A stretch of DNA of 64,000 nt from Agromyces subbeticus DSM 16689. Lineage in GTDB: Bacteria > Actinomycetota > Actinomycetes > Actinomycetales > Microbacteriaceae. The notes beneath the pieces are model-generated. The model did no database searches. It saw only the letters and a list, made by a program, of their open reading frames with translations, and was not told where the DNA came from. The stretch lies in assembly GCF_000421565.1 (NCBI RefSeq), contig NZ_ATXG01000003.1, positions 1 to 64,000 on the forward strand, read 5' to 3'. Shown here piece by piece: positions 1-64,000 of the stretch. Position numbers and translations under genes: made by a program. How positions within the stretch are numbered: the first letter of the stretch is position 1; the number at the start of each line of letters is the position of its first letter.

Positions 1-776
1 GAGGCGCGCGGCAGGTCGACGATCGCCCGTGCCGTGACGTTGCGGCTCCGCCAGCGCAGTGCGGTCTCGACACGGTCGCGCGCCTGCTCATCGGTCATCG
101 GCCGGGGCTCGAACTGCACCCGTGTCTGGAACAGGTCGCTGATGCGGTCGAGGCGGAAGGTGCGCCAGTCGTCGCGCTGCCGGTCCCACGCGAGCAGGTA
201 CCAGCGGCGGGCGACCGGCACGAGCCGGTACGGCTCGACCACTCGCGACGACGACTCGCCCGCGGCATCCGTGTACGTGAAGCGCAGCCGCTCGGAGTCG
301 CGGCACCCGAGCGCGAGCAGGCCGAGCAAATCGGTGTCGATCTCGGGTGCCGGCCGACCCGAGCGTGCGGAACCGGGGCCGCCGACGCCGACGGCCGCGT
401 GCGACTGCAGCGCCTCGATGCGCCGCCGGAGGGCGGGTGGCAGCACCTGCTCGAGCTTCGCGAGCGCGCTGATGGTCGTGTGCTCTGCGCCGCGCAGCCC
501 TGCCGTCGCCTGCGAGCGCAGGCCGACCGCGATGGCGACGCCCTCGTCGTCGGTGAGCAGGAGCGGCGGCAGCCCGGTGCCGGCCTGCAGTCGATAGCCC
601 CCGGCACTGCCGCGCGCCGAATCGATGCCGTAGCCGAGCTCGCGCAATCGGTCGACGTCGCGCCGCAGCGTGCGGTCGGAGACGCCGAGTCGGTCGACGA
701 GCTCACGTGCCGACCAGTGCCGGTGGCTCTGCAGCAGGGAGAGGAGTTCGAGGGTTCTCGAGGTCGTTGCGGCCAT
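1..776 (-). CDS. WYL-domain transcriptional regulator (partial, 3' end cut by window edge)
   Basis: 258 codons are visible from the ATG at 776; the stop lies beyond the left edge. Residues 1-65 form a DeoR/HTH_11-type winged helix (ARELVDRLGVSDRTLRRDV). The WYL domain follows from about residue 145, with the name-giving motif RWYLLAWD near 191-198. WYL proteins of this YafY-like class are usually ligand-responsive DNA-binding regulators. The gene is divergent from a DrrAB-type exporter, which makes it the likely local regulator of that exporter (inference). A GAAACT hexamer six bases before the ATG suggests a leaderless transcript whose -10 region overlaps a repeated motif. Confidence 0.85.
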   Translation of the reverse strand, partial: MAATTSRTLELLSLLQSHRHWSARELVDRLGVSDRTLRRDVDRLRELGYGIDSARGSAGGYRLQAGTGLPPLLLTDDEGVAIAVGLRSQATAGLRGAEHTTISALAKLEQVLPPALRRRIEALQSHAAVGVGGPGSARSGRPAPEIDTDLLGLLALGCRDSERLRFTYTDAAGESSSRVVEPYRLVPVARRWYLLAWDRQRDDWRTFRLDRISDLFQTRVQFEPRPMTDEQARDRVETALRWRSRNVTARAIVDLPRA

Positions 777-836
777 GCTCAAAGTTTCTCATCCATAAGG
801 ACAGAAACTGTCCGGATGCCTCGAGAAACTGGGGTC
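777..836. promoter_or_regulatory. Divergent promoter/operator region with three AGAAACT motifs
   Basis: The 60-bp space between the WYL regulator and the exporter carries an inverted pair, AGTTTCTC (783-790) and GAGAAACT (823-830). A third AGAAACT lies at 803-809 in the same orientation as the second, 21 bp (two helical turns) from it. On both strands the outer motif supplies GAAACT followed by six bases and then the start codon (at 776 and 837), so each half-site sits at the expected -10 position. This looks like one operator controlling both directions. Confidence 0.5.
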
Positions 837-1823
837 ATGACGAACCAGATGATCTCCGCACAGGGCCTCACGAAGACGTTCCCCGCCAAGGGAAAGGTCG
901 TCGAGGCCGTCCGTTCCGTCGACTTCTCGGTCGACGCCGGCGAGCTCGTCGCCTTCCTCGGCCCGAACGGCGCCGGCAAGTCGACGACGCTTCGCATGCT
1001 CACCACCCTGCTGCCACCCACGAGCGGCGAAGCGGTCGTCGCCGGCTCCGACATCCGTCGCGACCCCGCCGGCGTGCGCCGCCGCATCGGCTACGTCGGC
1101 CAGGGCACCTCGGGTGGGCACACGCAGCGCGTGCGCGATGAACTGCACGCCCAGGGATCCTTCTACGGCATGGGGCGCCGCGAGACGCGGCTTCGCGCCG
1201 ACGAGCTCATCGAGTCGCTCGAGCTCGGCCAGGTCGCCGGCCGGCAGGTGCAGTCGCTCTCCGGCGGCCAGAAGCGCCGGCTCGACATCGCCCTCGGGCT
1301 GATCCACCGACCCGAACTGCTCTTCCTCGACGAGCCGTCGACGGGCCTCGACCCGCACAGCCGGGCGAACCTGTGGGAGCACATCGTCGAGCTGCGTCGC
1401 GAGACGGGCACCACGATCTTCCTGACGACGCACTACCTCGAAGAGGCCGACCAACTTGCCGAGCGCGTCATGGTCATGGATCATGGCCAGCTGATCGCCG
1501 ACGACACGGCCTGGGCGCTCAAGAACTCGCTCGCGGGCGACCGCGTCACGCTCACCTTCGAGACGGCAACGGATGCCGCGGCCGCCGCGGCACGCATCGA
1601 CGGCGAGGCTTCGGGGTCGATCGTCACGGTCACGGCCCCCGGCGGCGATCGGGCACTCCCCCGCTACATCCGCTCGCTCGGCGATGCCGGCCTCGAGGTG
1701 GTGGCCGCGACGCACCGCCAACCGACCCTCGACGACGTCTTCCTCGCACTGACGGGCCGCAGCCTCCGCGAAGAGGCCGCGCACGCCGAGCCCGCCGAGC
1801 CCGAGCTCGTCGCTTCCGCCTGA
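837..1823 (+). CDS. DrrA-type ABC transporter ATP-binding protein
   Basis: 328-residue ATPase of the daunorubicin-resistance/ABC-2 exporter class, expected to drive export of a drug or lipid with the permease encoded next. Walker A GPNGAGKST is at 42-50, signature LSGGQKRRLD at 141-150, Walker B LLFLDEPSTGLD near 160-172 and the switch histidine in TTHYLEEAD near 196. The C-terminal extension after residue 220 (TDAAAAAARIDGE, then PTLDDVFLALTGR) is typical of DrrA. The ATG at 837 was chosen because it lies six bases after GAAACT and begins right before the ABC domain; an in-frame ATG at 816 is possible but lies inside the operator motifs. The substrate is unknown. Confidence 0.88.
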   Translation: MTNQMISAQGLTKTFPAKGKVVEAVRSVDFSVDAGELVAFLGPNGAGKSTTLRMLTTLLPPTSGEAVVAGSDIRRDPAGVRRRIGYVGQGTSGGHTQRVRDELHAQGSFYGMGRRETRLRADELIESLELGQVAGRQVQSLSGGQKRRLDIALGLIHRPELLFLDEPSTGLDPHSRANLWEHIVELRRETGTTIFLTTHYLEEADQLAERVMVMDHGQLIADDTAWALKNSLAGDRVTLTFETATDAAAAAARIDGEASGSIVTVTAPGGDRALPRYIRSLGDAGLEVVAATHRQPTLDDVFLALTGRSLREEAAHAEPAEPELVASA

Positions 1824-1833
1824 CCACACCGCC

Positions 1834-1930
1834 GGTCGAGTAGCGCGCGACGCAGGAGCACGCGTATCGAGACCAGCAGACCCAACACCATCACCCCAAG
1901 GTCTCGATACGCGCTTCGCGCTGCTCGACC
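1834..1930. repeat. Paired inverted intergenic repeat (copies R1a/R1b)
   Basis: R1a (1834-1874) begins GGTCGAGTAGCG and ends CGTATCGAGACC. R1b (1900-1930) is the inverted counterpart, beginning GGTCTCGATACG and ending CTGCTCGACC. The pair can fold into a long hairpin between the exporter ATPase and permease genes. Related copies occur at 11304-11379, 12075-12115 and 20420-20455. This is a REP-like dispersed element; its effect on the downstream permease mRNA is unknown. Confidence 0.8.
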
Positions 1931-1954
1931 GACGAACACGAAGGAGCAACTCCC

Positions 1955-2737
1955 ATGACCACCACCACTCCCACCGCCCGCCCGACCGGCTTCGTGCACG
2001 ACACCGCCGCCGTCTTCGTGCGCGAGTCGCGGCCACTCGTGCGCGACCCGTTCAGCGTCATGTTCTCGCTCGTGCAACCGCTCATCTTCCTCGGGCTCTT
2101 CGGCCCGTTGCTCGTCGGTGCCGCCGGCGGCGATGTCGCGGGCACGCTGCAGTGGTTCGTGCCGGGCATCCTCGTCATGGTCGCGCTCTTCGGCACGGCC
2201 TCGACCGGCGCGAACCTGCTCTTCGAGATGCAGACCGGATCGCACGAGCGCACGCTCGTCGCGCCGCTCTCGCGAAGCGCGCTCCTCGTCGGCCGCGCAC
2301 TGAAGGAGGTCGTGCCGCTCGTCATCCAGGGCACGATCGTCGTGCTCGTCGCCGTGCCGTTCGGCTTCACCCTGCACGTGCCCGGGCTCATCGCCGGCCT
2401 CGCGGTGCTCGCCGTCTTCGGCATCGGCTTCGGCGCGCTGAGCTACACGCTCGCCCTCGCGTGCCGCAACCGCGACTGGATGTTCTGGATGGTGCACCAG
2501 ACGCTGCTGTTCCCGCTGATGATCCTCTCGGGCATGCTGCTGCCGCTCGACGACGGCCCCGCGTGGATGCAGGTCGCCGCCGCAATCAACCCGCTCAGCT
2601 ACCTCGTCGGCGCCGAGCGCGCGCTGCTCGCCGGCGACTTCGGCGCTCCGGCGGTCGTCGGCGGCATCATCGCCGCCGTCGTCACGTGCACGATCGGCAT
2701 CGTGGTCGGCGTGCGGGCCATGAAGCGGGCCCGCTGA
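1955..2737 (+). CDS. DrrB-type ABC-2 family transporter permease
   Basis: 260-residue integral membrane protein with about six hydrophobic segments. Examples are SVMFSLVQPLIFLGLFGPLLV near 32-52, GILVMVALFG near 70, a pair near 140-165 and WMVHQTLLFPLMILSGMLLPL near 175-195. The LSGMLLPL segment and the following NPLSYLVGAERALL resemble the conserved tail of ABC-2/DrrB permeases. It would form the membrane channel for the ATPase at 837-1823. The two genes are separated by a 131-bp spacer holding an inverted repeat pair. A likely ribosome binding site (GAAGGAGCAACTCCC) precedes the ATG. Confidence 0.85.
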   Translation: MTTTTPTARPTGFVHDTAAVFVRESRPLVRDPFSVMFSLVQPLIFLGLFGPLLVGAAGGDVAGTLQWFVPGILVMVALFGTASTGANLLFEMQTGSHERTLVAPLSRSALLVGRALKEVVPLVIQGTIVVLVAVPFGFTLHVPGLIAGLAVLAVFGIGFGALSYTLALACRNRDWMFWMVHQTLLFPLMILSGMLLPLDDGPAWMQVAAAINPLSYLVGAERALLAGDFGAPAVVGGIIAAVVTCTIGIVVGVRAMKRAR

Positions 2738-2752
2738 GCAGGAGTACGCGAA

Positions 2753-2789
2753 CGAGGGGCGAGCGGATGCGGCATCCGCTCGCCCCTCG
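2753..2789. terminator. Bidirectional hairpin terminator
   Basis: CGAGGGGCGAGCGGATGC at 2753-2770 is followed after one base by its exact reverse complement at 2772-2789. The effective hairpin has a very GC-rich stem of about 16 bp with a small loop. It sits between the convergent ends of the exporter permease (2737) and the secreted protein (2798) and has no clear U-tract on either side, as is common in actinobacteria. Confidence 0.75.
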
Positions 2790-2797
2790 TCGATCCG

Positions 2798-5281
2798 CTA
2801 CTTCTTCGCGCAAACCGAGCCGGCGTACGCCACGTCATACGACGAGTGCTTGCCCTGCCCGTTGCTCCACGTGTAGCCCGCGACGATCGCTTCACCGTCG
2901 TCGAGCGTCTTACCCGACTTCCAGAGGTAGGTCACGGTCGCACCCGGTGCCACCTTCGCGAACTTCACAGTGCCCTCGTCGGTCGTGAGCCGGACGTCTG
3001 CGGGCAGGGCCGCCCGGTTGACCGCCGACACGACGATGTACGCCTTTCCGTCGAGGCACTGGGTGTGCGCGGCAACGTCGAGCGGCACGTCTTCGACCGC
3101 GACGATCGAGATCGCGCCCGACCACGTGGCGATGCTCGACACGTTGCCAGCGGCGTCGGTCGCCCGCGCCACGACGCTGTGCATCCCATTGCCGAGCACG
3201 ATCGGCGCCGCGACCGTCTGCCACCCCGCACCATCGACGTTCACCTCGATGGTCGGCGGTGGCGTGAAGTCGTCATTGCTGGTGATCGTGAGGCTCACCT
3301 CGCTCGCGTACGTGCCGTCGGCACCGGGTGCCACCGGGTCAGCCACGATGGTGATGGTGGGGGCCGTCGTATCCGCCGGCGGGTACGACGCGAGCTGCGG
3401 CGATGCGAAGCTGCCGACCGCCGGCGCGCCGGCGTCGTTGATGATGCGGTTGATGCCGCCCGTGCCGTTCAGGAACACGCTCGTCATCGACTCGAACCGC
3501 ACGTTCGGGGATTTGGGCGACTGGATGCCGCTCTCGACCCGGATGTCCTGGCCGCCGTTGATCGTCGCGTCGAAGAACGAGTAGACGCCGAGTCCTTGCG
3601 CGAAGTGCTCGGTGACGTGGTCGGCCACCCGGTACGACGCGAAGCCGAGGCGGTCGCCGTCCATGTACGCCGCTTGGGTCGGCGGGTCGTACGGGATCTC
3701 GCTCTGGTAGAAGATCGTGCGTCCGCGCTCGCCGTTCCAGATGACCTGTTCCTCCTGGTAATGCTCGACGAAGAGCCCCGTCGCATTCACGTCGTCGCCG
3801 TTCACGATGACTCCGTGCGCGCCGGTGTTGGAGTCCCAGGCCACACCCGCGCCGTGGTCGGCGCGCCAGGCCCAGATGTGGTCGAGCAGTACGTCGTCGC
3901 TGTTCACCTCGATGCTCGTGACCGCTTTGCCTGCCCACGGGCCGCCGACGCGGATGAACACGTCGGAGAGCGTGGTCGGATTGGCCGAGTCGGAGACGGA
4001 TGCCCCGTCGGGGCCGATCTTCACGAGCACCTCCGATTCGACGGTGCCGGCGTCGACGGTGATGCCGGCGATCTTCACGCCCGCGACATCGCCGACCTCG
4101 AGGGCGGCGGTGCCGGTGTCGGGCGTGAGCGACGCGTAGCCGAGTCCGAGCACGACGGTGTCGGCCCGATCGACGACGATCGGCGCATCGAGGTGGTAGA
4201 TGCCCGGCGTGAGCAGGAGGTGCTTGCCCGACGCGAGCGCCGCGTTGATCTCGGTGGCGGAATCGCCTTCATGCGCGAGGAAGAAGTCGTCGATGGCGAT
4301 CGAGTCGCCCGCCGCGGCATCCGTCGACCATTCGTGGCCCGTCGTCTCAGTCGCCGCCTTCGGCACGAAGACCTTGTAGTCATCGCCGTCGAGGTAGAGG
4401 TACGGCGCTTCGCGGCTGATCGGCGTCTCAGCGACGTTCGTCTTGTTCCCCGGCGCGAAGTCGGTGACGGGGGCGCCGTCGACACCCGAGAACACGGTAT
4501 TCCAGACGCCGCCGTCCCACGCGCCGACAGTGGAGTCGCGCGTGAACCACTGCTGCTGGGACCCGGTGATGATCGTGCCGTCGACATTCGAGTTGGCGAG
4601 GTATCCGCCCGACGCGTACTCGCCGACCCTGCCGAAGAGGGTGAGATCGCCCTCGATGTTCATCCGGCGCAGCGGCGCGGCCTGCGAAACCGCGAATCGC
4701 ATCGTGTGCGGGTCGGTGACCCCGCTCGGGAACGGCCTGGCCGCGTCGACACCGACCGGGCGCTGGATCGGGTTGATGGTCATGTTGCCGAGCGACCGCC
4801 AGAACCGGGTGAGGGAGCCGGGCTGCTGGCAGTCCCAGGGATTCGCTTCGCACGCGCGCACTGGCTCGACATGCAGCGCGCCGTTGATGCGCACGTCTTC
4901 GGGCGAGGCACCGAGGCCGGCGATCGCGGTGTAGTAGCCGAGTTCGGCGTTGACGATGCCGGTCGCCGTCGAGGGGTCGTTCTCGCCGGCGTCGCTGCCG
5001 TACGTGCCCGGGGCGAAGAACACCGCGTGCCGGTTCTGGCTGAACTCCGGCTCGTTCGCGAGGCTCGCGAGCGTTGCATTGATGTCGTCGACCGACATCG
5101 ACGGGTCGAAGATCGTCACGTTCGGGCCGAAGTCCGGTTCGGCTGCGACAGCAGGTGTCGCCGCGAAGGCCGCGCCTCCTGCGACGAGCGCGACCACGGC
5201 CGCACTCGCCGCGAGCCGATGGGTGGCGCGCCGACCATGCGGTCGTTCCCTCCCGCTGGTGAGTTGCTTCGTCGTCGTCAC
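2798..5281 (-). CDS. Secreted beta-helix-like carbohydrate-active or adhesin-like protein
   Basis: 827 residues with a clear export signal: RRATHR, a hydrophobic stretch near 24-42 and a probable AVAA-EP cleavage near 47. Residues about 50-650 are rich in Gly, Asp and Asn, with repeating short strands typical of a right-handed parallel beta-helix (pectin-lyase/GH55-like fold). They include FAPGTYGSD and LLLTPGIYHLDAPIVVDRAD, the recurring start of such helices. Residues about 665-745 look like an Ig-like repeat (VVARATDAAGNVS). A final module of about 90 residues contains two cysteines (TQCLDG, GSVCAKK). The GTG start follows GAAGGAGAACACT. The catalytic activity cannot be named from sequence alone; a beta-1,3-glucanase or pectin-type lyase is conceivable. 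It stands alone between two unrelated units. Confidence 0.6.
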   Translation of the reverse strand: MTTTKQLTSGRERPHGRRATHRLAASAAVVALVAGGAAFAATPAVAAEPDFGPNVTIFDPSMSVDDINATLASLANEPEFSQNRHAVFFAPGTYGSDAGENDPSTATGIVNAELGYYTAIAGLGASPEDVRINGALHVEPVRACEANPWDCQQPGSLTRFWRSLGNMTINPIQRPVGVDAARPFPSGVTDPHTMRFAVSQAAPLRRMNIEGDLTLFGRVGEYASGGYLANSNVDGTIITGSQQQWFTRDSTVGAWDGGVWNTVFSGVDGAPVTDFAPGNKTNVAETPISREAPYLYLDGDDYKVFVPKAATETTGHEWSTDAAAGDSIAIDDFFLAHEGDSATEINAALASGKHLLLTPGIYHLDAPIVVDRADTVVLGLGYASLTPDTGTAALEVGDVAGVKIAGITVDAGTVESEVLVKIGPDGASVSDSANPTTLSDVFIRVGGPWAGKAVTSIEVNSDDVLLDHIWAWRADHGAGVAWDSNTGAHGVIVNGDDVNATGLFVEHYQEEQVIWNGERGRTIFYQSEIPYDPPTQAAYMDGDRLGFASYRVADHVTEHFAQGLGVYSFFDATINGGQDIRVESGIQSPKSPNVRFESMTSVFLNGTGGINRIINDAGAPAVGSFASPQLASYPPADTTAPTITIVADPVAPGADGTYASEVSLTITSNDDFTPPPTIEVNVDGAGWQTVAAPIVLGNGMHSVVARATDAAGNVSSIATWSGAISIVAVEDVPLDVAAHTQCLDGKAYIVVSAVNRAALPADVRLTTDEGTVKFAKVAPGATVTYLWKSGKTLDDGEAIVAGYTWSNGQGKHSSYDVAYAGSVCAKK

Positions 5282-5401
5282 AGTGTTCTCCTTCGAACAT
5301 CGCGGCGGCGAACCGTGTCGCCGCCGGCGGAACCGGATCGTTGCGATGGTGCACGCTCCGCGTCATCCATGGCGCGTCGCGTGCGTCAGCCTAGCGAGAA
5401 C

Positions 5402-5419
5402 TTACTGACTTGTCAGTAA
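5402..5419. promoter_or_regulatory. 18-bp perfect palindrome, probable TetR-type operator
   Basis: TTACTGAC-TT-GTCAGTAA is a perfect inverted repeat 25 bp upstream of the -10-like TACGCT (5444-5449) of the oxidoreductase gene, so it covers the -35 zone. Its size and symmetry fit a TetR dimer site. A TetR-family gene follows the oxidoreductase, but which protein binds here is not known. Confidence 0.55.
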
Positions 5420-5455
5420 CAGTTCGGACGAACGACGGTCGCGTACGCTCGTGGG

Positions 5456-7063
5456 ATGCCCCACGACGTCGTGATCATCGGCGGTGGCCACAACGGCCTC
5501 ACCGCCGCCGCCTACCTCGCCCGCGCGGGCAGGAGCGTGCTGCTGCTCGAGCGCAGCGAACATCTCGGCGGTGCCGCCGTCTCGGCGCAGGCGTTCGACG
5601 GCGTCGACGCGCGACTGTCGCGCTACTCCTACCTCGTGAGCCTGCTGCCGCAGCGCATCATCGACGATCTCGGGCTCGACGTGCAGCTCGTGCGACGGCG
5701 CTTCTCGTCGTACACGCCCGACCCGGCCGACCCCGCGCGGGGCCTGCTCGTCGATCGCGAGGCCGATGCCGACGCATCCCGCGCAGCATTCGAGCGCATC
5801 GGCGCCGGCGACGACCTCGACGCGTGGAACGCCCTGTACGCCGAGACCGCGACGCTCGCCCACCGGCTCTTCCCGACCCTGACCGAGCCGCTCCCGACTC
5901 GTGACGAGGCGCGTGCCCTCATCGGCGACGATCGAATCTGGCACGACCTCGTCGAGCAGCCGCTCGGCGCCACGATCGAGGCGCGCTTCGCGAGCGATCT
6001 CGTGCGTGGCGTGGTCGCGACCGACGGTCTCATCGGCACCTTCACCGACCTCGACGACCCCGCACTCGACGCCAACCGCTGCTTCCTGTACCACGTCATC
6101 GGCGGCGGCACCGGCGATTGGGACGTGCCCGTCGGCGGCATGGGCGCGGTCACCGGCGAGCTCGCACGCGCGGCCCGCGAGGCCGGCGCCGAGCTCGTCA
6201 CGGGCGCAGAGGTGACCTCGATCGACCCCTCGGGCGAGGTGCGCTGGCAGGCGGTCGGCGAGTCGGGCGAGCGGATGTCGCAGGCCGGCGTCGTGCTCGC
6301 GAACGTCGCACCCGCGGTGCTCGACCGGCTCGTCACGGCCGATGCCTCGCACCCGGTGCCGAGCGTCGTGCGCGAACGCTTGCGCCAGCTCGCCGCCCCC
6401 GAGGGCGCTCAGGTGAAGGTGAACCTGCTGCTCACGCGGCTGCCGAGGCTGCGCGACGCCGATGTCGCGCCCGAGGCGGCGTTCGCCGGCACCTTCCACA
6501 TCAACGAGCTCGAGTCGCAGCTCGAGGCCGCGTACTCCGACGCCGCGCGGGGCCGCATCCCGTCGCCGCTGCCGTGCGAGATCTACTGCCACACCCTGAG
6601 CGACCCATCGATCCTCGCGCCCGAGCTCGCGGCATCCGGAGCCCACACGCTGACCGTCTTCGGCCTGCACGTGCCGCACCGCCTGCTCGAGCGCTTCGGC
6701 AACGACGAGTTGCGCGCCGCCCTGCAGGCCGCGGTGCTCGCCTCGCTCAACTCGGTGCTCGCCGAGCCCATCGAGGGAGTCATCGCGCCGGATGCCGTGG
6801 GCCGGCCGTGCATCGAGACGAAGACGACGCTCGACCTCGAGCACGCGCTCGCGATGCCCGGCGGCAACATCTTCCACGGGCCGCTCTCGTGGCCGTGGGC
6901 CGAGCCGGGCGCCGCGCTCGCATCGCCGGCCGAGCGCTGGGGCGTCGCGACGGCGCACCCGCGCATCCTGCTCTGCGGTGCCGGCGCGGTGCGCGGCGGC
7001 GGCGTGAGCGGCATCGGCGGGCACAACGCGGCGATGGCGGTGCTCGAGGCATCCTTCAGCTGA
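5456..7063 (+). CDS. NAD(P)/FAD-dependent oxidoreductase of the CrtI/PYROXD2 type
   Basis: 535-residue flavoprotein. The N-terminal dinucleotide-binding motif VVIIGGGHNGLTAAAYLARAG is followed by a run ending EHLGGAA, the usual continuation in the phytoene-desaturase-like superfamily. A C-terminal FAD contact GGGVSGIGGHNAA lies near residue 515. It is related to carotenoid desaturases but resembles the PYROXD2-like branch and is not near the crt genes, so a desaturase role should not be assumed. The ATG lies six bases after TACGCT, so the transcript is probably leaderless. The 18-bp palindrome upstream may regulate it. Confidence 0.75.
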   Translation: MPHDVVIIGGGHNGLTAAAYLARAGRSVLLLERSEHLGGAAVSAQAFDGVDARLSRYSYLVSLLPQRIIDDLGLDVQLVRRRFSSYTPDPADPARGLLVDREADADASRAAFERIGAGDDLDAWNALYAETATLAHRLFPTLTEPLPTRDEARALIGDDRIWHDLVEQPLGATIEARFASDLVRGVVATDGLIGTFTDLDDPALDANRCFLYHVIGGGTGDWDVPVGGMGAVTGELARAAREAGAELVTGAEVTSIDPSGEVRWQAVGESGERMSQAGVVLANVAPAVLDRLVTADASHPVPSVVRERLRQLAAPEGAQVKVNLLLTRLPRLRDADVAPEAAFAGTFHINELESQLEAAYSDAARGRIPSPLPCEIYCHTLSDPSILAPELAASGAHTLTVFGLHVPHRLLERFGNDELRAALQAAVLASLNSVLAEPIEGVIAPDAVGRPCIETKTTLDLEHALAMPGGNIFHGPLSWPWAEPGAALASPAERWGVATAHPRILLCGAGAVRGGGVSGIGGHNAAMAVLEASFS

Positions 7064-7148
7064 AGCGCTGAGGAGCGGCCCGCTGCGACGCGATACGGCG
7101 CGAGGCACCGTCACCCGTCACGACCATGCGCTCAGGTATGGTGACGGA

Positions 7149-7712
7149 ATGGCGACCTCACGCACCGACTGGCTCGACCACGGCCTCGAGGTGCTCGCAC
7201 GAGACGGCGTCGATGGACTCCGCATCGACCGGCTCGCGAGCCGCCTCGGCGTGACCAAGGGGTCGTTCCATCACCACTTCGACGGTGCGAGCGGCTACCG
7301 TGCCGCCCTGCTCGAGCACTACGAGCAATCGACACTGCGCGAGCTGAGCACGGCGATCGACGAGCGCCGCGACGAGGGCACGCGGGCGACCCTCGAGTGG
7401 CTCGTCGATCTGGCGACGGCCGACCGGGCCTCCATCCGTCGCGCGGAGCTCGATCGCGCGGTGCGCGCGTGGGCCCACGCCGACCCCGCGGCGCGGGCGG
7501 TGCAGTCGCGCATCGACACCCGCGTGATCGAGCTGCTGCAGGCGGCCTGGCGGCCGGCGAGCGACTCCGATGCCACCGCCCGCACCGCAGCGCTCGTGCC
7601 CTACCTCGTCTCGCTCGGGGCGGCGGTCACGATACCGCCGATCTCGGCGGGCGAGCTGCGAGCGGTCTACGAGTTGCTCCTCGACGCGGTACCGGGGGCC
7701 GCGTCGGACTGA
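7149..7712 (+). CDS. TetR/AcrR family transcriptional regulator
   Basis: 187 residues. The N-terminal helix-turn-helix includes GLRIDRLASRLGVTKGSFHHHFDGASGYRAAL at about 25-56, typical of TetR. The rest is an all-alpha ligand domain with no recognisable ligand signature. The ATG follows TATGGT by exactly six bases, so translation is probably leaderless. Nested inverted repeats flank the promoter: CCGTCACC (7108-7115) with GGTGACGG (7140-7147), and ACCAT with ATGGT. This suggests autoregulation. It lies 85 bp after the oxidoreductase and converges on a DoxX-like gene, so either could be its target. Confidence 0.85.
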   Translation: MATSRTDWLDHGLEVLARDGVDGLRIDRLASRLGVTKGSFHHHFDGASGYRAALLEHYEQSTLRELSTAIDERRDEGTRATLEWLVDLATADRASIRRAELDRAVRAWAHADPAARAVQSRIDTRVIELLQAAWRPASDSDATARTAALVPYLVSLGAAVTIPPISAGELRAVYELLLDAVPGAASD

Positions 7713-7740
7713 CGCTCGGCTCGGCTCAGCTCTACTCAGC

Positions 7741-8103
7741 TCACAGCACGAAGCAGTACAGCCCGACCGCGACGCAGATCACGAGCATTCCGGTGGCGTT
7801 CACGAAGAGGTTGCGCCCGAAGTCCCGCGCTGCGATGTGCATGCCGATCGCTACGAGGAAGTAGGCGACGAGCGCGGCGCACGTGATCGCACCGAGCACC
7901 GGCACCCAGATGCCCACGATCAGGCCGGCCGCTGCCGCGAACTTGGTCGGCGGCAGCACCCACCACCAGCGCCGTGGAAAGCGCACGTCGTCGAAGCACT
8001 TCGCGATGAACGGCAGCGGGATCGCGCTGATCACCCCGTCGACGAGCTGGATGAGCGCCAGCACCACCACCGGCCAGATGGGTTCGGGAAGCATCGTCAC
8101 CAT
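7741..8103 (-). CDS. DoxX-like family membrane protein
   Basis: About 120 residues with four hydrophobic segments (near 12-30, 48-66, 70-90 and 100-118), as in DoxX/DUF4345-like small membrane proteins, many linked to redox or oxidative stress. No catalytic residues can be assigned. Starts at 8103 (ATG), 8100 (GTG) and 8094 (ATG) are all in frame; GTG 8100 sits seven bases after the -10-like TATGGT embedded in the palindrome at 8105-8125. The gene is downstream of and parallel to a second DoxX gene (8160-8558). Confidence 0.7.
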   Translation of the reverse strand: MVTMLPEPIWPVVVLALIQLVDGVISAIPLPFIAKCFDDVRFPRRWWWVLPPTKFAAAAGLIVGIWVPVLGAITCAALVAYFLVAIGMHIAARDFGRNLFVNATGMLVICVAVGLYCFVL

Positions 8104-8104
8104 T

Positions 8105-8125
8105 CATACCATACGGTATGGTATG
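8105..8125. promoter_or_regulatory. 21-bp palindromic operator overlapping a promoter
   Basis: CATACCATAC-G-GTATGGTATG is a perfect 10+1+10 palindrome immediately in front of the DoxX-like gene at 7741-8103. On the minus strand it contains TATGGT, a plausible -10 element. It shares GGTATGGT with the promoter of the TetR gene at 7149 (7135-7142), so the same TetR protein may bind both. Confidence 0.6.
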
Positions 8126-8159
8126 CCTCGGGGCCAGCCCCGATCCGGGCCCCGCAGTG

Positions 8160-8558
8160 TCAGCCGAGCAGGACCCAGCCGATGCCGACGACGAGGGAGA
8201 GCAGGGCGAGCACGAGCGCCGGCACGAACGACTCCTTGCGCTTCACGTGCAGCGCGACTCCGACCACCATGGTGATGGCGAGGGCGAACGCCGCGACGGG
8301 CGTGAGCCAGGGCAGGATGCCGGTCGCGGCGGGCAGCACGAGACCGAGCGCGCCGAGGAACTCGAGGATGCCGACGGCGCGGGCCTGGCCATTGGAGAGG
8401 TCCTCCATGTAGGCCATCTTCGGAACCAGCTTCTCGCGAGGGCTCGTCGACTTCACGACTCCGGCGGCGAGGAAGACGAGGGCGAGCAGGGCAGTGACGA
8501 TCCAGAGGGCGATGATCAAGGGGGTCTCCACTTCGGTTACGATGAGTGCGTGACGCAC
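8160..8558 (-). CDS. DoxX family membrane protein
   Basis: 132 residues with four membrane segments. The first is IIALWIVTALLALVFLAAG near 14-32, followed by the DoxX-like KLVPKMAYMEDLSNGQARAVGILEFLGALGLVLP, which matches the family pattern of a GxxExxGALGLL segment. DoxX proteins are small inner-membrane components often controlled by HxlR or MarR redox regulators. The GTG at 8558 follows the strong -10-like TATAGT (8672-8567 region, 8567-8572) by eight bases; a GTG at 8531 is also possible. The HxlR regulator at 8644 is divergent. Confidence 0.72.
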   Translation of the reverse strand: MRHALIVTEVETPLIIALWIVTALLALVFLAAGVVKSTSPREKLVPKMAYMEDLSNGQARAVGILEFLGALGLVLPAATGILPWLTPVAAFALAITMVVGVALHVKRKESFVPALVLALLSLVVGIGWVLLG

Positions 8559-8643
8559 GATCGGTGACTATAACCCACGAGAGCCGGGCACTTCACCGTG
8601 CGCCACGCACCTCCGGGTGCGTATCGGGAGAGAAAGGCAGACC

Positions 8644-9078
8644 ATGGCCACGACGGATGCTGCGCTGCGCATCACCGCCGACGAACCGCTCGTCGATCAC
8701 CCGCACCTGGGCTCGTCGACGTGCAGCACCGACAACCCGGCGAGCGCCGTGATCCGCGACGTGCTCTCGCGCGTCGGCGACAAGTGGAGTCTGCTCGTGA
8801 TCGGCGTGCTGCACGACGAGCCGCTGCGCTTCACCGCGCTGCAGCGCAAGGTCGACGGCATCTCGCATCGCATGCTCACGCAGACGCTGCGCAACCTCGA
8901 GCGAGACGGACTCGTCTCGCGCACGAGCTATCCCGAGATCCCGCCGCGGGTCGAGTACGCCGCGACGCCCCTCGGGCGATCGCTCTCCGAGCCCGTGCTC
9001 GGGCTCGTCGGCTGGGCCGCCGCGAACCACGAGGAGATCATGGCATCGCGCGAAGGGTACGACGGCGCGCCGGCGTGA
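8644..9078 (+). CDS. HxlR family transcriptional regulator
   Basis: 144 residues with the HxlR winged-helix signature GDKWSLLVIGVLHDEPLRF, then LQRKVDGISHRMLTQTLRNLERDGLV and the wing around PPRVEYAATPLGRSL. The ATG at 8644 was chosen for its GAGAAAGG ribosome binding site seven bases upstream; an upstream ATG at 8617 lacks one. HxlR proteins commonly sense electrophiles or formaldehyde and control a divergent neighbour, here the DoxX gene at 8160-8558. An inverted repeat GTGCG-TGA-CGCAC lies at 8547-8559. Confidence 0.87.
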   Translation: MATTDAALRITADEPLVDHPHLGSSTCSTDNPASAVIRDVLSRVGDKWSLLVIGVLHDEPLRFTALQRKVDGISHRMLTQTLRNLERDGLVSRTSYPEIPPRVEYAATPLGRSLSEPVLGLVGWAAANHEEIMASREGYDGAPA

Positions 9079-9114
9079 GCTGGGTGCGCAGCACCCGTGC
9101 CCGCAGCCGCGCGG

Positions 9115-9474
9115 CTAGAAGACGAAGAGCTGGCCGAGCACCAGGATCGCGATGACGAACAGCGCCACGACGGCGCCGACGATCGTGAGCGACTTCACCG
9201 AGAGCTTCGCCACGCCGTAGCCGACGAGGAACGGCAGCGCGAACAGGAAGATCGTCACCATCCACCAGAAGAACTGGTAGCCGCCGGTCGTCGACTCCGA
9301 GAGCCGGCCAGCGAAGAGCTGCTGCGAGTGCGGATGCGTCGCGAACGCGAACGATGCCGAGAGCGGCACCGCGATCAGCGCGAAGACGATGAGGCCCGCG
9401 AGCGCACCCCACAGCCCCGACTTTCCTTCGGTGATGTCCATCGACTCTTCGCGCACGGCGCCCTTGGATGTCAT
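9115..9474 (-). CDS. Small membrane protein, function unknown
   Basis: 119 residues. Three hydrophobic stretches are visible: GALAGLIVFALIAVPLSASFAFA (about 23-45), QFFWWMVTIFLFALPFLVGYGVA (about 67-89) and LTIVGAVVALFVIAILVLGQLFVF at the end. No family was recognised. The ATG at 9474 lies exactly six bases after TAGAGT (9481-9486 on the minus strand), supporting a leaderless transcript; an internal ATG (MDITEG) is an alternative. Confidence 0.6.
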   Translation of the reverse strand: MTSKGAVREESMDITEGKSGLWGALAGLIVFALIAVPLSASFAFATHPHSQQLFAGRLSESTTGGYQFFWWMVTIFLFALPFLVGYGVAKLSVKSLTIVGAVVALFVIAILVLGQLFVF

Positions 9475-9561
9475 GCGCTCACTCTATGACCGGCCGCACG
9501 CACTCTGGTAGATCGACACCGACGGGATTAGCCTGAGGGAACGAGCGAACGGGGGCCGAAG

Positions 9562-10068
9562 ATGACCGCGAAACCGACCGGGCACTACGTGCTGAAAGAC
9601 GACGGCCTCTATTTGCAATTCGACCGCCTTTTCTACGCCCCCATCGAAGACGTCTGGTTCAGCCTCACGAATCCGACTGCCATGCGCGCGTGGATCGGCA
9701 CCTACACCGGCAGCCCCGCCACGGGTGGCGTGCGCTTCCGCATGGAGGCCGAAGGCGAGGGTGAATGGCAGAACGTGAGCATTCTCGAGTGCGCACCGCC
9801 GCACCGCTTCACCGCCGACTCGGGCCCGGGCTCGACCGGCATCCGGGTCTTCTGCCACCTCGTCGAAGGCGGCGGCATGACCACGCTCACGCTCGGCCAG
9901 CGGCTGCGCGACGCGTCGGAGGCCGCCGACATGGGGCCCGGCTGGGACTACTACCTCGATCGACTCGCGGCCTCGCGGTCGGGGGCGGCTCTGCCCTCCT
10001 GGGAGACCTACCACCCCGCGTTCTCGTCGCACTACCGAGAGCTGTCCGTTCCGGGCAGGGTGCACTGA
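9562..10068 (+). CDS. SRPBCC (AHSA1-like) domain protein
   Basis: 168 residues of START/Bet v1-like fold. The N-terminal pattern FDRLFYAPIEDVWFSLTNP and the later MRAWIGTYTGSPATGGVRFRM match the AHSA1/SRPBCC family, which forms a hydrophobic ligand pocket. A role cannot be assigned. The sequence continues with TTLTLGQRLRDA and a C-terminal GPGWDYYLDRLAA helix, as in the family. The ATG is preceded by GGGGGCCGAAG. The stop codon lies in the first copy of a 40-bp direct repeat. Confidence 0.75.
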   Translation: MTAKPTGHYVLKDDGLYLQFDRLFYAPIEDVWFSLTNPTAMRAWIGTYTGSPATGGVRFRMEAEGEGEWQNVSILECAPPHRFTADSGPGSTGIRVFCHLVEGGGMTTLTLGQRLRDASEAADMGPGWDYYLDRLAASRSGAALPSWETYHPAFSSHYRELSVPGRVH

Positions 10069-10150
10069 GCGCCGCGCACGGCACACACGACGGGCGACGG
10101 ATGTCCGTCATGAGCGCCGCCCGCGGCACACACGACGGGCGACGGATGTC
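10066..10150. repeat. 40-bp direct repeat, two copies with 45-bp period
   Basis: Copy 1 (10066-10105) and copy 2 (10111-10150) both run from TGAGCGCCGC to GGCGACGGATGTC and differ at only two positions. Copy 1 contains the stop codon of the SRPBCC gene, so the second copy looks like a duplication of that gene's tail. Confidence 0.85.
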
Positions 10151-10166
10151 GCGGGCCCGCGACATC
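10145..10166. terminator. 22-bp perfect palindrome, possible terminator
   Basis: GATGTCGCGGG (10145-10155) is followed directly by its exact reverse complement CCCGCGACATC (10156-10166). It lies nine bases before the -10-like TAGACT (10175-10180) of the next gene, so an operator role for that gene is an alternative. Confidence 0.5.
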
Positions 10167-10186
10167 CCGAACCCTAGACTGACGCC

Positions 10187-11293
10187 GTGAAGAGCATCGA
10201 GCGTCGAGCCCGCGAGAGCACGCCGACGGGATGGCGCGAGCGCCAGACGAACCTCATGACGAACCGTCCATTCCAGTGGGCGTTCGTCGCGACCCTCGGC
10301 GTGGTGGTCGCACTCGGTCTCGCGGCCGCGTTCGTGAGCATCTCGAGCGTCGTCTTCTCGGTGCTCGCTGCGGCCTTCATCACCCTCGGCCTCGACCCCC
10401 TCGTGCGCTGGTTCGAGCGACGCGGCATGAAGCGCGGCCTCGCCATCGTCACCGTCATCATCCTGTTCGTGCTCGTGATCGTCGGCATGCTCTGGCTCGT
10501 GCTGCCCCTCGTCATCACGCAGGCCGCGCAATTCGTCACGAGCATCCCGTCGATGTACCAGGAGCTGCAGACCCAGCAGTGGTTCCAAGACGTGCAGGCC
10601 GGCTCAGGCGGCGTGCTCGGCGCGGTCTACTCCTGGATCGTCGACCTCGTCAGCGACCCGAACTTCTGGGCGACGATCGGTGGCGGGGCGCTGAACATCG
10701 GCTTCGCGATCCTCGGCGGCCTCTCGAGCGCGTTCTTCGTCTTCATCCTGACGATCTACTTCACCGCGACCCTCGACGTCTCGAAGCGTGCGATCTACAC
10801 GCTCGTCTCGGCGTCGCACCGCGAGCGCGTCGTCGGCTACGCCGAGCGCATCATGCAGAACGTCGGCCGCTACCTCAGCGGCATGGTGGTGCTCGCCTTC
10901 TTCAACGCCGTCTACAGCTTCATCCTGCTGTTCGTCGTTGGGGTGCCGTTCGCGCTCGTGATCTCGGTCGCCGCGTTCTTCATCACGCTCATCCCCCTGA
11001 TCGGAACGGTGCTCACCACGGCGGTGATGACGGTGCTCTCGCTCTTCGTCTCCCCCGTGTCGGCACTCATCGTGCTCATCGCCATGCTCGTCTACATGCA
11101 GGTCGAGGCCTACATCCTCACGCCGAGAGTGATGAGCAAGGCGGTGCAGGTGCCCGGTTCGATCGTGCTCATCGCGGCCCTCGCCGGCGGCACCCTCGGC
11201 GGCCTGCCCGGCGCGCTCGTCGCGATCCCCGTCGCGGCGGGCATCCTGCTCATCATCAAAGAAGTCGTGGTGCCGAGGAAGGCACTCTCGTAG
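10187..11293 (+). CDS. AI-2E family transporter (PerM-like permease)
   Basis: 368 residues with about eight membrane segments in the usual AI-2E arrangement. Two segments lie near 30-75 (FVSISSVVFSVLAAAFITLGLDPLV), one near 85-110, and a central amphipathic stretch (SIPSMYQELQTQQW) precedes a second set. The family-typical C-terminal motif is present: FFITLIPLIGTVLTTAVMTVLSLF, then QVEAYILTPRVMSKAVQVPG and the final GGLPGALVAIPVAAGI. Substrates in this family are uncertain (autoinducer, Na+/Li+-proton exchange and others). The GTG start lies exactly six bases after TAGACT, supporting leaderless expression. Confidence 0.85.
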   Translation: MKSIERRARESTPTGWRERQTNLMTNRPFQWAFVATLGVVVALGLAAAFVSISSVVFSVLAAAFITLGLDPLVRWFERRGMKRGLAIVTVIILFVLVIVGMLWLVLPLVITQAAQFVTSIPSMYQELQTQQWFQDVQAGSGGVLGAVYSWIVDLVSDPNFWATIGGGALNIGFAILGGLSSAFFVFILTIYFTATLDVSKRAIYTLVSASHRERVVGYAERIMQNVGRYLSGMVVLAFFNAVYSFILLFVVGVPFALVISVAAFFITLIPLIGTVLTTAVMTVLSLFVSPVSALIVLIAMLVYMQVEAYILTPRVMSKAVQVPGSIVLIAALAGGTLGGLPGALVAIPVAAGILLIIKEVVVPRKALS

Positions 11294-11303
11294 CGCGCGT
11301 CGC

Positions 11304-11379
11304 CGGTCGAGTAGCGACGAAGGAGCGTATCGAGACCAGGTGCGAGGTCTCGATACGGCCCTGGCGGGCCTACTCGACC
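11304..11379. repeat. Paired inverted intergenic repeat (copies R2a/R2b)
   Basis: R2a (11304-11337) runs GGTCGAGTAGCG to CGTATCGAGACC; R2b (11346-11379) is its inverted partner, GGTCTCGATACG to CTACTCGACC. Only eight bases separate the arms, so a strong hairpin can form between the convergent AI-2E and thioesterase genes, where it could act as a bidirectional terminator. Confidence 0.85.
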
Positions 11380-11392
11380 GGCGGGAGCTGCG

Positions 11393-11956
11393 TCAGTGCC
11401 AGACCGACGGCGCCGCGGCGCGGGTCGGTGGCAACGCGACATCCTGGCCCCACCGCTCGATCCACTCGGGGATCTCGGCGGCGTCGGAGACGCCGAGCGC
11501 ATCGGCGATCTCCGACATCGGCACCGTGCCGCCTTCCTTCTTCAGGAACCGGGCGCGAATGAAGCCCTGCGCGTAGACCTCGGGCACGCCGTCGGCGCCG
11601 GGGCGCACGTAGCGCTGCTCCATGTAGACGGCCTTGTCGTCGTGGCCGACGAGGCGCGACTCGATCGTGAACCGATCCCACAGCTGCAACGACTTGCGGA
11701 ACGTGATCGTCTCGCTCGCGACGACCGGGTACCAGCCCTTCTCGCGCATCATCGCCCAGACGCCGTTGCGCACGAGCATGTCGAAGCGGGCGACGTCCAT
11801 GATCGAGAAGTAGACGCCGTTGTTCATGTGCCGGTTGATGTCGAGATCGGTCGGCAGCGTGATGAAGTTCGTGCGCGCGACATCCCAGTGGCCGAGGTCG
11901 GGCTTGCGGCGCGAGAGGAACAGCACGTGAAGCAGGGTGCGGAAGAACATGTGCAT
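11393..11956 (-). CDS. Hot-dog fold acyl-CoA thioesterase-like protein
   Basis: 187 residues. DVARTNFITLPTDLDINRHMNNGVYFSIMDVAR near 25-57 matches the hot-dog motif of 4-hydroxybenzoyl-CoA thioesterase-like and THEM6-like proteins (the NRHMNNGxYF core). TITFRKSLQLWDRFTIESRLVGHDDKAVYMEQRYV supplies the following strands. The N-terminus (MHMFFRTLLHVLF) is hydrophobic and may anchor it to the membrane. Substrate unknown. The ATG at 11956 is eight bases after TACAGT; a second ATG lies at 11950. Confidence 0.75.
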   Translation of the reverse strand: MHMFFRTLLHVLFLSRRKPDLGHWDVARTNFITLPTDLDINRHMNNGVYFSIMDVARFDMLVRNGVWAMMREKGWYPVVASETITFRKSLQLWDRFTIESRLVGHDDKAVYMEQRYVRPGADGVPEVYAQGFIRARFLKKEGGTVPMSEIADALGVSDAAEIPEWIERWGQDVALPPTRAAAPSVWH

Positions 11957-12074
11957 GATCAACGACTGTATGCCGAAATCGTGGTGGATCATCGAACGTT
12001 GGCGGGTGCCCACAAACGGGGCGCGGCTCGAGCGTGCAAATGTGAGGAAGCGCTGACCCGGGTGTCTGCTCCCG

Positions 12075-12115
12075 GGTCTCGATACGCGTCCTCCTTCGTC
12101 GGGCGCTACTCGACC
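12075..12115. repeat. Single copy of the dispersed intergenic repeat (R3)
   Basis: GGTCTCGATACGCG at the left and GCGCTACTCGACC at the right enclose a middle CCTCCTTCGTC that is nearly the complement of the R2a middle. It lies in the 167-bp gap between the thioesterase start and the DHFR-like gene end; apart from promoter sequence nothing else was seen in that gap. Confidence 0.8.
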
Positions 12116-12123
12116 GGCGACAC

Positions 12124-12756
12124 CTACGACCGCAGCAGCCGATAGCGCAGGTGCGTCGCGCGGGCGCCCTGCAGCACGCTGGTGGGCACCAGTTCGACCC
12201 GGTGCGCCGCCGAGTCGGGGAAGAGCCGGCTGCCTCCGCCGAGCAGCACGGGCACGAGGTGCAGCCGCGCCTCGTCGACGAGTTCGGCGGCGAGCGCTTG
12301 CCTCGCGACATCCGCCCCACCCATGATGCAGACGGATGCCGCGCTCGCGGCCTCGCTCGCACGGGCGACCGCCTCGGCGACCCCGCCGGTGACGAACTCG
12401 AAGCGGGAGCCGCCGCGCTCGAACGACTCGCGCTCGCGGCTCGTGACGACGAAGCACGGGCGGCCCTCGAACACGGGGTCATCGCCCCACGGCCCCTCGC
12501 CGACGTCGAACGTGCGGCGGCCGAGCACGAAGGCGCCGGTCTTCTCGAACATGCTCGCCGCGGCCTCACGATCGATCTCGTCGGGCGTCGCGTCGCCGTT
12601 GCGGTCGTCGAGCGGCGCGGAGCCGTCGAAGATCGAGTGGCGCATCCACTCGTGCACGCGCTCGCCGGCGAGGCCGAGCGGGTGCTCGAGACTCACGCCC
12701 GGCGCCGACGTGAAGCCGTCGAGCGTCATCGTCATCTCGAGGAAGACGTGCGACAT
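12124..12756 (-). CDS. Dihydrofolate reductase-like (RibD C-terminal domain) protein
   Basis: 210 residues. The start VFLEMTMTLDGF and later LGRRTFDVGEGPW, FVVTSRERESF, CIMGGADVARQAL and VPVLLGGGSRLF follow the RibD_C/YwjB pattern of an NADPH-binding reductase fold. Many such proteins are annotated as DHFR family but their substrates are unknown. The ATG at 12756 is four bases after the prpC stop (12761), so it is probably translated as the last gene of the methylcitrate operon. No link between the pathway and this fold is established. Confidence 0.75.
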   Translation of the reverse strand: MSHVFLEMTMTLDGFTSAPGVSLEHPLGLAGERVHEWMRHSIFDGSAPLDDRNGDATPDEIDREAAASMFEKTGAFVLGRRTFDVGEGPWGDDPVFEGRPCFVVTSRERESFERGGSRFEFVTGGVAEAVARASEAASAASVCIMGGADVARQALAAELVDEARLHLVPVLLGGGSRLFPDSAAHRVELVPTSVLQGARATHLRYRLLRS

Positions 12757-12760
12757 GGCG

Positions 12761-13927
12761 TCAGGCCTTCGCAGGCACGTGCCGCTCATCGACGCCGTTG
12801 TAGACGGACAACGGGCGGATGAGGGCATTCGAGGCCGCTTGCTCCATGATGTGCGCGGTCCAGCCGGTGATGCGGCTCGCAACGAAGAGCGGTGTGAACG
12901 TGAGCGTGTCGAAGCCCATGAGGTGGTAGACCGGGCCGGCCGGGTAGTCGAGGTTCGGCTTGATGCCCTTGCGCTCGGCCATGGCGGCCTCGAGGGCGAC
13001 GTAGAGTTCGAGCAGGTCGGGCCGGTCGTAGTGCTCGACCATGCGCTCGAGCGCGTCGCGCATGGTGGGCACGCGCGAGTCGCCGTTCTTGTAGACCCGG
13101 TGACCGAAGCCCATGATCTTGCGCTTCTCGGCGAGGGCCGCGTCGAGCCAGGCCGTTGCGCGCTCGGCGCCACCGGGGCCGGCGCCGATCTCGTCGAAGG
13201 CGTGCATGACGGCCTCGTTGGCGCCGCCGTGCAGTGCACCCTTGAGGGCACCGATGGCGCCGACGACGGCCGAGTAGAGGTCGGCGAGCGTCGAGGTGAT
13301 GACGCGTGCGGTGAAGGTCGACGCGTTGAAGGAGTGCTCGGCGTAGAGGATCATCGACACGTCGAACGCGGTGACGACCTCGAGCTCCGGCGCCTCGCCG
13401 AAGGTCTGCCAGAGGAAGTTCGCCGAGAAGCTGAGGTCGGCGCGCGGCTCGACGAACTCGAGGTCGCGGCGACGACGCTGGTCGTAGCTGACGATCGACG
13501 GCAGCTTCGCGAGCAGGCGGATCGACTTGTCGAGGTTCGCCTCGACGCTGTCGTCGGGCGTGGCCGGGTCGCTCGCCCCGATGACGCTCACCGCCGTGCG
13601 CACCACATCCATCGGGTGCGCGGTGAGCGGCAGCTCGTCGATGATGCGCTTGACCTCGTGGTCGAGGCCGCGGAGCGAGCGCTCGCGCTCCTCGAACGCG
13701 GCCAGTTGCGCATCGTCGGGCAGCTCGCCGTACCAGAGCAGGTAGGCGACCTCTTCGAAGGTGGCCGAAGCCGCGAGCTCCTGCACCGGATAGCCGCGGT
13801 ACAGCAGCGAGTTCGACTCGGGGTTCACCTTGGAGACCGCCGTAAAGTCGACCGGCACACCGGCCAGGCCCTTGTAGATGACCGGACCGCCCTCGTCTGC
13901 GGACGCGGCCCCCTGCTGCTCGCTCAT
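12761..13927 (-). CDS. prpC: 2-methylcitrate synthase / citrate synthase 2
   Basis: 388 residues of citrate synthase fold. It condenses propionyl-CoA (or acetyl-CoA) with oxaloacetate, the entry step of the 2-methylcitrate cycle in the cytoplasm. VIYKGLAGVPVDFTAVSKV and LLYRGYPVQELA at the N-terminus are typical of the PrpC/CitZ branch. GALKGALHGGANEAVM carries the first catalytic histidine, MGFGHRVYK the second, and the conserved aspartate region follows (PVYHLMGFDTLTFTPLFVASR). The gene follows prpB after a 100-bp gap, so it could have its own promoter. Context with prpD and prpB supports methylcitrate synthase over housekeeping citrate synthase. Confidence 0.92.
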   Translation of the reverse strand: MSEQQGAASADEGGPVIYKGLAGVPVDFTAVSKVNPESNSLLYRGYPVQELAASATFEEVAYLLWYGELPDDAQLAAFEERERSLRGLDHEVKRIIDELPLTAHPMDVVRTAVSVIGASDPATPDDSVEANLDKSIRLLAKLPSIVSYDQRRRRDLEFVEPRADLSFSANFLWQTFGEAPELEVVTAFDVSMILYAEHSFNASTFTARVITSTLADLYSAVVGAIGALKGALHGGANEAVMHAFDEIGAGPGGAERATAWLDAALAEKRKIMGFGHRVYKNGDSRVPTMRDALERMVEHYDRPDLLELYVALEAAMAERKGIKPNLDYPAGPVYHLMGFDTLTFTPLFVASRITGWTAHIMEQAASNALIRPLSVYNGVDERHVPAKA

Positions 13928-14027
13928 CGTGCTCCTCGCGGATCGGTGCGGGCGCTGCGGCGCGACCGCTCCCCCAGCCTAGAGGCACCCGGCGACCCGC
14001 TCGCCACTACCGAGAGCGGATGCCGCG

Positions 14028-14927
14028 TCAGCGGGCGACGCGGAAGTTGAAGATCGAGGTGTCGAAGTGGTTGTAGCCCTCGTAGTCGATGAGGTCGTAG
14101 AGGTCGGCGCGGTGCTGCATCTCGTCGAGCTTGCCGGTGAGCGCACCGGCATCCGTCAGCTCGTCGAGGCCGCGGCCCGCAGCGCCCATGGCCAGGCGCA
14201 GCAGCGACACCGGCCAGATCACGATGTTCATGCCCACGTCGGCGAGCTGCTGCGTGGTGAAGAGCTCGCTCTTGCCGAACTCGGTCATGTTCGCGAGCAA
14301 CGGCACGTCGACCGCGGCACGGATCGCCGCGAACTCTTCGAGCGAGGCCATCGCCTCGGGGAAGATCGCGTCGGCGCCCGCGTCGACGAGCTTCTTCGCG
14401 CGGTCGACCGCGGCGGGCAGCCCGTCGACGGCACGGATGTCGGTGCGCGCCATGATCAGGAAGTTCGGGTCGCGGCGGGCGTCGACGGCGGCGCGGACGC
14501 GCTGCAGCGCGGTCGACTCGTCGACCACCTGCTTGCCGTCGAGGTGCCCGCAGCGCTTGGGGTTGACCTGGTCTTCGATGTGCAGGCCGGCGAGGCCGGC
14601 GTCTTCCATCTCCTGCACGGTGCGGGCGACGTTCATCGGCTCGCCGAAGCCCGTGTCGGCGTCGATGATCGCCGGCAACTCAGTCATGCGGGCGATCTGC
14701 TTGCCGCGGCCCGCGACCTCGGTGAGCGTGGTCAGGCCGATGTCGGGCAGACCCAGGTCGGCGCTCAGCACGGCGCCCGAGATGTAGACGCCGTCGAAGC
14801 CCTTCTGCTCGATGAGCCGCGCCGACAGCGGGTTGAACGCCCCGGGAAAGCGCAGCAGCTCACCGCTCGCGAGCCGCTCACGGAAGAGCCGGCGCTTCTC
14901 GGCCGGCGGGGTCTGGGCATACAGCAT
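14028..14927 (-). CDS. prpB: Methylisocitrate lyase
   Basis: 299 residues, the usual family length. It cleaves 2-methylisocitrate to pyruvate and succinate. The catalytic KRCGH motif is at 124-128 (Cys126), preceded by the metal-binding region DADTGFG (near 90-96) and EDQ. The substrate loop and barrel motifs FPEAMASLEEF and LANMTEFGKSELF are also present. The ATG overlaps the prpD stop by one base (TGATG), indicating translational coupling. Second gene of the prpD-prpB-prpC unit. Confidence 0.94.
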   Translation of the reverse strand: MLYAQTPPAEKRRLFRERLASGELLRFPGAFNPLSARLIEQKGFDGVYISGAVLSADLGLPDIGLTTLTEVAGRGKQIARMTELPAIIDADTGFGEPMNVARTVQEMEDAGLAGLHIEDQVNPKRCGHLDGKQVVDESTALQRVRAAVDARRDPNFLIMARTDIRAVDGLPAAVDRAKKLVDAGADAIFPEAMASLEEFAAIRAAVDVPLLANMTEFGKSELFTTQQLADVGMNIVIWPVSLLRLAMGAAGRGLDELTDAGALTGKLDEMQHRADLYDLIDYEGYNHFDTSIFNFRVAR

Positions 14928-16465
14928 CAGAAGAGCCCCTCTGGGATGTCGACGCCGACGAGGGCGCCCGGCGCGACGGTGAACGTGAGGCCGCCGAGCT
15001 CATCGGGGCCGAGCTCGGGCAACCGCTGCGCGACGTCGAGGAACCGCTCGATCTCTTCGGGCGTGAGCGCCCATTCGGCGAGCGTGCGGAACTTCTGCAC
15101 GTACTGCTCACGGGCGAAGGGCCGGGCACCGAGCGGATGCGCGTCGGCCACGGCGATCTCGTCGACGATCTCGCCGCCGTCGGCGAGCTTGATGACCACG
15201 CGGCCGCCGAACGCCTTCTCGGCGATGTCGTTCGAGTGGTATCGGCGGGTCCACTCGGCGTCTTCGACCGTCGTGACCTTCTTCCACAGCTCGATCGTGT
15301 CGGGGCGGTGAGCCCGCTCGGGCGAGTACGACTCGGCGTGGTTCCACGTGCCGTCTTGCAGCGCGACCGTGAAGATGTACGGGATCGAGTGGTCGAGGGT
15401 CTCGCGCGAGGCATCGGGGTCGTACTTCTGCGGGTCGTTCGCGCCCGAGCCGATGACGAAATGCGTGTGGTGCGAGGTGTGCAGCGTGACCGACTCGATG
15501 CGCGACGGGTCGTCGAGAATGAGCGGGTACTCCTCGTGGAGCTTGCGCGCGAGGTCGATCCAGGCCTGCGCCTGGTACTCCGCCGAGTGCTCCTTCGTAT
15601 ACGAGTCGAGGATGGCGCGCTTCGCCTCGCCGATCTCGGGCAGCGGCACCTCGTACGAGGCATCCGGCCCGTCGAGGAGCCACGCGATGACGCCGTCTTC
15701 GCCCTCGTAGATCGGCACGGGGCTCGTCTGGCCGCGCATCGCGCGGTCGACCGCCTCGACGGCCATCTTGCCGGCGAAGGCCGGGGCGTGCGCCTTCCAC
15801 GTCGAGATCTCGCCCTTGCGCGACTGCCGGGTCGCGGTCGTCGTGTGCAGCGCCTGGCCGATGGCCTGGAAGATCGTCTCCTGATCGAGGCCGAGCAGCG
15901 TTCCGATGCCGGCCGCGGCCGACGGGCCCAGGTGGGCGACGTGGTCGATCTTGTGCTTGTGCAGCGAGATCGCCTTCACGAGGTCGATCTGGATCTCGTA
16001 ACCCGTGGCGATCGCCCGCACGACGTCGTGCCCGGTGAGGCCGCGGTTCGCCGCGAGATGCTGGGCGACGGCGACGATCGGCGGGATGTTGTCGCCGGGG
16101 TGCGAGTACTCGGCTGAGAGGAAGGTGTCATGGAAGTCGAGCTCGCGCACGGCGACGCCGTTGGCCCACGCGGCCCACTCGGGGCTCGTGCGGCGCGCGG
16201 CATCCGCGCCGAAGACGGTGGCGCCGTCGCCGCCGATCGACACCGGGTGGGCGAGCGCCTGGCTGCGCGCCGAGACCACCGGCCCCCGCGCGATGGAGGC
16301 GGCCGCGACGGCCGCGTTGTCGATGACGCGGTTGACGACCATGTCGGTGACGTCGTCGTCGAGTTCGACGGGATCGATCGCGACCCCGGCCAACTGCCAG
16401 GCGAGCTGACCCTCACGAGCCAGGTTCTCGTCACTCCGGTGGGTACGCAGGTGGTGGGTCTTCAC
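14927..16465 (-). CDS. prpD: 2-methylcitrate dehydratase
   Basis: 512 residues of the MmgE/PrpD family. It dehydrates 2-methylcitrate to cis-2-methylaconitate. Recognisable motifs are [25 protein letters not shown] near 105-130, the [22 protein letters not shown] segment and the C-terminal [16 protein letters not shown]. The GTG start lies exactly six bases after TAGCGT (16477 to 16472 on the minus strand), so the operon mRNA is probably leaderless. No dedicated regulator (PrpR or MmcR-like) is adjacent in the window. Confidence 0.92.
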
Positions 16466-16518
16466 CCCTCAACGCTATCGAATGCGGCTGACGGATGCCC
16501 CGGAGCCGGCGACACTCG

Positions 16519-17655
16519 TCAGGCGGCGCCTCTACCCGGCCACACGGGTTCGTCGACGGGGGTGTCGATGACGCGCGCCGCGAGACCCGGTTCGACGTCG
16601 GCGAGCGATGACGGGTTCCAGCGCGGGCTGCGGTCCTTGTCGATGACCTGCGCGCGGATGCCCTCACGCAGGTCGTGCTGCTCGATGAACCACGACACGA
16701 GCCGGAACTCCTGCTCGAGCGCGTCTTCGAGGCTCGGCAACGTGCGGGCACGGCGCACCGACTCGAGCGTGAGCGTGAGCGCCGTCGGCGAGAGGGCCTC
16801 GAGCTCGTCGGCGGCGGCCGCCGCATCGGCGGCCGCCTCGGGATCGAGCGGATGCCGCGGGAACGCGCTCGACGAGACGTTCTCCGTTGGCGCTGTCGAC
16901 CGCCCATCGGCGAAGGCACGCAAGCGGTCGATGATCTCGCCGACGGTCGGCGCCGAGTAGCACGCGTCGACCCAGTCGCGGGCGAGCGCGAGCGCCGAGG
17001 GGCCGGGCGTCTCGTCGAACAGCATGAGGATCTCGGCCGGGCTGCCGGGGTCGGCCCGCTCGGCGAGCGCCTGCAGCACGTGCGGCAGCCGCTCGGAGGG
17101 CACGAACGAGTCGGCGAAGCCGGCGTGCAGGGCGTCGGCGGCATCCATCGTGCGCGAGTTCAGCGCGAGATGCACGCCGAGTTCGCCCGGCGCCCTGGCG
17201 AGCAGCCAGGAGCCACCGACATCCGGCGTGAAGCCGATGCGCGTCTCGGGCATCGCGACCCGCGAGCGCTCGGTGACGACGCGGATCGCCGCGTGGCCGG
17301 CGAGACCGATGCCGCCGCCCATGGTGATGCCGTCCATGAGCGCGACGACGGGCTTGGGGTAGCGGGCGATCATCGCGTCGAGCCGGTACTCGGCGCGGAA
17401 GAAGCGACGCGCCTCGGCATGATCGTCGTTCGAGGCGTACTCGTAGAGCTCGCGCACGTCGCCGCCGGCGCAGAACCCGCGCTCCCCTGCGCCGTCGAGC
17501 ACCACGACGCCGACCTCGGTGTCGTCGCGCCAGACTTCGAACACCGCGGTGAGCGCACGGATCATCTCGTAGCTCAGCGCGTTCAGCGCCTGCGGGCGGT
17601 CGAGCGTGACATGGCCGACTCCGTCGGCGACGGTCGCGGAGATGTGGTCGCTCAC
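16519..17655 (-). CDS. Enoyl-CoA hydratase/3-hydroxyisobutyryl-CoA hydrolase family protein
   Basis: 378 residues, the length of the ECH_2 (HIBYL-CoA hydrolase) branch. The crotonase core contains LDRPQALNALSYEMI, FCAGGDVRELYEY for the oxyanion hole, MDGITMGGGIGL and AMPETRIGFTPDVGGSWLLAR, the last close to the HIBYL-CoA hydrolase signature. That enzyme releases 3-hydroxyisobutyrate in valine breakdown, a route that ends in propionyl-CoA, which fits the neighbouring methylcitrate operon (inference). The GTG at 17655 follows TACGGT by seven bases. The long in-frame extension upstream is antisense to other genes and is not coding. Confidence 0.8.
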   Translation of the reverse strand: MSDHISATVADGVGHVTLDRPQALNALSYEMIRALTAVFEVWRDDTEVGVVVLDGAGERGFCAGGDVRELYEYASNDDHAEARRFFRAEYRLDAMIARYPKPVVALMDGITMGGGIGLAGHAAIRVVTERSRVAMPETRIGFTPDVGGSWLLARAPGELGVHLALNSRTMDAADALHAGFADSFVPSERLPHVLQALAERADPGSPAEILMLFDETPGPSALALARDWVDACYSAPTVGEIIDRLRAFADGRSTAPTENVSSSAFPRHPLDPEAAADAAAAADELEALSPTALTLTLESVRRARTLPSLEDALEQEFRLVSWFIEQHDLREGIRAQVIDKDRSPRWNPSSLADVEPGLAARVIDTPVDEPVWPGRGAA

Positions 17656-17712
17656 GACTGCCACCGTAGCGGCACCACGGCGACGGGCGTAGCCTCTGCC
17701 GCAGGAGGCATG

Positions 17713-18084
17713 ATGATCGATTCCGCATTTCCCATCATCGAGGTCACCGACATGGAGGCCGCGCTCGCGTTCTACCGCGACGGCCTCGGCGGCGAGGTGC
17801 GCTACCGGTTCCCGCCCGACGGCGAGCCGGTGTACGTCTCGCTTGCGACGGGCTCGACGACGATCGCGCTCGGGGTGACCGAGTCGCCATTGCCGCCGGG
17901 CAACGCCCTGCTCTGGTTCTACGTCGACGACGTCGACCAGGTGACGGCCGCCCTCGCTGAGGCAGGCGCGCGAGTACTCGAGGAGCCGACCGATCAGCCG
18001 TGGGGCGAACGCGTCGCCCTCGTCGAGGATCCGTTCGGCACCCGGGTGCACCTCGGCGCATCCATCGGCCAGGCGAGCAGCTAG
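17713..18084 (+). CDS. VOC family (glyoxalase/bleomycin resistance-like) protein
   Basis: About 123 residues with two betaalphabetabetabeta units: FPIIEVTDMEAALAFYRDGLGGEVRYRF at the start and LLWFYVDDVDQVTAALAEAGARVLEEPTDQPWGERVALVEDPFGTRVHL at the end. Metal-ligand positions are plausible but substrate cannot be assigned. AGGAGG at 17703-17708 is better spaced for the second ATG (17713) than the first (17710). A LysE-type exporter follows nine bases downstream. Confidence 0.8.
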   Translation: MIDSAFPIIEVTDMEAALAFYRDGLGGEVRYRFPPDGEPVYVSLATGSTTIALGVTESPLPPGNALLWFYVDDVDQVTAALAEAGARVLEEPTDQPWGERVALVEDPFGTRVHLGASIGQASS

Positions 18085-18093
18085 CATCCAGGG

Positions 18094-18732
18094 ATGGTCC
18101 CTGTCGAGAACCTCTGGGCATTCGTCGTCGCGTCGGTCGTGCTCATCGTGATCCCCGGCCCGAGCGTGCTGTTCGTGATCGGGCGTTCGCTCTCGCTCGG
18201 CCGCCTCGGCGGGCTCCTCAGCGTCATCGGCAACGCGCTCGGCATGGTGCCGCTCGTCACGGCCGTCGCGCTGGGCGTGGGCGCGATCGTCGCCGAGTCG
18301 GTCGTGCTGTTCACGATCATCAAGTTCGCCGGTGCCGCCTACCTCGTCTACCTCGGCGTGCAGGCCATCAGGCACCGAGCGGATGCCGCGGCATCCGTCG
18401 ATCGCAAGCCCGCCCCGCGTTCGCACTGGCGCCAGCTGAGCGAGGGCTTCGTCGTCGGCGTCACAAACCCGAAGACGATCGCGTTCTTCGTGGCGGTGCT
18501 GCCGCAGTTCGTCTCGTTCAGGGCCGGGTCGATCCCGCTGCAGCTCTTCGAGCTCGGCGTCGTGTTCATCGTGCTCGCGCTCGCCTGCGACTCGGTGTGG
18601 GCGCTCGCCGCGAGCGCGGCACGCGGTTGGTTCGCGCGTTCACCGAAGCGGATGTCGCAGCTCTCGGCCACCGGCGGCGTCATGATGATCGGGCTCGGCG
18701 GAGCGCTCGCGCTCAGCGGCAACAAGCACTGA
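18094..18732 (+). CDS. LysE/RhtB family translocator
   Basis: 212 residues with five to six membrane segments. The family signature VLIVIPGPSVLFVIGRSLSLGRLGGLLSVIGNALG at 15-50 carries the conserved PGP, and a second motif FVVGVTNPKTIAFFVAVLPQFV near 125-146 is the typical N-P-K. These proteins export amino acids or related metabolites. The ATG lies exactly six bases after TAGCAT (18082-18087), so the gene has its own leaderless promoter. Confidence 0.88.
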   Translation: MVPVENLWAFVVASVVLIVIPGPSVLFVIGRSLSLGRLGGLLSVIGNALGMVPLVTAVALGVGAIVAESVVLFTIIKFAGAAYLVYLGVQAIRHRADAAASVDRKPAPRSHWRQLSEGFVVGVTNPKTIAFFVAVLPQFVSFRAGSIPLQLFELGVVFIVLALACDSVWALAASAARGWFARSPKRMSQLSATGGVMMIGLGGALALSGNKH

Positions 18733-18822
18733 GCACCACGCAGAACTCGTCCACGGCGCGCCCGCGTCCACACCTGTGGATGGGCGAGCGTCGTCCAGCC
18801 GCATCGTCGATACGCTGCGGCG

Positions 18823-19287
18823 ATGATGCATCCGTTCGAGATCGTGGCCGAACCCGTGCGCAGGAGGATCATCGAGGTGCTCGCGGTCGGTGAGCATCCG
18901 GTGGGGATCCTCAACGACATCGTCGCGATGGAGTTCTCCGTCTCCCGATCCGCCGTATCGCACCACTTGCGGATCCTGCGGGACGAGGGAGTCGTCAGTG
19001 TGGCGCCCGACCAGGGGCTGCCGCAATCGCGTCTCTACGTCGTGAACGGCGAGTACCTCGAACGACTCGACCAAGCCGTCGGCGAGCTGTTTGCGCTGTG
19101 GGAGCAGCGCTACGGCACCGGAGTCGGACGGGCACCCGGGTTTCCTGCCCGACCGACGCCATCGGTACGAACACCGCACGCGCATCGCGCCGGCCGGCGT
19201 GGACAGCGCGGACGCCCGAGCGGATGGTTCGACGTGTCGACGACAGCGATCGAAGACGACGGCCGACCGGCAGAAACAATTTCGTAA
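18823..19287 (+). CDS. ArsR family regulator with unusual C-terminal tail
   Basis: Residues 1-105 are a complete ArsR winged helix: VAEPVRRRIIEVLAVGEHPVGILNDIV, the recognition helix VSRSAVSHHLRILRDEGVV and wing QSRLYVVNGEYL. No metal-binding cysteine pair is visible. Residues about 105-154 are Arg/Pro/Gly-rich and do not look like a folded family extension; a repeat-rich non-coding stretch begins just after the stop. The ATG follows TACGCT by six bases. The tail may be a read-through product of a lost stop codon. Confidence 0.78.
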   Translation: MMHPFEIVAEPVRRRIIEVLAVGEHPVGILNDIVAMEFSVSRSAVSHHLRILRDEGVVSVAPDQGLPQSRLYVVNGEYLERLDQAVGELFALWEQRYGTGVGRAPGFPARPTPSVRTPHAHRAGRRGQRGRPSGWFDVSTTAIEDDGRPAETIS

Positions 19288-19292
19288 ACCGG

Positions 19293-19425
19293 TATGCCAG
19301 TTCCCCCTCAGCCGACCACTCCCACAAACCCATATGCCAGTGCCACCTCAGCGATGAGGGTGTGAAGTCTCATGACCTCGTGGACACTTCTGTCTCGGGA
19401 CCTCAGTGATGAGGGGGAACTGGCA
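19293..19425. repeat. Cluster of direct and inverted repeats, possible IS or MITE remnant
   Basis: TATGCCAGT-CC-CCTCAGC occurs twice as a 40-bp-period direct repeat (19293 and 19333, each preceded by AAACC). TGCCAGTTCCCCCTCA (19294-19309) has its exact reverse complement TGAGGGGGAACTGGCA at 19408-19423. Between them are two CCTCAG-YGATGAGGG motifs. No ORF spans the region. The structure and location beside an altered ArsR tail suggest the end of a decayed insertion sequence or a small non-autonomous element. Confidence 0.55.
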
Positions 19426-19526
19426 CACGACATACGGACGACTCTCAAGCGATCAGGAAGAACAGGCATTCCGATCTCGGCGCAGCCGGGGCGGCATCGC
19501 ATCGGCGAGCCACGTAGCATCGACGG

Positions 19527-20429
19527 GTGGCCCTCGCCAAGATCCTCCTCTACTACGTCTTCACGCCGCTCGCCGACCCCGATGCGGTGCGGCTGTGGCA
19601 GCGCGATCTCGCTGAGTCGCTCGGCCTGCGCGGCCGCATCCTGATCTCGGAGCACGGCCTGAACGGCACGCTCGGCGGCGAGATGGGTGCGCTGAAGCGC
19701 TACGTTCGCAAGACGCGCGACTACCCGGCCTTCAAGCACATCGACTTCAAGTGGAGCGCTGGCACCGGCCTCGACGAGCACGGCGCCAGCCTCGATTTTC
19801 CGAAGCTCAGCGTGAAGGTGCGCGACGAGATCGTGTCGTTCGGCGCACCGGGCGAGCTGCGGGTCGATCCCGACGGCGTGCTCGGCGGCGGCACGAAGCT
19901 CAGCCCTGAAGCCCTGCACGAGCTCGTCGCCGAGCGCGGCGACGACGTCGTCTTCTTCGACGGCCGTAATTCGCTCGAGGCGGCGATCGGGCGGTTCGCC
20001 GGAGCCGTCGTGCCCGACGCCGAGACGACGCGCGACTTCGTCGAGCTGCTCGACTCCGGCGAGTTCGACGAGCTCAAGGGCCGCCCCGTGGTGACGTACT
20101 GCACGGGCGGCATCCGCTGCGAGGTGCTCTCGAGCCTCATGACGAGCCGGGGTTTCGGCGAGGTCTACCAGCTCGACGGCGGCATCGTGCGGTACGGCGA
20201 GCGCTTCGGCGACGATGGCCTGTGGCAGGGCTCGCTCTACGTCTTCGACCAGCGCGGCTCGATCGACTTCAGCGACCACGCTGCGGTCATCGGTTCGTGC
20301 ACGGGGTGCGGCAGCGCCACGAACCGCACCGTCAACTGCACGGATGCCTCGTGCGACGCCGAGTTCGTGCTGTGCGAGTCGTGCAGCGCGAGCGCGTGCC
20401 CGGCGCACTCGAACTCGCCGGTCGAGTAG
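19527..20429 (+). CDS. trhO: tRNA uridine(34) hydroxylase TrhO (rhodanese-type, YceA)
   Basis: 300 residues. The N-terminal ferredoxin-like domain ([15 protein letters not shown]) is followed by a rhodanese domain with active-site Cys192 in YCTGGIRCE. The cysteine-rich tail (residues 258-295) includes CTGCG and [12 protein letters not shown], probably metal-binding. TrhO carries out oxygen-dependent 5-hydroxylation of U34 in tRNA. The GTG start is exactly six bases after TAGCAT (19515-19520). The stop codon TAG lies inside dispersed repeat R4. Confidence 0.92.
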
Positions 20430-20455
20430 CGAGCGCCAGCGAGCGAATCGAGACC
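20420..20455. repeat. Single copy of the dispersed intergenic repeat (R4)
   Basis: GGTCGAGTAGCG at the left end and GAATCGAGACC at the right enclose AGCGCCAGCGAGC. The repeat overlaps the last codons of trhO and supplies its TAG stop. Confidence 0.75.
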
Positions 20456-20475
20456 CCCGTCGACGCCGGACGACC

Positions 20476-21348
20476 TCACCGGGCAGACATCCACGGGGGC
20501 GGCAGCATCAGCGCCCCGCCGAACATCGGGTAGGGCACCTGGGCGCACTGCTCGGCGAGCTGTACCCAGGGCCGGTTCAGGCCGAGTGTGCCGTACTCGC
20601 GCACGATGGAGACCCGGTCGAGGTCGAGCACCGAGAACAGCACCTCCTCGCCGCCGCCGGCGTGCTGCATGATCGTGCCCTCGGGGTCGACCACGACGCT
20701 CTCGCCGACGCCCGAAGGAGCCGAGCCGTTGAGGTTGACCACGAACACCTGGTTCGCGAAGGCGTTGGCCCGCGACATCACGACCTCCATCTCGCGGTCG
20801 CGCGTCGTCGTGAGCGTCGGCTGGATGATCACCTCGGCGCCGAGCCAGGCGAGCTGCCGGGCGACCTCGGGAAAGCTGCCATCGAAGCAGATCGCGAGGC
20901 CGATCCGGCCTCGCCCGGGAATGTCGAAGGTCACGAAGTCGCGCCCGGGCTCGAGTTCCTCGTACGGCTGCCACGGGAAGAGCTTGCGATAGCGGGCGAC
21001 GATCTCGCCCTCGGGCGAGATCGCGATCGCCGTGTTGTGGAGCCGATCGTCGTCGCCGCGCTCGACGAGGGAACCGGGCACGAGCCACACGCCGAGGTCG
21101 CGCGCGAGCTCGCCGAGCCGATCGGTCAAGGGGCCGGGGACGGTCGTCGCGGCGCGCTCGTCGAAGTCGGGGTCGGCGACGAGCAGCGGTCCGGGCGCCG
21201 CGAGCAGCAACTCGGGCACCACCACGAGGTCGAGGTGCGGCCGGAGCGCGACGGCCGCGCGCACCTGCGCCTCGAACCGCCGCCACGTGGCGTCGAGGTC
21301 GCCGGCGACGGCGCCGGTCTGGATGGCGGCGATGGACAGGGCGCGCAC
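20476..21348 (-). CDS. Carbon-nitrogen hydrolase (nitrilase superfamily)
   Basis: 290 residues with the complete catalytic triad: Glu46 in VVVPELLLA, Lys122 in RYRKLFPW and Cys154 in LAICFDGSFPE. The fold hydrolyses amides, nitriles or N-carbamoyl groups; substrate is unassigned. The GTG at 21348 follows AGAGGAG and begins one base after the stop of the APC permease ORF, so both are co-translated. Longer in-frame upstream sequence is the permease gene in another frame. An imported amine or amide substrate is the natural guess from the permease link. Confidence 0.85.
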   Translation of the reverse strand: MRALSIAAIQTGAVAGDLDATWRRFEAQVRAAVALRPHLDLVVVPELLLAAPGPLLVADPDFDERAATTVPGPLTDRLGELARDLGVWLVPGSLVERGDDDRLHNTAIAISPEGEIVARYRKLFPWQPYEELEPGRDFVTFDIPGRGRIGLAICFDGSFPEVARQLAWLGAEVIIQPTLTTTRDREMEVVMSRANAFANQVFVVNLNGSAPSGVGESVVVDPEGTIMQHAGGGEEVLFSVLDLDRVSIVREYGTLGLNRPWVQLAEQCAQVPYPMFGGALMLPPPWMSAR

Positions 21349-21349
21349 G

Positions 21350-22896
21350 TCAGCGCTCCTCTCGGTCGAGATCGGAAGTGCTCGCGACCACGAAATCGTG
21401 GTCTCGAACGGTGCCGACCGGAATCGTCTTCCGCCCGAAGAACTCAGGGAACACGGGTCGCAGCACGAGCGTGATGACCACGCCGACGGCGAGTGCGCCG
21501 ACGCCGATCCAGAACACGGTGCCGACGCCGAGGATCGACTCGCCGACATACTCGGGCGACGCCATGTCGACGGCACTCGCGATGAACGCCACGACCATCA
21601 GCAGCGCTCCGATCGCCGGCAGCACGCCCGCCATGACGAGCGTCGAGGCGCTGCGGCGCATCGCGGGTGCGAAGTAGACGATCGCGGCGATCGCCGTCGC
21701 CGCGTAGTACGCAGCCACGAGCAGGCCGATCGCGAGGATCGCGAGGCCGATGAAGTCGCTCGAGATGAGGGTCAGCACGACGATGGTCGCGACGCTGATT
21801 CCCGCCCACCAGTACGTCGCGACGTCGGGCGTACGGAATCGCGGGTGCACGCGGGTGACGGCCTTCGGCAGCGCCGGTAGGTCGCCATGCTGAGCCACGA
21901 CCGGGGCGTGCTGACGGCCACCGTGAAGAGGGCGGCCAGGGCCGAGAGCCCGATCGCGAGCGTGATGACCCTGCCGAAGACGTCACCGGTGGCGAGCGGA
22001 CCGAGCACCGAGAGCACGTCGTCGATCGCGGCATCCGAGGTGATGAGTTCGACGCCGCCGAACCCGAGCGCGGCGACCGAGGCACCGCAGTAGAGCACCA
22101 GCAGGATCACCGTCGACACGATGACCGCACGCCCAGGGGTGCGTGAGCGGTCGGTGGTCTCTTCGTTGACGGAGATCAGCGCGTCCCAGCCCCAGTAGAT
22201 GAAGAGGCACAGGATGACGCCGGCGACGAGCCCGCTCGGATCCCCCGCGGCGAACGGGTTGAACCACGCGGCGCTGATCGGTTCACCGGTCGACGGCGCG
22301 GTGCCCGCGGCGATGGCGGTGAACGCGCCGATGCAGAAGCCGCCGATCGCGACGATCTGCAGTGCGATCAGGGCGTACTGCACCCAGGCCGCGAGCTCGA
22401 TGCCGCGCACGGCGACGGCAGCGCTCAGGGCGATGAGCCCCACGGCGATCGAGATGATCGCGAGCGGGTTCTCGGCGACCGCCTCGAGCCCGACCGAGGC
22501 GAGCAGGTAGACCGTGGCCACCTGGGCGAGCGCGGCGGTCGCGATGAAGGTCGCGATCTGGGGAACCCAGCCGCCGAAGAACCAGCCGGCGAGCGGGCCG
22601 AGTGCCCGGGAGATCCAGACGAAGACGCCTCCGCAATCGGGCATCGCCCGGTTCAGGTCGCGGAACGCGAACGCCGTGAAGAGGATCGGCACGAAGCCGA
22701 GCAGGAAGGCGGCCGGGGTCTGCACGCCCACCGCACCGACCACGTAGCCCAACGTCACGGCGAGGCTGTAGGCGGGGGCGACGGCGGCGAGACCGAGCGC
22801 GACGATGCGGCTGAGACCGATGGCGTTGCTTCGCAAGCCCTTGCCGGTCACCTCCGGAGCCGGCTGGTGCACCGCGGGTACTGGGGTCGGACTCAT
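21350..22896 (-). pseudogene. APC family amino acid permease, frameshifted by apparent 10-bp deletion
   Basis: Two ORFs share one gene. The first starts at ATG 22896 after GGAGA and reads normally through the APC membrane segments to STPRSWLSMA. The second frame continues AQHGDLPALPKAVTRVHPRFRTP and three more membrane segments to the stop at 21350. The family consensus here is an ARVLxxMARDGLLP-type loop. Adding one extra copy of the decamer CTCAGCATGG (minus strand of 21885-21894) restores a 518-residue frame reading SMAQHGDLPALP. The break therefore looks like slippage between two tandem decamers, or a sequence collapse. As written the transporter lacks its last 150 or so residues. Confidence 0.8.
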
Positions 22897-22923
22897 CGGG
22901 TCTCCTTCGACGGCGGGTGTTTG

Positions 22924-22984
22924 TCGAATGGCATTCAAACAACGTTCTGATCTGGTGTCAATCAATTTTCGAACATCATTCGAA
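22924..22984. promoter_or_regulatory. Two putative TetR operator sites between divergent genes
   Basis: Site 1, TCGAATGGCATTCAAA (22924-22939), and site 2, TTCGAACATCATTCGAA (22968-22984), are related imperfect palindromes in an unusually AT-rich stretch between the APC permease and the TetR gene at 23041. Read on opposite strands they align as TTYGAAYRYCATTCGA. Confidence 0.55.
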
Positions 22985-23040
22985 GAACTTGCCGGTGCGA
23001 CTTCGGCGGGCAGTGCGTCGCGTGCGGCAGAATGATCGGG

Positions 23041-23652
23041 ATGCCTCGCCCGAACCGCAGAGCCGAACGCCGCTTGGCGATTCTCGACGCCGCGCGCGAG
23101 GTCGCCGTGCGCGAGGGTGCTGCCGGCACCACGCTGCGGGCCATCGCGACCGCCGCGGGCATGGAGTCGTCGTCGGTGTTCTACTACTTCGGCGGGCTGA
23201 ACGAGATCGTGCGGGAGCTCGTCTTCGCCACGAGCGACCGCTTCATCGCCACGATCACGGCCGCGGTCGCCACGGCGACGACACCGACCGAGCGACTGCA
23301 CGCGGCGATCGAGGCCGGCTCCACCGGCGGGCTCGAGGGCGACGACTCGCGCATCCTCTACGAGTTCTGGGCAGCCGGCTTGCGCGACGAGTCGATGAAC
23401 GACGCCGATCACGCCCTCGACCGTCGGCAGGTCGAGATCTACCGCGGCATCATGAGCGACGGCATCGCCACCGGCGATTTTCGGCCGCGCATCGCGGTCG
23501 ACGAGATCGCCTGGTCGCTCGTCGCACTCGAAGACGGCCTCGTCATGGACATCCTCGCCGGCACGAAGACCCGTGACGAGGTGACGACCCTCATCCGCTC
23601 GGTCGCCGAGGCACTGCTCGACGTGTCGCCTGGCGCGAGCACCGAGGTGTAG
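23041..23652 (+). CDS. TetR family transcriptional regulator
   Basis: 203 residues. RRAERRLAILDAAREVAVREGAAGTTLRAIATAAGMESSSVFYYFGGLNEIVREL is a standard TetR DNA-binding domain; the C-terminal part resembles BetI/TetR_C_6-type regulators (SRILYEFWAAGLRDESM). The ATG at 23041 follows CAGAAT by seven bases; an ATG at 23032 is also in frame. It is divergent from the permease/C-N hydrolase unit and is its likely regulator through the two AT-rich sites. Confidence 0.85.
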   Translation: MPRPNRRAERRLAILDAAREVAVREGAAGTTLRAIATAAGMESSSVFYYFGGLNEIVRELVFATSDRFIATITAAVATATTPTERLHAAIEAGSTGGLEGDDSRILYEFWAAGLRDESMNDADHALDRRQVEIYRGIMSDGIATGDFRPRIAVDEIAWSLVALEDGLVMDILAGTKTRDEVTTLIRSVAEALLDVSPGASTEV

Positions 23653-23665
23653 CCGACCGGCGCCC

Positions 23666-24184
23666 TCACCGAGAGCGCACGCGGGGCCGCCGGGCGTACG
23701 CCCGCGCGTTACGGCTCGACAGGGCGAGCAGCACGAGGATGTCGAGCGCGAGGGTGATGAGCGTCGTGCGCAGGGTGATCTCGGTGTCGGCGCCGAAGTA
23801 GTCGATGGCCGACCACGTGATGCTGAGCGTCGCGAAGATCATGACGGTGATGCGGGCCCAGTTGCTGCCGCGGAAGATCAGCAGCGCGAGCACCACCTCG
23901 ACGGCGAGCACGATCGCGCCGACGATGAGCACGACCACGAGCACGGCGTTCGAGCCGGCATCGACGGCGGCATCATCGTCGAGCGGGATGCCGAGATCCA
24001 CCGTCACGACCTGCCGCCACTGCACGGCGAGCGAGAGCAGCCAGACGACCCCGGCGAGCACTCGGCAGACCACGAGGACCGCGCCGAACACGGTGGCAGC
24101 GGGCCTCGCCATGGTGGGGGCGACCGGTGGCGCCTGCACGAGACGGGCCGGCGACTCGAAGGCCGGGCGCTTGTCGACGCTCAT
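23666..24184 (-). CDS. Membrane protein of unknown function, four segments
   Basis: 172 residues. Four hydrophobic stretches near 33-55, 80-103, 110-128 and 135-155. The start (MSVDKRPAFESPARLVQAPP) is hydrophilic and the end is arginine-rich (RNARAYARRPRVRSR). No family recognised. The ATG overlaps the stop of the LssY_C gene by four bases (ATGA), so the two form an operon and may work together at the membrane. Confidence 0.7.
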   Translation of the reverse strand: MSVDKRPAFESPARLVQAPPVAPTMARPAATVFGAVLVVCRVLAGVVWLLSLAVQWRQVVTVDLGIPLDDDAAVDAGSNAVLVVVLIVGAIVLAVEVVLALLIFRGSNWARITVMIFATLSITWSAIDYFGADTEITLRTTLITLALDILVLLALSSRNARAYARRPRVRSR

Positions 24185-25113
24185 CGCTCTGCCCCCCCGG
24201 GCACCGAAGGCGCGGGCGCCGCGACATCCGCTGCGCCCGCGGCATCCGCTGCCTCGATCGCCGCGACCGGCACAGCACTCACGTCGACGACCGGCAGGTC
24301 GCCGTCGGTGCGAATCGTGTCGCCGCCGCCGTTTCGCGAGTGATAGCCCGTCGAGAAGTCGGCGAGCACCTCGACGCGTGCCGCCGGGTTCGCGGCGATG
24401 ACCGTGGTGACGATGTGGTCGCGCTCGATGTCGATGTCGGCGTCGATCTTGTGCGTGACCTGCAGTGTGAACAGCGAGAAGCCGACCGCCCGGTCGAAGG
24501 TGCCCGCCGCGAGCCACTCGACGCGGCGGCCGCCGGGCAGCATCCAGTCGTCGGGGGTTCGCCAGAACCGCACGTGGTGGCGCCGCGCGGGGTTGCCCTC
24601 GACCTCCTGCTGGTAGGCGAAGTCCTGCTGGCGCCCGAACAGGAAGAGCGGGCTGACCGGTGCCTCGTCGTAGCTGCGGCGGGTGACGGTCGAGGTCACG
24701 ATGCGCCAGCTCGATGCCAGGTCGACGTCGTCGGCCCTGGTCCAGCCCGCTGCGCCCAAGGCTGCGTGCAGCGACGCCTCGTCGCCGTCGAAGGCGAGGT
24801 TCACCGGATCGCCGAGCAGTCCGTCGCTCGTTCGCGCGCGTCCGATGAAGTAGTCGGGCACGTAGATCGTCGTGAGGATGCGGTGCAGGCGCGGCAGCAC
24901 GAGGTACGCGAGCACGAGCCAGAACAACAGGAAGAAGAGGATGCCGAACCAGCCGAACGAGAACGACTCGGTCAGCACGAGCCACGCGAGCCAGACCGAG
25001 GCGACCCCAGCGAAGACGAAGAAGAAACCGTCGAGGGCGGCGTTCACCGAGAACCGGCGCCGCGGCACCGGTTCGGTCGTCGCGCCGGATGCCCCGGCCA
25101 CCACCTCCGACAT
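24181..25113 (-). CDS. LssY C-terminal domain-like membrane protein
   Basis: 310 residues. Two membrane segments (about 28-48 and 53-75) are followed by a soluble domain. The soluble part contains GDPVNLAFDGDEASLHAALGAAGWTRAD, LFLFGRQQDFAYQQEVEGNPARRHHVRFWR and TFDRAVGFSLFTLQVTHKIDADIDIERDHI, the pattern of the LssY_C family, whose biochemical role is poorly defined. A low-complexity Ala/Pro tail ends the protein. The ATG lies six bases after TAGCAT, and the divergent neighbour at 25161 uses a mirror-image arrangement. Confidence 0.7.
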   Translation of the reverse strand: MSEVVAGASGATTEPVPRRRFSVNAALDGFFFVFAGVASVWLAWLVLTESFSFGWFGILFFLLFWLVLAYLVLPRLHRILTTIYVPDYFIGRARTSDGLLGDPVNLAFDGDEASLHAALGAAGWTRADDVDLASSWRIVTSTVTRRSYDEAPVSPLFLFGRQQDFAYQQEVEGNPARRHHVRFWRTPDDWMLPGGRRVEWLAAGTFDRAVGFSLFTLQVTHKIDADIDIERDHIVTTVIAANPAARVEVLADFSTGYHSRNGGGDTIRTDGDLPVVDVSAVPVAAIEAADAAGAADVAAPAPSVPGGAER

Positions 25114-25160
25114 GCCCCAATGCTAGCGAGGGGTGATCGCCAGGCGTCTAGGCTCTCGCC

Positions 25161-26369
25161 ATGGCCTACGACGTCGCCCGCATCCGTTCCGACTTCCCCT
25201 CGCTCGAGAGCGGCTGGGCGCAGTTCGATGGGCCCGGGGGCACGCAGACGCCGCGGTCGGTGGGCGAGGCGGTGGCATCCGTGCTCACCGGGCCGCTCTC
25301 GAATCGCGGCACGATCGGCGTCTCCGAGGAGCGGGCCGAGGCCGCCGTGCACGGGTTCCGGCTCGCCATGGCCGATCTCGTCAACGGGCATCCGCGAGGC
25401 ATCGTGCAGGGGCGCAGCGCCACACAACTCGCCTACGACTTCTCCCGCCACCTCGCGAAGCGCTGGGGCCCGGGCGACGAGGTCATCGTGACCCGGCTCG
25501 ACCACGACTCGAACATCCGCCCGTGGGTGCAGGCGGCCGAGCACGTCGGCGCCACCGTGCGCTGGGCCGACTTCGACCCGGCGACCGGTGAACTGCCCGT
25601 CGAGGCGGTCACCGCTCTGCTCGGCGAGCGCACGCGCCTCGTCGCCGTCACGGCGGCGTCGAACCTCATCGGCACGATGCCCGACATCCCCGCGATCGCC
25701 GCCGCCGCGCACGATGTGGGCGCCCTCGTCTTCGTCGACGGCGTGCACTTCACGGCGCACGAGCTGCCCGACCTCGCCGCCCTCGGTGCCGACTTCTTCA
25801 CGTGCTCGCCCTACAAGTTCCTCGGCCCGCACTTCGGCGTGCTGGCGGCGGCGCCCGAGCTGCTCGAATCCATCGTGCCCGACAAGCTGGCGCCGTCGAC
25901 GAACGCCGTTCCCGAGCGCTTCGAGTTCGGCACGCTCCCCTATGAGCTGCTGGCCGGCGCCACCGCCGCGGTCGACGCACTGGCCGGCCTCGCCGGGGCG
26001 ACGGATGCCGCGAGCTCGCGCCGCGCGAAGCTCGCCGCGTCGTACGCGGCACTGCACGAGCACGAGTCTGCCCTGCTCGCCCGCCTCGAGACGGGGCTCG
26101 CCGCACTCCCGGGCGTCACCGTGTGGTCGCGTGCGTCGCGCCGCACGCCGACGCTGCTCATGACGTTCGTCGGCCACGAGGCATCCGAGGTCACCAAGCG
26201 GCTCGCCGAGGGCGAGGTGCTCGCACCGAGCAGCAACTTCTACGCGCTCGAAGCCTCGCGTCATCTCGGCCTCGGCGACGCCGGCGGGCTGCGGGTCGGG
26301 CTCGCGCCGTACACCGATGACGACGACGTCGAACGCCTGCTCGACGGGCTCGCCGCGGCGCTGCGCTGA
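25161..26369 (+). CDS. Cysteine desulfurase-like PLP enzyme
   Basis: 402-residue aminotransferase class V protein of the cysteine-desulfurase-like subgroup. The PLP lysine is Lys219 in TCSPYKFLGPH, with FVDGVHFTAHELPDL before it. It begins SDFPSLESGWAQFDGPGGTQTP, typical of this subgroup and unlike IscS/SufS. No suf or isc genes are near, so a housekeeping Fe-S role is doubtful. The ATG lies six bases after TAGGCT (25149-25154). Confidence 0.82.
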   Translation: MAYDVARIRSDFPSLESGWAQFDGPGGTQTPRSVGEAVASVLTGPLSNRGTIGVSEERAEAAVHGFRLAMADLVNGHPRGIVQGRSATQLAYDFSRHLAKRWGPGDEVIVTRLDHDSNIRPWVQAAEHVGATVRWADFDPATGELPVEAVTALLGERTRLVAVTAASNLIGTMPDIPAIAAAAHDVGALVFVDGVHFTAHELPDLAALGADFFTCSPYKFLGPHFGVLAAAPELLESIVPDKLAPSTNAVPERFEFGTLPYELLAGATAAVDALAGLAGATDAASSRRAKLAASYAALHEHESALLARLETGLAALPGVTVWSRASRRTPTLLMTFVGHEASEVTKRLAEGEVLAPSSNFYALEASRHLGLGDAGGLRVGLAPYTDDDDVERLLDGLAAALR

Positions 26370-26438
26370 ATCGCTCCGACGACTGCTGACACCACGACGG
26401 CGCGCAACGTCATCGGCGGCCGGCCATACGCTGAGACC

Positions 26439-27212
26439 ATGACCCTCGCCGAATCCGCTGCCGAACTCCGCCGCCTGCACACCGCACCCGAGCTGCTGCA
26501 GGTGGTGAACGTGTGGGACGTCGTGAGCGCCACGGCCGTGGCCGCCCTGCCACAGACGCGCGCCATCGCCACGGCGAGCCACTCGATCGCGGCGAGCTTC
26601 GGCTACCCCGACGGCGAGCAGATCCCCATCGAGCTCATGCTCGACATGTGCGGTCGCATCGCGCGCGCCGTCGACGTGCCGGTGAGCGCCGACCTCGAGG
26701 CCGGCTACGGCGACGTCGGCGAGACGGTGCGACGAGCCATCGGCGAGGGCATCGCCGGCGCGAACCTCGAAGACGAGCTGAAGCCGCTCGCCGAATCCGT
26801 CGCCGCGGTGCGCGCCGTCGTCGCAGCCGCCGACTCCGAGGGCGTGCCGTTCGCCCTGAACGCCCGCACCGACGCATTCCTCCGCGGGCACGAGCGCCCG
26901 CTCGAGGTGAACATCGCCGATGCGATCGAGCGCGGGCTCGCCTACCTCGACGCCGGCGCGACGTGCGTCTTCGTGCCCGGCAACTTCGGCGACGACGTCG
27001 TCGAAGAGCTCGTGGCCGGCATCGGCCGGCACCGGGTGAGCGTCATCGGCCTGCCCGACGTGCCCGCCCCTGCGCGCCTCGAAGAGCTCGGCGTCGCGCG
27101 CATCTCGTACGGCCCGTCCACGCAGCGCATCGCACTCGGCGCACTGCAGGATGCCGCGACGGAGCTCTACGCGGGCGGTGTTCCGCCCCGCGGCATCCGC
27201 CCGCTGAACTGA
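26439..27212 (+). CDS. Isocitrate lyase/PEP mutase family protein
   Basis: 257-residue barrel protein. VPVSADLEAGYGDVGETVRRAIGEGIAGANLEDEL and FALNARTDAFLRG match the PEP phosphomutase-like branch. The KRCGH catalytic loop of PrpB and isocitrate lyase is missing, so it is not a methylisocitrate lyase; oxaloacetate or C-P chemistry is possible. The ATG lies six bases after TACGCT (26427-26432). Confidence 0.8.
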   Translation: MTLAESAAELRRLHTAPELLQVVNVWDVVSATAVAALPQTRAIATASHSIAASFGYPDGEQIPIELMLDMCGRIARAVDVPVSADLEAGYGDVGETVRRAIGEGIAGANLEDELKPLAESVAAVRAVVAAADSEGVPFALNARTDAFLRGHERPLEVNIADAIERGLAYLDAGATCVFVPGNFGDDVVEELVAGIGRHRVSVIGLPDVPAPARLEELGVARISYGPSTQRIALGALQDAATELYAGGVPPRGIRPLN

Positions 27213-27264
27213 GCAGATCTGCGAATCCCCCGCGCGACGGATGCCTCTGGCCGCATGCGCTCGC

Positions 27265-27338
27265 TAGGGTGAGCGTGAGGCGGCCTGGCCGCCCGGTCGT
27301 GCGGGGGCGCGACCAGCGCGGCCGAGCTCGCCCCCACG
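27265..27338 (+). promoter_or_regulatory. Promoter and structured leader before ABC/glycosylase operon
   Basis: A -10-like TAGGGT is at 27265-27270. The deduced leader can form GGCGGCC-T-GGCCGCC (27279-27293) and a second stem GGGGGCG (27303-27309) with CGCCCCC (27329-27335), ending five bases before the GAGGAG ribosome binding site. This contrasts with the leaderless genes around it and may be an attenuator. Confidence 0.4.
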
Positions 27339-27350
27339 TGAGGAGAGCGC

Positions 27351-28250
27351 ATGGCGAGCGGCATCCCCATCGAGATCTCGGGGCTCAGCAAGCACTTCGG
27401 CCCGGTGACCGCGGTCGACGATCTGAGCTTCACCGTGCAACCGGGCAGCGTCACCGGGTTTCTCGGCCCGAACGGCGCGGGCAAGACCACGACACTGCGC
27501 GTGCTGCTCGGGCTCGAGCACGCCAGCGCGGGCACTGCGACGTTCGGCGGCACGCCCTACTCGGCGCTGCCACGACCACTCGAGACCGTCGGCGCCGCGC
27601 TCGATGCGAGCTTCCATCCCGGCCGAACCGCGCGCAACCACTTGAAGGTGTACGCGACGGCGGCCGGCCTGTCGTCCGCGCGAGTGCCGGTCGTGCTCGA
27701 GCAAGTGGGCATGTCGGACTACGCCGATCGCCGGGTCGGCGGCTACTCGCTCGGCATGCGCCAGCGACTCGCCCTCGCCTACACGCTGCTCGGCGACCCG
27801 GGCGTCTTCGTGCTCGACGAGCCGATCAACGGGCTCGACCCCGAGGGCATCAAGTGGATCCGCGGCTTCCTGCAGACCCTCGCCCATGAAGGGCGCACGG
27901 TGCTCGTCTCCTCGCACCTGCTCAGCGAGGTGCAGCAGAGCGTCGACGAGGTCGTGATCATCGCGAAGGGCCGGCTCATGAAGAGCGGCACCCTCGCGAG
28001 CCTCGAGCTCGACTCGGCGCCTCGCACGATCGCCGACTCGCCCGACCGCCCGGCGCTCGCTGCGGCCCTCACGTCCGCCGGTCTCGAGTTCATCGAGGGA
28101 CGCAGCGGGTTCATCGTCGACGAGCCCGACCCCGCCCGGGTCGGCCACGCCGCCTTCGTCGGGGGCGTCGAGTTGGCGGCGCTGCACCGACTGAAATCGG
28201 GGCTCGAAGAGTCGTTCCTCTCGCTCGTCGGCGAAGGCGAGGCGTCGTGA
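27351..28250 (+). CDS. ABC transporter ATP-binding protein (drug-export type)
   Basis: 299 residues. ISGLSKHFGPVTAVDDLSF is followed by Walker A GPNGAGKTTTLRVLLGL near 42-58, signature YSLGMRQRLALAYTLLGDP near 127-145 and Walker B VFVLDEPINGLDPEG near 147-161. The switch histidine lies in VSSHLLSEVQQSVDEVVI. The Y-S-L-G-M-R-Q-R-L signature is characteristic of the BcrA/lantibiotic/multidrug class. It starts after GAGGAGAGCGC and overlaps the permease start by four bases (GTGA). With the permease and glycosylase it forms a three-gene unit. Confidence 0.88.
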   Translation: MASGIPIEISGLSKHFGPVTAVDDLSFTVQPGSVTGFLGPNGAGKTTTLRVLLGLEHASAGTATFGGTPYSALPRPLETVGAALDASFHPGRTARNHLKVYATAAGLSSARVPVVLEQVGMSDYADRRVGGYSLGMRQRLALAYTLLGDPGVFVLDEPINGLDPEGIKWIRGFLQTLAHEGRTVLVSSHLLSEVQQSVDEVVIIAKGRLMKSGTLASLELDSAPRTIADSPDRPALAAALTSAGLEFIEGRSGFIVDEPDPARVGHAAFVGGVELAALHRLKSGLEESFLSLVGEGEAS

Positions 28251-29077
28251 ACCTCGTTCGCGCCCTGGGCGCCGAGTTCCAGAAGGTCTTCACGACCCGC
28301 ATCTGGTGGCTCCTCGCGATCCTGCTCGCGGGCTACGTCGCCATCATGTCGGGTGGCCTGGGCGCGTTCCTGGGCTGGGCGAGCCAGAATCCGGATGCCG
28401 CGGCATCCACCGGCAACTCGGCGCCGCTGCCGGCCGGCCTCGATCTCGCGCCGCTCGTCTACAGCTTCGCGTCGTCGATCGGCTACGTGTTCCCGGTGCT
28501 GCTCGGGGCGCTCGCCGTCACCGGGGAGTTCCGCCACCAGACACTCACCCCGACGTTCCTCGCCGAACCGCACCGCACCGTGGTGCTCACGGCGAAGTTC
28601 ATCTCGCAGCTCGTGATCGGCGCGGGCCTCGGCGTCATCGCCTTCGCGGTCTCCGTGGGCGCTGGGTCGGCGGCACTCGCCGCCTTCGGCCTCGACACCG
28701 GCCTCGACTCGAGCGACACATGGGCCCTCATCGGTCGCGGCGTGCTCGCCATGGCGCTGTGGGGCGCGATCGGCGTCGGACTCGGCGTGCTCGTCACGAA
28801 CCAGGTCGCGGCGATCGTCATCGTGATCGCCTTCACCCAGTTCGTCGAGCCGATCCTGCGTCTCGTCGCCTCGCTCAGCGATGTCACGGCCTCGATCGGG
28901 CGGTTCCTGCCGGGCGCTGCGAGCGACGCGCTCGTCGGGGCATCCTTCTACAACATCGCCTCGCTCGGTTCGAGCGAGTCGCTCGAGTGGTGGCAGGGCG
29001 GGCTCGTGCTGGCCGGCATCGCCGTGGTCGCGACCGTCATCGGCGGGGCGACGACCTGGCGCAGGGACGTGTCGTAG
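28247..29077 (+). CDS. ABC-2 type transporter permease
   Basis: 276 residues with six hydrophobic segments. VRALGAEFQKVFTTRIWWLLAILLAGYVA opens the protein as in BcrB/ABC-2 permeases. VTGEFRHQTLTPTFLAEPHRTVVLTAKF is the conserved intracellular loop between membrane segments. It partners the ATPase at 27351-28250. Its stop is followed after two bases by the GTG of the glycosylase-like gene. Confidence 0.86.
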   Translation: MNLVRALGAEFQKVFTTRIWWLLAILLAGYVAIMSGGLGAFLGWASQNPDAAASTGNSAPLPAGLDLAPLVYSFASSIGYVFPVLLGALAVTGEFRHQTLTPTFLAEPHRTVVLTAKFISQLVIGAGLGVIAFAVSVGAGSAALAAFGLDTGLDSSDTWALIGRGVLAMALWGAIGVGLGVLVTNQVAAIVIVIAFTQFVEPILRLVASLSDVTASIGRFLPGAASDALVGASFYNIASLGSSESLEWWQGGLVLAGIAVVATVIGGATTWRRDVS

Positions 29078-29079
29078 GG

Positions 29080-30240
29080 GTGAACCGCGAGGAGCTCCGC
29101 CGGCTGCGCCTTCGGGTGCAGGGGCTGCGCGGGCTGCATGCGGCGTCGGCGCCCGCCGTCGTGCGCGACTTCGTCGCGGTGCAGGCGCAGGAGTTCGTGC
29201 CCGCGCAGTGGGGGCTCGCGATGCGGGTGCCGCCCGAGCGGCGGCCGGATGTCGCCTCCGTCACCGCCGCGCTCGACCGCGGCGAGATCCTGCGCACGCA
29301 CGTGCTGCGCCCGACCTGGCACTTCGTCGACCCGACGGATGCCCGGTGGCTGATGGAGCTCTCGGCCGAGCGCGTGCATCGGTCGAACACGACGTACTAC
29401 CGTCGCACCGGGGTCGACGGCGAGGCCGGGGTGCGTGCGCTCGACGTGGTCGCCGCATCGCTCGCGTGCGGGCATCGCACGAGGGCAGAGCTCGCCGCGG
29501 CGCTCGAAGCGGCCGGGCACCCCTCGAGCGGGCTCGGGTTCACGTACGTGCTCATGCTCGCCGAGCTCGAACGCGTCGCAATCAGCGGGGCGAACGTCGG
29601 CAAGCAGCGCACCTACGCGGCGTTCGACGAGCGCGTGCCGCCGTCGGCGCCGAAGCCGCGCGATGCCGCCCTCGTCGAGCTGGCCGAGCGATTCATCCGT
29701 TCGCGCGGGCCGGTGACCGACCGTGACTTCTCGGTCTGGTCGGGGTTCACGCTGGGCGACACGCGCCGCGCGTTCGCGACACTCGTCGATGCGAGCGCGG
29801 GCCGGGTCGAGACCGTCGAGGTCGACGGGGCGGTGCACTGGCACGATGCCGAGGTGACGGAGGCCGCGCGGGCCGGCGGGGTCGCATCGACGGCGGATGT
29901 CGCATCGCCGGGTGCGCCGACGGGCACTGTCGACCTGCTGCAGGCCTACGACGAATACATCATGGGGTACGCCGCACCCCGTTCCTATCTGCTGCCCGAC
30001 GACGTCGAGTCCGTGCACGCCGAGACGTCGCTGCACGCGTTGATGATCGATGGCGTGATGGCGGGCCGGTGGGCGCCGGTCGTGCAACCGAAGCGCGCTG
30101 TCGTGCGGGTCGTGCCCTGGCGTGCGTTCTCCCGTGCCGAGGAGCGATCGCTCGCGGCATCCGTCACCGAGCTCGAGCGGTTTCTCGGCGTGCCGGTCGA
30201 ACTGGAACGCGAGCCGCTCGACGACCCCATTCCCGGCTGA
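29080..30240 (+). CDS. AlkZ-like DNA glycosylase (HTH_42 winged-helix superfamily)
   Basis: 386 residues. The N-terminus VVRDFVAVQAQEFVPAQWGLAMR carries a Q-A-Q motif at 35-37, the catalytic QxQ of AlkZ-type glycosylases. It is followed by ILRTHVLRPTWHFVDPTDARWL, the family's R-T-W/H...R-x-T-x-H segment. AlkZ excises bulky or crosslinked adenine/guanine lesions, and the superfamily is often self-resistance or repair. VSGFTLGD and the tail domain KPRDAALVELAERFIRSRGPVTDRDFSVWSG are also typical. The GTG start is two bases after the permease stop, so it is co-translated with the exporter; this context suggests toxin export plus DNA repair. The biochemical role is inferred, not shown. Confidence 0.75.
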   Translation: MNREELRRLRLRVQGLRGLHAASAPAVVRDFVAVQAQEFVPAQWGLAMRVPPERRPDVASVTAALDRGEILRTHVLRPTWHFVDPTDARWLMELSAERVHRSNTTYYRRTGVDGEAGVRALDVVAASLACGHRTRAELAAALEAAGHPSSGLGFTYVLMLAELERVAISGANVGKQRTYAAFDERVPPSAPKPRDAALVELAERFIRSRGPVTDRDFSVWSGFTLGDTRRAFATLVDASAGRVETVEVDGAVHWHDAEVTEAARAGGVASTADVASPGAPTGTVDLLQAYDEYIMGYAAPRSYLLPDDVESVHAETSLHALMIDGVMAGRWAPVVQPKRAVVRVVPWRAFSRAEERSLAASVTELERFLGVPVELEREPLDDPIPG

Positions 30241-30267
30241 GCCGGCCGCCGTCACTCGGCACGCTGC

Positions 30268-30657
30268 TCAGTCGGCGGCAGCCCGCCGGTGCGCCTCGAC
30301 CTCGGCCATGTTCACTTCGGCCCAGTCCTTCATGTGCCAGAGGATGGGCATCAGGCTCTCACCGAGGGGCGTGAGCGAGTACTCGACGTGCGCCGGAAAG
30401 ACCTGCTTCACCTCGCGCGCCACGAGGCCATCGCGCTCGAGCAGTCGCAGCGTCTCGGTCAGCATCTTCTGGCTCGCGCCGGCGATGCGAGCGCGCAGCT
30501 GCGAGTGCCGCTTCGGGCCTTCGGCGAGCGGCAGCAGCACGAGCGTCGCCCACTTGGCTCCGATGATGTCGAGCACCTGACGCGACGGGCATTCGGCGAG
30601 GTACGACGCGTAGGCGTCTTTCGCGGCGGCGCGCTGCTGGTCGGCGGTGAGGGTCAC
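30268..30657 (-). CDS. HxlR family transcriptional regulator
   Basis: 129 residues. CPSRQVLDIIGAKWATLVLLPLAEGPKRHSQLRARIAGASQKMLTETLRLLERDGLV is the HxlR winged helix with a cysteine at the usual redox-sensing position near the N-terminus; VFPAHVEYSLTPLGESL is the wing. The GTG at 30657 follows GGAG. Divergent from an azoreductase, it probably represses it in response to quinones or electrophiles, as YodB and QorR do for similar genes (inference). Confidence 0.88.
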   Translation of the reverse strand: MTLTADQQRAAAKDAYASYLAECPSRQVLDIIGAKWATLVLLPLAEGPKRHSQLRARIAGASQKMLTETLRLLERDGLVAREVKQVFPAHVEYSLTPLGESLMPILWHMKDWAEVNMAEVEAHRRAAAD

Positions 30658-30711
30658 GGTGTCTCCAGAACTCGGTCGGCGGTCGGATGTCGGGCACCCG
30701 CGGCATCCCAC

Positions 30712-30727
30712 GGCACTGTGAAGTGCC
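30712..30727. promoter_or_regulatory. 16-bp inverted repeat between HxlR and azoreductase genes
   Basis: GGCACT-GTGA-AGTGCC lies near the middle of the 180-bp divergent intergenic region. It is the clearest symmetrical site there and a candidate HxlR operator. Confidence 0.45.
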
Positions 30728-30837
30728 TGCTGGTGCGACGCGCGCAGCGATGTGACGATCGAAACCGCTGCGGGGCGCGATCCATTCCCGGTGAGCGCAG
30801 CGCACTCGACACCGAACGTTCGACCGAAGGAATCCAG

Positions 30838-31488
30838 ATGACCCACCTGCTGCACGTCAACGCCTCTGCCAGGGGCGACGCCAGCCGCTCTCTCGAGTTG
30901 GCGACGCGCTTCGTCGACGAGCTCCAGGCCGGCGACGGCGAGCTGACCGTCGAGCGGCTCGACGTCTTCGACGGCACGCTGCCCGAGTTCGGCACCGTGG
31001 CGGCCGGCGCGAAGATGGCCGTCTTCGGCGGGCAGGAGCAGACTGCTGAGCAACAGGATGCCTGGCGCGACGCGCGATCGGTGTTCGACCGGTTCGACGC
31101 CGCCGACACGCTCGTCTTCAACGTGCCGTTCTGGAACGCCGGCGTGCCGTACCCGCTGAAGCAGCTCATCGACGTGATCACGCAGCCCGGCTGGGCGTTC
31201 GCGTTCGACCCCGAGACCGGCTACCGCGGGCTGCTGCAGGGCAAGCGGGCGTTCGTGGTCTACACGAGCGGGGTGTACGCCGAATGGCTGCCGCCGGCGT
31301 TCGGGTCGGACTTCACCACCACCTTCTTCCGCGACTGGCTCGGCTTCATCGGCGTCACCGACGTCGAGGAGGTGCACTTCGCACCGACCGTGGTGAACCC
31401 CGATGTCGAGGGCTCGCGTCGGGCGGCGCTCGCGGCCACGCTCGAGGCGGCGCAGCGGTTCGTCGAGGCCGAGCGGCTCGCGGCGTGA
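30838..31488 (+). CDS. azoR: FMN-dependent NADH-azoreductase / quinone reductase
   Basis: 216 residues of flavodoxin-like fold. LLHVNASARGDASRSLELATRFVDEL at the start binds FMN phosphate; VFNVPFWNAGVPYPLKQLIDVITQPGWAF is the conserved AzoR segment over the flavin. It reduces quinones and azo compounds with NADH. The ATG follows GAAGGA with good spacing. Control by the divergent HxlR gene is likely. Confidence 0.88.
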   Translation: MTHLLHVNASARGDASRSLELATRFVDELQAGDGELTVERLDVFDGTLPEFGTVAAGAKMAVFGGQEQTAEQQDAWRDARSVFDRFDAADTLVFNVPFWNAGVPYPLKQLIDVITQPGWAFAFDPETGYRGLLQGKRAFVVYTSGVYAEWLPPAFGSDFTTTFFRDWLGFIGVTDVEEVHFAPTVVNPDVEGSRRAALAATLEAAQRFVEAERLAA

Positions 31489-31510
31489 ACTGACGAGCGG
31501 CGCCTGAGCG

Positions 31511-32788
31511 TCACCTCGAGGCTCCGCGCCCCACCGCGTCTTCGTCCGCGGCGGAGTCTCGGGTCGCGATGACCGTCCGCCGGGAAGCGAGCGCGGCCAC
31601 GCCGATGAGCACGACGGCCGCGGCGCAACCGCACAACGCGAGGGTCGCGAAGCCCGTGAGCTCGAGCACCACTCCCGACATCGCCCCGCCGCCCGCGGCG
31701 GCGGTGCCCATTCCCACTTCGCCCCAGCCTTCGCGTCGGAGTCGAAGGCGCTCGGGAGCACTCCTGGTGAGGATCGCGCTCCCGGAGACGAGGGCGAGGT
31801 TCCACCCCAGGCCGACGAGAAGCACGCCGGCGCCGATGGCGATCACCGACGCGGCGCCGCTTGCCACCACGACGGTCGCGGCGACGAGCACCGACCCGGC
31901 GGTGACGGCGGTGCCTTCGGCGCCGAGCCGACGCACGAGCGCGGCGGAGATGGGCGAGGGCGCGAACATCGCGCCGATGTGCAGCGAGATGATGACGCCA
32001 ACGACCGACATGTCGGCATGCAGGTGCATGAGGTGCAGTGGGAGGGCGGTCATGACGCCGACCATCACCACGTTCGCGAGGCTCAGCACACCGACGCCGA
32101 CGATCGTGTCGCGGCGCCGTTCCGTCGGCGCGACGTCGTCATCGGCGCGCGGGTCGCCTTCGGCGCTGCGTTCCGGAACCGGCGTGCGACGCCCGAACGC
32201 GGCGAAGCATGCCGCGGCTGCGGCCATGCCCACGGCTCCGGCGACGTAGCAGCCGGCGAGCGGCGGGAGGCCGAGGGCCTGCCCCGCGTCGTCGGCAGGA
32301 CCGAGGAACAGCGGCCCGAGCACCGCCCCGATCGTGGTCGCGACCAGCACCGCCGCGATGGCGGATACCCGCCTCGCCGGATCGACGCCGGCCGCTCCGG
32401 CGTAGCGGCTCAACATCACGGCCGCATTGCCGACCCCGAAGAGCAGGCTGCCGACGAGTACCGCCGGCAGGAGTGCGGCCGCGGCTCCGGCGACCACCAG
32501 CGCACAGCCGCACACCCCGAGCACGGCGCCTCCGGCGAGCGCGGCGCCCCGCCCGGTTCGAACGGAGACGCGGCTGATGCCGAGGGCGCCGATCGCGGAG
32601 CCCAGCACGAGCATCGACTGCGGCAGCCCAGCGGTGGCGGCGGAGCCGGCGATGTCCTCCGCGAGCAGGCCGCCCGCCGATCCCGCGAGCGACTGGGCGA
32701 ACCCGCCGAGCGCGACCGCCACGAGCAGGGCGCGGAGCGGGGTTGTCAGTGCGGAGGACATCCTGTTCGCCGACGATTCCGGAATCAT
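31511..32788 (-). CDS. MFS transporter
   Basis: 425 residues with about 12 hydrophobic segments and a central acidic linker (PERSAEGDPRADDDVAPTERRRD near 210-230) between the two halves. The first half has SVRTGRGAALAGGAVLG as motif A equivalent. Substrate unknown; drug or amino acid export is typical for a gene divergent from an Lrp-type regulator. The ATG at 32788 follows TACCAT (32796-32801) by seven bases. A second in-frame ATG (MSSALTTPL) lies nine codons downstream. Confidence 0.82.
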   Translation of the reverse strand: MIPESSANRMSSALTTPLRALLVAVALGGFAQSLAGSAGGLLAEDIAGSAATAGLPQSMLVLGSAIGALGISRVSVRTGRGAALAGGAVLGVCGCALVVAGAAAALLPAVLVGSLLFGVGNAAVMLSRYAGAAGVDPARRVSAIAAVLVATTIGAVLGPLFLGPADDAGQALGLPPLAGCYVAGAVGMAAAAACFAAFGRRTPVPERSAEGDPRADDDVAPTERRRDTIVGVGVLSLANVVMVGVMTALPLHLMHLHADMSVVGVIISLHIGAMFAPSPISAALVRRLGAEGTAVTAGSVLVAATVVVASGAASVIAIGAGVLLVGLGWNLALVSGSAILTRSAPERLRLRREGWGEVGMGTAAAGGGAMSGVVLELTGFATLALCGCAAAVVLIGVAALASRRTVIATRDSAADEDAVGRGASR

Positions 32789-32888
32789 GCCTGCAATGGT
32801 AGGAATGGTCGAACGCCGGATGAATGGGCGTCACGCCCTGATCCGGCCCGGCGACGTTGCGAGCGCAACGCAGAAGGCGGGAGAGACG

Positions 32889-33410
32889 TTGCAATCGTTC
32901 GAACCGGACGCCACCGACTGGGCGCTCCTCCATGAGCTGCAGGACGACGCTCGCCTCTCGTTCAACGAACTCGCCCGTCGCGTGCACCTGTCCGCTCCGG
33001 CGGTGGCGGAGCGCGTGCGCCGCATGGAGTCGCTCGGCGTCATCACGGGGTACACCGCGGCCATCGACGCCGACCGCGCCGGCCAGCCGGTCACCGCCTT
33101 CATCCAACTGCACTGCGACTCGGGCAAATGCCTGCTCCGCACAGTGGACCGCGAGGACCTGCCCGAGGTGACCGAGATCCACAAGCTCACGGGCAAGTAC
33201 TGCACCCTCCTCCGCGTGCGAGCAGCGTCGATGGCGCATTTCGAGGGTGTCGTCGAGCGGCTCGGCGAACACGGCCCGCTCGAGACGAACCTCGTCATGT
33301 CGACGCAGTTCGAGGACCATCGCATCGGCCCACCTCCCCCGGCACGGCCAGTGACGGCGGCTCGAGGCTGGAACGCCAAGCACCGGAAGCCGGCGACCGA
33401 GGCCGGCTGA
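32889..33410 (+). CDS. Lrp/AsnC family transcriptional regulator
   Basis: 173 residues. DWALLHELQDDARLSFNELARRVHLSAPAVAERVRRMESLGVITGYTAAID is the AsnC-type helix-turn-helix and linker; the remainder is the RAM ligand domain (CLLRTVDREDLPEVTEIHKLTGKYCTLLRV). A TTG start at 32889 was chosen because it follows GGCGGGAGAGACG; the upstream ATG at 32803 would add a non-family N-terminus. The divergent MFS gene is the likely target. GTTGCG-AG-CGCAAC at 32856-32869 is a plausible binding site. Confidence 0.8.
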   Translation: MQSFEPDATDWALLHELQDDARLSFNELARRVHLSAPAVAERVRRMESLGVITGYTAAIDADRAGQPVTAFIQLHCDSGKCLLRTVDREDLPEVTEIHKLTGKYCTLLRVRAASMAHFEGVVERLGEHGPLETNLVMSTQFEDHRIGPPPPARPVTAARGWNAKHRKPATEAG

Positions 33411-33487
33411 ACTCCGTCGCTCGCGAACGGGCGGCTCCCCCGCGGGTGCGCCGGCCCGGTGGAGGCGATGACCGCTACGATCGCGGC

Positions 33488-33868
33488 ATGGCCGTCATCG
33501 GAAGCGTGTTCATCGCCCTCGCCGCACTGCTGCACGGCTACATCTTCTTGATGGAGAGCGTGTGGTGGACCAGGCCCTCGACGTGGAAGCGCTTCGGCGT
33601 CACCGACCAGGCCGCTGCCGACGTGACGAAGCCGATGGCCTACAACCAGGGCTTCTACAACCTCTTCCTCGGCATCGGCGCGGCGCTCGGCCTCACGCTC
33701 TACTGGGCGGGCGCGATGCCGGTCGGCAAGACGCTCGTGCTCTTCACCGCCGCGTGCATGTTCCTCGCCGCCGCGGTGCTCACGACCACGGGTCGCGGCT
33801 ACCTGAAGCCCGCGCTCGTACAGGGAACGCTGCCGCTCATCGGCTTCGTGCTCTTCGCGTTCGCCTGA
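33488..33868 (+). CDS. DUF1304 family membrane protein
   Basis: 126 residues with four membrane segments. IALAALLHGYIFLMESVWWTRPSTWKRFGV (about 7-37) followed by AYNQGFYNLFLGIGAALGL matches the DUF1304 pattern of a GxxHxxIF-x-x-E segment and the NQGxYNxFL segment. Role unknown. The ATG lies six bases after TACGAT (33476-33481). Confidence 0.83.
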   Translation: MAVIGSVFIALAALLHGYIFLMESVWWTRPSTWKRFGVTDQAAADVTKPMAYNQGFYNLFLGIGAALGLTLYWAGAMPVGKTLVLFTAACMFLAAAVLTTTGRGYLKPALVQGTLPLIGFVLFAFA

Positions 33869-33889
33869 GCAGCGGGTTCGTGGCGCCGG

Positions 33890-34273
33890 TCAGTCGGCGT
33901 CGGGTGCGTCGGGTGCGTCGGGCCCGACCGTGATCTTCAGTCGATCGATGAGCTCGCCGGCGTGATTCGTGCTCAGGATGATGCGGGTGAACTCACCCGC
34001 GGCGAGCTCGAGCACGACCGCCTGGCGCTTGCCCTTGACGATGACGAAGTCGGTGCCGCCGTGGTACTTCCAGACCCCGACCGCCACGACGAGCGGAACC
34101 TCGGTGCCACGACGACGGATGCCGCGGATCCAGATCCACGGGTCGTCGGTGATGGTCGCCGAACGGATGTCGTCGCGCTGCACCACGAGGTCGGCGCTGC
34201 GGAGCGCGAGCGACTTCTCGGCCGGGGTGAGGTGAACCTCGATCCGGTCGGTGTGCACGCGGAGTTTCGCCAT
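33890..34273 (-). CDS. Hypothetical protein with predicted beta-rich (PH-like) fold
   Basis: 127 residues. KLRVHTDRIEVHLTPAEKSLALRSADLVVQRDDIRSATI then PWIWIRGIRRRGTEVPLVVAVGVWKYHGGTDFVIVKGKRQAVVLELAAGEFTRIILSTNHAGELIDRL alternates short strands, like small PH-domain or DUF-type membrane-associated proteins. No signal or membrane segment. A family name cannot be given. A weak -10-like CAGGAT lies six bases before the ATG. It ends with a short DAPDAPDAD repeat. The 131-bp gap to hemL holds no recognised feature. Confidence 0.6.
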   Translation of the reverse strand: MAKLRVHTDRIEVHLTPAEKSLALRSADLVVQRDDIRSATITDDPWIWIRGIRRRGTEVPLVVAVGVWKYHGGTDFVIVKGKRQAVVLELAAGEFTRIILSTNHAGELIDRLKITVGPDAPDAPDAD

Positions 34274-34404
34274 GCTTCCATCCTGCCCGAGTCACGCGGT
34301 GCGCGGCGAGTCGACTCCCCACAAAGCCATAACGGTTTCGTGGTCGGGGTCGGCGGTGCACCCGGCCGCAGCGTGCTGAACCCGCTCAGCCGGTTACCGC
34401 CGAC

Positions 34405-35730
34405 TCACCCCGCTGCCGCTGATGCCGCGGCGCGCGCCGCGGTGGGCAGCGCGTCGATGATCCGCACGATGGCGGCATCGTCGTGCGCCGCGGTCACGAA
34501 CCACGCCTCGAAGACGCTCGGTGGCAGCGAGACCCCCGCGTCGAGCATCGCGTGGAAGAACGGCGCGTAGCGCCACGACTCCTGGCGCTGCACGGTCGCG
34601 TAGTCGCACACCTCGCCCGCCGCCGCCTCGGCGCCGAACGCGAAGCTGAAGAGGTTGCCTGCGCGCTGCACCCGGTGCGCGACGCCCTCGGCGTCGAGTG
34701 CGGCGGAGACCGCATCGCTGATGGTCTCGGCCGTGGCGTCGAGCTTCGCGTACACCGAGGCATCCGCTGCCCTGAGCGTCGCGACACCGGCGGCCACGGC
34801 GACGGGGTTCCCCGAGAGCGTGCCGGCCTGGTAGACGGGTCCGAGCGGGGCGAGCTGATCCATGATCTCGGCACGACCGCCGAGCGCGGCGACCGGCATG
34901 CCACCGCCGATGACCTTGCCGAACGTCATGAGGTCGGGCGTGTAGGCACCCTCGTCACCCGCTTCGATGCCCCACCAGCCCGCCGCCGACACCCGGAAGC
35001 CCGTGAGCACCTCGTCGGAGATGACGAGCGCACCGTTGGCGTGCGCGAGCTCGACGACGGCGCGGTTGAAGCCCGGCGAGGGCGGCACGACGCCCATGTT
35101 GGCCGCAGCGGCCTCGGTGATGACGGCGGCGATGCGGTCGCCGTGCTCAGCGAACACCGCGCGCAGCGCGTCGAGGTCGTTGTAGGGAACCACGAGCGTG
35201 AGCGCGGCGATGCCCGCTGGCACCCCGGCTGAACCGGGCAGCGCGAAGGTGGCGAGGCCGGAGCCGGCCTCGGCGAGCAGCCCGTCGGAGTGGCCGTGGT
35301 AGTGGCCGGCGAACTTCACGAGCAGGTCGCGACCGGTGAAGCCGCGGGCCAGGCGAATGGCGCTCATCGTCGCCTCGGTGCCCGTCGAGACGAGCCGCAG
35401 CTTCTCGATCGGCGCGACGCGTTGCTCGACGAGCTCGGCGAGCTCGGTCTCTGCGGGCGTCGATGCGCCGAACGAGAGACCGCGCGCCGCGGCATCCGTC
35501 ACCGCTTCGACGACCCGCGGATCGGCGTGGCCGAGGATGGCGGGCCCCCAGCCGGCGACGAGGTCGACGTACTCGCGGCCCTCGGCGTCGGTGACGTACG
35601 GGCCCTTCGCCGACACGAGGAATCGCGGCGTGCCGCCGACGGAGCGGAACGCCCGAACGGGCGAGTTCACCCCTCCGGGGATGGCCGCCTGCGCGCGGGC
35701 GAAGAGCTCGTCGTTCGTGGGGCCGGTCAC
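34405..35730 (-). CDS. hemL: Glutamate-1-semialdehyde 2,1-aminomutase
   Basis: 441 residues, usual length. Converts glutamate-1-semialdehyde to 5-aminolevulinate. [23 protein letters not shown] at the N-terminus and [17 protein letters not shown] near 140-155 are typical; the PLP lysine lies in [19 protein letters not shown]. Last gene of hemQ-H-C-D-B-L. The start is a GTG overlapping the hemB stop by four bases (GTGA), indicating coupling. Confidence 0.96.
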
Positions 35731-36725
35731 TCCGTGTCTCCGTTCGTGATCCAGTGCGCCAATTCGACGGCCCAGTAGGTGAGCACCGCGTCGGCGCCGG
35801 CGCGACGGATGCCCCGCACTGATTCGATGACGGCGCGCTTGCGGTCGATCCAGCCGTGCGCGGCGGCGGCCTCGATCATCGCGTACTCCCCCGAGACCTG
35901 ATAGGCCCAGACCGGCACGTCGGATGCCGCGGCGACGTCGGCGAGCACGTCGAGGTAGCTGCCGGCGGGCTTCACCATGACGATGTCGGCGCCCTCGTCG
36001 ATGTCGATCATCGCCTCGCGCAGACCCTCGCGACGGTTGCCGGGGTCGAGCTGGTACGAACGCCGATCGCCCTCGAGCGTCGACTCGACGGCCTCGCGGA
36101 AGGGGCCGTAGAACGCGCTCGCGTACTTCGCCGAGTAGGCGAGGATCGCCGTGTCGTGGTGCCCGCCATCGTCGAGCGCCTCGCGCACGGCGGCGACCTG
36201 GCCGTCCATCATGCCCGAGAGGCCGAGCAGCTGCGAGCCGGCTCGCGCCTGCTCGAGGGCCATGGCGGTGTAGCGCTCGAGGCTCGCATCGTTATCGACG
36301 CGACCGTGCTCGTCGAGCACGCCGCAGTGGCCGTGGTCGGTGAACTCGTCGAGGCAGAGGTCGGTCTGCACCACGAGAAGCCCGGCGGATGCGTCGGCGG
36401 CGACCCGGGTCGCGACATTCAGGATGCCGTCGGGGTCGGTCGCACCCGATCCGCGGGCGTCGCGGAACTCGGGCACGCCGAAGAGCATCACGCCGCCGAT
36501 GCCGGCGGCCGCGGCATCCGACACCGCTTGCGGCAGGCTGTCGAGCGAGTGCTGCACGACGCCCGGCATCGAGCCGATCGGCACCGGGGCGGTCACGCCC
36601 TCGCGAACGAAGATCGGCAGCACGAGGTCGGCGGGGTGCAGCCGGGTCTCGGAGACGAGCCGGCGCAGGGCAGGGGTCTCGCGCAGACGGCGCGGGCGAA
36701 CACGGGGAACTGGCGTGGAACTCAC
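35727..36725 (-). CDS. hemB: Porphobilinogen synthase (delta-aminolevulinic acid dehydratase)
   Basis: 332 residues. Condenses two 5-aminolevulinate molecules. [34 protein letters not shown] opens it as in the family. [16 protein letters not shown] carries the metal-binding segment, and [19 protein letters not shown] has the first Schiff-base lysine. [13 protein letters not shown] has the second lysine. The gene follows hemD after 49 bp and overlaps hemL by four bases. Confidence 0.96.
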
Positions 36726-36774
36726 CCGACCAGCCTACGTCGCGGCCGCTGTGCGAGCGCCGGGCGTGCGCGCG

Positions 36775-37587
36775 TCAGGCGTTGGCCGTGGCGGCGTCGA
36801 CCACCGCGTCGATGAGGGATTCTGCGGTGCGGTCGCGAGCCACGACGTCGACGCGGAGGCCGACCTGGGCGGCGTCCTTCTTCGTCTGGGGGCCGATGGC
36901 CGCAACGAGGATCGACTCGGGGATCGGGCCGAGCTGCTGCTGCACCTGCTCGGCGACGCTGCCCGACGTCACGAGCACGGCGTTGACCCGGCCCGAGCGC
37001 ACGTCGTCGGCGACCTTCTTCGACACCGGCACTCCGACCGTGCGATAGGCGACCACGGCTTCGACGTGATGGCCGGCGCGGGCGAGGCCGATCGAGAGCA
37101 CCTGCTTCGCGATGGCCGAACGCAGCGCGAGCACGCGAAGGCCGGATGCGCCTTCGGTCGCCGCCTCCCATTCTTCAAGCAGGCCGCGGGCCGAGTTGTC
37201 TTCGGAGGGAACGATGTCGACGTGGTAGCCCGCGGCAACGAGAGCGGCAGCGGTGGTCTCCCCGACCGCTGCGACCTTCGTCGTCTCAGGAATGATCGCG
37301 TCGTAGGTCGAGAGCACGTCGACGGTCGTCGCGCTCGTGAGGGTGACCCAGTCGAATTCGCCGGCGGCGAGTTTGGCGAGAGCCGCCTCGAGGGCCGGCT
37401 GGTCGTCGGTCGGGGCGAAGTTGATCATGGGCGCGATCACGGGCGACGCACCCCGCGCACGCAGGGCTGCGGCGACACCGTCGCCCCACGGCCCGCCGCG
37501 CGGCACGAGCACTCGCCAGCCGGCGAGCGGCTTGCCGGCCGATCCGGGCAGGTTGATGGCACCCGTCATCGATTCGAATTCGCTCAC
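36775..37587 (-). CDS. hemD: Uroporphyrinogen-III synthase
   Basis: 270 residues, two-lobed HemD fold. Cyclises hydroxymethylbilane with inversion of ring D. KPLAGWRVLVPRGGPWGDGVAAALRARGASPV at the start, FDWVTLTSATTVDVLSTYD and later VNAVLVTSGSVAEQVQQQLGPI match the weakly conserved family pattern. The GTG start overlaps the hemC stop by four bases, so HemC and HemD are co-translated, as expected for enzymes that hand on an unstable intermediate. Confidence 0.9.
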   Translation of the reverse strand: MSEFESMTGAINLPGSAGKPLAGWRVLVPRGGPWGDGVAAALRARGASPVIAPMINFAPTDDQPALEAALAKLAAGEFDWVTLTSATTVDVLSTYDAIIPETTKVAAVGETTAAALVAAGYHVDIVPSEDNSARGLLEEWEAATEGASGLRVLALRSAIAKQVLSIGLARAGHHVEAVVAYRTVGVPVSKKVADDVRSGRVNAVLVTSGSVAEQVQQQLGPIPESILVAAIGPQTKKDAAQVGLRVDVVARDRTAESLIDAVVDAATANA

Positions 37588-38555
37588 TGCGACTCCTCAG
37601 GTGGTGCAAGTTCGGCGGCGCCGTTGCCGAGGAGTTCCGCGACGACGCGTTCGGCGACATCGCGTGCCGCGTCTGCCAGGTCGGCAGCGCTGCGGCTTTC
37701 AGGGGTGGCCGCGTGCGAACTCACGAGCTGCCGCGCCCCGTCGGCACTGTACACGGTCGCCGACAGGAAGAGAAGTTCGTCCTCCATGAAGGCCGTGGCA
37801 CCGATCGGCGCCGAGCAGCCGGCCTCGAGACCGGCCAGCACGAGCCGCTCGGCGAGCACCGTCGCCCGGGTCAGGCCGTGATCGATCGCCTCGAGCGCGC
37901 GTTCGAGCGAACGGTCGCCCGAGGCGCGCCGCACCTCGATGGCGAGGGCGCCCTGCCCCGGCGCGGTCGGCCAGTCGGCGAGCGGCAGCAGGTCGGTCAC
38001 CGCATCGGCCCGCCCGAGCCGGCCGAGGCCGGCGGCGGCGAGCAGCACGGCGTCGAGCTCCCCGGCCTCGACCTTGCCGAGCCGGGTGTCGACATTGCCC
38101 CGCAGGTCGACCGCGACGACATCGGGCCGGGCGGCGCCGAGCTGGGCGATGCGTCGCGGCGAGCCGGTGCCGACGCGGGCCCCGGCGGGCAGCGTGGCGA
38201 GCGTGAGCCCGTCGCGCGCGCAGAGCGCATCGCGGGCGTCGGCCCGCTTGGGCACGGCACCGAGCCGAAGGCCCTCGTGCTCGGCGGTCGGCAGGTCTTT
38301 CAGCGAGTGCACGACGACGTCGCACTCGTCGGCGAGCAGCGCCTCGCGAAGCGCCGCGGCGAACACGCCCGTGCCGCCGATCGTCGCGAGCGACGCGCGC
38401 GAGGTGTCGCCCTGCGTGGTGATCGGCACGAGCTCGATCTCGGCCTTCGCGGCCTTGCCGAGCCGTTCGGAGATCTGCCGGGTCTGGGCCATGGCGAGTG
38501 CGCTGCCGCGGGTGCCGACCCGGATGACGCCGCCCGCGGCGCTCACGCCGCTCAC
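37584..38555 (-). CDS. hemC: Hydroxymethylbilane synthase (porphobilinogen deaminase)
   Basis: 323 residues. VIRVGTRGSALAMAQTRQISERL opens the enzyme; VVHSLKDLPTAEHEGL is the conserved HSLKDLP motif. GTGSPRRIAQLGAARPDVVAVDLRGNVDTRLGK is the substrate loop. EAGCSAPIGA holds the cysteine that binds the dipyrromethane cofactor. The GTG at 38555 overlaps the hemH stop by four bases; the longer ATG-free upstream extension is hemH. Confidence 0.96.
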   Translation of the reverse strand: MSGVSAAGGVIRVGTRGSALAMAQTRQISERLGKAAKAEIELVPITTQGDTSRASLATIGGTGVFAAALREALLADECDVVVHSLKDLPTAEHEGLRLGAVPKRADARDALCARDGLTLATLPAGARVGTGSPRRIAQLGAARPDVVAVDLRGNVDTRLGKVEAGELDAVLLAAAGLGRLGRADAVTDLLPLADWPTAPGQGALAIEVRRASGDRSLERALEAIDHGLTRATVLAERLVLAGLEAGCSAPIGATAFMEDELLFLSATVYSADGARQLVSSHAATPESRSAADLADAARDVAERVVAELLGNGAAELAPPEESQ

Positions 38556-39775
38556 GGTGCAATCCCCGCGAGCGCCGGCCGGAAGCCGAGCCGCACGTTC
38601 TCGCAGCAGCCGGGGCGGCACACGTCGTACCAGGGCCCGAGCTCTGTCTCAGCCGGCCGATCGGCGACCGGAGTGCCGTTGACGCGCTCGAGCACGAGGT
38701 CGACGAGGCCGGCGACGTAGGCGGGGTGCGTGCCGGGCGTCGGCACGCGCACGGCGGCGAGGCCCTGCTGCTCGGCGGTCTCGAGCGCCTCGTTGTCGAG
38801 GTCCCAGAGCACCTCCATGTGGTCGCTCACGAAGCCGAGCGGCACGATGACGACGGCTTTCCGGCCCGCGGCCGGAAGCTCTTCGATCGCATCGTTGATG
38901 TCGGGTTCGAGCCATGGCATCGACGGCGGGCCGCTGCGCGACTGGTACACGAGCTGCCACGGGACATCCGCCGCCCCTGCCTTGGCCATGACGACCTCGG
39001 CGACGGCACGGTGCTGCGCGGCGTAGGCGCCGCCCTCGCCGAAGCCGCGCTCACCGGGCCCCGACTTCGCCGCGTCGGTCGAGGGAATCGAGTGCGTCGC
39101 GAAGAGCACCTCGACCTCGGTGGTGCGATCGAGGCCGGGCACGGATGCCTCGAGGCCCACGAGCCCGTCGCGAACACCCTCGACGAACGGCGTGACGAAG
39201 CCCGGATGATCGAAGAACTGCCGCACCTTGTCGATCTGCACCTCGTCGCCGAGGCCGGTGTCTTCGAGCGCGTCGGCGAAGTCTTCGCGGTACTGACGGC
39301 AGCTCGAGTACGAGCTGTAGGCGCTCGTCGCGATGGCGATGAGCTTCGAGTGGCCGGCCGCGTTCGCCTCGGCGAGCGCGTCGTTGACGTAGGGGTGCCA
39401 ATTGCGGTTGCCCCAATAGATCGGCAGATCGATGCCACGTGCTGCGAGCTCGGCCTCGAGCGCGGCCTTCAGCTCGCGGTTCTGCTGGTTGATCGGGCTC
39501 GTGCCGCCGAAGTGACGGTAGTGGTGCGCGACCTCTTCGAGGCGCTCGTCGGGGATACCGCGGCCGCTCGTGACGTTGCGCAGGAACGGGATGACGTCGT
39601 CTTGCCCCTCTGGGCCGCCGAAGCCGGCAAGCAGGATGGCGTCGTAGGCGACGGGCTCGGTGACGTGCGCGGGGCCGGCCTGCGCCGCGGGAGTCGCACC
39701 AGGCACGACAGCGCCGGGTGCACAGGGGGCGGATGCTGCGGGGGCCGGCTTGCGGCCGAGGTTGACCGCTGCCAT
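38552..39775 (-). CDS. hemH: Coproporphyrin III ferrochelatase
   Basis: 407 residues. YDAILLAGFGGPEGQDDVIPFLRNVTSGRGIP then HYRHFGGTSPINQQNRELK, YWGNRNWHPYV and the metal-site FATHSIPSTDA identify ferrochelatase. In actinobacteria this enzyme inserts iron into coproporphyrin (also called CpfC). Cysteines consistent with the actinobacterial [2Fe-2S] cluster are SSCRQYR in the middle and WYDVCRPGCCEN at the C-terminus. The Ala/Pro N-terminal 40 residues are unusual. Its ATG overlaps the hemQ stop by one base (TAATG). Confidence 0.93.
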   Translation of the reverse strand: MAAVNLGRKPAPAASAPCAPGAVVPGATPAAQAGPAHVTEPVAYDAILLAGFGGPEGQDDVIPFLRNVTSGRGIPDERLEEVAHHYRHFGGTSPINQQNRELKAALEAELAARGIDLPIYWGNRNWHPYVNDALAEANAAGHSKLIAIATSAYSSYSSCRQYREDFADALEDTGLGDEVQIDKVRQFFDHPGFVTPFVEGVRDGLVGLEASVPGLDRTTEVEVLFATHSIPSTDAAKSGPGERGFGEGGAYAAQHRAVAEVVMAKAGAADVPWQLVYQSRSGPPSMPWLEPDINDAIEELPAAGRKAVVIVPLGFVSDHMEVLWDLDNEALETAEQQGLAAVRVPTPGTHPAYVAGLVDLVLERVNGTPVADRPAETELGPWYDVCRPGCCENVRLGFRPALAGIAP

Positions 39776-40512
39776 TACTGCAGCACCTCCACGAGTTCGG
39801 CAGTGGTGATGCGGCGGCCCGTGTAGAACGGCACCTCTTCGCGCACGTGGCGTCGGGCATCGGTGGCGCGGAGGTCGCGCATCAGGTCGACGAGCTCGGT
39901 GAGGTCGTCGGACTCGATGGGCAGCAGCCACTCGTAGTCGCCGAGCGCGAAGGCGCTGACCGTGTTGGCGATCGCGCCGCGGAACGCGGCGCCCTTGCGG
40001 CCGTGGTCGGCGAGCATGCGGCTGCGCTCCTCTTCGGGAAGCAGGTACCACTCGTAGCTGCGCACGAAGGGGTAGACCGTGAGCCACGACTTCGGCTCGA
40101 TGCCGCGAAGAAAGCCGGGCACGTGCCGCTTGTTGAACTCGGCGTCGCGGTGCACGCCCATGGCGTTCCACGTCGGCAGCAGGTGCTTCAGGATGCGGGC
40201 GCGGCGCAGCTCGCGGAGCGCCCACTGCAGGCCCTCGGCGGTCGGGCCGTGCAGCCACAGCATGACGTCGGCGTCGGCGCGCAGGCCCGAGACGTCGTAG
40301 ATGCCGCGCAGGGTGATGCCCTCGTTCTCGACGAGCGAGATGACGCCGTCGAGCTCGTCGACGATGCGGCGCACATCGTGGCCGTCGTAGTCATCGGGCC
40401 TCGCCGGGTCCCGGCGGAGCACGGCGAACACCGTGAACCCCTCGGGAGACTCGCCGGCTTCGGAATCGGGACGGAGCGCGTCGGCTGCCGCTTCGGCAGC
40501 GGGGGAAGACAT
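39775..40512 (-). CDS. hemQ: Coproheme decarboxylase HemQ/ChdC (chlorite dismutase-like)
   Basis: 245 residues. FTVFAVLRRDPARPDD, LRGIYDVSGLRADADVMLWLHG, KRHVPGFLRGIEPKSWLTVYPFVRSYEWYLLPEEER and the following ADHGRKG (near 170) are typical of actinobacterial HemQ, which turns coproheme into heme with peroxide. The Y-E-W-Y-L-L and A-D-H-G-R segments contain the family's catalytic tyrosine and axial histidine regions. First gene of the six-gene hem unit. ATG at 40512 has GGAG just upstream. Confidence 0.93.
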   Translation of the reverse strand: MSSPAAEAAADALRPDSEAGESPEGFTVFAVLRRDPARPDDYDGHDVRRIVDELDGVISLVENEGITLRGIYDVSGLRADADVMLWLHGPTAEGLQWALRELRRARILKHLLPTWNAMGVHRDAEFNKRHVPGFLRGIEPKSWLTVYPFVRSYEWYLLPEEERSRMLADHGRKGAAFRGAIANTVSAFALGDYEWLLPIESDDLTELVDLMRDLRATDARRHVREEVPFYTGRRITTAELVEVLQ

Positions 40513-40620
40513 GTCTCCAGTCTCCCCCTTTCCGCGTGAACGGCCAAAAGAAGTCACAGGCTCGAACGTGAGCAGAGGCCTGCCTGCCGCGTGCGACGGC
40601 GCCCGACGTACGCTCGACGG

Positions 40621-41073
40621 ATGAGAATCTGGTCGCTGCACCCGCGCTACCTCGACCGACAGGGGCTCACCGCGTGCTGGCGGGAGGCCCTGCTCGCGCA
40701 GGCCGTGCTCGAGGGTGCGACGCGCGGCTACACGCGGCATCCGCAGCTCGAACGGTTCCGCGAGCTTCCCGATGCCACGGGCGCGATCGGCGATTACCTC
40801 GCCGGCGTCGCCGAAGAGGCCACCGCCCGCGGCTACCGCTTCGACGCGAGCAAGGTGCATCGCCGCAGCGCGGCGCCGATCCGCATCGAGGTGGCGAGCG
40901 GCCAGCTGGCCCTCGAGTGGTCGCACCTGCGGGCGAAGCTGGCTGCACGCTCGCCGGAACTCGCGCAGCAGTGGACCTCGCTCGAGGTCGCCGAGCCGCA
41001 TCCGCTGTTCGACGTGGTCGACGGCCCGGTCGCGTCGTGGGAGAGAGCGGTCGCGGCTCCGACTCAGTCCTGA
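40621..41073 (+). CDS. Pyrimidine dimer DNA glycosylase/endonuclease V family protein
   Basis: 150 residues. MRIWSLHPRYLDRQGLTACWREALLAQAVLEGATRGYTRHPQLERFRE is the Pyr_excise (T4 endonuclease V-like) pattern, with RGYTRHPQLERF the conserved core and EEATARGYRFDASKV following. Homologues repair UV photoproducts by glycosylase/AP-lyase action. The ATG lies six bases after TACGCT (40609-40614). It begins the segment separating hemQ from hemY and overlaps the MarR gene end by ten bases. Confidence 0.8.
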   Translation: MRIWSLHPRYLDRQGLTACWREALLAQAVLEGATRGYTRHPQLERFRELPDATGAIGDYLAGVAEEATARGYRFDASKVHRRSAAPIRIEVASGQLALEWSHLRAKLAARSPELAQQWTSLEVAEPHPLFDVVDGPVASWERAVAAPTQS

Positions 41074-41615
41074 TCGAGCCGGGTCGCGCTCAGCGCGTCG
41101 AGGAATCTGATGACGACCTCGCGCTCGTCGGGCGTGAGCTCGGCTGCGGCAGCGAAGCGGCGGGCGTGCTGCCGCCCGACCGATTCGCGGGCGACGAGGC
41201 GCGTGGCCTCGGTGACCGCGATGGCGAGCGCCCGCCGGTCGGTGGGGTGGGGTGATCGCGTGACGTGGTGGCCGCGCTCGAGTCGGTCGAGCAGCTTCGT
41301 CGTCGAGGCGCTCGAGATGCCGAGGTACTCGGTGAGGGCGCCGGGGGTGACGATCTCGCCTTGGTTGCGGGCCGCGATGAGGAACCGGAGCGCGCGCATG
41401 TCGTTGGCGTTGAGCTTCATGTAGCGGCGGGATGCCTCGCTCATCTGCCGTTCGGCGTCGTGCCAGCCACGCAGGCTCTGCATGACGCGAACGATCTGGT
41501 CGACCTCGGTGTCGTCGAGGCCGGCACGGCTGACGAGCTCTTCGTCGCGGTCGGAGATGCGCGGATCGTGCATGGCGGCGGCGATGTCGTGCCGGGGCTG
41601 CCGCTCAGTTGCCAT
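41064..41615 (-). CDS. MarR family regulator, CrtR-like
   Basis: 183 residues. LNANDMRALRFLIAARNQGEIVTPGALTEYLGISSASTTKLLDRLERGHHVTRSPHPTDRRALAIAVTEATRLVA is a full MarR winged helix. Its divergent position upstream of idi-crt is the same as crtR in corynebacteria, where CrtR represses carotenoid genes and is released by geranylgeranyl diphosphate. The ATG lies exactly six bases after TAGAAT (minus strand). Identity as CrtR is by context. Confidence 0.85.
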   Translation of the reverse strand: MATERQPRHDIAAAMHDPRISDRDEELVSRAGLDDTEVDQIVRVMQSLRGWHDAERQMSEASRRYMKLNANDMRALRFLIAARNQGEIVTPGALTEYLGISSASTTKLLDRLERGHHVTRSPHPTDRRALAIAVTEATRLVARESVGRQHARRFAAAAELTPDEREVVIRFLDALSATRLDQD

Positions 41616-41691
41616 GGAACGATTCTAGCCAGTCATGTATATTTCTCGCTAAGCTAACTACTAGCCTAAGCAGTGAATGATTGGAGCTCGC
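41616..41691. promoter_or_regulatory. Divergent promoter and operator region of crtR-like gene and idi-crt operon
   Basis: An AT-rich 76-bp stretch unlike its surroundings. The minus strand has TAGAAT six bases before the MarR start. The centre holds GCTAACTACTAGC flanked by CTAAG repeats, a probable MarR operator overlapping the forward promoter; GGAG (41683-41686) serves idi. Confidence 0.6.
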
Positions 41692-42249
41692 ATGACCCTC
41701 ACCGACATCGAAGAGGTCGTGCTCCTCGACGCCGACGATCGGCCGATCGGCCGAGCCCCGAAGTCGAGCGTGCACGGGGCCGACACCGCGCGGCACCTCG
41801 CCTTCTCGTGCCACGTGTTCAACGAGCGCGAGGAACTGCTCGTCACCCGGCGGGCGCTCTCGAAGCAGGCCTGGCCGGGCGTCTGGACCAACTCGTTCTG
41901 CGGGCACCCGGCTCCTGCCGAGACCCTCGTGCACGCGATCCGCCGGCGGGGCGAGTTCGAGCTGGGGCTCGAGCTCGAACGCATCGAGCCGGTGCTCCCG
42001 TTCTTCCACTACCGGGCGACGGATGCCTCGGGCATCGTCGAGAACGAACTGTGCCCCGTGTACTCGGCGCGATCGACGACCTCGCCCACCCCGCACCCGG
42101 GCGAGGTGATGGACTTCGCGTGGGTGCATCCGCGGCGGCTCGCCTCGGCGATCGAGCACGCGCCATGGGCATTCAGCCCGTGGCTGGCACTGCAGGCGCG
42201 GCTCCTGCCGTTCCTCGGCGGCTCCCTGCCCGAGGCGGTCGCGTCATGA
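41692..42249 (+). CDS. idi: Isopentenyl-diphosphate delta-isomerase (type I)
   Basis: 185-residue Nudix-fold isomerase that interconverts isopentenyl and dimethylallyl diphosphate. Catalytic Cys70 is in WTNSFCGHPAP and Glu119 is in VENELCPVY. The ATG at 41692 was chosen over 41677 because GGAG is five bases upstream. It leads the carotenoid operon and overlaps crtE by four bases (ATGA), so precursor supply is tied to pigment synthesis. Confidence 0.94.
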   Translation: MTLTDIEEVVLLDADDRPIGRAPKSSVHGADTARHLAFSCHVFNEREELLVTRRALSKQAWPGVWTNSFCGHPAPAETLVHAIRRRGEFELGLELERIEPVLPFFHYRATDASGIVENELCPVYSARSTTSPTPHPGEVMDFAWVHPRRLASAIEHAPWAFSPWLALQARLLPFLGGSLPEAVAS

Positions 42250-43349
42250 TCGGGCTGACCCTCGACCGGGCCGTCGCGAGCGGCGCCGGCACCGTCGACG
42301 AGGTGCTCGACGCCTTCTTCGCCGACCGGGTGCAGCGGGCGACCGCGCACGGCGACGACTACACCCGGCTCTGGGAGGCGGCCCGCGATGCCACGGCGGG
42401 CGGCAAGCGCATCCGGCCCGAGCTCGCGCTCGCGGCCTACTCGGCCTTCGCCGACGCAGGCTCGGTCGCCGGCTCGCTCGACGGTTCGGTCGACGCAGGC
42501 TCGGTCGACGCCGTGCGTCTCGCCGCGGCGTTCGAGCTGCTGCACACGGCATTCCTCATGCACGACGACGTCATCGATCACGACCTCGTGCGGCGCGGAG
42601 TTCCGAACGTCGCGGGCCGCTTCGCGCTCGATGCCATCGGCCGCGGGCTCTCGACCGCCCGTGCGCACGAGTACGGCGAGGCATCCGCGATTCTCGCCGG
42701 CGACCTGCTGATCAGCAGCGCGCACCGTCTCGTGGCCGAGCTCGACGCGCCACGCGGCATCCGCAACCGGCTGCTCGAGATCATCGACGAGTGCGTCTTC
42801 CTCGCCGCGGCGGGCGAGCACGCCGATGTGCACCAGGCGGGAGCGGCACCCGGCGAGCGCGAGATCCTCACCATGATCGAGAACAAGACGGCGTCGTACT
42901 CGTTCAGCGCGCCCCTGCAGGCGGGCGCGGTGCTCGCCGGTGCACCCGCCGATGCGGTGGAGTGCCTCGGCGAGATCGGGCGCGAACTCGGCGTGGCCTT
43001 CCAGTTGCGCGACGACGTGCTCGGCGTCTACGGCACCGCCGCGGTCACGGGCAAGTCGGTGTTCGGCGACCTGCGCGAGGGCAAGGAGACGCTGCTCATC
43101 GCCTACGCCCGGCAGCACGACGCCTGGTCGGCGGTCGCGGGCGACTTCGGCCGCGCCGATCTCGATGACGCGGCCGCCGGCCGGTTGCGGGCGACGATCG
43201 AGTCGAGCGGCGCCCTGGCGCGGGTCGAGCAGCTCATCGCGGCCCGCTGCGCCGGTGCCATCGACGCGATCGCAGCCGCCGGCCTGCCAGCGCGGCTTCG
43301 CGACGGGCTCAGCGCCTCGGCTCGCGACTGCGTGGAGCGTGTGCGATGA
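42246..43349 (+). CDS. crtE: Geranylgeranyl diphosphate synthase
   Basis: 367 residues of the polyprenyl synthase family. First aspartate-rich motif HDDVIDHD and second QLRDDVLGVYG, with GGKRIRPELALAAYSAF before and GEHADVHQAG in between. It makes C20 GGPP for phytoene. An extra low-complexity loop DAGSVAGSLDGSVDAGS sits before the first motif and arises from a direct repeat of GACGCAGGCTCGGTCG. ATGA overlap with idi and with crtB. Confidence 0.93.
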   Translation: MIGLTLDRAVASGAGTVDEVLDAFFADRVQRATAHGDDYTRLWEAARDATAGGKRIRPELALAAYSAFADAGSVAGSLDGSVDAGSVDAVRLAAAFELLHTAFLMHDDVIDHDLVRRGVPNVAGRFALDAIGRGLSTARAHEYGEASAILAGDLLISSAHRLVAELDAPRGIRNRLLEIIDECVFLAAAGEHADVHQAGAAPGEREILTMIENKTASYSFSAPLQAGAVLAGAPADAVECLGEIGRELGVAFQLRDDVLGVYGTAAVTGKSVFGDLREGKETLLIAYARQHDAWSAVAGDFGRADLDDAAAGRLRATIESSGALARVEQLIAARCAGAIDAIAAAGLPARLRDGLSASARDCVERVR

Positions 43350-44266
43350 CGGCGCCGGCGACCGGCCTCGCCCTCTACGACCGCACCGCGCGCCACGGCT
43401 CGGCACACGTGATCTCGCAGTACTCGACCTCGTTCGGCCTCGCGAGCAGGCTCTGCTCCCGCCCGGTGCGCGCGCACGTGGCCGACATCTACGCGCTCGT
43501 GCGCATCGCGGACGAGATCGTCGACGGGCCGGCCGAGGAGGCCGGGCTCGCCCCGGCCGAACGGCGTGCGATGCTCGATGGCCTCGAGGCCGAGACCGAG
43601 CGGGCGATCGACCGCGGCTACAGCTCGAACCTCGTGGTGCACGCCTTTGCACAGACGGCGCGGGCGACGGGGTTCGGGGCCGAGCTGACCCGCCCCTTCT
43701 TCGCGTCGATGCGCCGTGACCTCGAACCCGTCGACTTCGACGACGCCGAACTGCGCGACTACGTCTACGGATCGGCCGAGGTTGTCGGCCTGATGTGCCT
43801 CCGCGCCTTCAGCGACGGGCTGCCCGCCGACGCAGAGCGCGACGAGCGGTGGCGGCGCGGCGCGCAGCACCTGGGCGCCGCCTTCCAGAAGGTCAACTTC
43901 CTGCGCGACCTCGCCGACGACTACGCCACGCTCGGGCGGCGCTACTTTCCCGGCATCGATCCGGCGCACCTCACCGAAGCAGAGAAGACCCGGCTGCTCG
44001 ACGACATCGATCGCGATCTGGCGATCGCGGGCGCGGTCGTGCCCGAGCTGCCGAGCGGATGCCGCAGGGCCGTCGCCGCAGCGCACGCACTGTTCTCGGC
44101 CCTCTCCGAACGGCTGCGCCGCACGCCTGCGAGCGAGCTCCTGACCGTGCGGGTGCGCGTGCCGACCCCGCAGAAGCTGCTGCTGCTCGCCCGCGCGACG
44201 GTGTCGCGACCGCGACCGCGACTGCAACCGCGGCCGCAACCCGCGCACCGAGCGGATGCCCCGTGA
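43346..44266 (+). CDS. crtB: Phytoene synthase
   Basis: 306 residues of squalene/phytoene synthase fold. ALVRIADEIVDGP carries the first D-E-x-x-D motif; FQKVNFLRDLADDYATLGRRYFP is the second (N-F-L-R-D-x-x-x-D). It condenses two GGPP into phytoene. The extreme C-terminus is an Arg/Pro stretch (RPRPRLQPRPQPAH) from a hexamer repeat. Overlaps crtE (ATGA) and crtI (GTGA). Confidence 0.94.
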   Translation: MTAPATGLALYDRTARHGSAHVISQYSTSFGLASRLCSRPVRAHVADIYALVRIADEIVDGPAEEAGLAPAERRAMLDGLEAETERAIDRGYSSNLVVHAFAQTARATGFGAELTRPFFASMRRDLEPVDFDDAELRDYVYGSAEVVGLMCLRAFSDGLPADAERDERWRRGAQHLGAAFQKVNFLRDLADDYATLGRRYFPGIDPAHLTEAEKTRLLDDIDRDLAIAGAVVPELPSGCRRAVAAAHALFSALSERLRRTPASELLTVRVRVPTPQKLLLLARATVSRPRPRLQPRPQPAHRADAP

Positions 44267-45828
44267 GCCGGGTCGCGGTGGTCGGCGCTGGTATCGCTGG
44301 GCTCGCCACAGCGGCGCTCCTCGCTCGCGACGGGCACGACGTCACCGTCTTCGAGGCGAACGAGACTGTGGGCGGCCGAGCGGGGCGGTGGGACACCCGC
44401 GGGTTCCGGTTCGACACCGGCCCCTCGTGGTATCTCATGCCCGAGGTGTTCGAGCACTTCTACCGGCTCATGGGCACGAGTACCGAGGCTGAGCTCGACC
44501 TCGTGCGCCTCGACCCCGGCTACCGAGTGTTCTTCGAACGCCACGACGAGCCGCTCGACCTCGCCGCCGACCGGGATCGCGCCGCGGCGGCCTTCGAGGC
44601 GATCGAGCCGGGGGCCGGCCGGGAGCTCGAGCGGTACCTCGACTCGGCCCACGAGACCACGCGCCTTGCGCTCGAGCACTTCCTCTACAACGACTTCTCG
44701 GCACCGGGCGCCCTGCTCGTGCCGGCGGTGCTCCGCCGCCTCGGGCGGCTCGGTCGGCTGCTGCTGCAACCGCTCGACCGCTTCGTCGCCGGGCGGTTCC
44801 GCGACGAGCGCCTGCGGCAGGTGCTCGGCTATCCCGCGGTCTTCCTCGGCACCTCACCGTCGGCCGCCCCGAGCATGTACCACCTGATGAGCCACTTCGA
44901 CCTCGATGACGGCGTCTTCTACCCGATGGGCGGATTCCGCGAGGTCATCGACAGCGTCGCCCGACTGGCCGGGGGCGCCGGCGCACGCATCGTGACGAAC
45001 GCCCGGGTCACGAGCATCGACGTCGAAGAAGGCGCGGCCTGCGGCATCCGCTTCGTCGACGCGACGGGCGCCCCACGACGTCACGAGGCCGAGGTCGTCG
45101 TGTCGGCCGCCGACCTGCACCACACCGAGACGGCACTCCTGCCGCCGTCAGCGCACGACCGGTCGGATGCCGCGCGGCGGCGGGTGGACCCTGGCCCCGG
45201 CGCGGTGCTCGTGATGCTCGGTGTTCGCGGCGGACTGCCGCAACTGCAGCACCACAACCTGCTGTTCACCGCCGACTGGAACGGGAACTTCGAGCGCATC
45301 TTCGGTCGTTCGCCGTCGGTGCCCGACCCTGCCTCGCTCTACGTCTGCAGGCCGAGCGCGACCGACTCCACGGTGGCGCCGCCCGGCGACGAGAACCTCT
45401 TCGTTCTCGTGCCGGTGCCGGCCGATCCCGGCATCGGCCGCGGCGGCCTCGACGGCGAGGGCGACCCCACAGTCGAGCGCATCGCCGATGCCGCCATCGC
45501 GCAGCTCGCCTCGTGGACGGGCATCCCCGACCTCGCCGGCCGCATCGCGGTGCGCCGCACGGTGGGCCCTGGCGACTTCGAGGCGGAGTTCAACTCCTGG
45601 CGCGGCTCGGCGCTCGGCCCGGCGCACGTGCTGCGCCAGAGCGCGTTCCTGCGCGGGCGCACGGCCTCGCGCTCGGTACGCGGCCTGTTCTTCGCGGGTG
45701 CCACGACGGTGCCGGGCATCGGCCTGCCCATGTGCCTCATCAGCGCCGAACTCGTGGCGAAGTCACTGCGGGGCGAGCGCGGCGCAGGGCCGCTCGCGGA
45801 ACCGGTCGCGAGGAGCGTGCCGGCATGA
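44263..45828 (+). CDS. crtI: Phytoene desaturase
   Basis: 521 residues. RVAVVGAGIAGLATAALLARDGHDVTVFEANETVGGRAGRW is the FAD-binding N-terminus, followed by GFRFDTGPSWYLMPEVFEHFYRL, typical of CrtI. The C-terminus has FAGATTVPGIGLPMCLISAELVAKSL. CrtI takes phytoene to lycopene by four dehydrogenations in the membrane. GTG start overlapping crtB, ATGA overlap with crtYe. Confidence 0.94.
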   Translation: MSRVAVVGAGIAGLATAALLARDGHDVTVFEANETVGGRAGRWDTRGFRFDTGPSWYLMPEVFEHFYRLMGTSTEAELDLVRLDPGYRVFFERHDEPLDLAADRDRAAAAFEAIEPGAGRELERYLDSAHETTRLALEHFLYNDFSAPGALLVPAVLRRLGRLGRLLLQPLDRFVAGRFRDERLRQVLGYPAVFLGTSPSAAPSMYHLMSHFDLDDGVFYPMGGFREVIDSVARLAGGAGARIVTNARVTSIDVEEGAACGIRFVDATGAPRRHEAEVVVSAADLHHTETALLPPSAHDRSDAARRRVDPGPGAVLVMLGVRGGLPQLQHHNLLFTADWNGNFERIFGRSPSVPDPASLYVCRPSATDSTVAPPGDENLFVLVPVPADPGIGRGGLDGEGDPTVERIADAAIAQLASWTGIPDLAGRIAVRRTVGPGDFEAEFNSWRGSALGPAHVLRQSAFLRGRTASRSVRGLFFAGATTVPGIGLPMCLISAELVAKSLRGERGAGPLAEPVARSVPA

Positions 45829-46163
45829 GCGTCGTCTACCTGGCAGTGCTGCTCGGCGGCATCGCGTGCATGGTGCTGCTCGACGTGCGGTACCGACTCG
45901 TCTTCGCATCGCCGAGGTCGCGGACGCCGCGGCGCGCGGCGATCGTGCTCGGGGTCGGCGTCGCGTTCTTCCTGGTGTGGGATCTCGCCGGCATCGGGCT
46001 CGGCATCTTCCACCGCGGCGATAACGCCGTGAGCACCGGCATTCTGCTCGCCCCCGAGCTGCCGGTCGAAGAGCTCGTCTTCCTCGCGTTCCTCAGCTAC
46101 CTCACCCTCGTGCTCTACACCGGCGCCGTGCGCCTCATCGCTGCGAGGGAGTCTCACCGGTGA
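45825..46163 (+). CDS. crtYe: C50 carotenoid epsilon-type cyclase subunit
   Basis: 112 residues with three membrane segments. LLAPELPVEELVFLAFLSYLTLVLYTG is the conserved P-x-E-E region of heterodimeric lycopene/C50 cyclases. Paired with the next gene it should cyclise the ends of the elongated C50 chain. Whether the product rings are epsilon, beta or gamma cannot be read from sequence, so the subunit letter is by corynebacterial analogy. Confidence 0.85.
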   Translation: MSVVYLAVLLGGIACMVLLDVRYRLVFASPRSRTPRRAAIVLGVGVAFFLVWDLAGIGLGIFHRGDNAVSTGILLAPELPVEELVFLAFLSYLTLVLYTGAVRLIAARESHR

Positions 46164-46528
46164 CCTATCTGCTGCTCTCGATCGGCTTTGTCGTCGTCGC
46201 GATCGTCGTCGCGGCGATCGGCTGGCGGCACGCACCGCGCGGCCACGGTCGCGCGGTGCTGCTCACGATGCTCGTGCTCGTGGTGCTGACCGTCGCGTTC
46301 GACTCGATCATGATCGCGACGGGGTTGTTCGGCTACGCCGACGAGCACATCTCGGGTCTGAGGCTCGGGCTCGCACCGATCGAGGACCTCGCCTACCCGA
46401 TCGCGGGCGTGCTGCTGCTCAGCGGAGTGTGGAACCTGGTCGGCAGTGGCGATGGCGGCAGCGGGCACCGGCGCAGCGACGGCCGACGGGCGACGTGGAT
46501 CGCGAGCGACACGGGGCGCGATCGATGA
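46160..46528 (+). CDS. crtYf: C50 carotenoid epsilon-type cyclase subunit, second
   Basis: 122 residues with three membrane segments and GLRLGLAPIEDLAYPIAGVLLL carrying the P-I-E-D-L counterpart of the motif in crtYe. The C-terminal 25 residues (GSGDGGSGHRRSDGRRATW) are low complexity. GTGA overlap with crtYe and four-base overlap with crtEb. Both subunits are required together in the known families. Confidence 0.84.
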   Translation: MTYLLLSIGFVVVAIVVAAIGWRHAPRGHGRAVLLTMLVLVVLTVAFDSIMIATGLFGYADEHISGLRLGLAPIEDLAYPIAGVLLLSGVWNLVGSGDGGSGHRRSDGRRATWIASDTGRDR

Positions 46529-47412
46529 GCGTCGGCACGCGCCGTCGCAGCGCCGTCACCGATCTGCTCACCGCCTCGCGGCCGCTCAGCTGGGTCAACA
46601 CGGCGTTCCCGTTCGCGGCCGCGTACCTGTTGACTTCCCGCGAGGTCGATCTCGCGTTCGTGATCGGCACGCTCTTCTTCCTGGTGCCCTACAACCTCGC
46701 GATGTACGGCGTGAACGACGTGTTCGACTACGCATCGGATGCCGCGAATCCGCGCAAGGGCGGCGTCGAGGGCGCACTGCTCGTGCCCGGTCGGCACCGG
46801 CTCACGATCATCGCCGCCATCGTCGCGTGCGTGCCCTTCGTCGTGGTGCTCGTCGCGCTCGGCGGGCCGGCGTCGTGGGCGGTGCTCGCTATCAGCCTCT
46901 TCGCGATCGCCGCGTACTCGGTGCCCGGGCTGCGGTTCAAGGAGGTGCCGTTCGTCGACTCGCTCACGTCGAGCGTGCACTTCGTGAGCCCGGCGGTCTA
47001 CGGCCTCGTGCTCGCCGGGGCGGCGTTCACCCAGCAGCTCGTCGCGCTGCTGCTCGGCTTTCTCGCCTGGGGCGTCGCGAGCCACGCGTTCGGTGCCGTG
47101 CAAGACGTCGTGCCCGACCGTGAGGGTGGCATCGCGTCGATCGCGACGGTGCTGGGCGCCCGGCGCACGGTGCGGTTCGCGATGGGTGCGTGGGCGCTCG
47201 CCGGGCTGCTCATGCTCGCGACATCCTGGCCCGGGCCGCTCGCCGCGCTGCTCGTCGTGCCCTACGTCGCGGTGGCGGCGCCGTACCGGAACGTGAGCGA
47301 CGCGGAGTCGGGGCGGGCGAACGAGGGGTGGCGGCGGTTCCTCGGCATCAACTACGTCGTGGGGTTCCTCGTGACGATGCTGCTGATCTGGTTCGCGGCG
47401 ATCACGGCCTGA
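46525..47412 (+). CDS. crtEb: Lycopene elongase / UbiA-type prenyltransferase
   Basis: 295 residues with eight hydrophobic segments. MYGVNDVFDYASDAANPRKGG contains the N-D-x-x-D of UbiA prenyltransferases; QDVVPDREGGIASIATVLGARR has the second aspartate motif. In C50 pathways CrtEb adds two C5 units to lycopene to give flavuxanthin. It ends the operon. Together with CrtYe/CrtYf it predicts a decaprenoxanthin- or sarcinaxanthin-like C50 pigment. Confidence 0.9.
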   Translation: MSVGTRRRSAVTDLLTASRPLSWVNTAFPFAAAYLLTSREVDLAFVIGTLFFLVPYNLAMYGVNDVFDYASDAANPRKGGVEGALLVPGRHRLTIIAAIVACVPFVVVLVALGGPASWAVLAISLFAIAAYSVPGLRFKEVPFVDSLTSSVHFVSPAVYGLVLAGAAFTQQLVALLLGFLAWGVASHAFGAVQDVVPDREGGIASIATVLGARRTVRFAMGAWALAGLLMLATSWPGPLAALLVVPYVAVAAPYRNVSDAESGRANEGWRRFLGINYVVGFLVTMLLIWFAAITA

Positions 47413-47427
47413 GCCGAGCGCTCAGGG

Positions 47428-48543
47428 TCAGACCAGAAGCCGGGTGAACCGGAACGAGGCGAAGCCCTCGATCGGCAGCTCTTCGATGCCCGCGAAGCCC
47501 GCCTCCCTGGCATACCGCTCGAGGGTCGACTGCCGCATCACCGTGCCCGTGCCGACCGACCCGGGAGTCGAGAGGCTATCGGGCAGGCAGACGAGCAGGC
47601 TGTACCCGTACATGATCCGCTCGGTCTCGTCGCCGTCGGGGGCGAACCCTGCTGCGACGGCCTCATCCATGATCACGACCACGCCGTCAGGGCGCACGGC
47701 GCGCCGGATCGCCTCGAGCACTTCGACCGGTCGTGGCATGTCGTGCAACGCCTCGAAGACGAACACGGCGTCGAACACTGCCTCTTCGGGAAGCGCCTCA
47801 CCTGCGACGTGATGGAACCGAACCCGATCGGCGACTCCCGCCGCCTGCGCGTGTCCGCGTGCCGCCGCGATCGAGGGTTCGTCGACATCGAACCCCTCGA
47901 CGCGAGCGCCCGGATACCCCTGCGCGATGCCGATCGCCGACCAGCCGTGCCCACTGCCGACATCGGCGATCCGGGCACCTGCACGGGAGAGCACCGAGTT
48001 CACTGTGGGAACGCCCGCGAGCGCACGCGCGAGCTCCCGCAGGAACCACGGCCGGTTGATGTCGCCCTGCGCCTCGCGGGCATCGTCGCCGAGCTGCGCC
48101 CATGAGACCCCGCTGCCGGTTCGGTAGGCGTCGAGCAGTGCAGGGAGCTGCCCTGCCGTCGCCGCCAGGAACCGCCCGAGCGGCGCGAGGTAGCTGAGCG
48201 AGTCGGCGTCGACGAGCACCTCGGCGTGCGCAGGAGGCAGGGCGAACCGGCGGGCGGATGCCACGACATTCGCATCGTGGACGGTCAGGATGCCGCTCAC
48301 CGCCTGCTGCTCGAGCCATTCGAGCGCATAGCGCTCGTGGGTGCCGGTGCGTGCGGCGAGCGTCGACGCGTCGAGCGGCTCGCCGTCGGCGAGGGCGCGA
48401 TACCAGCCGAGCCGATCGCCGAGGTAGATGCTGAGCAGCTCGATGCCGCCGAGAGCTGATGCGAAGATGCGGTCGGCGAATGCCGTCACCGCGTCGGCAT
48501 CACGATCGACAGCTGCGTCTTTGGAGTCCTCTTCCGACCTCAT
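47428..48543 (-). CDS. Class I SAM-dependent methyltransferase with N-terminal winged helix
   Basis: 371 residues. Residues about 30-105 form a winged-helix part (LDASTLAARTGTHERYALEWLEQQAVSGILTVHD) as in O-methyltransferase-like proteins. The SAM site is ARIADVGSGHGWSAIGIAQGYPG followed by EGFDVDEPSIAAARGHA. The C-terminal VFEALHDMPRPVEVLEAIRRAVRPDG fits Rv2258c-like enzymes. Substrate unknown; a carotenoid role is possible only by location. AAGGA precedes the ATG. It converges with crtEb. Confidence 0.82.
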   Translation of the reverse strand: MRSEEDSKDAAVDRDADAVTAFADRIFASALGGIELLSIYLGDRLGWYRALADGEPLDASTLAARTGTHERYALEWLEQQAVSGILTVHDANVVASARRFALPPAHAEVLVDADSLSYLAPLGRFLAATAGQLPALLDAYRTGSGVSWAQLGDDAREAQGDINRPWFLRELARALAGVPTVNSVLSRAGARIADVGSGHGWSAIGIAQGYPGARVEGFDVDEPSIAAARGHAQAAGVADRVRFHHVAGEALPEEAVFDAVFVFEALHDMPRPVEVLEAIRRAVRPDGVVVIMDEAVAAGFAPDGDETERIMYGYSLLVCLPDSLSTPGSVGTGTVMRQSTLERYAREAGFAGIEELPIEGFASFRFTRLLV

Positions 48544-48581
48544 CGTCGAATCCTTCCGATCGACCGGCGCGAGCCGGACTC

Positions 48582-49274
48582 CTATTCGCCCACGAGCAGC
48601 CGCGTCGAGTGCTCGAGATGCTCGCGCAACGCGTCGGGCCCGCGCTCGGGCAGTTCGTCGAGCAGCGCCCGGTGCTCGGCGATGAGGCTCTCGAGCGTGT
48701 AGTGCGGGCGCACGTGCAGGAGGAAGAGCAGCAACTCGCTGCCGATCGCGTCGTGCGCCTCGATGATTCGCGGGCTGGCCGACGCGGCGACGATCGCCCG
48801 GTGGAAGTCGGCGTGGATGCGCTCGACCTCGAGCCAGTCGACGTCGTCGGCATCGGCGGCGGGCTCGGTCTCGGTCTCACGAGCGGCGGCGGCGAGCTCG
48901 GCGAGCCGGTCGAGCGCATCGTTCGCCGGCGCGAGCACCGCTTCGGGCCACGCATCGCCGAAGCGATCGGCCGCGATGCGCACGGCCTCGACCTCGAGCG
49001 CGGCACGCAGCTGCTGCAGGGCGATGACGTGCGCGCGATCGAAGCTCGCCACCCGCACTCCGCGATACGCCTCGGCGACGGCGAGCCGCTCGGCGACCAG
49101 CCGCTGGAACGCGGCGCGCACGGTGTGCCGAGACACCGCGTATCTCTCCGACGCCGCCTCTTCGCGCAACGGCGTGTCGGGGGCGAGCACCCCGCTCAGG
49201 ATCTCGGCGCGCACGAGGGCGGCGACGCGGTCGACCGCCGTCGCCCCGGAGGCCGAGCTGGTGGCCTCGGTCAC
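48582..49274 (-). CDS. GntR/FadR (FCD) family transcriptional regulator
   Basis: 230 residues. RVAALVRAEILSGVLAPDTPLREEAASERYAVSRHTVRAAFQRLVAERLA is the GntR winged helix; the all-alpha FCD domain follows (VIALQQLRAALEVEAVRIAADRF, with DFHRAIVAASASPRII holding metal-contact residues). GTG start four bases after the DUF3618 stop. Target unknown. Confidence 0.88.
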   Translation of the reverse strand: MTEATSSASGATAVDRVAALVRAEILSGVLAPDTPLREEAASERYAVSRHTVRAAFQRLVAERLAVAEAYRGVRVASFDRAHVIALQQLRAALEVEAVRIAADRFGDAWPEAVLAPANDALDRLAELAAAARETETEPAADADDVDWLEVERIHADFHRAIVAASASPRIIEAHDAIGSELLLFLLHVRPHYTLESLIAEHRALLDELPERGPDALREHLEHSTRLLVGE

Positions 49275-49278
49275 GCGA

Positions 49279-49590
49279 TCAGTCGAGGTTCGCGCGCACG
49301 ACGAGCCAGACGGTGACCCCGACCGCGGCCACGACGCCCACGGCGGCCGCGATCGCGGCGACCGGCTGCTCGTCGGCGAAGCGGCGCAGCCTGACCTTCG
49401 CCCGCTCGGTTCGGATGCCGACCTGCTTCGGCACGTTGAGCTTGTCTTCGAGCGCGTTGAGCGTGGCGGCGAAGTCGGCGCGGGCGCGCTGCGACGCGAC
49501 CTTCGCCTGCAAGCGGGTGAGGTTGCGCTCGCGCGTCGCGGTGTCGCGCTTGGAGAGGTTGCGCGCGTCAGTAGCGGCGGTCATAGTCAC
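49279..49590 (-). CDS. DUF3618 domain protein
   Basis: 103 residues from GTG 49590 (an ATG at 49584 is also possible). The basic N-terminus LSKRDTATRERNLTRLQAKVASQRARADFAATLNALEDKLNVPKQV is the DUF3618 pattern; VAAIAAAVGVVAAVGVTVWLVV is one membrane segment near the end. AAGGG upstream suits the GTG. It overlaps the holin-like gene, so the two are co-translated. Confidence 0.8.
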   Translation of the reverse strand: MTMTAATDARNLSKRDTATRERNLTRLQAKVASQRARADFAATLNALEDKLNVPKQVGIRTERAKVRLRRFADEQPVAAIAAAVGVVAAVGVTVWLVVRANLD

Positions 49591-49975
49591 CCGTTCCCTT
49601 CAGGGCGTCGAGGTCGGCCTTCAGGCTCTCGACCGACTCGAGCGGCTCGGAGCCGCGCTTGAAGTTGATGTACGCGATCCAGAGCAGCACGACGATGATC
49701 AGCAGCAGCACGCCTGACACGGTGAGCGCGGCGGCCCAGGCCGGCATCACGAGCGCGAGCGCGAAGATGGCGGTGGTGATCAGCGTGAACAGCAGGAAGA
49801 CGCCGACGACGGCTGCCCCGGCGACGAGGCCCGAGCCGATGCCGAAGTGCTTGACCTTGTAGGAGACCTCGGCCTTGATCTGGTCGATCTCGGCGCGCAC
49901 GAGCGACGAGATCGTGTCGGGAAGCTCGCCGATCAGCGTGAAGAGCGATCGGTCGTCGTTCGAGGGTGCGGTCAT
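49568..49975 (-). CDS. Phage holin family (DUF1469-like) membrane protein
   Basis: 135 residues. SLFTLIGELPDTISSLVRAEIDQIKAEVSYKVKHFGIG is the amphipathic N-terminus of Holin_3/DUF1469 proteins, followed by two membrane segments (GAAVVGVFLLFTLITTAIFALALVMPAWAAALTVSGVLLLIIVVLLWIAY). Despite the family name this is a cell-envelope protein, usually next to YtxH and DUF3618 genes, not a phage gene. GGAGGTGACC precedes the ATG. Confidence 0.83.
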   Translation of the reverse strand: MTAPSNDDRSLFTLIGELPDTISSLVRAEIDQIKAEVSYKVKHFGIGSGLVAGAAVVGVFLLFTLITTAIFALALVMPAWAAALTVSGVLLLIIVVLLWIAYINFKRGSEPLESVESLKADLDALKGTGDYDRRY

Positions 49976-49994
49976 CGCGCGGTCACCTCCACGG

Positions 49995-50519
49995 TCATGA
50001 ATCGGATGCGGCGGGCTTGGCGTTCGCCCGACCCGCGGTGGTGCCCTTGGCCGTCGACGTGCTGCCCGATGCCGAACCGGTGCGCTTCGCGGCCGGCTTG
50101 GCCGCCGACTTCGCCGCCGAGTTCGATGACGCCGCGGTCGACGCGAAGCTCGCGGCCTCGTCGATCGCGTCGTCGAGACCCGATGCTGCGGAATCGACCG
50201 CCGACTTGGCTGCTTCGGCGGCCTTCGACACATTGCGCTTCGCGGCCGTGGTCGCGCTGCTGACGTCGTGCTTGGTCGCCCCTGCTCCGCGGGTGGCATT
50301 GCCGATGAACGACTTCACGCCGTCGAGCACGGTGTCGGAGAGATCGCCGACCTTGTCGGCCGCGAACCCCTTGACGGTGTCGACGCCCTGCTGCACGGCC
50401 GGCGTGTTCCACACGCCCTGCGCTGCCTTTCGAATCTGCTCGTAACGCTCACGACCGGCTCTCGTACCGAGCACGTAGCCGACTCCGAGCCCCACGACGA
50501 AGAGGATCTTGCCTTTCAT
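49995..50519 (-). CDS. YtxH-like membrane-associated protein
   Basis: 174 residues. MKGKILFVVGLGVGYVLGTRAGRERYEQIRKAAQ is the YtxH-like membrane segment and basic motif (G-x-R-A-G-R-E-R-Y). The rest is an Ala/Ser/Lys-rich coil with repeated AAKSA. First gene of the YtxH/holin-like/DUF3618 operon. ATG 50519 with GGGG upstream; a GTG at 50525 is also possible. Confidence 0.8.
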   Translation of the reverse strand: MKGKILFVVGLGVGYVLGTRAGRERYEQIRKAAQGVWNTPAVQQGVDTVKGFAADKVGDLSDTVLDGVKSFIGNATRGAGATKHDVSSATTAAKRNVSKAAEAAKSAVDSAASGLDDAIDEAASFASTAASSNSAAKSAAKPAAKRTGSASGSTSTAKGTTAGRANAKPAASDS

Positions 50520-50562
50520 GTGCACCCCATCTCCCCCTGTGGTTCACCACAGCGACTGTTCC

Positions 50563-50590
50563 AGCGTAGACCCCGCACGAACCGGCGCAA
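50563..50590 (-). promoter_or_regulatory. Promoter of the YtxH operon
   Basis: On the minus strand TTGCGC (50590-50585) and TACGCT (50568-50563) are separated by 16 bases, a good actinobacterial SigA-type promoter, giving a leader of about 40 bases before the YtxH start. Confidence 0.45.
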
Positions 50591-50619
50591 GGGGGTTGCG
50601 TCGAAATATTCCGTTCCGG

Positions 50620-52134
50620 CTATGCAGTGCCGTCGGGGTGCACCCGACGGTGCCGAATTCGCCGCGCGACCTCGAGTGCGTGCGGCACGACGGAGGCCAG
50701 GCCGGTGCCGGCGACCCACGATCCGGTGGCTTCGACTCCGGGCTCTGCGGCGAGCGCGTCCTCGAGCGCGCGAACCCGGTCGCGCTGCCCGAGCGCAGCC
50801 TGCGAGAGCGCGTCGCGCCATATGGTACGGCCCGAGGCGCGCAGCATCCGCTCGTCGAGTGGCACGCCCAGCAGCAGCGACGCGTCGGCGAGGGCGAGCC
50901 CTGCGACCTCGGCGTCGGAGCGGCCGTCGAGGGGATTCGACGAACCCGCGCGACCGTAGGAGAGGCGCACGACGTGCCGGCCGCCGGCCGACTCGGCGAG
51001 CCAGCTCCACTTCGCGGTCGAGTGGGTGAGTGCCTTCGCGGTGACGCCAGGGGTGTCGGCCGCGACCAGCACGCCGGTGCCCCGCGGAGCGGCGTCGAGG
51101 TCTGGCGCGTCGAGCACGAGGGTGACGAGCTCGATGGATGCCGCAGGCGGCCACGTGCTGCTCGTCATGTCGGGAGCGGGCTTCGGGCTCGTCGCCCAGC
51201 CGTCGAGGGCCGCCTCGACGAGACCGAGGGCGACGTGCCCCGATGCCGCGAGCACGGCGTCGGGTGCGGTGACGAACAGCTCGCCGTCGTCGGTGGTCGC
51301 GATGACGAGCCATCCGGATGCCGCGTCGGCGCTGACTCGCTCGAGGCCCGTGACCTCTACCCCGCGAACGACCGTGACGTCGAACCGGTCGAGCTCGCGC
51401 TCGAGCGCGTCGACGAGGCGGTGCATGCCGCCGCGGATGCCGCGGACCGCCGCCCCGGCCTTGCGCGCCTCGACGAGCTGGCCGACGCCGCCCGAGAGCG
51501 AGCCGGCACGGGTCATCGCCTCGTTGAGACCCGGTGCGACGACGTCGAGGTCGAGCTCGTTCGGGTCGGTCGAGTAGACGCCGGCCGAGATCGGCGTGAC
51601 CAGCCGGTCGAGCACGGCCTGGCCCATGCGCGACCGCACGAGCTGACCGAGGCTGTGGGCGCGCCCGATGCGGAGGATCGGCATCAGCCGGTCGCCGTAC
51701 GCGCGGATCGCGCCGCCCCAGCCGATGATGCGGCGCACATCGTCGCCGAGCGGGTTCGCCGGAATGCCGAGCACACCCGTCTTGGGCAGTGGTGCCGCAT
51801 CGGGCCGCCCCTGCTTGCCGGGCATCACGAGCCAGGCGCCCGCGGGGTTCGGGCTCTCGACCTCGTCGCCGAGCCCGAGCGAGTCGAGCAGTTCGGCGAC
51901 GGCACCGCCCCGGGTGGCGAAGGACTCGGCACCGCTGTCGAGGGTCAGCCCGTCGAGCTCGATGCGGCCGACGCATCCGCCGAGCTCGTCACGCCGCTCG
52001 AGCACGGTGACCCGCAGCCCGACCTTCGCGCACTCGAGGGCCGCGACGAGACCGGCGACGCCGCCGCCGACCACGACGACGTCGGCGGTCGAGCGCTCGA
52101 TGACGGGCTCGAGGGGTGCTGCGCCTCCGGTCAT
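50620..52134 (-). CDS. hemY: Coproporphyrinogen III oxidase / protoporphyrinogen oxidase (HemY/CgoX)
   Basis: 504-residue flavoenzyme. ADVVVVGGGVAGLVAALECAKVGLRVTVLERRDELGGCVG is the FAD site; LDGLTLDSGAESFATRGGAVAELLDSLGL and GVYSTDPNELDLDVVAPGL are HemY/PPOX signatures. In actinobacteria this enzyme oxidises coproporphyrinogen III to coproporphyrin III before HemH. The ATG at 52134 overlaps the hemE stop by four bases (ATGA). Confidence 0.92.
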   Translation of the reverse strand: MTGGAAPLEPVIERSTADVVVVGGGVAGLVAALECAKVGLRVTVLERRDELGGCVGRIELDGLTLDSGAESFATRGGAVAELLDSLGLGDEVESPNPAGAWLVMPGKQGRPDAAPLPKTGVLGIPANPLGDDVRRIIGWGGAIRAYGDRLMPILRIGRAHSLGQLVRSRMGQAVLDRLVTPISAGVYSTDPNELDLDVVAPGLNEAMTRAGSLSGGVGQLVEARKAGAAVRGIRGGMHRLVDALERELDRFDVTVVRGVEVTGLERVSADAASGWLVIATTDDGELFVTAPDAVLAASGHVALGLVEAALDGWATSPKPAPDMTSSTWPPAASIELVTLVLDAPDLDAAPRGTGVLVAADTPGVTAKALTHSTAKWSWLAESAGGRHVVRLSYGRAGSSNPLDGRSDAEVAGLALADASLLLGVPLDERMLRASGRTIWRDALSQAALGQRDRVRALEDALAAEPGVEATGSWVAGTGLASVVPHALEVARRIRHRRVHPDGTA

Positions 52135-53303
52135 GCCGAGGCCTCGTGCACGAGCTGCACCACGCGGGTCAGCACCGTCGGGTCGGTTTCGGGCGGCACG
52201 CCGTGGCCGAGGTTGAAGACGTGGGCGGGGGCCGACTGCCCGCGCTCGAGCACCTCGCGCACGGCAGACTCGAGCACGGGCCACGGTGCGGCGAGCAGGG
52301 CGGGGTCGAGGTTGCCCTGCAACGGCACACCGTCGCCGATGCGCTGCGCGGCGACGTCGAGCGGAATGCGGTAGTCGACTCCGACCGTGTCGACGCCGAT
52401 GTCGTGCATCGCGCCGAGCAGTTCGCCGGTGCCGACGCCGAAGTGCACGACGGGCACGCTGCGGGTCGCGCGGGCAGCAGCGTCGCCCGTGGCATCCGGA
52501 ATCTCGTACGCGAGGTCGTGCACGAAGCCCAGCGCCTTGGTCGACGCGGGCGCGACGTGCGTCTCGTAGTCGGCGAGCGAGAGCGCACCGGCCCACGAGT
52601 CGAAGAGCTGGGCGGCGGATGCCCCGGCGAGCACCTGCGTGCGCAGGAACCGCCCGGTGAGCTCCGCCGTCCAGTCCATGAGCGCACGCCAGGCGCCGGG
52701 GTCGGCGTGCATGAGCGTGCGCGCGGCGAGGTGGTCTTTCGACGGGCCGCCCTCGGCGAGATAGGCGGCGAGGGTGAACGGCGCGCCGGCGAAGCCGATG
52801 AGCGGGGTGCTGCCGGGCTCGTTCGAGCCCGCCGCGCCACCACCGCTCGGCGGAGTGGCGTTCAGCTCGGCGACCACCCGGCCGACTGCTTCGGTGATCG
52901 GGGCAGATGCCTCGTCGAGCCGTGCAGGGTCGATCGCCGTGAGCTCGGCCACGCCAGCGGCATCCGCGTAGCCCCTCGAGAAGACGGGCCCGCGGCCCGG
53001 CTGGATCTCGACATCGACGCCCACGAGCTTGAGCGGCACGACGATGTCGCTGAAGAAGATGCCGGCGTCGACCCGGTGCCGACGCACCGGCTGCAGGGTG
53101 ATCTCGGCTGCCATCGCGGGCTCGAGGCAGGCATCGAGCATTCGCGTGCCGACGCGGAGGTCGCGGTACTCGGGCAGCGAGCGACCGGCCTGCCGCATGA
53201 ACCACACGGGGGTGACGTCGGAGCGCTCTCCTCTATATGCACGCACGAGACGCGAGTCGGAGGTCAGGCCGGCGGAGAGCGGATGCTGCGGGGGGAGGAT
53301 CAC
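52131..53303 (-). CDS. hemE: Uroporphyrinogen decarboxylase
   Basis: 390 residues. VRAYRGERSDVTPVWFMRQAGRSLPEYRDLR is the classical UROD signature 1, GIFFSDIVVPLKLVGVDVEI follows, and GNLDPALLAAPW and NLGHGVPPETDP lie at the end. Decarboxylates uroporphyrinogen III to coproporphyrinogen III. A GTG start at 53303 follows GACAAT by six bases, suggesting leaderless expression; the longer upstream frame lacks family sequence. Confidence 0.94.
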   Translation of the reverse strand: MILPPQHPLSAGLTSDSRLVRAYRGERSDVTPVWFMRQAGRSLPEYRDLRVGTRMLDACLEPAMAAEITLQPVRRHRVDAGIFFSDIVVPLKLVGVDVEIQPGRGPVFSRGYADAAGVAELTAIDPARLDEASAPITEAVGRVVAELNATPPSGGGAAGSNEPGSTPLIGFAGAPFTLAAYLAEGGPSKDHLAARTLMHADPGAWRALMDWTAELTGRFLRTQVLAGASAAQLFDSWAGALSLADYETHVAPASTKALGFVHDLAYEIPDATGDAAARATRSVPVVHFGVGTGELLGAMHDIGVDTVGVDYRIPLDVAAQRIGDGVPLQGNLDPALLAAPWPVLESAVREVLERGQSAPAHVFNLGHGVPPETDPTVLTRVVQLVHEASA

Positions 53304-53535
53304 GAAACAATTGTCGCGTATCGAGCTGGGGACGGAGCTGTGCAGAAGCGATGCCCGATGTCGACGTCTGCTCACTTCCATCGGCAGGAGGCCTTACATT
53401 CGCGCCGCCTTCGACGCTAAGGTCGAGACGTTGTGCGCCCCCGAGCACGACGACGCACGTCGCCCCCACCTCGTGCGCCTCCGCCCCCCACGGAGAAGCC
53501 ATGCCCCCGATGAAGTGCAGCACCCGGTTCGACCC

Positions 53536-53563
53536 CGCTCCCGCTCCCGCTCCCGCTCCCGCC
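53536..53563. repeat. Hexanucleotide tandem repeat CGCTCC x4.3
   Basis: Four consecutive CGCTCC units plus a partial one (53536-53563), ending 23 bp before the ATG of the next gene. The rest of the 283-bp gap (53304-53586) shows only the hemE promoter and GC-rich sequence without a recognised feature. Confidence 0.8.
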
Positions 53564-53586
53564 GCCCGATCTGCGCGAGTCGCGCG

Positions 53587-54309
53587 ATGAACGCGGCCGC
53601 GCCGCATCGCGTCGGCATCACGTTCGCCATCGCCGCCGTCGCCGCGATCGTCGTGGGCGTGCTCATCGCCGGCGCCCCGGCGCTCGAGCGCCTCATGCTG
53701 CGACTGCCCGACGTGCCCGCGGTCGAGCGCATCGCCGTGGCCGCATCGGGGCTCGCGGTGCTGGCCGCCGTCGTCTGGATGTTCGTTCGGCTCGGCGAAC
53801 TCGGACGCGCCCGCGCCCGGCGACGCGCGCTCGAGGCGAGCGTGCGCGGAGAGGTGAGCTGCGGCATCCGCAGCCGAGATCTCGTGACGGGCCTCACCGA
53901 GCTGACGGCCGACGATCCGCGCGCGGTCGCGCTCGCGGCGCGCTACTCGATCGTGGCCGACGAACTCGGCATCTCGTTCTGGAACGGCGGCCGCCGGCCG
54001 CGGCGTGCCGCGCACTTCGCCTGGCGCGAGGTTCGCGGCATCCGCAGCGACTCGATGGTCGCGGGCGACTCGTCGTTCTCGGTGCTCGTGCTCCGCGTGC
54101 GCCGTGCCGGCGTCAGCGTCGAACTGCCCATCGTGTTCGCCGCCGAACGTCCCGGCCGCTACGCGCTGTGCGACGCCCCCTTCTACGCCGTCGTGCGCAG
54201 CTGGAAGGCGAAGCACCGCGAGGCCCTCGCGGCCGAAGGCCTCGAGGTTCCGCCGCTCACGGCGCCCATCCAGATCGTGCGCCAGTCGCCGGTGCTCGCC
54301 GCACGCTGA
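53587..54309 (+). CDS. Hypothetical membrane protein with cytoplasmic beta-rich domain
   Basis: 240 residues. Two N-terminal membrane segments (about 10-30, ITFAIAAVAAIVVGVLIAG; about 48-68, IAVAASGLAVLAAVVWMFV). They are followed by a basic region, then strands such as YSIVADELGISFWNGGRRPRRAAHFAWREVRGIRSD, which resemble PH-like bacterial membrane proteins. No family named. It lies between hemE and hemA but shows no heme motif. Confidence 0.55.
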   Translation: MNAAAPHRVGITFAIAAVAAIVVGVLIAGAPALERLMLRLPDVPAVERIAVAASGLAVLAAVVWMFVRLGELGRARARRRALEASVRGEVSCGIRSRDLVTGLTELTADDPRAVALAARYSIVADELGISFWNGGRRPRRAAHFAWREVRGIRSDSMVAGDSSFSVLVLRVRRAGVSVELPIVFAAERPGRYALCDAPFYAVVRSWKAKHREALAAEGLEVPPLTAPIQIVRQSPVLAAR

Positions 54310-54352
54310 GACCCCCGAAGTCGCTCTGGGCGAACCCTGATTCGACGGCGAG

Positions 54353-54358
54353 TAGAAT
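54353..54358 (+). promoter_or_regulatory. -10 element of hemA, leaderless arrangement
   Basis: TAGAAT is followed by exactly six bases (CCCTTC) and the GTG start of hemA, so transcription should begin at the start codon. No clear -35 hexamer is seen. Confidence 0.55.
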
Positions 54359-54364
54359 CCCTTC

Positions 54365-55756
54365 GTGCTCATCTGCCTCTCCGCGAGTCACAAGAACGCC
54401 GGGTTCGACATGCTCGAGCGTCTTTCGGCGACCGCGGATGCCGCCGGCCCACGCATTCGCAACGGGCATCCGGCCGTGCAGGGCGCCGTCGTCGTGGCCA
54501 CCTGCAATCGCTTCGAGGCCTACCTCGACCTCGACGCCGCCGAGGGCGAGTCGCCCGTGCCCGCAGTGCACGAGGCGATCCACGCGGTGGGCGCCGTCGC
54601 GGGCCTCGAGCCCGACGAGCTTCGCACCACCTTCGGCTTCGTGCACGGCAACGCCGTCGCGGGCCACTTGTTCTCCGTCGCGTCGGGTCTCGAATCCGTC
54701 GTCGTCGGCGAGGGCGAGATCGCGGGGCAGGTGCGCCGTTCGCTCGAACGCGCTCGCACCGAGGGCACCACGACGCCCGACCTCGAACGACTCTTCCAGC
54801 GCGCCTCGCAGATCTCCCGGCGCGTGAAGAACGAGACCGGGCTCGGCGGCGAGGGCCGCTCGCTCGTGCGTCTCGCGCTCGACCTCACCGAGAGCCGCGT
54901 CACCGACTGGGCCGGCACCCGCGTGCTGCTCGTCGGCACCGGCCGCTTCGCCGGCGCCTCCCTCGCCGCCCTGCGCGACCGCGGCGTCACCGAGGTGCGC
55001 GTCTTCTCGCCCTCCGGCCGCGCCGCGAAGTTCGCCGCGGGTCACGGCATCGAGGCCGTCGGCCGGCGAGAGGTCGCCGCAGCTGCCGCGAGCGCCGACG
55101 TCATCGTCACCTGCACCACGGCCGAGCACCACGTCGTCGATCGGGCGATGCTCGAGGCCGGCCGATCCGGGCTCGCTCCCGTCGCCGGTGCTGACGCCGG
55201 CGTCGCCGATTCCCTTCGCCTCGTCGCGCGGCCCGACGCCGTCATCGCCGAACGCCAGCTCGTGATCGACCTCGGGCTGCCCCGCAACGTCGCCCCAGAC
55301 GTCGTGGAGGTACCGGGCGTCGAGCTGCTCGACCTCGAGACCATCCGCATCCACGCGCCGCTCGAAGAGTTCGGGGCGACCGACGCCGCGCGCGCGATCG
55401 TCAGCGGCGCCGCTCGCGCCTTCGGCGAGAGCCGTGAGGAGCAGGACGTCGCGCCCGCCGTCGTCGCCCTTCGGCGGCACGTGTTCGACATCCTCGACGG
55501 CGAGATCGAGCGTGCGCGCACCCGCGGTGACGACGACGGCCGCACCGAGGCTGCGCTGCGGCACATGGCCGGCGTGCTGCTGCACACCCCGATGGTGCGC
55601 TCGCGCGAGCTCGCCCGGGCCGGCGAACAACAGGCCTGGATCGACGGCCTCGCCGCGATCTTCGGCGTGACACCCGATGCGGGTGGCGCGGCACGCGCGG
55701 TTCCAAACGCCGGCGACGCCGGCGTCGACGATGCGGGCACGGTCGCCACGGCCTGA
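54365..55756 (+). CDS. hemA: Glutamyl-tRNA reductase
   Basis: 463 residues. LICLSASHKNAGFDMLERL begins the enzyme; Cys47 in VVVATCNRFEAYLD is the catalytic cysteine. ESVVVGEGEIAGQVRRSLERARTEGTTTPDLERLFQRA contains the glutamyl-tRNA reductase signature, and VLLVGTGRFAGASLAALRDRG is the NADPH site. It starts the C5 pathway by reducing Glu-tRNA to glutamate-1-semialdehyde. The 30 or so residues after the dimerisation helix (DAGGAARAVPNAGDAGVDDAG) are low complexity. GTG start, leaderless. Confidence 0.95.
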   Translation: MLICLSASHKNAGFDMLERLSATADAAGPRIRNGHPAVQGAVVVATCNRFEAYLDLDAAEGESPVPAVHEAIHAVGAVAGLEPDELRTTFGFVHGNAVAGHLFSVASGLESVVVGEGEIAGQVRRSLERARTEGTTTPDLERLFQRASQISRRVKNETGLGGEGRSLVRLALDLTESRVTDWAGTRVLLVGTGRFAGASLAALRDRGVTEVRVFSPSGRAAKFAAGHGIEAVGRREVAAAAASADVIVTCTTAEHHVVDRAMLEAGRSGLAPVAGADAGVADSLRLVARPDAVIAERQLVIDLGLPRNVAPDVVEVPGVELLDLETIRIHAPLEEFGATDAARAIVSGAARAFGESREEQDVAPAVVALRRHVFDILDGEIERARTRGDDDGRTEAALRHMAGVLLHTPMVRSRELARAGEQQAWIDGLAAIFGVTPDAGGAARAVPNAGDAGVDDAGTVATA

Positions 55757-55817
55757 TCGGCACGCACCGCTTCTCGCTCACGCTTCGTCGTCGGAGGCTC
55801 ACGATACGATCCTGTCG

Positions 55818-56522
55818 ATGCACGAGTCCACTGAGCCAGCGCCCACCATCCAGCCCGAGGCCGACGGCCCGCCCGCCCTGCGGTTCCCCTTCGATGCGAC
55901 CTCGCTCGTCGAATCACCGCTGCGCACGCCACGCCTCGTGCTGCGTCCGCTCGAGGCATCCGATGCCGCGGATGTGTATGAGTACCAACGGCTTCCCGAG
56001 GTGCTCGTCTACCTGCCATGGCCCGAGCGTGCCCAAGTCGAGGCCTACGCCCACACCGCGACCCGTGCCGCGGCGCGGGTGCTCGCCGCCGACGGCGACT
56101 TCTTCGTGCTCGCGATGTCGCTGCCGGGCGCGCCGTCTCTCGGTGGCGCCGGGCACGACCGCGTGATCGGCGACATGATGGTGCGCGTCTCGAGCGTCAA
56201 GCATGCGCAGCTCGAGCTCGGCTGGGTCGTGCACCCCGATTTCCAGGGCAAGGGCTACGCGCGCGAGGCTGCTCTCGCGATCAGGGACTTCGCGTTCGAG
56301 ACGCTCAACCCGCATCGCATGCAGGCCTTCCTCGACGCCCGCAATGCGGCATCCGCCGCGCTCTGCGAGCGTCTCGGCATGCGGCGCGAGGCGACGATTC
56401 TCGAAGAGCAGTTCAACGACGGCGAGTGGCAGGACACCGCCCTCTACGGCGTGCTACAGCGCGAGTGGTCGGCGAGCCGGGCACGTGATGTCGAGAGCGC
56501 CGCGGCGGGCTTGACGGCCTGA
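55818..56522 (+). CDS. GNAT family N-acetyltransferase
   Basis: 234 residues. TPRLVLRPLEASDAADVYEYQRLPEVLVYLPWP is the RimJ-like start; LELGWVVHPDFQGKGYAREAALAIRDFAFETLNPHRMQAFLDARNAASAALCERLGMRREA holds the acetyl-CoA motif (Q-G-K-G-Y-A). RimJ/RimL-type enzymes acetylate protein N-termini or small amines. ATG seven bases after TACGAT. Confidence 0.87.
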   Translation: MHESTEPAPTIQPEADGPPALRFPFDATSLVESPLRTPRLVLRPLEASDAADVYEYQRLPEVLVYLPWPERAQVEAYAHTATRAAARVLAADGDFFVLAMSLPGAPSLGGAGHDRVIGDMMVRVSSVKHAQLELGWVVHPDFQGKGYAREAALAIRDFAFETLNPHRMQAFLDARNAASAALCERLGMRREATILEEQFNDGEWQDTALYGVLQREWSASRARDVESAAAGLTA

Positions 56523-56681
56523 GGGACGCCGGGCGCTCTCCGCCGATCAGAAAGCCGGCGGCGCGCACCTTCGGGCTGGGTGGGCCAGGCGCGCACTCGA
56601 TCGAAGCTACGCGGTGAACGCCGCACGGCGCGCCCCCCGTTCACGGCGCAAAGGCCGTTCTCCATCGCTCGAGGGCGCAGT

Positions 56682-56713
56682 TCTCCACACGTTATCCACA
56701 GGCTGTGGAACAT
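56682..56713. other. Cluster of DnaA-box-like nonamers
   Basis: TTATCCACA (56693-56701) is a perfect DnaA box. TTCTCCACA (56682-56690) differs by one base; TGTGGAACA (56705-56713, reverse orientation) by two. They lie in the 236-bp gap between the convergent GNAT and SDR genes. The rest of the gap shows only short GC-rich inverted motifs. No replication gene is near. Confidence 0.5.
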
Positions 56714-56758
56714 ACGTTCGAACCTCACGTGCAGCGGTGGAGCCTGCGCGCACCTCGG

Positions 56759-57547
56759 TCACCGCGACATGATGCGAGCGGTCATGGGCACGACGATCGA
56801 GCGCGGCATGATGCGAGCGAACACCGCCGTCGCGGCGTTGCCGGCGCCCGAGACCACGGAGGCCGGCGTGCGACGCGCATCGAGTGCGCGCATCGCCGTG
56901 GCGATGGCCTGCGCCGGCGTCTGGTAGCGGCCGACCCGCGCCTCTTCGGTGCCGACGACTTCGAAGAACTCGGTGCGCGTGGCGCCGGGGCAGAGGGTCG
57001 TGACGCGCAGACCCGAATCGCGGGTCTCGAAGGCGACCGCCTCGGTGAAGCTCAAGACGAATGCCTTCGTCGCCCCGTAGACCGCCATGGTGGGCACGGG
57101 CTGGAATGCCGCGGTGCTCGCCACGTTCACGAGGATGCCCCGGCCCGAGGCGGTCATCGCCGGGAGGAACTCGCGAGTGAGCGAGACGAGTGCGCCGACG
57201 TTGAGCCGCACCTGCTCGTCGATGCGCGCTGGGTCGGCATCGACGAGAGGGCCGTGCATGCCGAACCCGGCGTTGTTGACGAGCGAGTCGATGGTGAGGC
57301 CGCGATCGCGCACGAACGCGGCGAGGGTCCCGACGGCGCCGGCCGCGGCGAGATCGAGGGAGATCGGATGCACCGCGACCCCGTGCGCGGCGGCGAGCTC
57401 GTCGGCGAGTGCGACCAGGCGATCTTCGCGGCGGGCGACGAGCACGAGGTTCGCGCCGCGCGCAGCGAGGGTTCGAGCGAACTCGGCGCCGAGGCCCGAG
57501 CTCGCGCCCGTGATGATGGCGGCGGTTCCGGCGTGGTTGCGGGACAT
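56759..57547 (-). CDS. SDR family NAD(P)-dependent oxidoreductase
   Basis: 262 residues with a complete classical SDR site: TGASSGLG (13-20), NNAGFG (91-96), Ser144 in NVAST, Tyr157 and Lys161 in YGATK. NADPH preference is suggested by RR at 39-40. C-terminal residues near 190-240 vary as usual. Substrate unknown. A perfect 31-bp palindrome lies 18 bp upstream of the start and is probably its operator. Confidence 0.88.
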   Translation of the reverse strand: MSRNHAGTAAIITGASSGLGAEFARTLAARGANLVLVARREDRLVALADELAAAHGVAVHPISLDLAAAGAVGTLAAFVRDRGLTIDSLVNNAGFGMHGPLVDADPARIDEQVRLNVGALVSLTREFLPAMTASGRGILVNVASTAAFQPVPTMAVYGATKAFVLSFTEAVAFETRDSGLRVTTLCPGATRTEFFEVVGTEEARVGRYQTPAQAIATAMRALDARRTPASVVSGAGNAATAVFARIMPRSIVVPMTARIMSR

Positions 57548-57565
57548 TCGGTGCTCCGATCGAAG

Positions 57566-57627
57566 TGCATGATGTTGTCAGTGACAACATCATGCATGAT
57601 CGAACGCCATGTTGTCAATGCCTACAT
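57566..57627. promoter_or_regulatory. Perfect 31-bp palindrome plus weaker copy, TetR operator region
   Basis: TGCATGATGTTGTCA (57566-57580), a central G and TGACAACATCATGCA (57582-57596) form a perfect 31-bp palindrome. ATGTTGTCA-A-TGCCTACAT (57609-57627) repeats the core with two mismatches and sits just before the -10-like TACACT (57634-57639) of the TetR gene. Together they suggest repression of both SDR and regulator. Confidence 0.7.
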
Positions 57628-57645
57628 CTCGGCTACACTCGAGAT

Positions 57646-58248
57646 GTGTCGACCCCCGCCTATCATCGCGAGCACCTGCGAGAGACACTGCTCGAGCTCG
57701 CGGAGCGCACCGTGCAACGGTCGGGCGTCGAGGCGCTCTCGCTCCGCCAGCTCGCACGCGATGCGGGGGTCAGCCACGCGGCGCCGGCACGCCACTTCCG
57801 CGACAAGCGCGCACTCCTCGACGCACTCGCCCTCGACGGCTTCGAGCGCCTGAACCGGGCGATGACGGATGCCGCGGCGACATCCGGCTCGTTCGATGTC
57901 GGATTCCTCGCCGTCGCGAGCGCCTACGTGTCGTTCGCCGTCGACAACGCCGCACTGCTCGGCCTCATGTACGCCGTGAAGCACGAGGCCGACGCGAGCG
58001 AGGCGCTCGTCGAGACCGCCCGCGGCAGCATGCGTGCGACCATCGCGCTCATCACCGAAGCGCAAGCTGCGGGCGAGGTGCTGCCCGGCGATCCCGAGCG
58101 CCTCGCGTTCGTGATCTTCGCGAGCGTGCACGGCATCGCCGCCCTGGCGACCGGCGATCTCCTCGACGGCATGTCGGTCGAGGACGCCACCCGGGCGACG
58201 GTCGACGTGCTGCTGCGTGCGATCGGCACCGGGAGCACCCACCCCTGA
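57646..58248 (+). CDS. TetR family transcriptional regulator
   Basis: 200 residues. LRETLLELAERTVQRSGVEALSLRQLARDAGVSHAAPARHFRDKRALLDALALDGF is a TetR DNA-binding domain; the C-terminal part resembles the TetR_C_33-type (GSFDVGFLAVASAYVSFAVDNAALLGLMY). The GTG at 57646 follows TACACT by six bases; upstream in-frame sequence belongs to the operator region. Divergent from the SDR gene. Confidence 0.87.
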   Translation: MSTPAYHREHLRETLLELAERTVQRSGVEALSLRQLARDAGVSHAAPARHFRDKRALLDALALDGFERLNRAMTDAAATSGSFDVGFLAVASAYVSFAVDNAALLGLMYAVKHEADASEALVETARGSMRATIALITEAQAAGEVLPGDPERLAFVIFASVHGIAALATGDLLDGMSVEDATRATVDVLLRAIGTGSTHP

Positions 58249-58251
58249 GCG

Positions 58252-58265
58252 GCACGAGCTCGTGC
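58252..58265. terminator. 14-bp perfect palindrome after TetR gene
   Basis: GCACGAGCTCGTGC lies three bases after the TetR stop; it may end that transcript or act as a site for the next regulator. Confidence 0.35.
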
Positions 58266-58347
58266 ACGCACTGCGATCGAATCGAACCGGAAGAGTCGGG
58301 TGCCGGTCGAGGCTCGCGGGCAGGCTGGTGAGTGAAAGGGGGCGACC

Positions 58348-59217
58348 GTGATCGCAGCACTCAACCGGCTCGTCGAGTACATCGACGAGCACCTCACCGA
58401 GGAGATCGACATCTCCGCAGTGACGAGCGGCCTCGGCACGACCGAGTACCACTTGCGCCGAATGTTCTCGTCGCTGGCCGGCATGCCGTTGTCGGAGTAC
58501 GTGCGGCGACGCCGCATGACCGTCGCGGCTGCCGAAGTGCTCGCCGACGACGGTGACCTGCTGGGCATCGCCGTTCGCCATGGCTACGGCTCGACCGAGG
58601 CGTTCAACCGAGCGTTCCGATCGGTGCACGGCGTCGGCCCTGCCGACGTGCGCCGAGACGGCGGCCCCCTTCGCTCACAACCGCAGCTCAGGTTCCGCCT
58701 GACCGTAGAAGGGAACTCCCCCATGGACACTCGCATCACCGACCGACCGGCATTCCGGCTCGTCGGGCATTCGGCCCGCGTGCCGCTCATCCACCACGGC
58801 GTCAATCCGCACATCCAGGCGCACATCGCCACGCTGCCCGAGGCCGAGCACCCCCGCCTCAAGCGATTGAGCGACACCGAGCCGTCGGGCCTCCTCCAGG
58901 TGAGCGCCGACGTCGACCCCGACTACGCCGAGGGCAGCGAACTCACCTACCTGCACGGCGTCGCCGTCAGCGAGGCGACCACGGTGCCCGACGACCTCGA
59001 CGCGATCGAGGTGCCGGCCGGCACTTGGGCGGTGTTCCACGTCGCGGGCTCCTACCCGTCGGCCCTGCAGTCGGCATGGGCAGCGACCGCGACCGACTGG
59101 TTCCCGTCGAACCCGTGGCGGTTGCGGCCGGGCCCGTCGATCGTGGCGGTGCTCGACCGGGCCGCCGACTTCAGCACGGCGACGTGCGAACTGTGGCTGC
59201 CGGTGGAACGCGCGTAG
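58348..59217 (+). CDS. AraC family regulator with GyrI-like effector domain
   Basis: 289 residues. Residues 1-105 hold two helix-turn-helix motifs: DISAVTSGLGTTEYHLRRMFSSLAGMPLSEYVRRRRMTVAA and GIAVRHGYGSTEAFNRAFRSVHG. Residues about 130-289 are a GyrI-like/SOUL-type effector pocket (FRLVGHSARVPL, YLHGVAVSEATTVPDDLDAIEVPAGTWAVFHVAGSY). This is the common Rob/BmrR-like build of multidrug sensors. GTG start after AAGGGGGCGACC. Confidence 0.88.
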   Translation: MIAALNRLVEYIDEHLTEEIDISAVTSGLGTTEYHLRRMFSSLAGMPLSEYVRRRRMTVAAAEVLADDGDLLGIAVRHGYGSTEAFNRAFRSVHGVGPADVRRDGGPLRSQPQLRFRLTVEGNSPMDTRITDRPAFRLVGHSARVPLIHHGVNPHIQAHIATLPEAEHPRLKRLSDTEPSGLLQVSADVDPDYAEGSELTYLHGVAVSEATTVPDDLDAIEVPAGTWAVFHVAGSYPSALQSAWAATATDWFPSNPWRLRPGPSIVAVLDRAADFSTATCELWLPVERA

Positions 59218-59303
59218 GGCGTGTCCGATAAATGCCGCGCCCAGGCGATCACGCCGTTGAGGACGCCTGCGGTGCGCGGAGACGCCACGACTACGCCGGG
59301 CGC

Positions 59304-59678
59304 TCAGCTACGGGGCGGGGGGCCGACGACGACTATCGGACCGTCGCCGCACGATTCCGGGATGGGGACCGATACCGTGGCGCCGTCAACGGGACTCCCC
59401 CCGGCGACCTTCATCTCGTCGCCGAGTCGGTACTCCTCGCCCGCGAAGGTGAGAACGGTGCCGTCCCAGGTCGTAAGTTTGTCGGGGAAGACTGGGATGG
59501 CGCCGTCCTCGAATCGCAGACAGTCGTCCACGAATGCGAGCGTTCCGACCTTCAGCCCAGCATCCGCGACCCAGTCCTCCGGCAGCGGGTACGTGAGAAG
59601 TCCTGACGGCTCCTCGGCCGCGCATCCGCCCAGCAGCAGCGCGACGGAGACTACGACGATGATTCCATGCCCGCGCAA
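59304..59678 (-). CDS. Putative lipoprotein of unknown function
   Basis: 124 residues from a TTG at 59678. IIVVVSVALLLGGCAAE is a lipoprotein signal with lipobox LLGGC. The mature part contains AFVDDCLRFEDGAIPVFPDKLTTWDGTVLTFAGEEYRLGDEMKVAGG, with a cysteine pair, and resembles small extracytoplasmic proteins without a family name. It starts four bases after the protease stop (59683), so it is coupled to it. No ATG or GTG is available in frame near the signal; the start is tentative. Confidence 0.55.
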   Translation of the reverse strand: MRGHGIIVVVSVALLLGGCAAEEPSGLLTYPLPEDWVADAGLKVGTLAFVDDCLRFEDGAIPVFPDKLTTWDGTVLTFAGEEYRLGDEMKVAGGSPVDGATVSVPIPESCGDGPIVVVGPPPRS

Positions 59679-59682
59679 CCGT

Positions 59683-60910
59683 CTATTGGCAACCGGGTGG
59701 GTCCAGGCAGAGCTGGAGTTGGAACCTCGAGAGAATCGGCTCGATGGGCGTGAAGAAGTCATTGAATGCTCCGAATCCCTTGATGACCCCGAGCGCGGTC
59801 GTGTTCAGATACACCGGCCCGCCGCTATCGCCCTGCTGCACCGCCGTCCCGGTTGTTCGCGCCAAACCGCCTGCTGTGCCGCTCGACGTGGTCAGGGTTT
59901 GGTTGACAGCATCGACGTTCCCGCACTTGCGCCCACCGTTTCGCCCGTACACGCAGATGGAGGAGCCGACGTACACCGCGTTCTTCCCGGTGACCGGCCG
60001 GCCAAGCCCGTGGTCGTAGTGGAACCACGCATCCATCATCACCGGGCTCCGCATCCATTGCATGTCACCACTGGCACCCAGGTGCTCAGCCCGAAAGTTG
60101 AAGAGAAAGTTGCCGTTCGGGGAGATTTGCTGGAGGTTGTTCGAGCAGTGTCCCGCGGTGATCACGCCCAGGTCAGAACCGACGGCCGCGGTGACCACGA
60201 ATCCCGACGTGCACGATGGTTGTCCGTCGGTGGCATTGATGGCGGTCCCACCCGCCTGCCCCCATCCGGCGTCGCCCAAATCCTCAGGTTTCGATAGGTG
60301 AACCGCTACACCAAAGCCTCGGAGGCTCTCAGCGCCGACGCGGGCTACTATCTCGGATGCGATCGCGGCCGGGTCGGCGAGATCGCCGCGACCGTTCTGA
60401 GGTTCACCGGCGATCGTGATCTCGAATACTCGATCGGGAATGATCGGACCCGAAGCAACCTCGACGCCCGGGCCCGCCAACTCGATCGCCTCCGCGTGCA
60501 CGCGATCGCCGACAGAAATGATCTCGGACTCCGACGCTCCGAAGTTCTCGATGACTGCATACGGGTAACCTGCAGCCGCCAGGATGTCGTTCGCACCCGC
60601 TGGGACTTCTGATGCAAAGGCGACATTCACTGCTGTTCCACTGAACCAGCCCGCCGCGTAGTCAGACGGGTAGGTCTCACGAACAAGGGTGATGGCGTTG
60701 CTCGCCTCGAGTTGCCACTCCGCAGCCTTCTCAAAGGCGTCCATGTCGGAGTTGTGGGGTGCCGATGCGGCGATCAGCGACACGTCAGCCGAGAGGGATC
60801 GACGCGGCGTTTGCCTTTGGCAAGTACTCGATCTGTGACCCCAGAATCAGGAACGTCAGAGCGAACGCGAACGCGAACCCGAACCCGAACCGAACGGGGG
60901 GCTTCGACAT
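59683..60910 (-). pseudogene. S1-family serine protease with frameshifted signal peptide
   Basis: An ATG at 60910 after GATGGAGGTTGC starts a 41-residue ORF: MSKPPVRFGFGFAFAFALT, a hydrophobic core LILG and a probable ANA cleavage, ending at a TGA at 60785-60787. The frame +1 to it then runs 366 codons to 59683. Its N-terminal half looks like a propeptide (AAEWQLEASNAITLVRETYPSDYAAGWF); the C-terminal half is chymotrypsin-like, with catalytic His in VITAGHC, Ser in QQGDSGGPVY and cysteine pairs. A GTG at 60783 exists, but has no ribosome binding site and no signal. The +1 shift separates export signal from enzyme: likely pseudogene, sequencing error or, less likely, programmed frameshifting. 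Confidence 0.7.
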
Positions 60911-61158
60911 GCAACCTCCATCAGCACCGAGGACCGCGAGTGCCGTCAGCCTAATGATTGCCGAGAGGCTTCGCTAGACGTAGCACCTGCGTCCGTTGCG
61001 CGTTGGCGGGCGACGCCGTTCCTCCCCGCAACGGTGTCCTCCGAGACAGACCCGCTATGACACGCTCGCTGGCCGGCATCCATCCAATCCGATCCCACCT
61101 CGGTGGCGAACACCCTGTAGCGGGTCGTTCGCGTGCCTGCCGATGCGGAGGTCGTGCG

Positions 61159-62799
61159 ATGAACGATGGATCGAGCGGCTCGAGGCCGCCCAGACGACGC
61201 TTCTGGTGGTGGGCCGCGATCGCGGGCATCGTGAGTGCCGGCGCGTTCCTCGCCGTGGCCGAACTCATCGCCCTCGCCGTCGCTCGCGATGGCAGCCCGA
61301 TCCTCGCGGTCGGCTCCTTCGTGATCGACATCGTGCCGCAGCCGTTCAAGGAGTTCGCGATCGCCACGTTCGGCGAGAACGACAAACCGGTACTGCTCGC
61401 AAGCCTCGGGCTCGCTGTGGTCATCGCGGCAGCCCTCGCCGGCGTGCTGCAACTGCTGCGTCCCCCGCTCGGCGTCATCACGATGGGCATCGCCGGGGCG
61501 CTGTCGGTCGCCGCGATCGTGACGCGCGCCGGGGCCACACCGCTGGCCTTCGTCCCGCCCGTCGTGGGCAGCGTCGTCGGCAGCATCCTGCTCGTCGTGC
61601 TCGTGCGTCGGCTGCGCGCGTGGCGTGAGGCAGTGGCCGCCCCCGCGGCCGCACCTGCAGCCTCGGCGCCCAGCACCCCAGCCGACCCGGCCGACCCCGC
61701 CGACCCGGCCCAACGCCGCCCCGCGCCCGGCGTCGACCGGCGCGCGTTCTTCCGCATCGCGGCCATCTCCGCGGCATCCGCGCTCGTCGTCGGCGTCGGG
61801 GCCCGCATCGCAACGGCGACCACCTCGTCGATCGCCGCCATCCGCCGGGCGCTGAAGCTGCCGGCTCCGCGGTCGACCGTCGTGATCCCGGCCGGCGCCG
61901 AGCTCGACATCCCCGGCATCAGCCCGCTCGTCACCCCGAACGCCGACTTCTACCGGGTCGACACCGCGCTCGTCGTGCCGTCGGTCGATCCGGCGGCGTG
62001 GCGCCTGACCATCGACGGCATGGTCGATCGTCGCATCGAGCTCAGCTTCGACGACCTCGTGAACATGGGACTCGACGAGTACGCCGTCACGCTCACGTGC
62101 GTCTCGAACGAGGTCGGCGGCGAGCTGCTCGGCAACGCGATCTGGCTCGGCGTTCCGGTGCGCGAGGTGTTGCGACTCGCATCGCCGACGTCGGGCGCTG
62201 ACATGGTGCTCTCACGCAGCGTCGACGGGTTCACGGCGAGCACGCCGCTCGAGTCGCTCACCGACGACGGTCTCGACGCCATTCTGGCGGTCGGCATGAA
62301 CGGCGAGCCGCTGCCGCTCGAGCACGGCTTCCCGGTGCGCATGGTCGTGCCCGGCCTCTACGGCTACGTGTCGGCCACGAAGTGGCTCACGGAGCTGAAG
62401 GTCACGAGGTTCGACGCCGACGAGGCGTACTGGACCCCGCGCGGCTACAGCGCGAAGGCCCCGATCAAGCTCTCGTCGCGCATCGACACCCCGCGCATCG
62501 TCACGGCCGTCACGGCCGGCCCGACCACGATCGCCGGCGTCGCGTGGGCGCAGCCGGTGGGCATCGAACAGGTCGAGGTGCGGGTCGACGACGGAGCCTG
62601 GCAGCAGGCGACCCTCGCGACTCCGATCAGCGGCAACACGTGGGTGCAGTGGTTCCTCGAATGGCAGGCCACGGCCGGCACGCACTACCTCACGGTGCGC
62701 GCGACCGACAAGGACGGCACGTTGCAGACCGAGGAACTCGCCCCGATCGCCCCCGACGGCTCGAGCGGCTGGCAGCGCCTGCTCATTCGAGTGAGCTGA
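61159..62799 (+). CDS. Membrane-anchored molybdopterin-dependent oxidoreductase (sulfite oxidase-like)
   Basis: 546 residues. Four N-terminal membrane segments (about 15-40, 60-75, 93-110, 120-160), a PADPADPADPAQ linker near 175-190 and a further hydrophobic stretch (RAFFRIAAISAASALVVGVG). Then comes a periplasmic-side Oxidored_molyb domain. The molybdenum-ligating Cys314 is in LTCVSNEVGG; EHGFPVRMVVPGLYGYVSATKWLTELKV and the dimerisation domain (GIEQVEVRVDDGAWQQA) follow as in SorA-like enzymes. Electron acceptor and substrate unknown. GGAGG eight bases before the ATG. The 248-bp gap before it (60911-61158) holds no clear feature. Confidence 0.85.
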   Translation: MNDGSSGSRPPRRRFWWWAAIAGIVSAGAFLAVAELIALAVARDGSPILAVGSFVIDIVPQPFKEFAIATFGENDKPVLLASLGLAVVIAAALAGVLQLLRPPLGVITMGIAGALSVAAIVTRAGATPLAFVPPVVGSVVGSILLVVLVRRLRAWREAVAAPAAAPAASAPSTPADPADPADPAQRRPAPGVDRRAFFRIAAISAASALVVGVGARIATATTSSIAAIRRALKLPAPRSTVVIPAGAELDIPGISPLVTPNADFYRVDTALVVPSVDPAAWRLTIDGMVDRRIELSFDDLVNMGLDEYAVTLTCVSNEVGGELLGNAIWLGVPVREVLRLASPTSGADMVLSRSVDGFTASTPLESLTDDGLDAILAVGMNGEPLPLEHGFPVRMVVPGLYGYVSATKWLTELKVTRFDADEAYWTPRGYSAKAPIKLSSRIDTPRIVTAVTAGPTTIAGVAWAQPVGIEQVEVRVDDGAWQQATLATPISGNTWVQWFLEWQATAGTHYLTVRATDKDGTLQTEELAPIAPDGSSGWQRLLIRVS

Positions 62800-62805
62800 G
62801 TGGAT

Positions 62806-62837
62806 GCCGCGTGGCCGGTCATGACCGGCCACGCGGC
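62806..62837. terminator. 32-bp perfect palindrome, bidirectional terminator
   Basis: GCCGCGTGGCCGGTCA (62806-62821) is followed by its exact reverse complement TGACCGGCCACGCGGC (62822-62837). It sits between the convergent oxidoreductase stop (62799) and glyS stop (62857). Confidence 0.8.
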
Positions 62838-62856
62838 CCTGCACGGCAGCGCGGCG

Positions 62857-64000
62857 CTACGCGCCGATGAGCCGTGCTGCCAGGTATCCTTCGAGCTCGG
62901 CGAGGGGCACTCGCACCTGCTCCATGCTGTCGCGCTCGCGAACTGTCACGGCGTTGTCGTCGAGCGAGTCGAAGTCGACCGTGATGCAGAACGGCGTGCC
63001 GATCTCGTCTTGGCGACGATAGCGACGGCCGATCGCGCCGGCGTCGTCGAAGTCGACGTTCCAGTGCTTGCGCAGCGACGCGGCGACCTCGCGGGCGAGC
63101 GGCGACAGGCGCTCGTTGCGGCTGAGCGGCAGCACGGCGGCCTTCACGGGGGCCAGGCGCGGGTCGAGCCGCAGCACGGTGCGGGTGTCGACGCCGCCCT
63201 TCGCGTTCGGCACCTCTTCGACGTCGTACGCGTCGACGAGGAAGGCCATGAGCGAGCGGGTGAGGCCGGCCGCGGGCTCGATCACGTAGGGGATCCAGCG
63301 CTCGTTCTTCGACTGGTCGAAGTACGACAGCTCTTTGCCCGAGTGCTCGGAGTGGGTCTTGAGGTCGAAGTCGGAGCGGTTCGCGACTCCCTCGAGCTCG
63401 CCCCACTCGCCGCCCGTGAAGCCGAAGCGGTACTCGATGTCGACGGTGCGCTTCGAGTAGTGCGACAGCTTCTCCGCCGGGTGCTCGAAGCGGCGCAGGT
63501 TCTCGGGGTTCACGCCGAGGTCGACGTACCAGTCCCAGCGGTAGTCGAGCCAGTACTCGAACCACTCGTCGTCGGTGCCGGGCTCGACGAAGAACTCGAG
63601 CTCCATCTGCTCGAACTCACGCGTGCGGAAGATGAAGTTCCCGGGCGTGATCTCGTTGCGGAACGACTTGCCGATCTGGCCGATGCCGAACGGCGGCTTC
63701 ATGCGCGCGGCCTGCAGCACGTTGGCGAAGTTGGTGAAGATGCCCTGCGCCGTCTCGGGGCGGAGGTACTGCAGCCCCGACTCATCCTGAACCGGGCCCA
63801 GGTAGGTCTGCAGCATCATGTTGAAGTCGCGGGGCGGGGTCCACTGGCCGCGGGTGCCGCAGTTGGGGCAGGCGATGTCGCCCATGCCGTTCTCGGGGGC
63901 GCGGCCCTTCTTCTCCTCGAACGCCTCGAGCAGGTGGTCTTCGCGGAAGCGCTTGTGGCAGTGCAGGCACTCGACGAGCGGGTCGGTGAAGACACCGACG
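62857..64000 (-). CDS. glyS: Glycyl-tRNA synthetase, dimeric type (partial, 5' part beyond window)
   Basis: About 381 codons visible from the right edge to the stop. Class II signatures are clear: [28 protein letters not shown] (motif 2) and [18 protein letters not shown] (motif 3). [15 protein letters not shown] contributes to the glycine/adenylate site. [15 protein letters not shown] with [10 protein letters not shown] gives two C-x-x-C pairs, a zinc insertion of the alpha2 eukaryote-like enzyme. The C-terminal anticodon domain ([35 protein letters not shown]) is complete. It charges tRNA-Gly in the cytoplasm. Confidence 0.95.

Follow-up and report, generated by a model that had tools for sequence, protein, structure and literature searches.

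The operator in the 60-bp gap between a WYL-family regulator gene and a divergently oriented exporter gene is most likely the dyad GGACA-N5-TGTCC, judged from its conservation a candidate site for the neighbouring WYL regulator. The gap is probably a compact divergent module in which the dyad-bound regulator takes the place of the -35 element at both promoters. Coordinates refer to the window, i.e. the entire 64,000-nt stretch of DNA that was analyzed (Table 1).

Table 1. Features of the divergent regulator-exporter locus.
Feature	Position	Strand	Evidence and remarks
Regulator with HTH_11 and WYL domains	3..776	-	Pfam; N-terminal 258 residues, the gene leaves the window
Regulator -10 box GAAACT (putative)	783..788	-	-12 to -7 from ATG; alternative register AAACTT (782-787) possible
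Candidate operator dyad GGACA-N5-TGTCC	799..813		Midway between the two ATGs; conservation and covariation
drrA-like -10 box GAAACT (putative)	825..830	+	-12 to -7 from ATG; begins 11 nt past the dyad
DrrA-like ABC exporter ATPase	837..1823	+	ABC_tran 105.3 bits; TIGR01188 297 bits (cut-off of 312.45 not reached)
DrrB-like ABC-2 permease	1955..2737	+	ABC2_membrane 91.5 bits; TIGR01247 100.2 bits (cut-off of 223.05 not reached)

The regulator scored 53.1 bits against HTH_11 (cut-off 25) and 83 bits against WYL (cut-off 21.8), with a literal WYL at residue 192, and has both the N-terminal helix-turn-helix and the WYL domain of the HTH-WYL(-WCX) proteins. All named regulators at least 73% identical to it are in Agromyces records. 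The contig of the window begins inside the WYL gene. Since residues 108-258 recur at 100% identity at the start of another contig (G000:C1:1-453), in a longer open frame of 223 aa, the two contig ends probably overlap within this gene. On the other side of the gap, the exporter had been named DrrAB in the first-pass annotation. The pair of an ATPase and an ABC-2 permease, as in DrrAB exporters, was found, and TIGR01188 and TIGR01247 are the best subfamily matches, but both proteins score below the curated cut-offs, by which neither is classed as DrrA or DrrB. A REP-like palindrome, GGTCTCGATACGC...CTCGACC, is located between drrA and drrB (1900-1930); this pattern has 50 copies in the genome (27 + 23), compared to 0 for the reversed control. 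A gene for a large, secreted-looking protein adjoins the exporter (2798-5281, minus strand).

Within the gap, AGTTTCTC (783-790) and GAGAAACT (823-830) form an exact inverted pair, with each GAAACT at -12 to -7, counting the A of ATG as +1. The regulator starts at CAT 774-776 (minus strand), preceded by the 6-base spacer TTGAGC, and the exporter ATPase at ATG 837-839, preceded by the 6-base spacer GGGGTC. A third copy, AGAAACTG (803-810), is placed 21 bp from 824-831. The first-pass annotation had described this pair and the third AGAAACT with exact letters, coordinates and spacing, and had proposed that the mirrored copies are WYL operator half-sites doubling as the -10 regions of two leaderless genes. 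The third copy sits within a dyad that had escaped the first-pass annotation, GGACAGAAACTGTCC (799-813). The imperfect extension of this dyad (794-818) pairs at 9 of 11 positions, and the centres of the dyad and the mirrored pair are no more than half a base apart.

In the single sequence, neither the inverted pair nor the dyad stands out. Of 20,000 dinucleotide shuffles made from the 60-bp gap, 1.6% contained an exact 8-bp inverted pair, as did 6.7% of the 60-nt stretches of the window (9,135 in total), so that this pair is mildly unlikely by chance. For a dyad whose arms are 6 bp and whose loop does not exceed 10 nt, the values were 10.5% of shuffles and 27.6% of window stretches, which is not unusual for this GC-rich DNA. 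In the whole genome, AGTTTCTC-N25-40-GAGAAACT occurs at one place, GAGAAACT-N6-RTG three times (two of them at the present locus), and GACAG-N3-CTGTC at a single place in 4.30 Mb. The case therefore rests on conservation.

The orthologue search gave 37 loci, plus matches in 40 of 60 genomes. After removal of 13 duplicates and the partial hits L035, L036 and L038, the set of upstream regions comprised 51 rows, including the window. A divergent drrA was detected (tblastn, 1e-20) in 40 rows, the window among them; the 11 rows excluded were L022, L024, L031, L032, L034, L037, L052, L063, L066, L067 and L068. The last of these was read at a wrong position owing to a contig edge, and in L052 (G026) a drrA start is present, adjoining the regulator, with the frame apparently broken early.

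All 40 drrA-linked gaps retain at least 7 of the 10 arm bases of the dyad (10 in 11 gaps, 9 in 18, 8 in 10, and 7 in one), and the dyad begins at -37 (33 gaps), -38 (6) or -39 (1) relative to the regulator ATG. The exact GAGAAACT was found in 1 of the 40 gaps at the regulator -10 position and in 2 on the drrA side, the window being counted in both, while the -12 to -7 hexamer carries A at -11 and T at -7 in 38 of 40 gaps on each side. The GAGAAACT pair was therefore rejected as the operator. As an exact inverted pair, at a single genomic place and positioned like -10 boxes, it invited the interpretation that one motif serves both roles, but what is kept of it is mainly A-11 and T-7, and it is the central dyad that is kept in 40/40 gaps and covaries with the regulator (see below); we consider such a dual role extremely unlikely. 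Because the exact GAGAAACT is rare and the dyad is kept throughout, the mirrored motif is best read as two -10 boxes facing away from each other, identical here by coincidence, with the operator candidate between them. The proposal of the first-pass annotation thus divides: the half-site assignment failed the conservation check in orthologous gaps that it had itself set, a WYL operator in the gap is retained in the form of the dyad, and, judging from the conserved hexamer positions, the gap probably holds two divergent leaderless promoters whose -10 boxes are separated from the ATGs by six bases.

The distribution of the dyad was then analyzed in a wider family set, comprised of matches from the phylum (31 of 198 genomes), second copies, and loci with the SiwR gene order from the genus g25 (matches in 57 of 118 genomes; 30 loci read). 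Removal of 15 duplicates and L035 left 170 loci, with the start positions of L036, L038, L068, L092 and L095 set by hand. A dyad of the form GG-N11-CC with at least two of three inner pairs was found upstream of 134 of the 170 regulators: 27 of 28 distinct SiwR-like loci, 39 of 53 orthologue-like loci, 45 of 60 second copies and 23 of 29 phylum hits, compared to 3.1-7.7% in shuffles and 61 of 510 intragenic windows. No dyad was found under this fixed rule at the remaining 36 loci of this first set, some of which are near-misses, e.g. GGTCA...CGTCC (L002, L005, L009).

Ten divergent neighbours were scanned and nine had a Pfam family: DinB_2 (2), glyoxalase (3), and epoxide hydrolase, alpha/beta hydrolase, MFS and NmrA-like (one each). 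The dyad is found beside varied divergent neighbours and therefore goes with the regulator rather than with one target. In g25, a DinB_2 neighbour was detected by tblastn in 27 of 30 SiwR-like loci (the match of L176 is about 600 bp away), and the dyads of the SiwR-like loci are of the TAGGACAGTTTCTGTCCTA type. In L097, a second DinB-like frame comes next, as in the SiwR operon (by eye). At an Amycolatopsis locus encoding a Tyr39 regulator (L034), a re-lettered perfect palindrome, GCGGCAAG-ATC-CTTGCCGC, occupies the same place, just upstream of position 3001 and beside an NmrA-like gene.

Half-site position 4 is complementary between the arms in 98% of 135 sites of the first set, compared to 70% in shuffled sequences, and it follows residue 39 of the recognition helix. 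All 110 GGnC..GnCC (C:G) sites belong to regulators with Arg39, and all 22 GGnA..TnCC (A:T) sites to regulators with another residue (Asn in 19, Ser in 2, Tyr in 1); 3 of the 135 sites are of neither type (L080, L106, L109). A new set of 143 loci, i.e. 46 read first and 97 further ones among the matches listed, was scored together with the first set under one rule. In the new set, the 125 Arg39 loci comprise 99 well-formed and 13 weak C:G sites, 8 siteless loci, 2 A:T sites and 3 other weak sites; the two A:T picks (L242, L253) overlap a C:G site, TGCCA...TGTCC or TGCCA...TGGCC, by eye. The 18 non-Arg39 loci comprise 11 well-formed and 1 weak A:T sites, 6 others, and no C:G site. In the first set under the same rule, the 135 Arg39 loci gave 107 C:G, 17 weak C:G, 1 G:C, 1 weak A:G and 1 weak A:T sites, with 8 siteless, and the 35 non-Arg39 loci gave 23 A:T, 5 weak A:T, 2 weak G:T and 1 G:C sites, with 4 siteless. 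The lone non-Arg39 G:C case is L036, a partial locus in which the assignment of residue 39 is an artefact of the alignment.

When the 281 sites in which base 4 is complementary are considered, 80% of the information at this base is explained by residue 39, and 29% by the residue ranking second; the rule is broken by Arg with A in 3 sites, Arg with G in 1 and Asn with T in 1. No HTH residue explained more than 21% of the information at half-site positions 3 and 5, and no clear rule emerged there. In a large tree (110 residues, 312 rows, 279 labelled), 276 of the 279 labelled rows agree, the three exceptions being Arg39 with A:T, and there are 8 changes, forming 7 independent pairs, one of them well supported. 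In the full-length set (86 rows, 77 labelled), residue class and base agree in 77/77 labelled rows, and 6 changes were obtained in a quick tree and 5 in a careful one, with two well-supported pairs in each; in the careful tree, the residue class changes five times and the base five times. It should be noted that only two residue-39 switches fall on strongly supported branches, a number too small for a sign test to reach significance.

These data bear on the identity of the binding protein. A conserved dyad alone does not name its binder, and a different regulator acting on the gap could own it; however, the dyad accompanies the WYL gene beside differing divergent neighbours, and base 4 varies with residue 39 in the recognition helix of the WYL protein, which makes a foreign owner very unlikely.

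A second GGTCAGTTTCTGTCC site was found elsewhere in the genome (G000:C6:25689-25703; L165:1501-1515), upstream of a glyoxalase/VOC-like gene (named by eye), with CAGTAT at the 11-nt spacing on one side only. No WYL gene was seen near it in the 3-kb stretch read. The site was considered as part of a conserved regulon, but the glyoxalase/VOC-like gene is present in only 2 of 60 genomes of the genus at 1e-40, its own genome and G023 (53%), and at the G023 locus (L198) no GGACA-type dyad with GG-N11-CC fully paired was found. The second site is a possible target in trans. None of the three other genomic GGWCA-N5-TGWCC sites has a -10 box at the 11-nt spacing.

The distance between the dyad and the -10 boxes was examined in 241 loci having at least two of three inner pairs, a concordant residue 39 and 40-nt flanks, with A at position 2 and T at position 6 as the criterion for a -10 hexamer. 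Exactly 11 nt past the dyad, such a hexamer is present on the regulator side in 175 loci and on the divergent side in 198 (4.6% in shuffles); 138 loci have it on both sides and 6 on neither. The second most frequent offset accounts for 3% on the divergent side; on the regulator side it is one base shorter than 11 nt and accounts for 15%, and most of the drrA-linked group has this 10-nt spacing there. In 159 of the 175 loci, 6 or 7 nt separate the hexamer from the first in-frame start of the regulator. On the divergent side, the first ATG, GTG or TTG is 6 or 7 nt off in 124 of 198 loci, with none within reach in 45. The commonest module is thus ATG-6/7-[-10]-11-[15-bp dyad]-11-[-10]-6/7-ATG, the arithmetic of which accounts for the gap of about 60 bp. 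At the present locus, no sigma-70-type hexamer pairs or terminators were found between 700 and 900.

Taken together, the dyad, its conservation, the covariation of residue 39 with base 4 and the fixed -10 spacing, all read from sequence, favour the following mechanism. A homodimer of the HTH_11-WYL regulator would bind the palindrome at 799-813. On each side, a -10 box 10-11 nt past the dyad, with no recognisable -35, would be followed about 6 nt on by a leaderless start. Bound and switched by a ligand, the regulator would stand in for the missing -35 at both promoters, each of which would have a TGTCC half-site near -26, as described for SiwR and PafBC. Exporter expression would thereby be activated, and the regulator gene would be under the control of its own product. 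Some members of the WYL family sense single-stranded DNA (PMC10693628, PMC11804915), and we infer that the signal here may likewise be a nucleic acid of this type.

Assuming that transcription begins at the start codon, TGTCC (GGA on the other strand) occupies roughly positions -28 to -24 in each promoter. SiwR, a WYL activator of Mycobacterium smegmatis, requires the -26 region, which holds a conserved GGA (PMC10693628), and in PafBC a -26 promoter element replaces the -35 contact, a case of sigma adaptation (PMC11804915). The half-site position matches the SiwR GGA and therefore, by analogy, activation as in SiwR and PafBC is favoured over repression, the main rival.

As a simple repressor, a dimer on the same operator would block the polymerase until a drug or nucleic-acid ligand released it and the exporter was induced. 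Divergent exporter/regulator pairs are commonly under the control of repressors, and the dyad spans about -24 to -38 of both promoters. In addition, phage-defence WYL regulators are described as repressors, and CapW and BrxR are tied to repression (PMC10693628). Against this, the 700-900 region lacks a -35 hexamer pair, the fixed 11-nt spacing on both sides suggests contact with the polymerase (a steric repressor should tolerate shifts), and activation of the adjacent operon, under genotoxic stress, is reported for SiwR, whose layout is the same (PMC10693628). We therefore regard simple repression as rather unlikely and activation through the -26 half-sites as the preferred reading.

Few WYL operators have been defined so far. 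The geometry and the residue-39 rule together predict the operator, both promoters and both starts for many uncharacterised WYL regulators from sequence, and the latter opens a direct specificity-swap test. A WYL regulator linked to a DrrAB-type exporter also suggests drug export triggered by DNA damage. A more general model may be put forward tentatively: one symmetric WYL dimer could act as the -26 element of two opposite, -35-less, leaderless promoters (bidirectional sigma adaptation), and changes of Arg39 to Asn, His, Ser or Ala (base 4 from C:G to A:T) could re-address the module, giving insulated stress switches in Actinomycetota, here driving a drug-exporter-like pump.

Covariation between recognition residues and operator bases has been studied in the GntR, LacI and IclR families (PMC4494728, PMC2978694, PMC8222616). 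Literature titles and the opening lines of abstracts revealed no family-wide WYL operator code or two-sided geometry, part of which may be implicit in the SiwR promoter alignments. In the PafBC system, the PafB arginines R46 and R50 lie in the recognition helix, and their joint mutation gives the pafBC deletion phenotype (PMC6789036); in PDB chain 7p5x_AY, the residues aligned with R35 and R39 of the present regulator are those numbered 46 and 50. PafBC thus shares with the present regulator the WYL family, the aligned arginines and, as proposed here, the -26 element, but is described as a heterodimer that controls a large regulon and whose motif is not palindromic, whereas a palindrome and, apparently, a local target are found here.

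The closest known system is SiwR of the dinS operon, reported to be a homodimer in vitro and to require both the recognition-helix arginines R38/R42, which were mutated jointly, and the WYL arginines R204/R207 (PMC10693628). Its binding site in EMSA is a 19-bp imperfect palindrome, placed between the -35 and -10 regions of a gap that measures about 60 bp (PMC10693628). The main text of that paper was found to give no operator letters, autoregulation, divergent promoters or start sites. In both systems, an HTH-WYL regulator adjoins its target genes, and the gap, about 60 bp long, contains a palindrome followed by a -10 box; R35/R39 and R205/R208 are spaced here as R38/R42 and R204/R207 are in the description of SiwR. 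SiwR targets DinB_2/DUF664 genes, whereas the neighbour here is a DrrAB-like ABC exporter; for this reason, the regulator is not classed as SiwR, although it may act in a similar way. By this comparison, the locus would represent an exporter-linked case of an architecture already known from SiwR.
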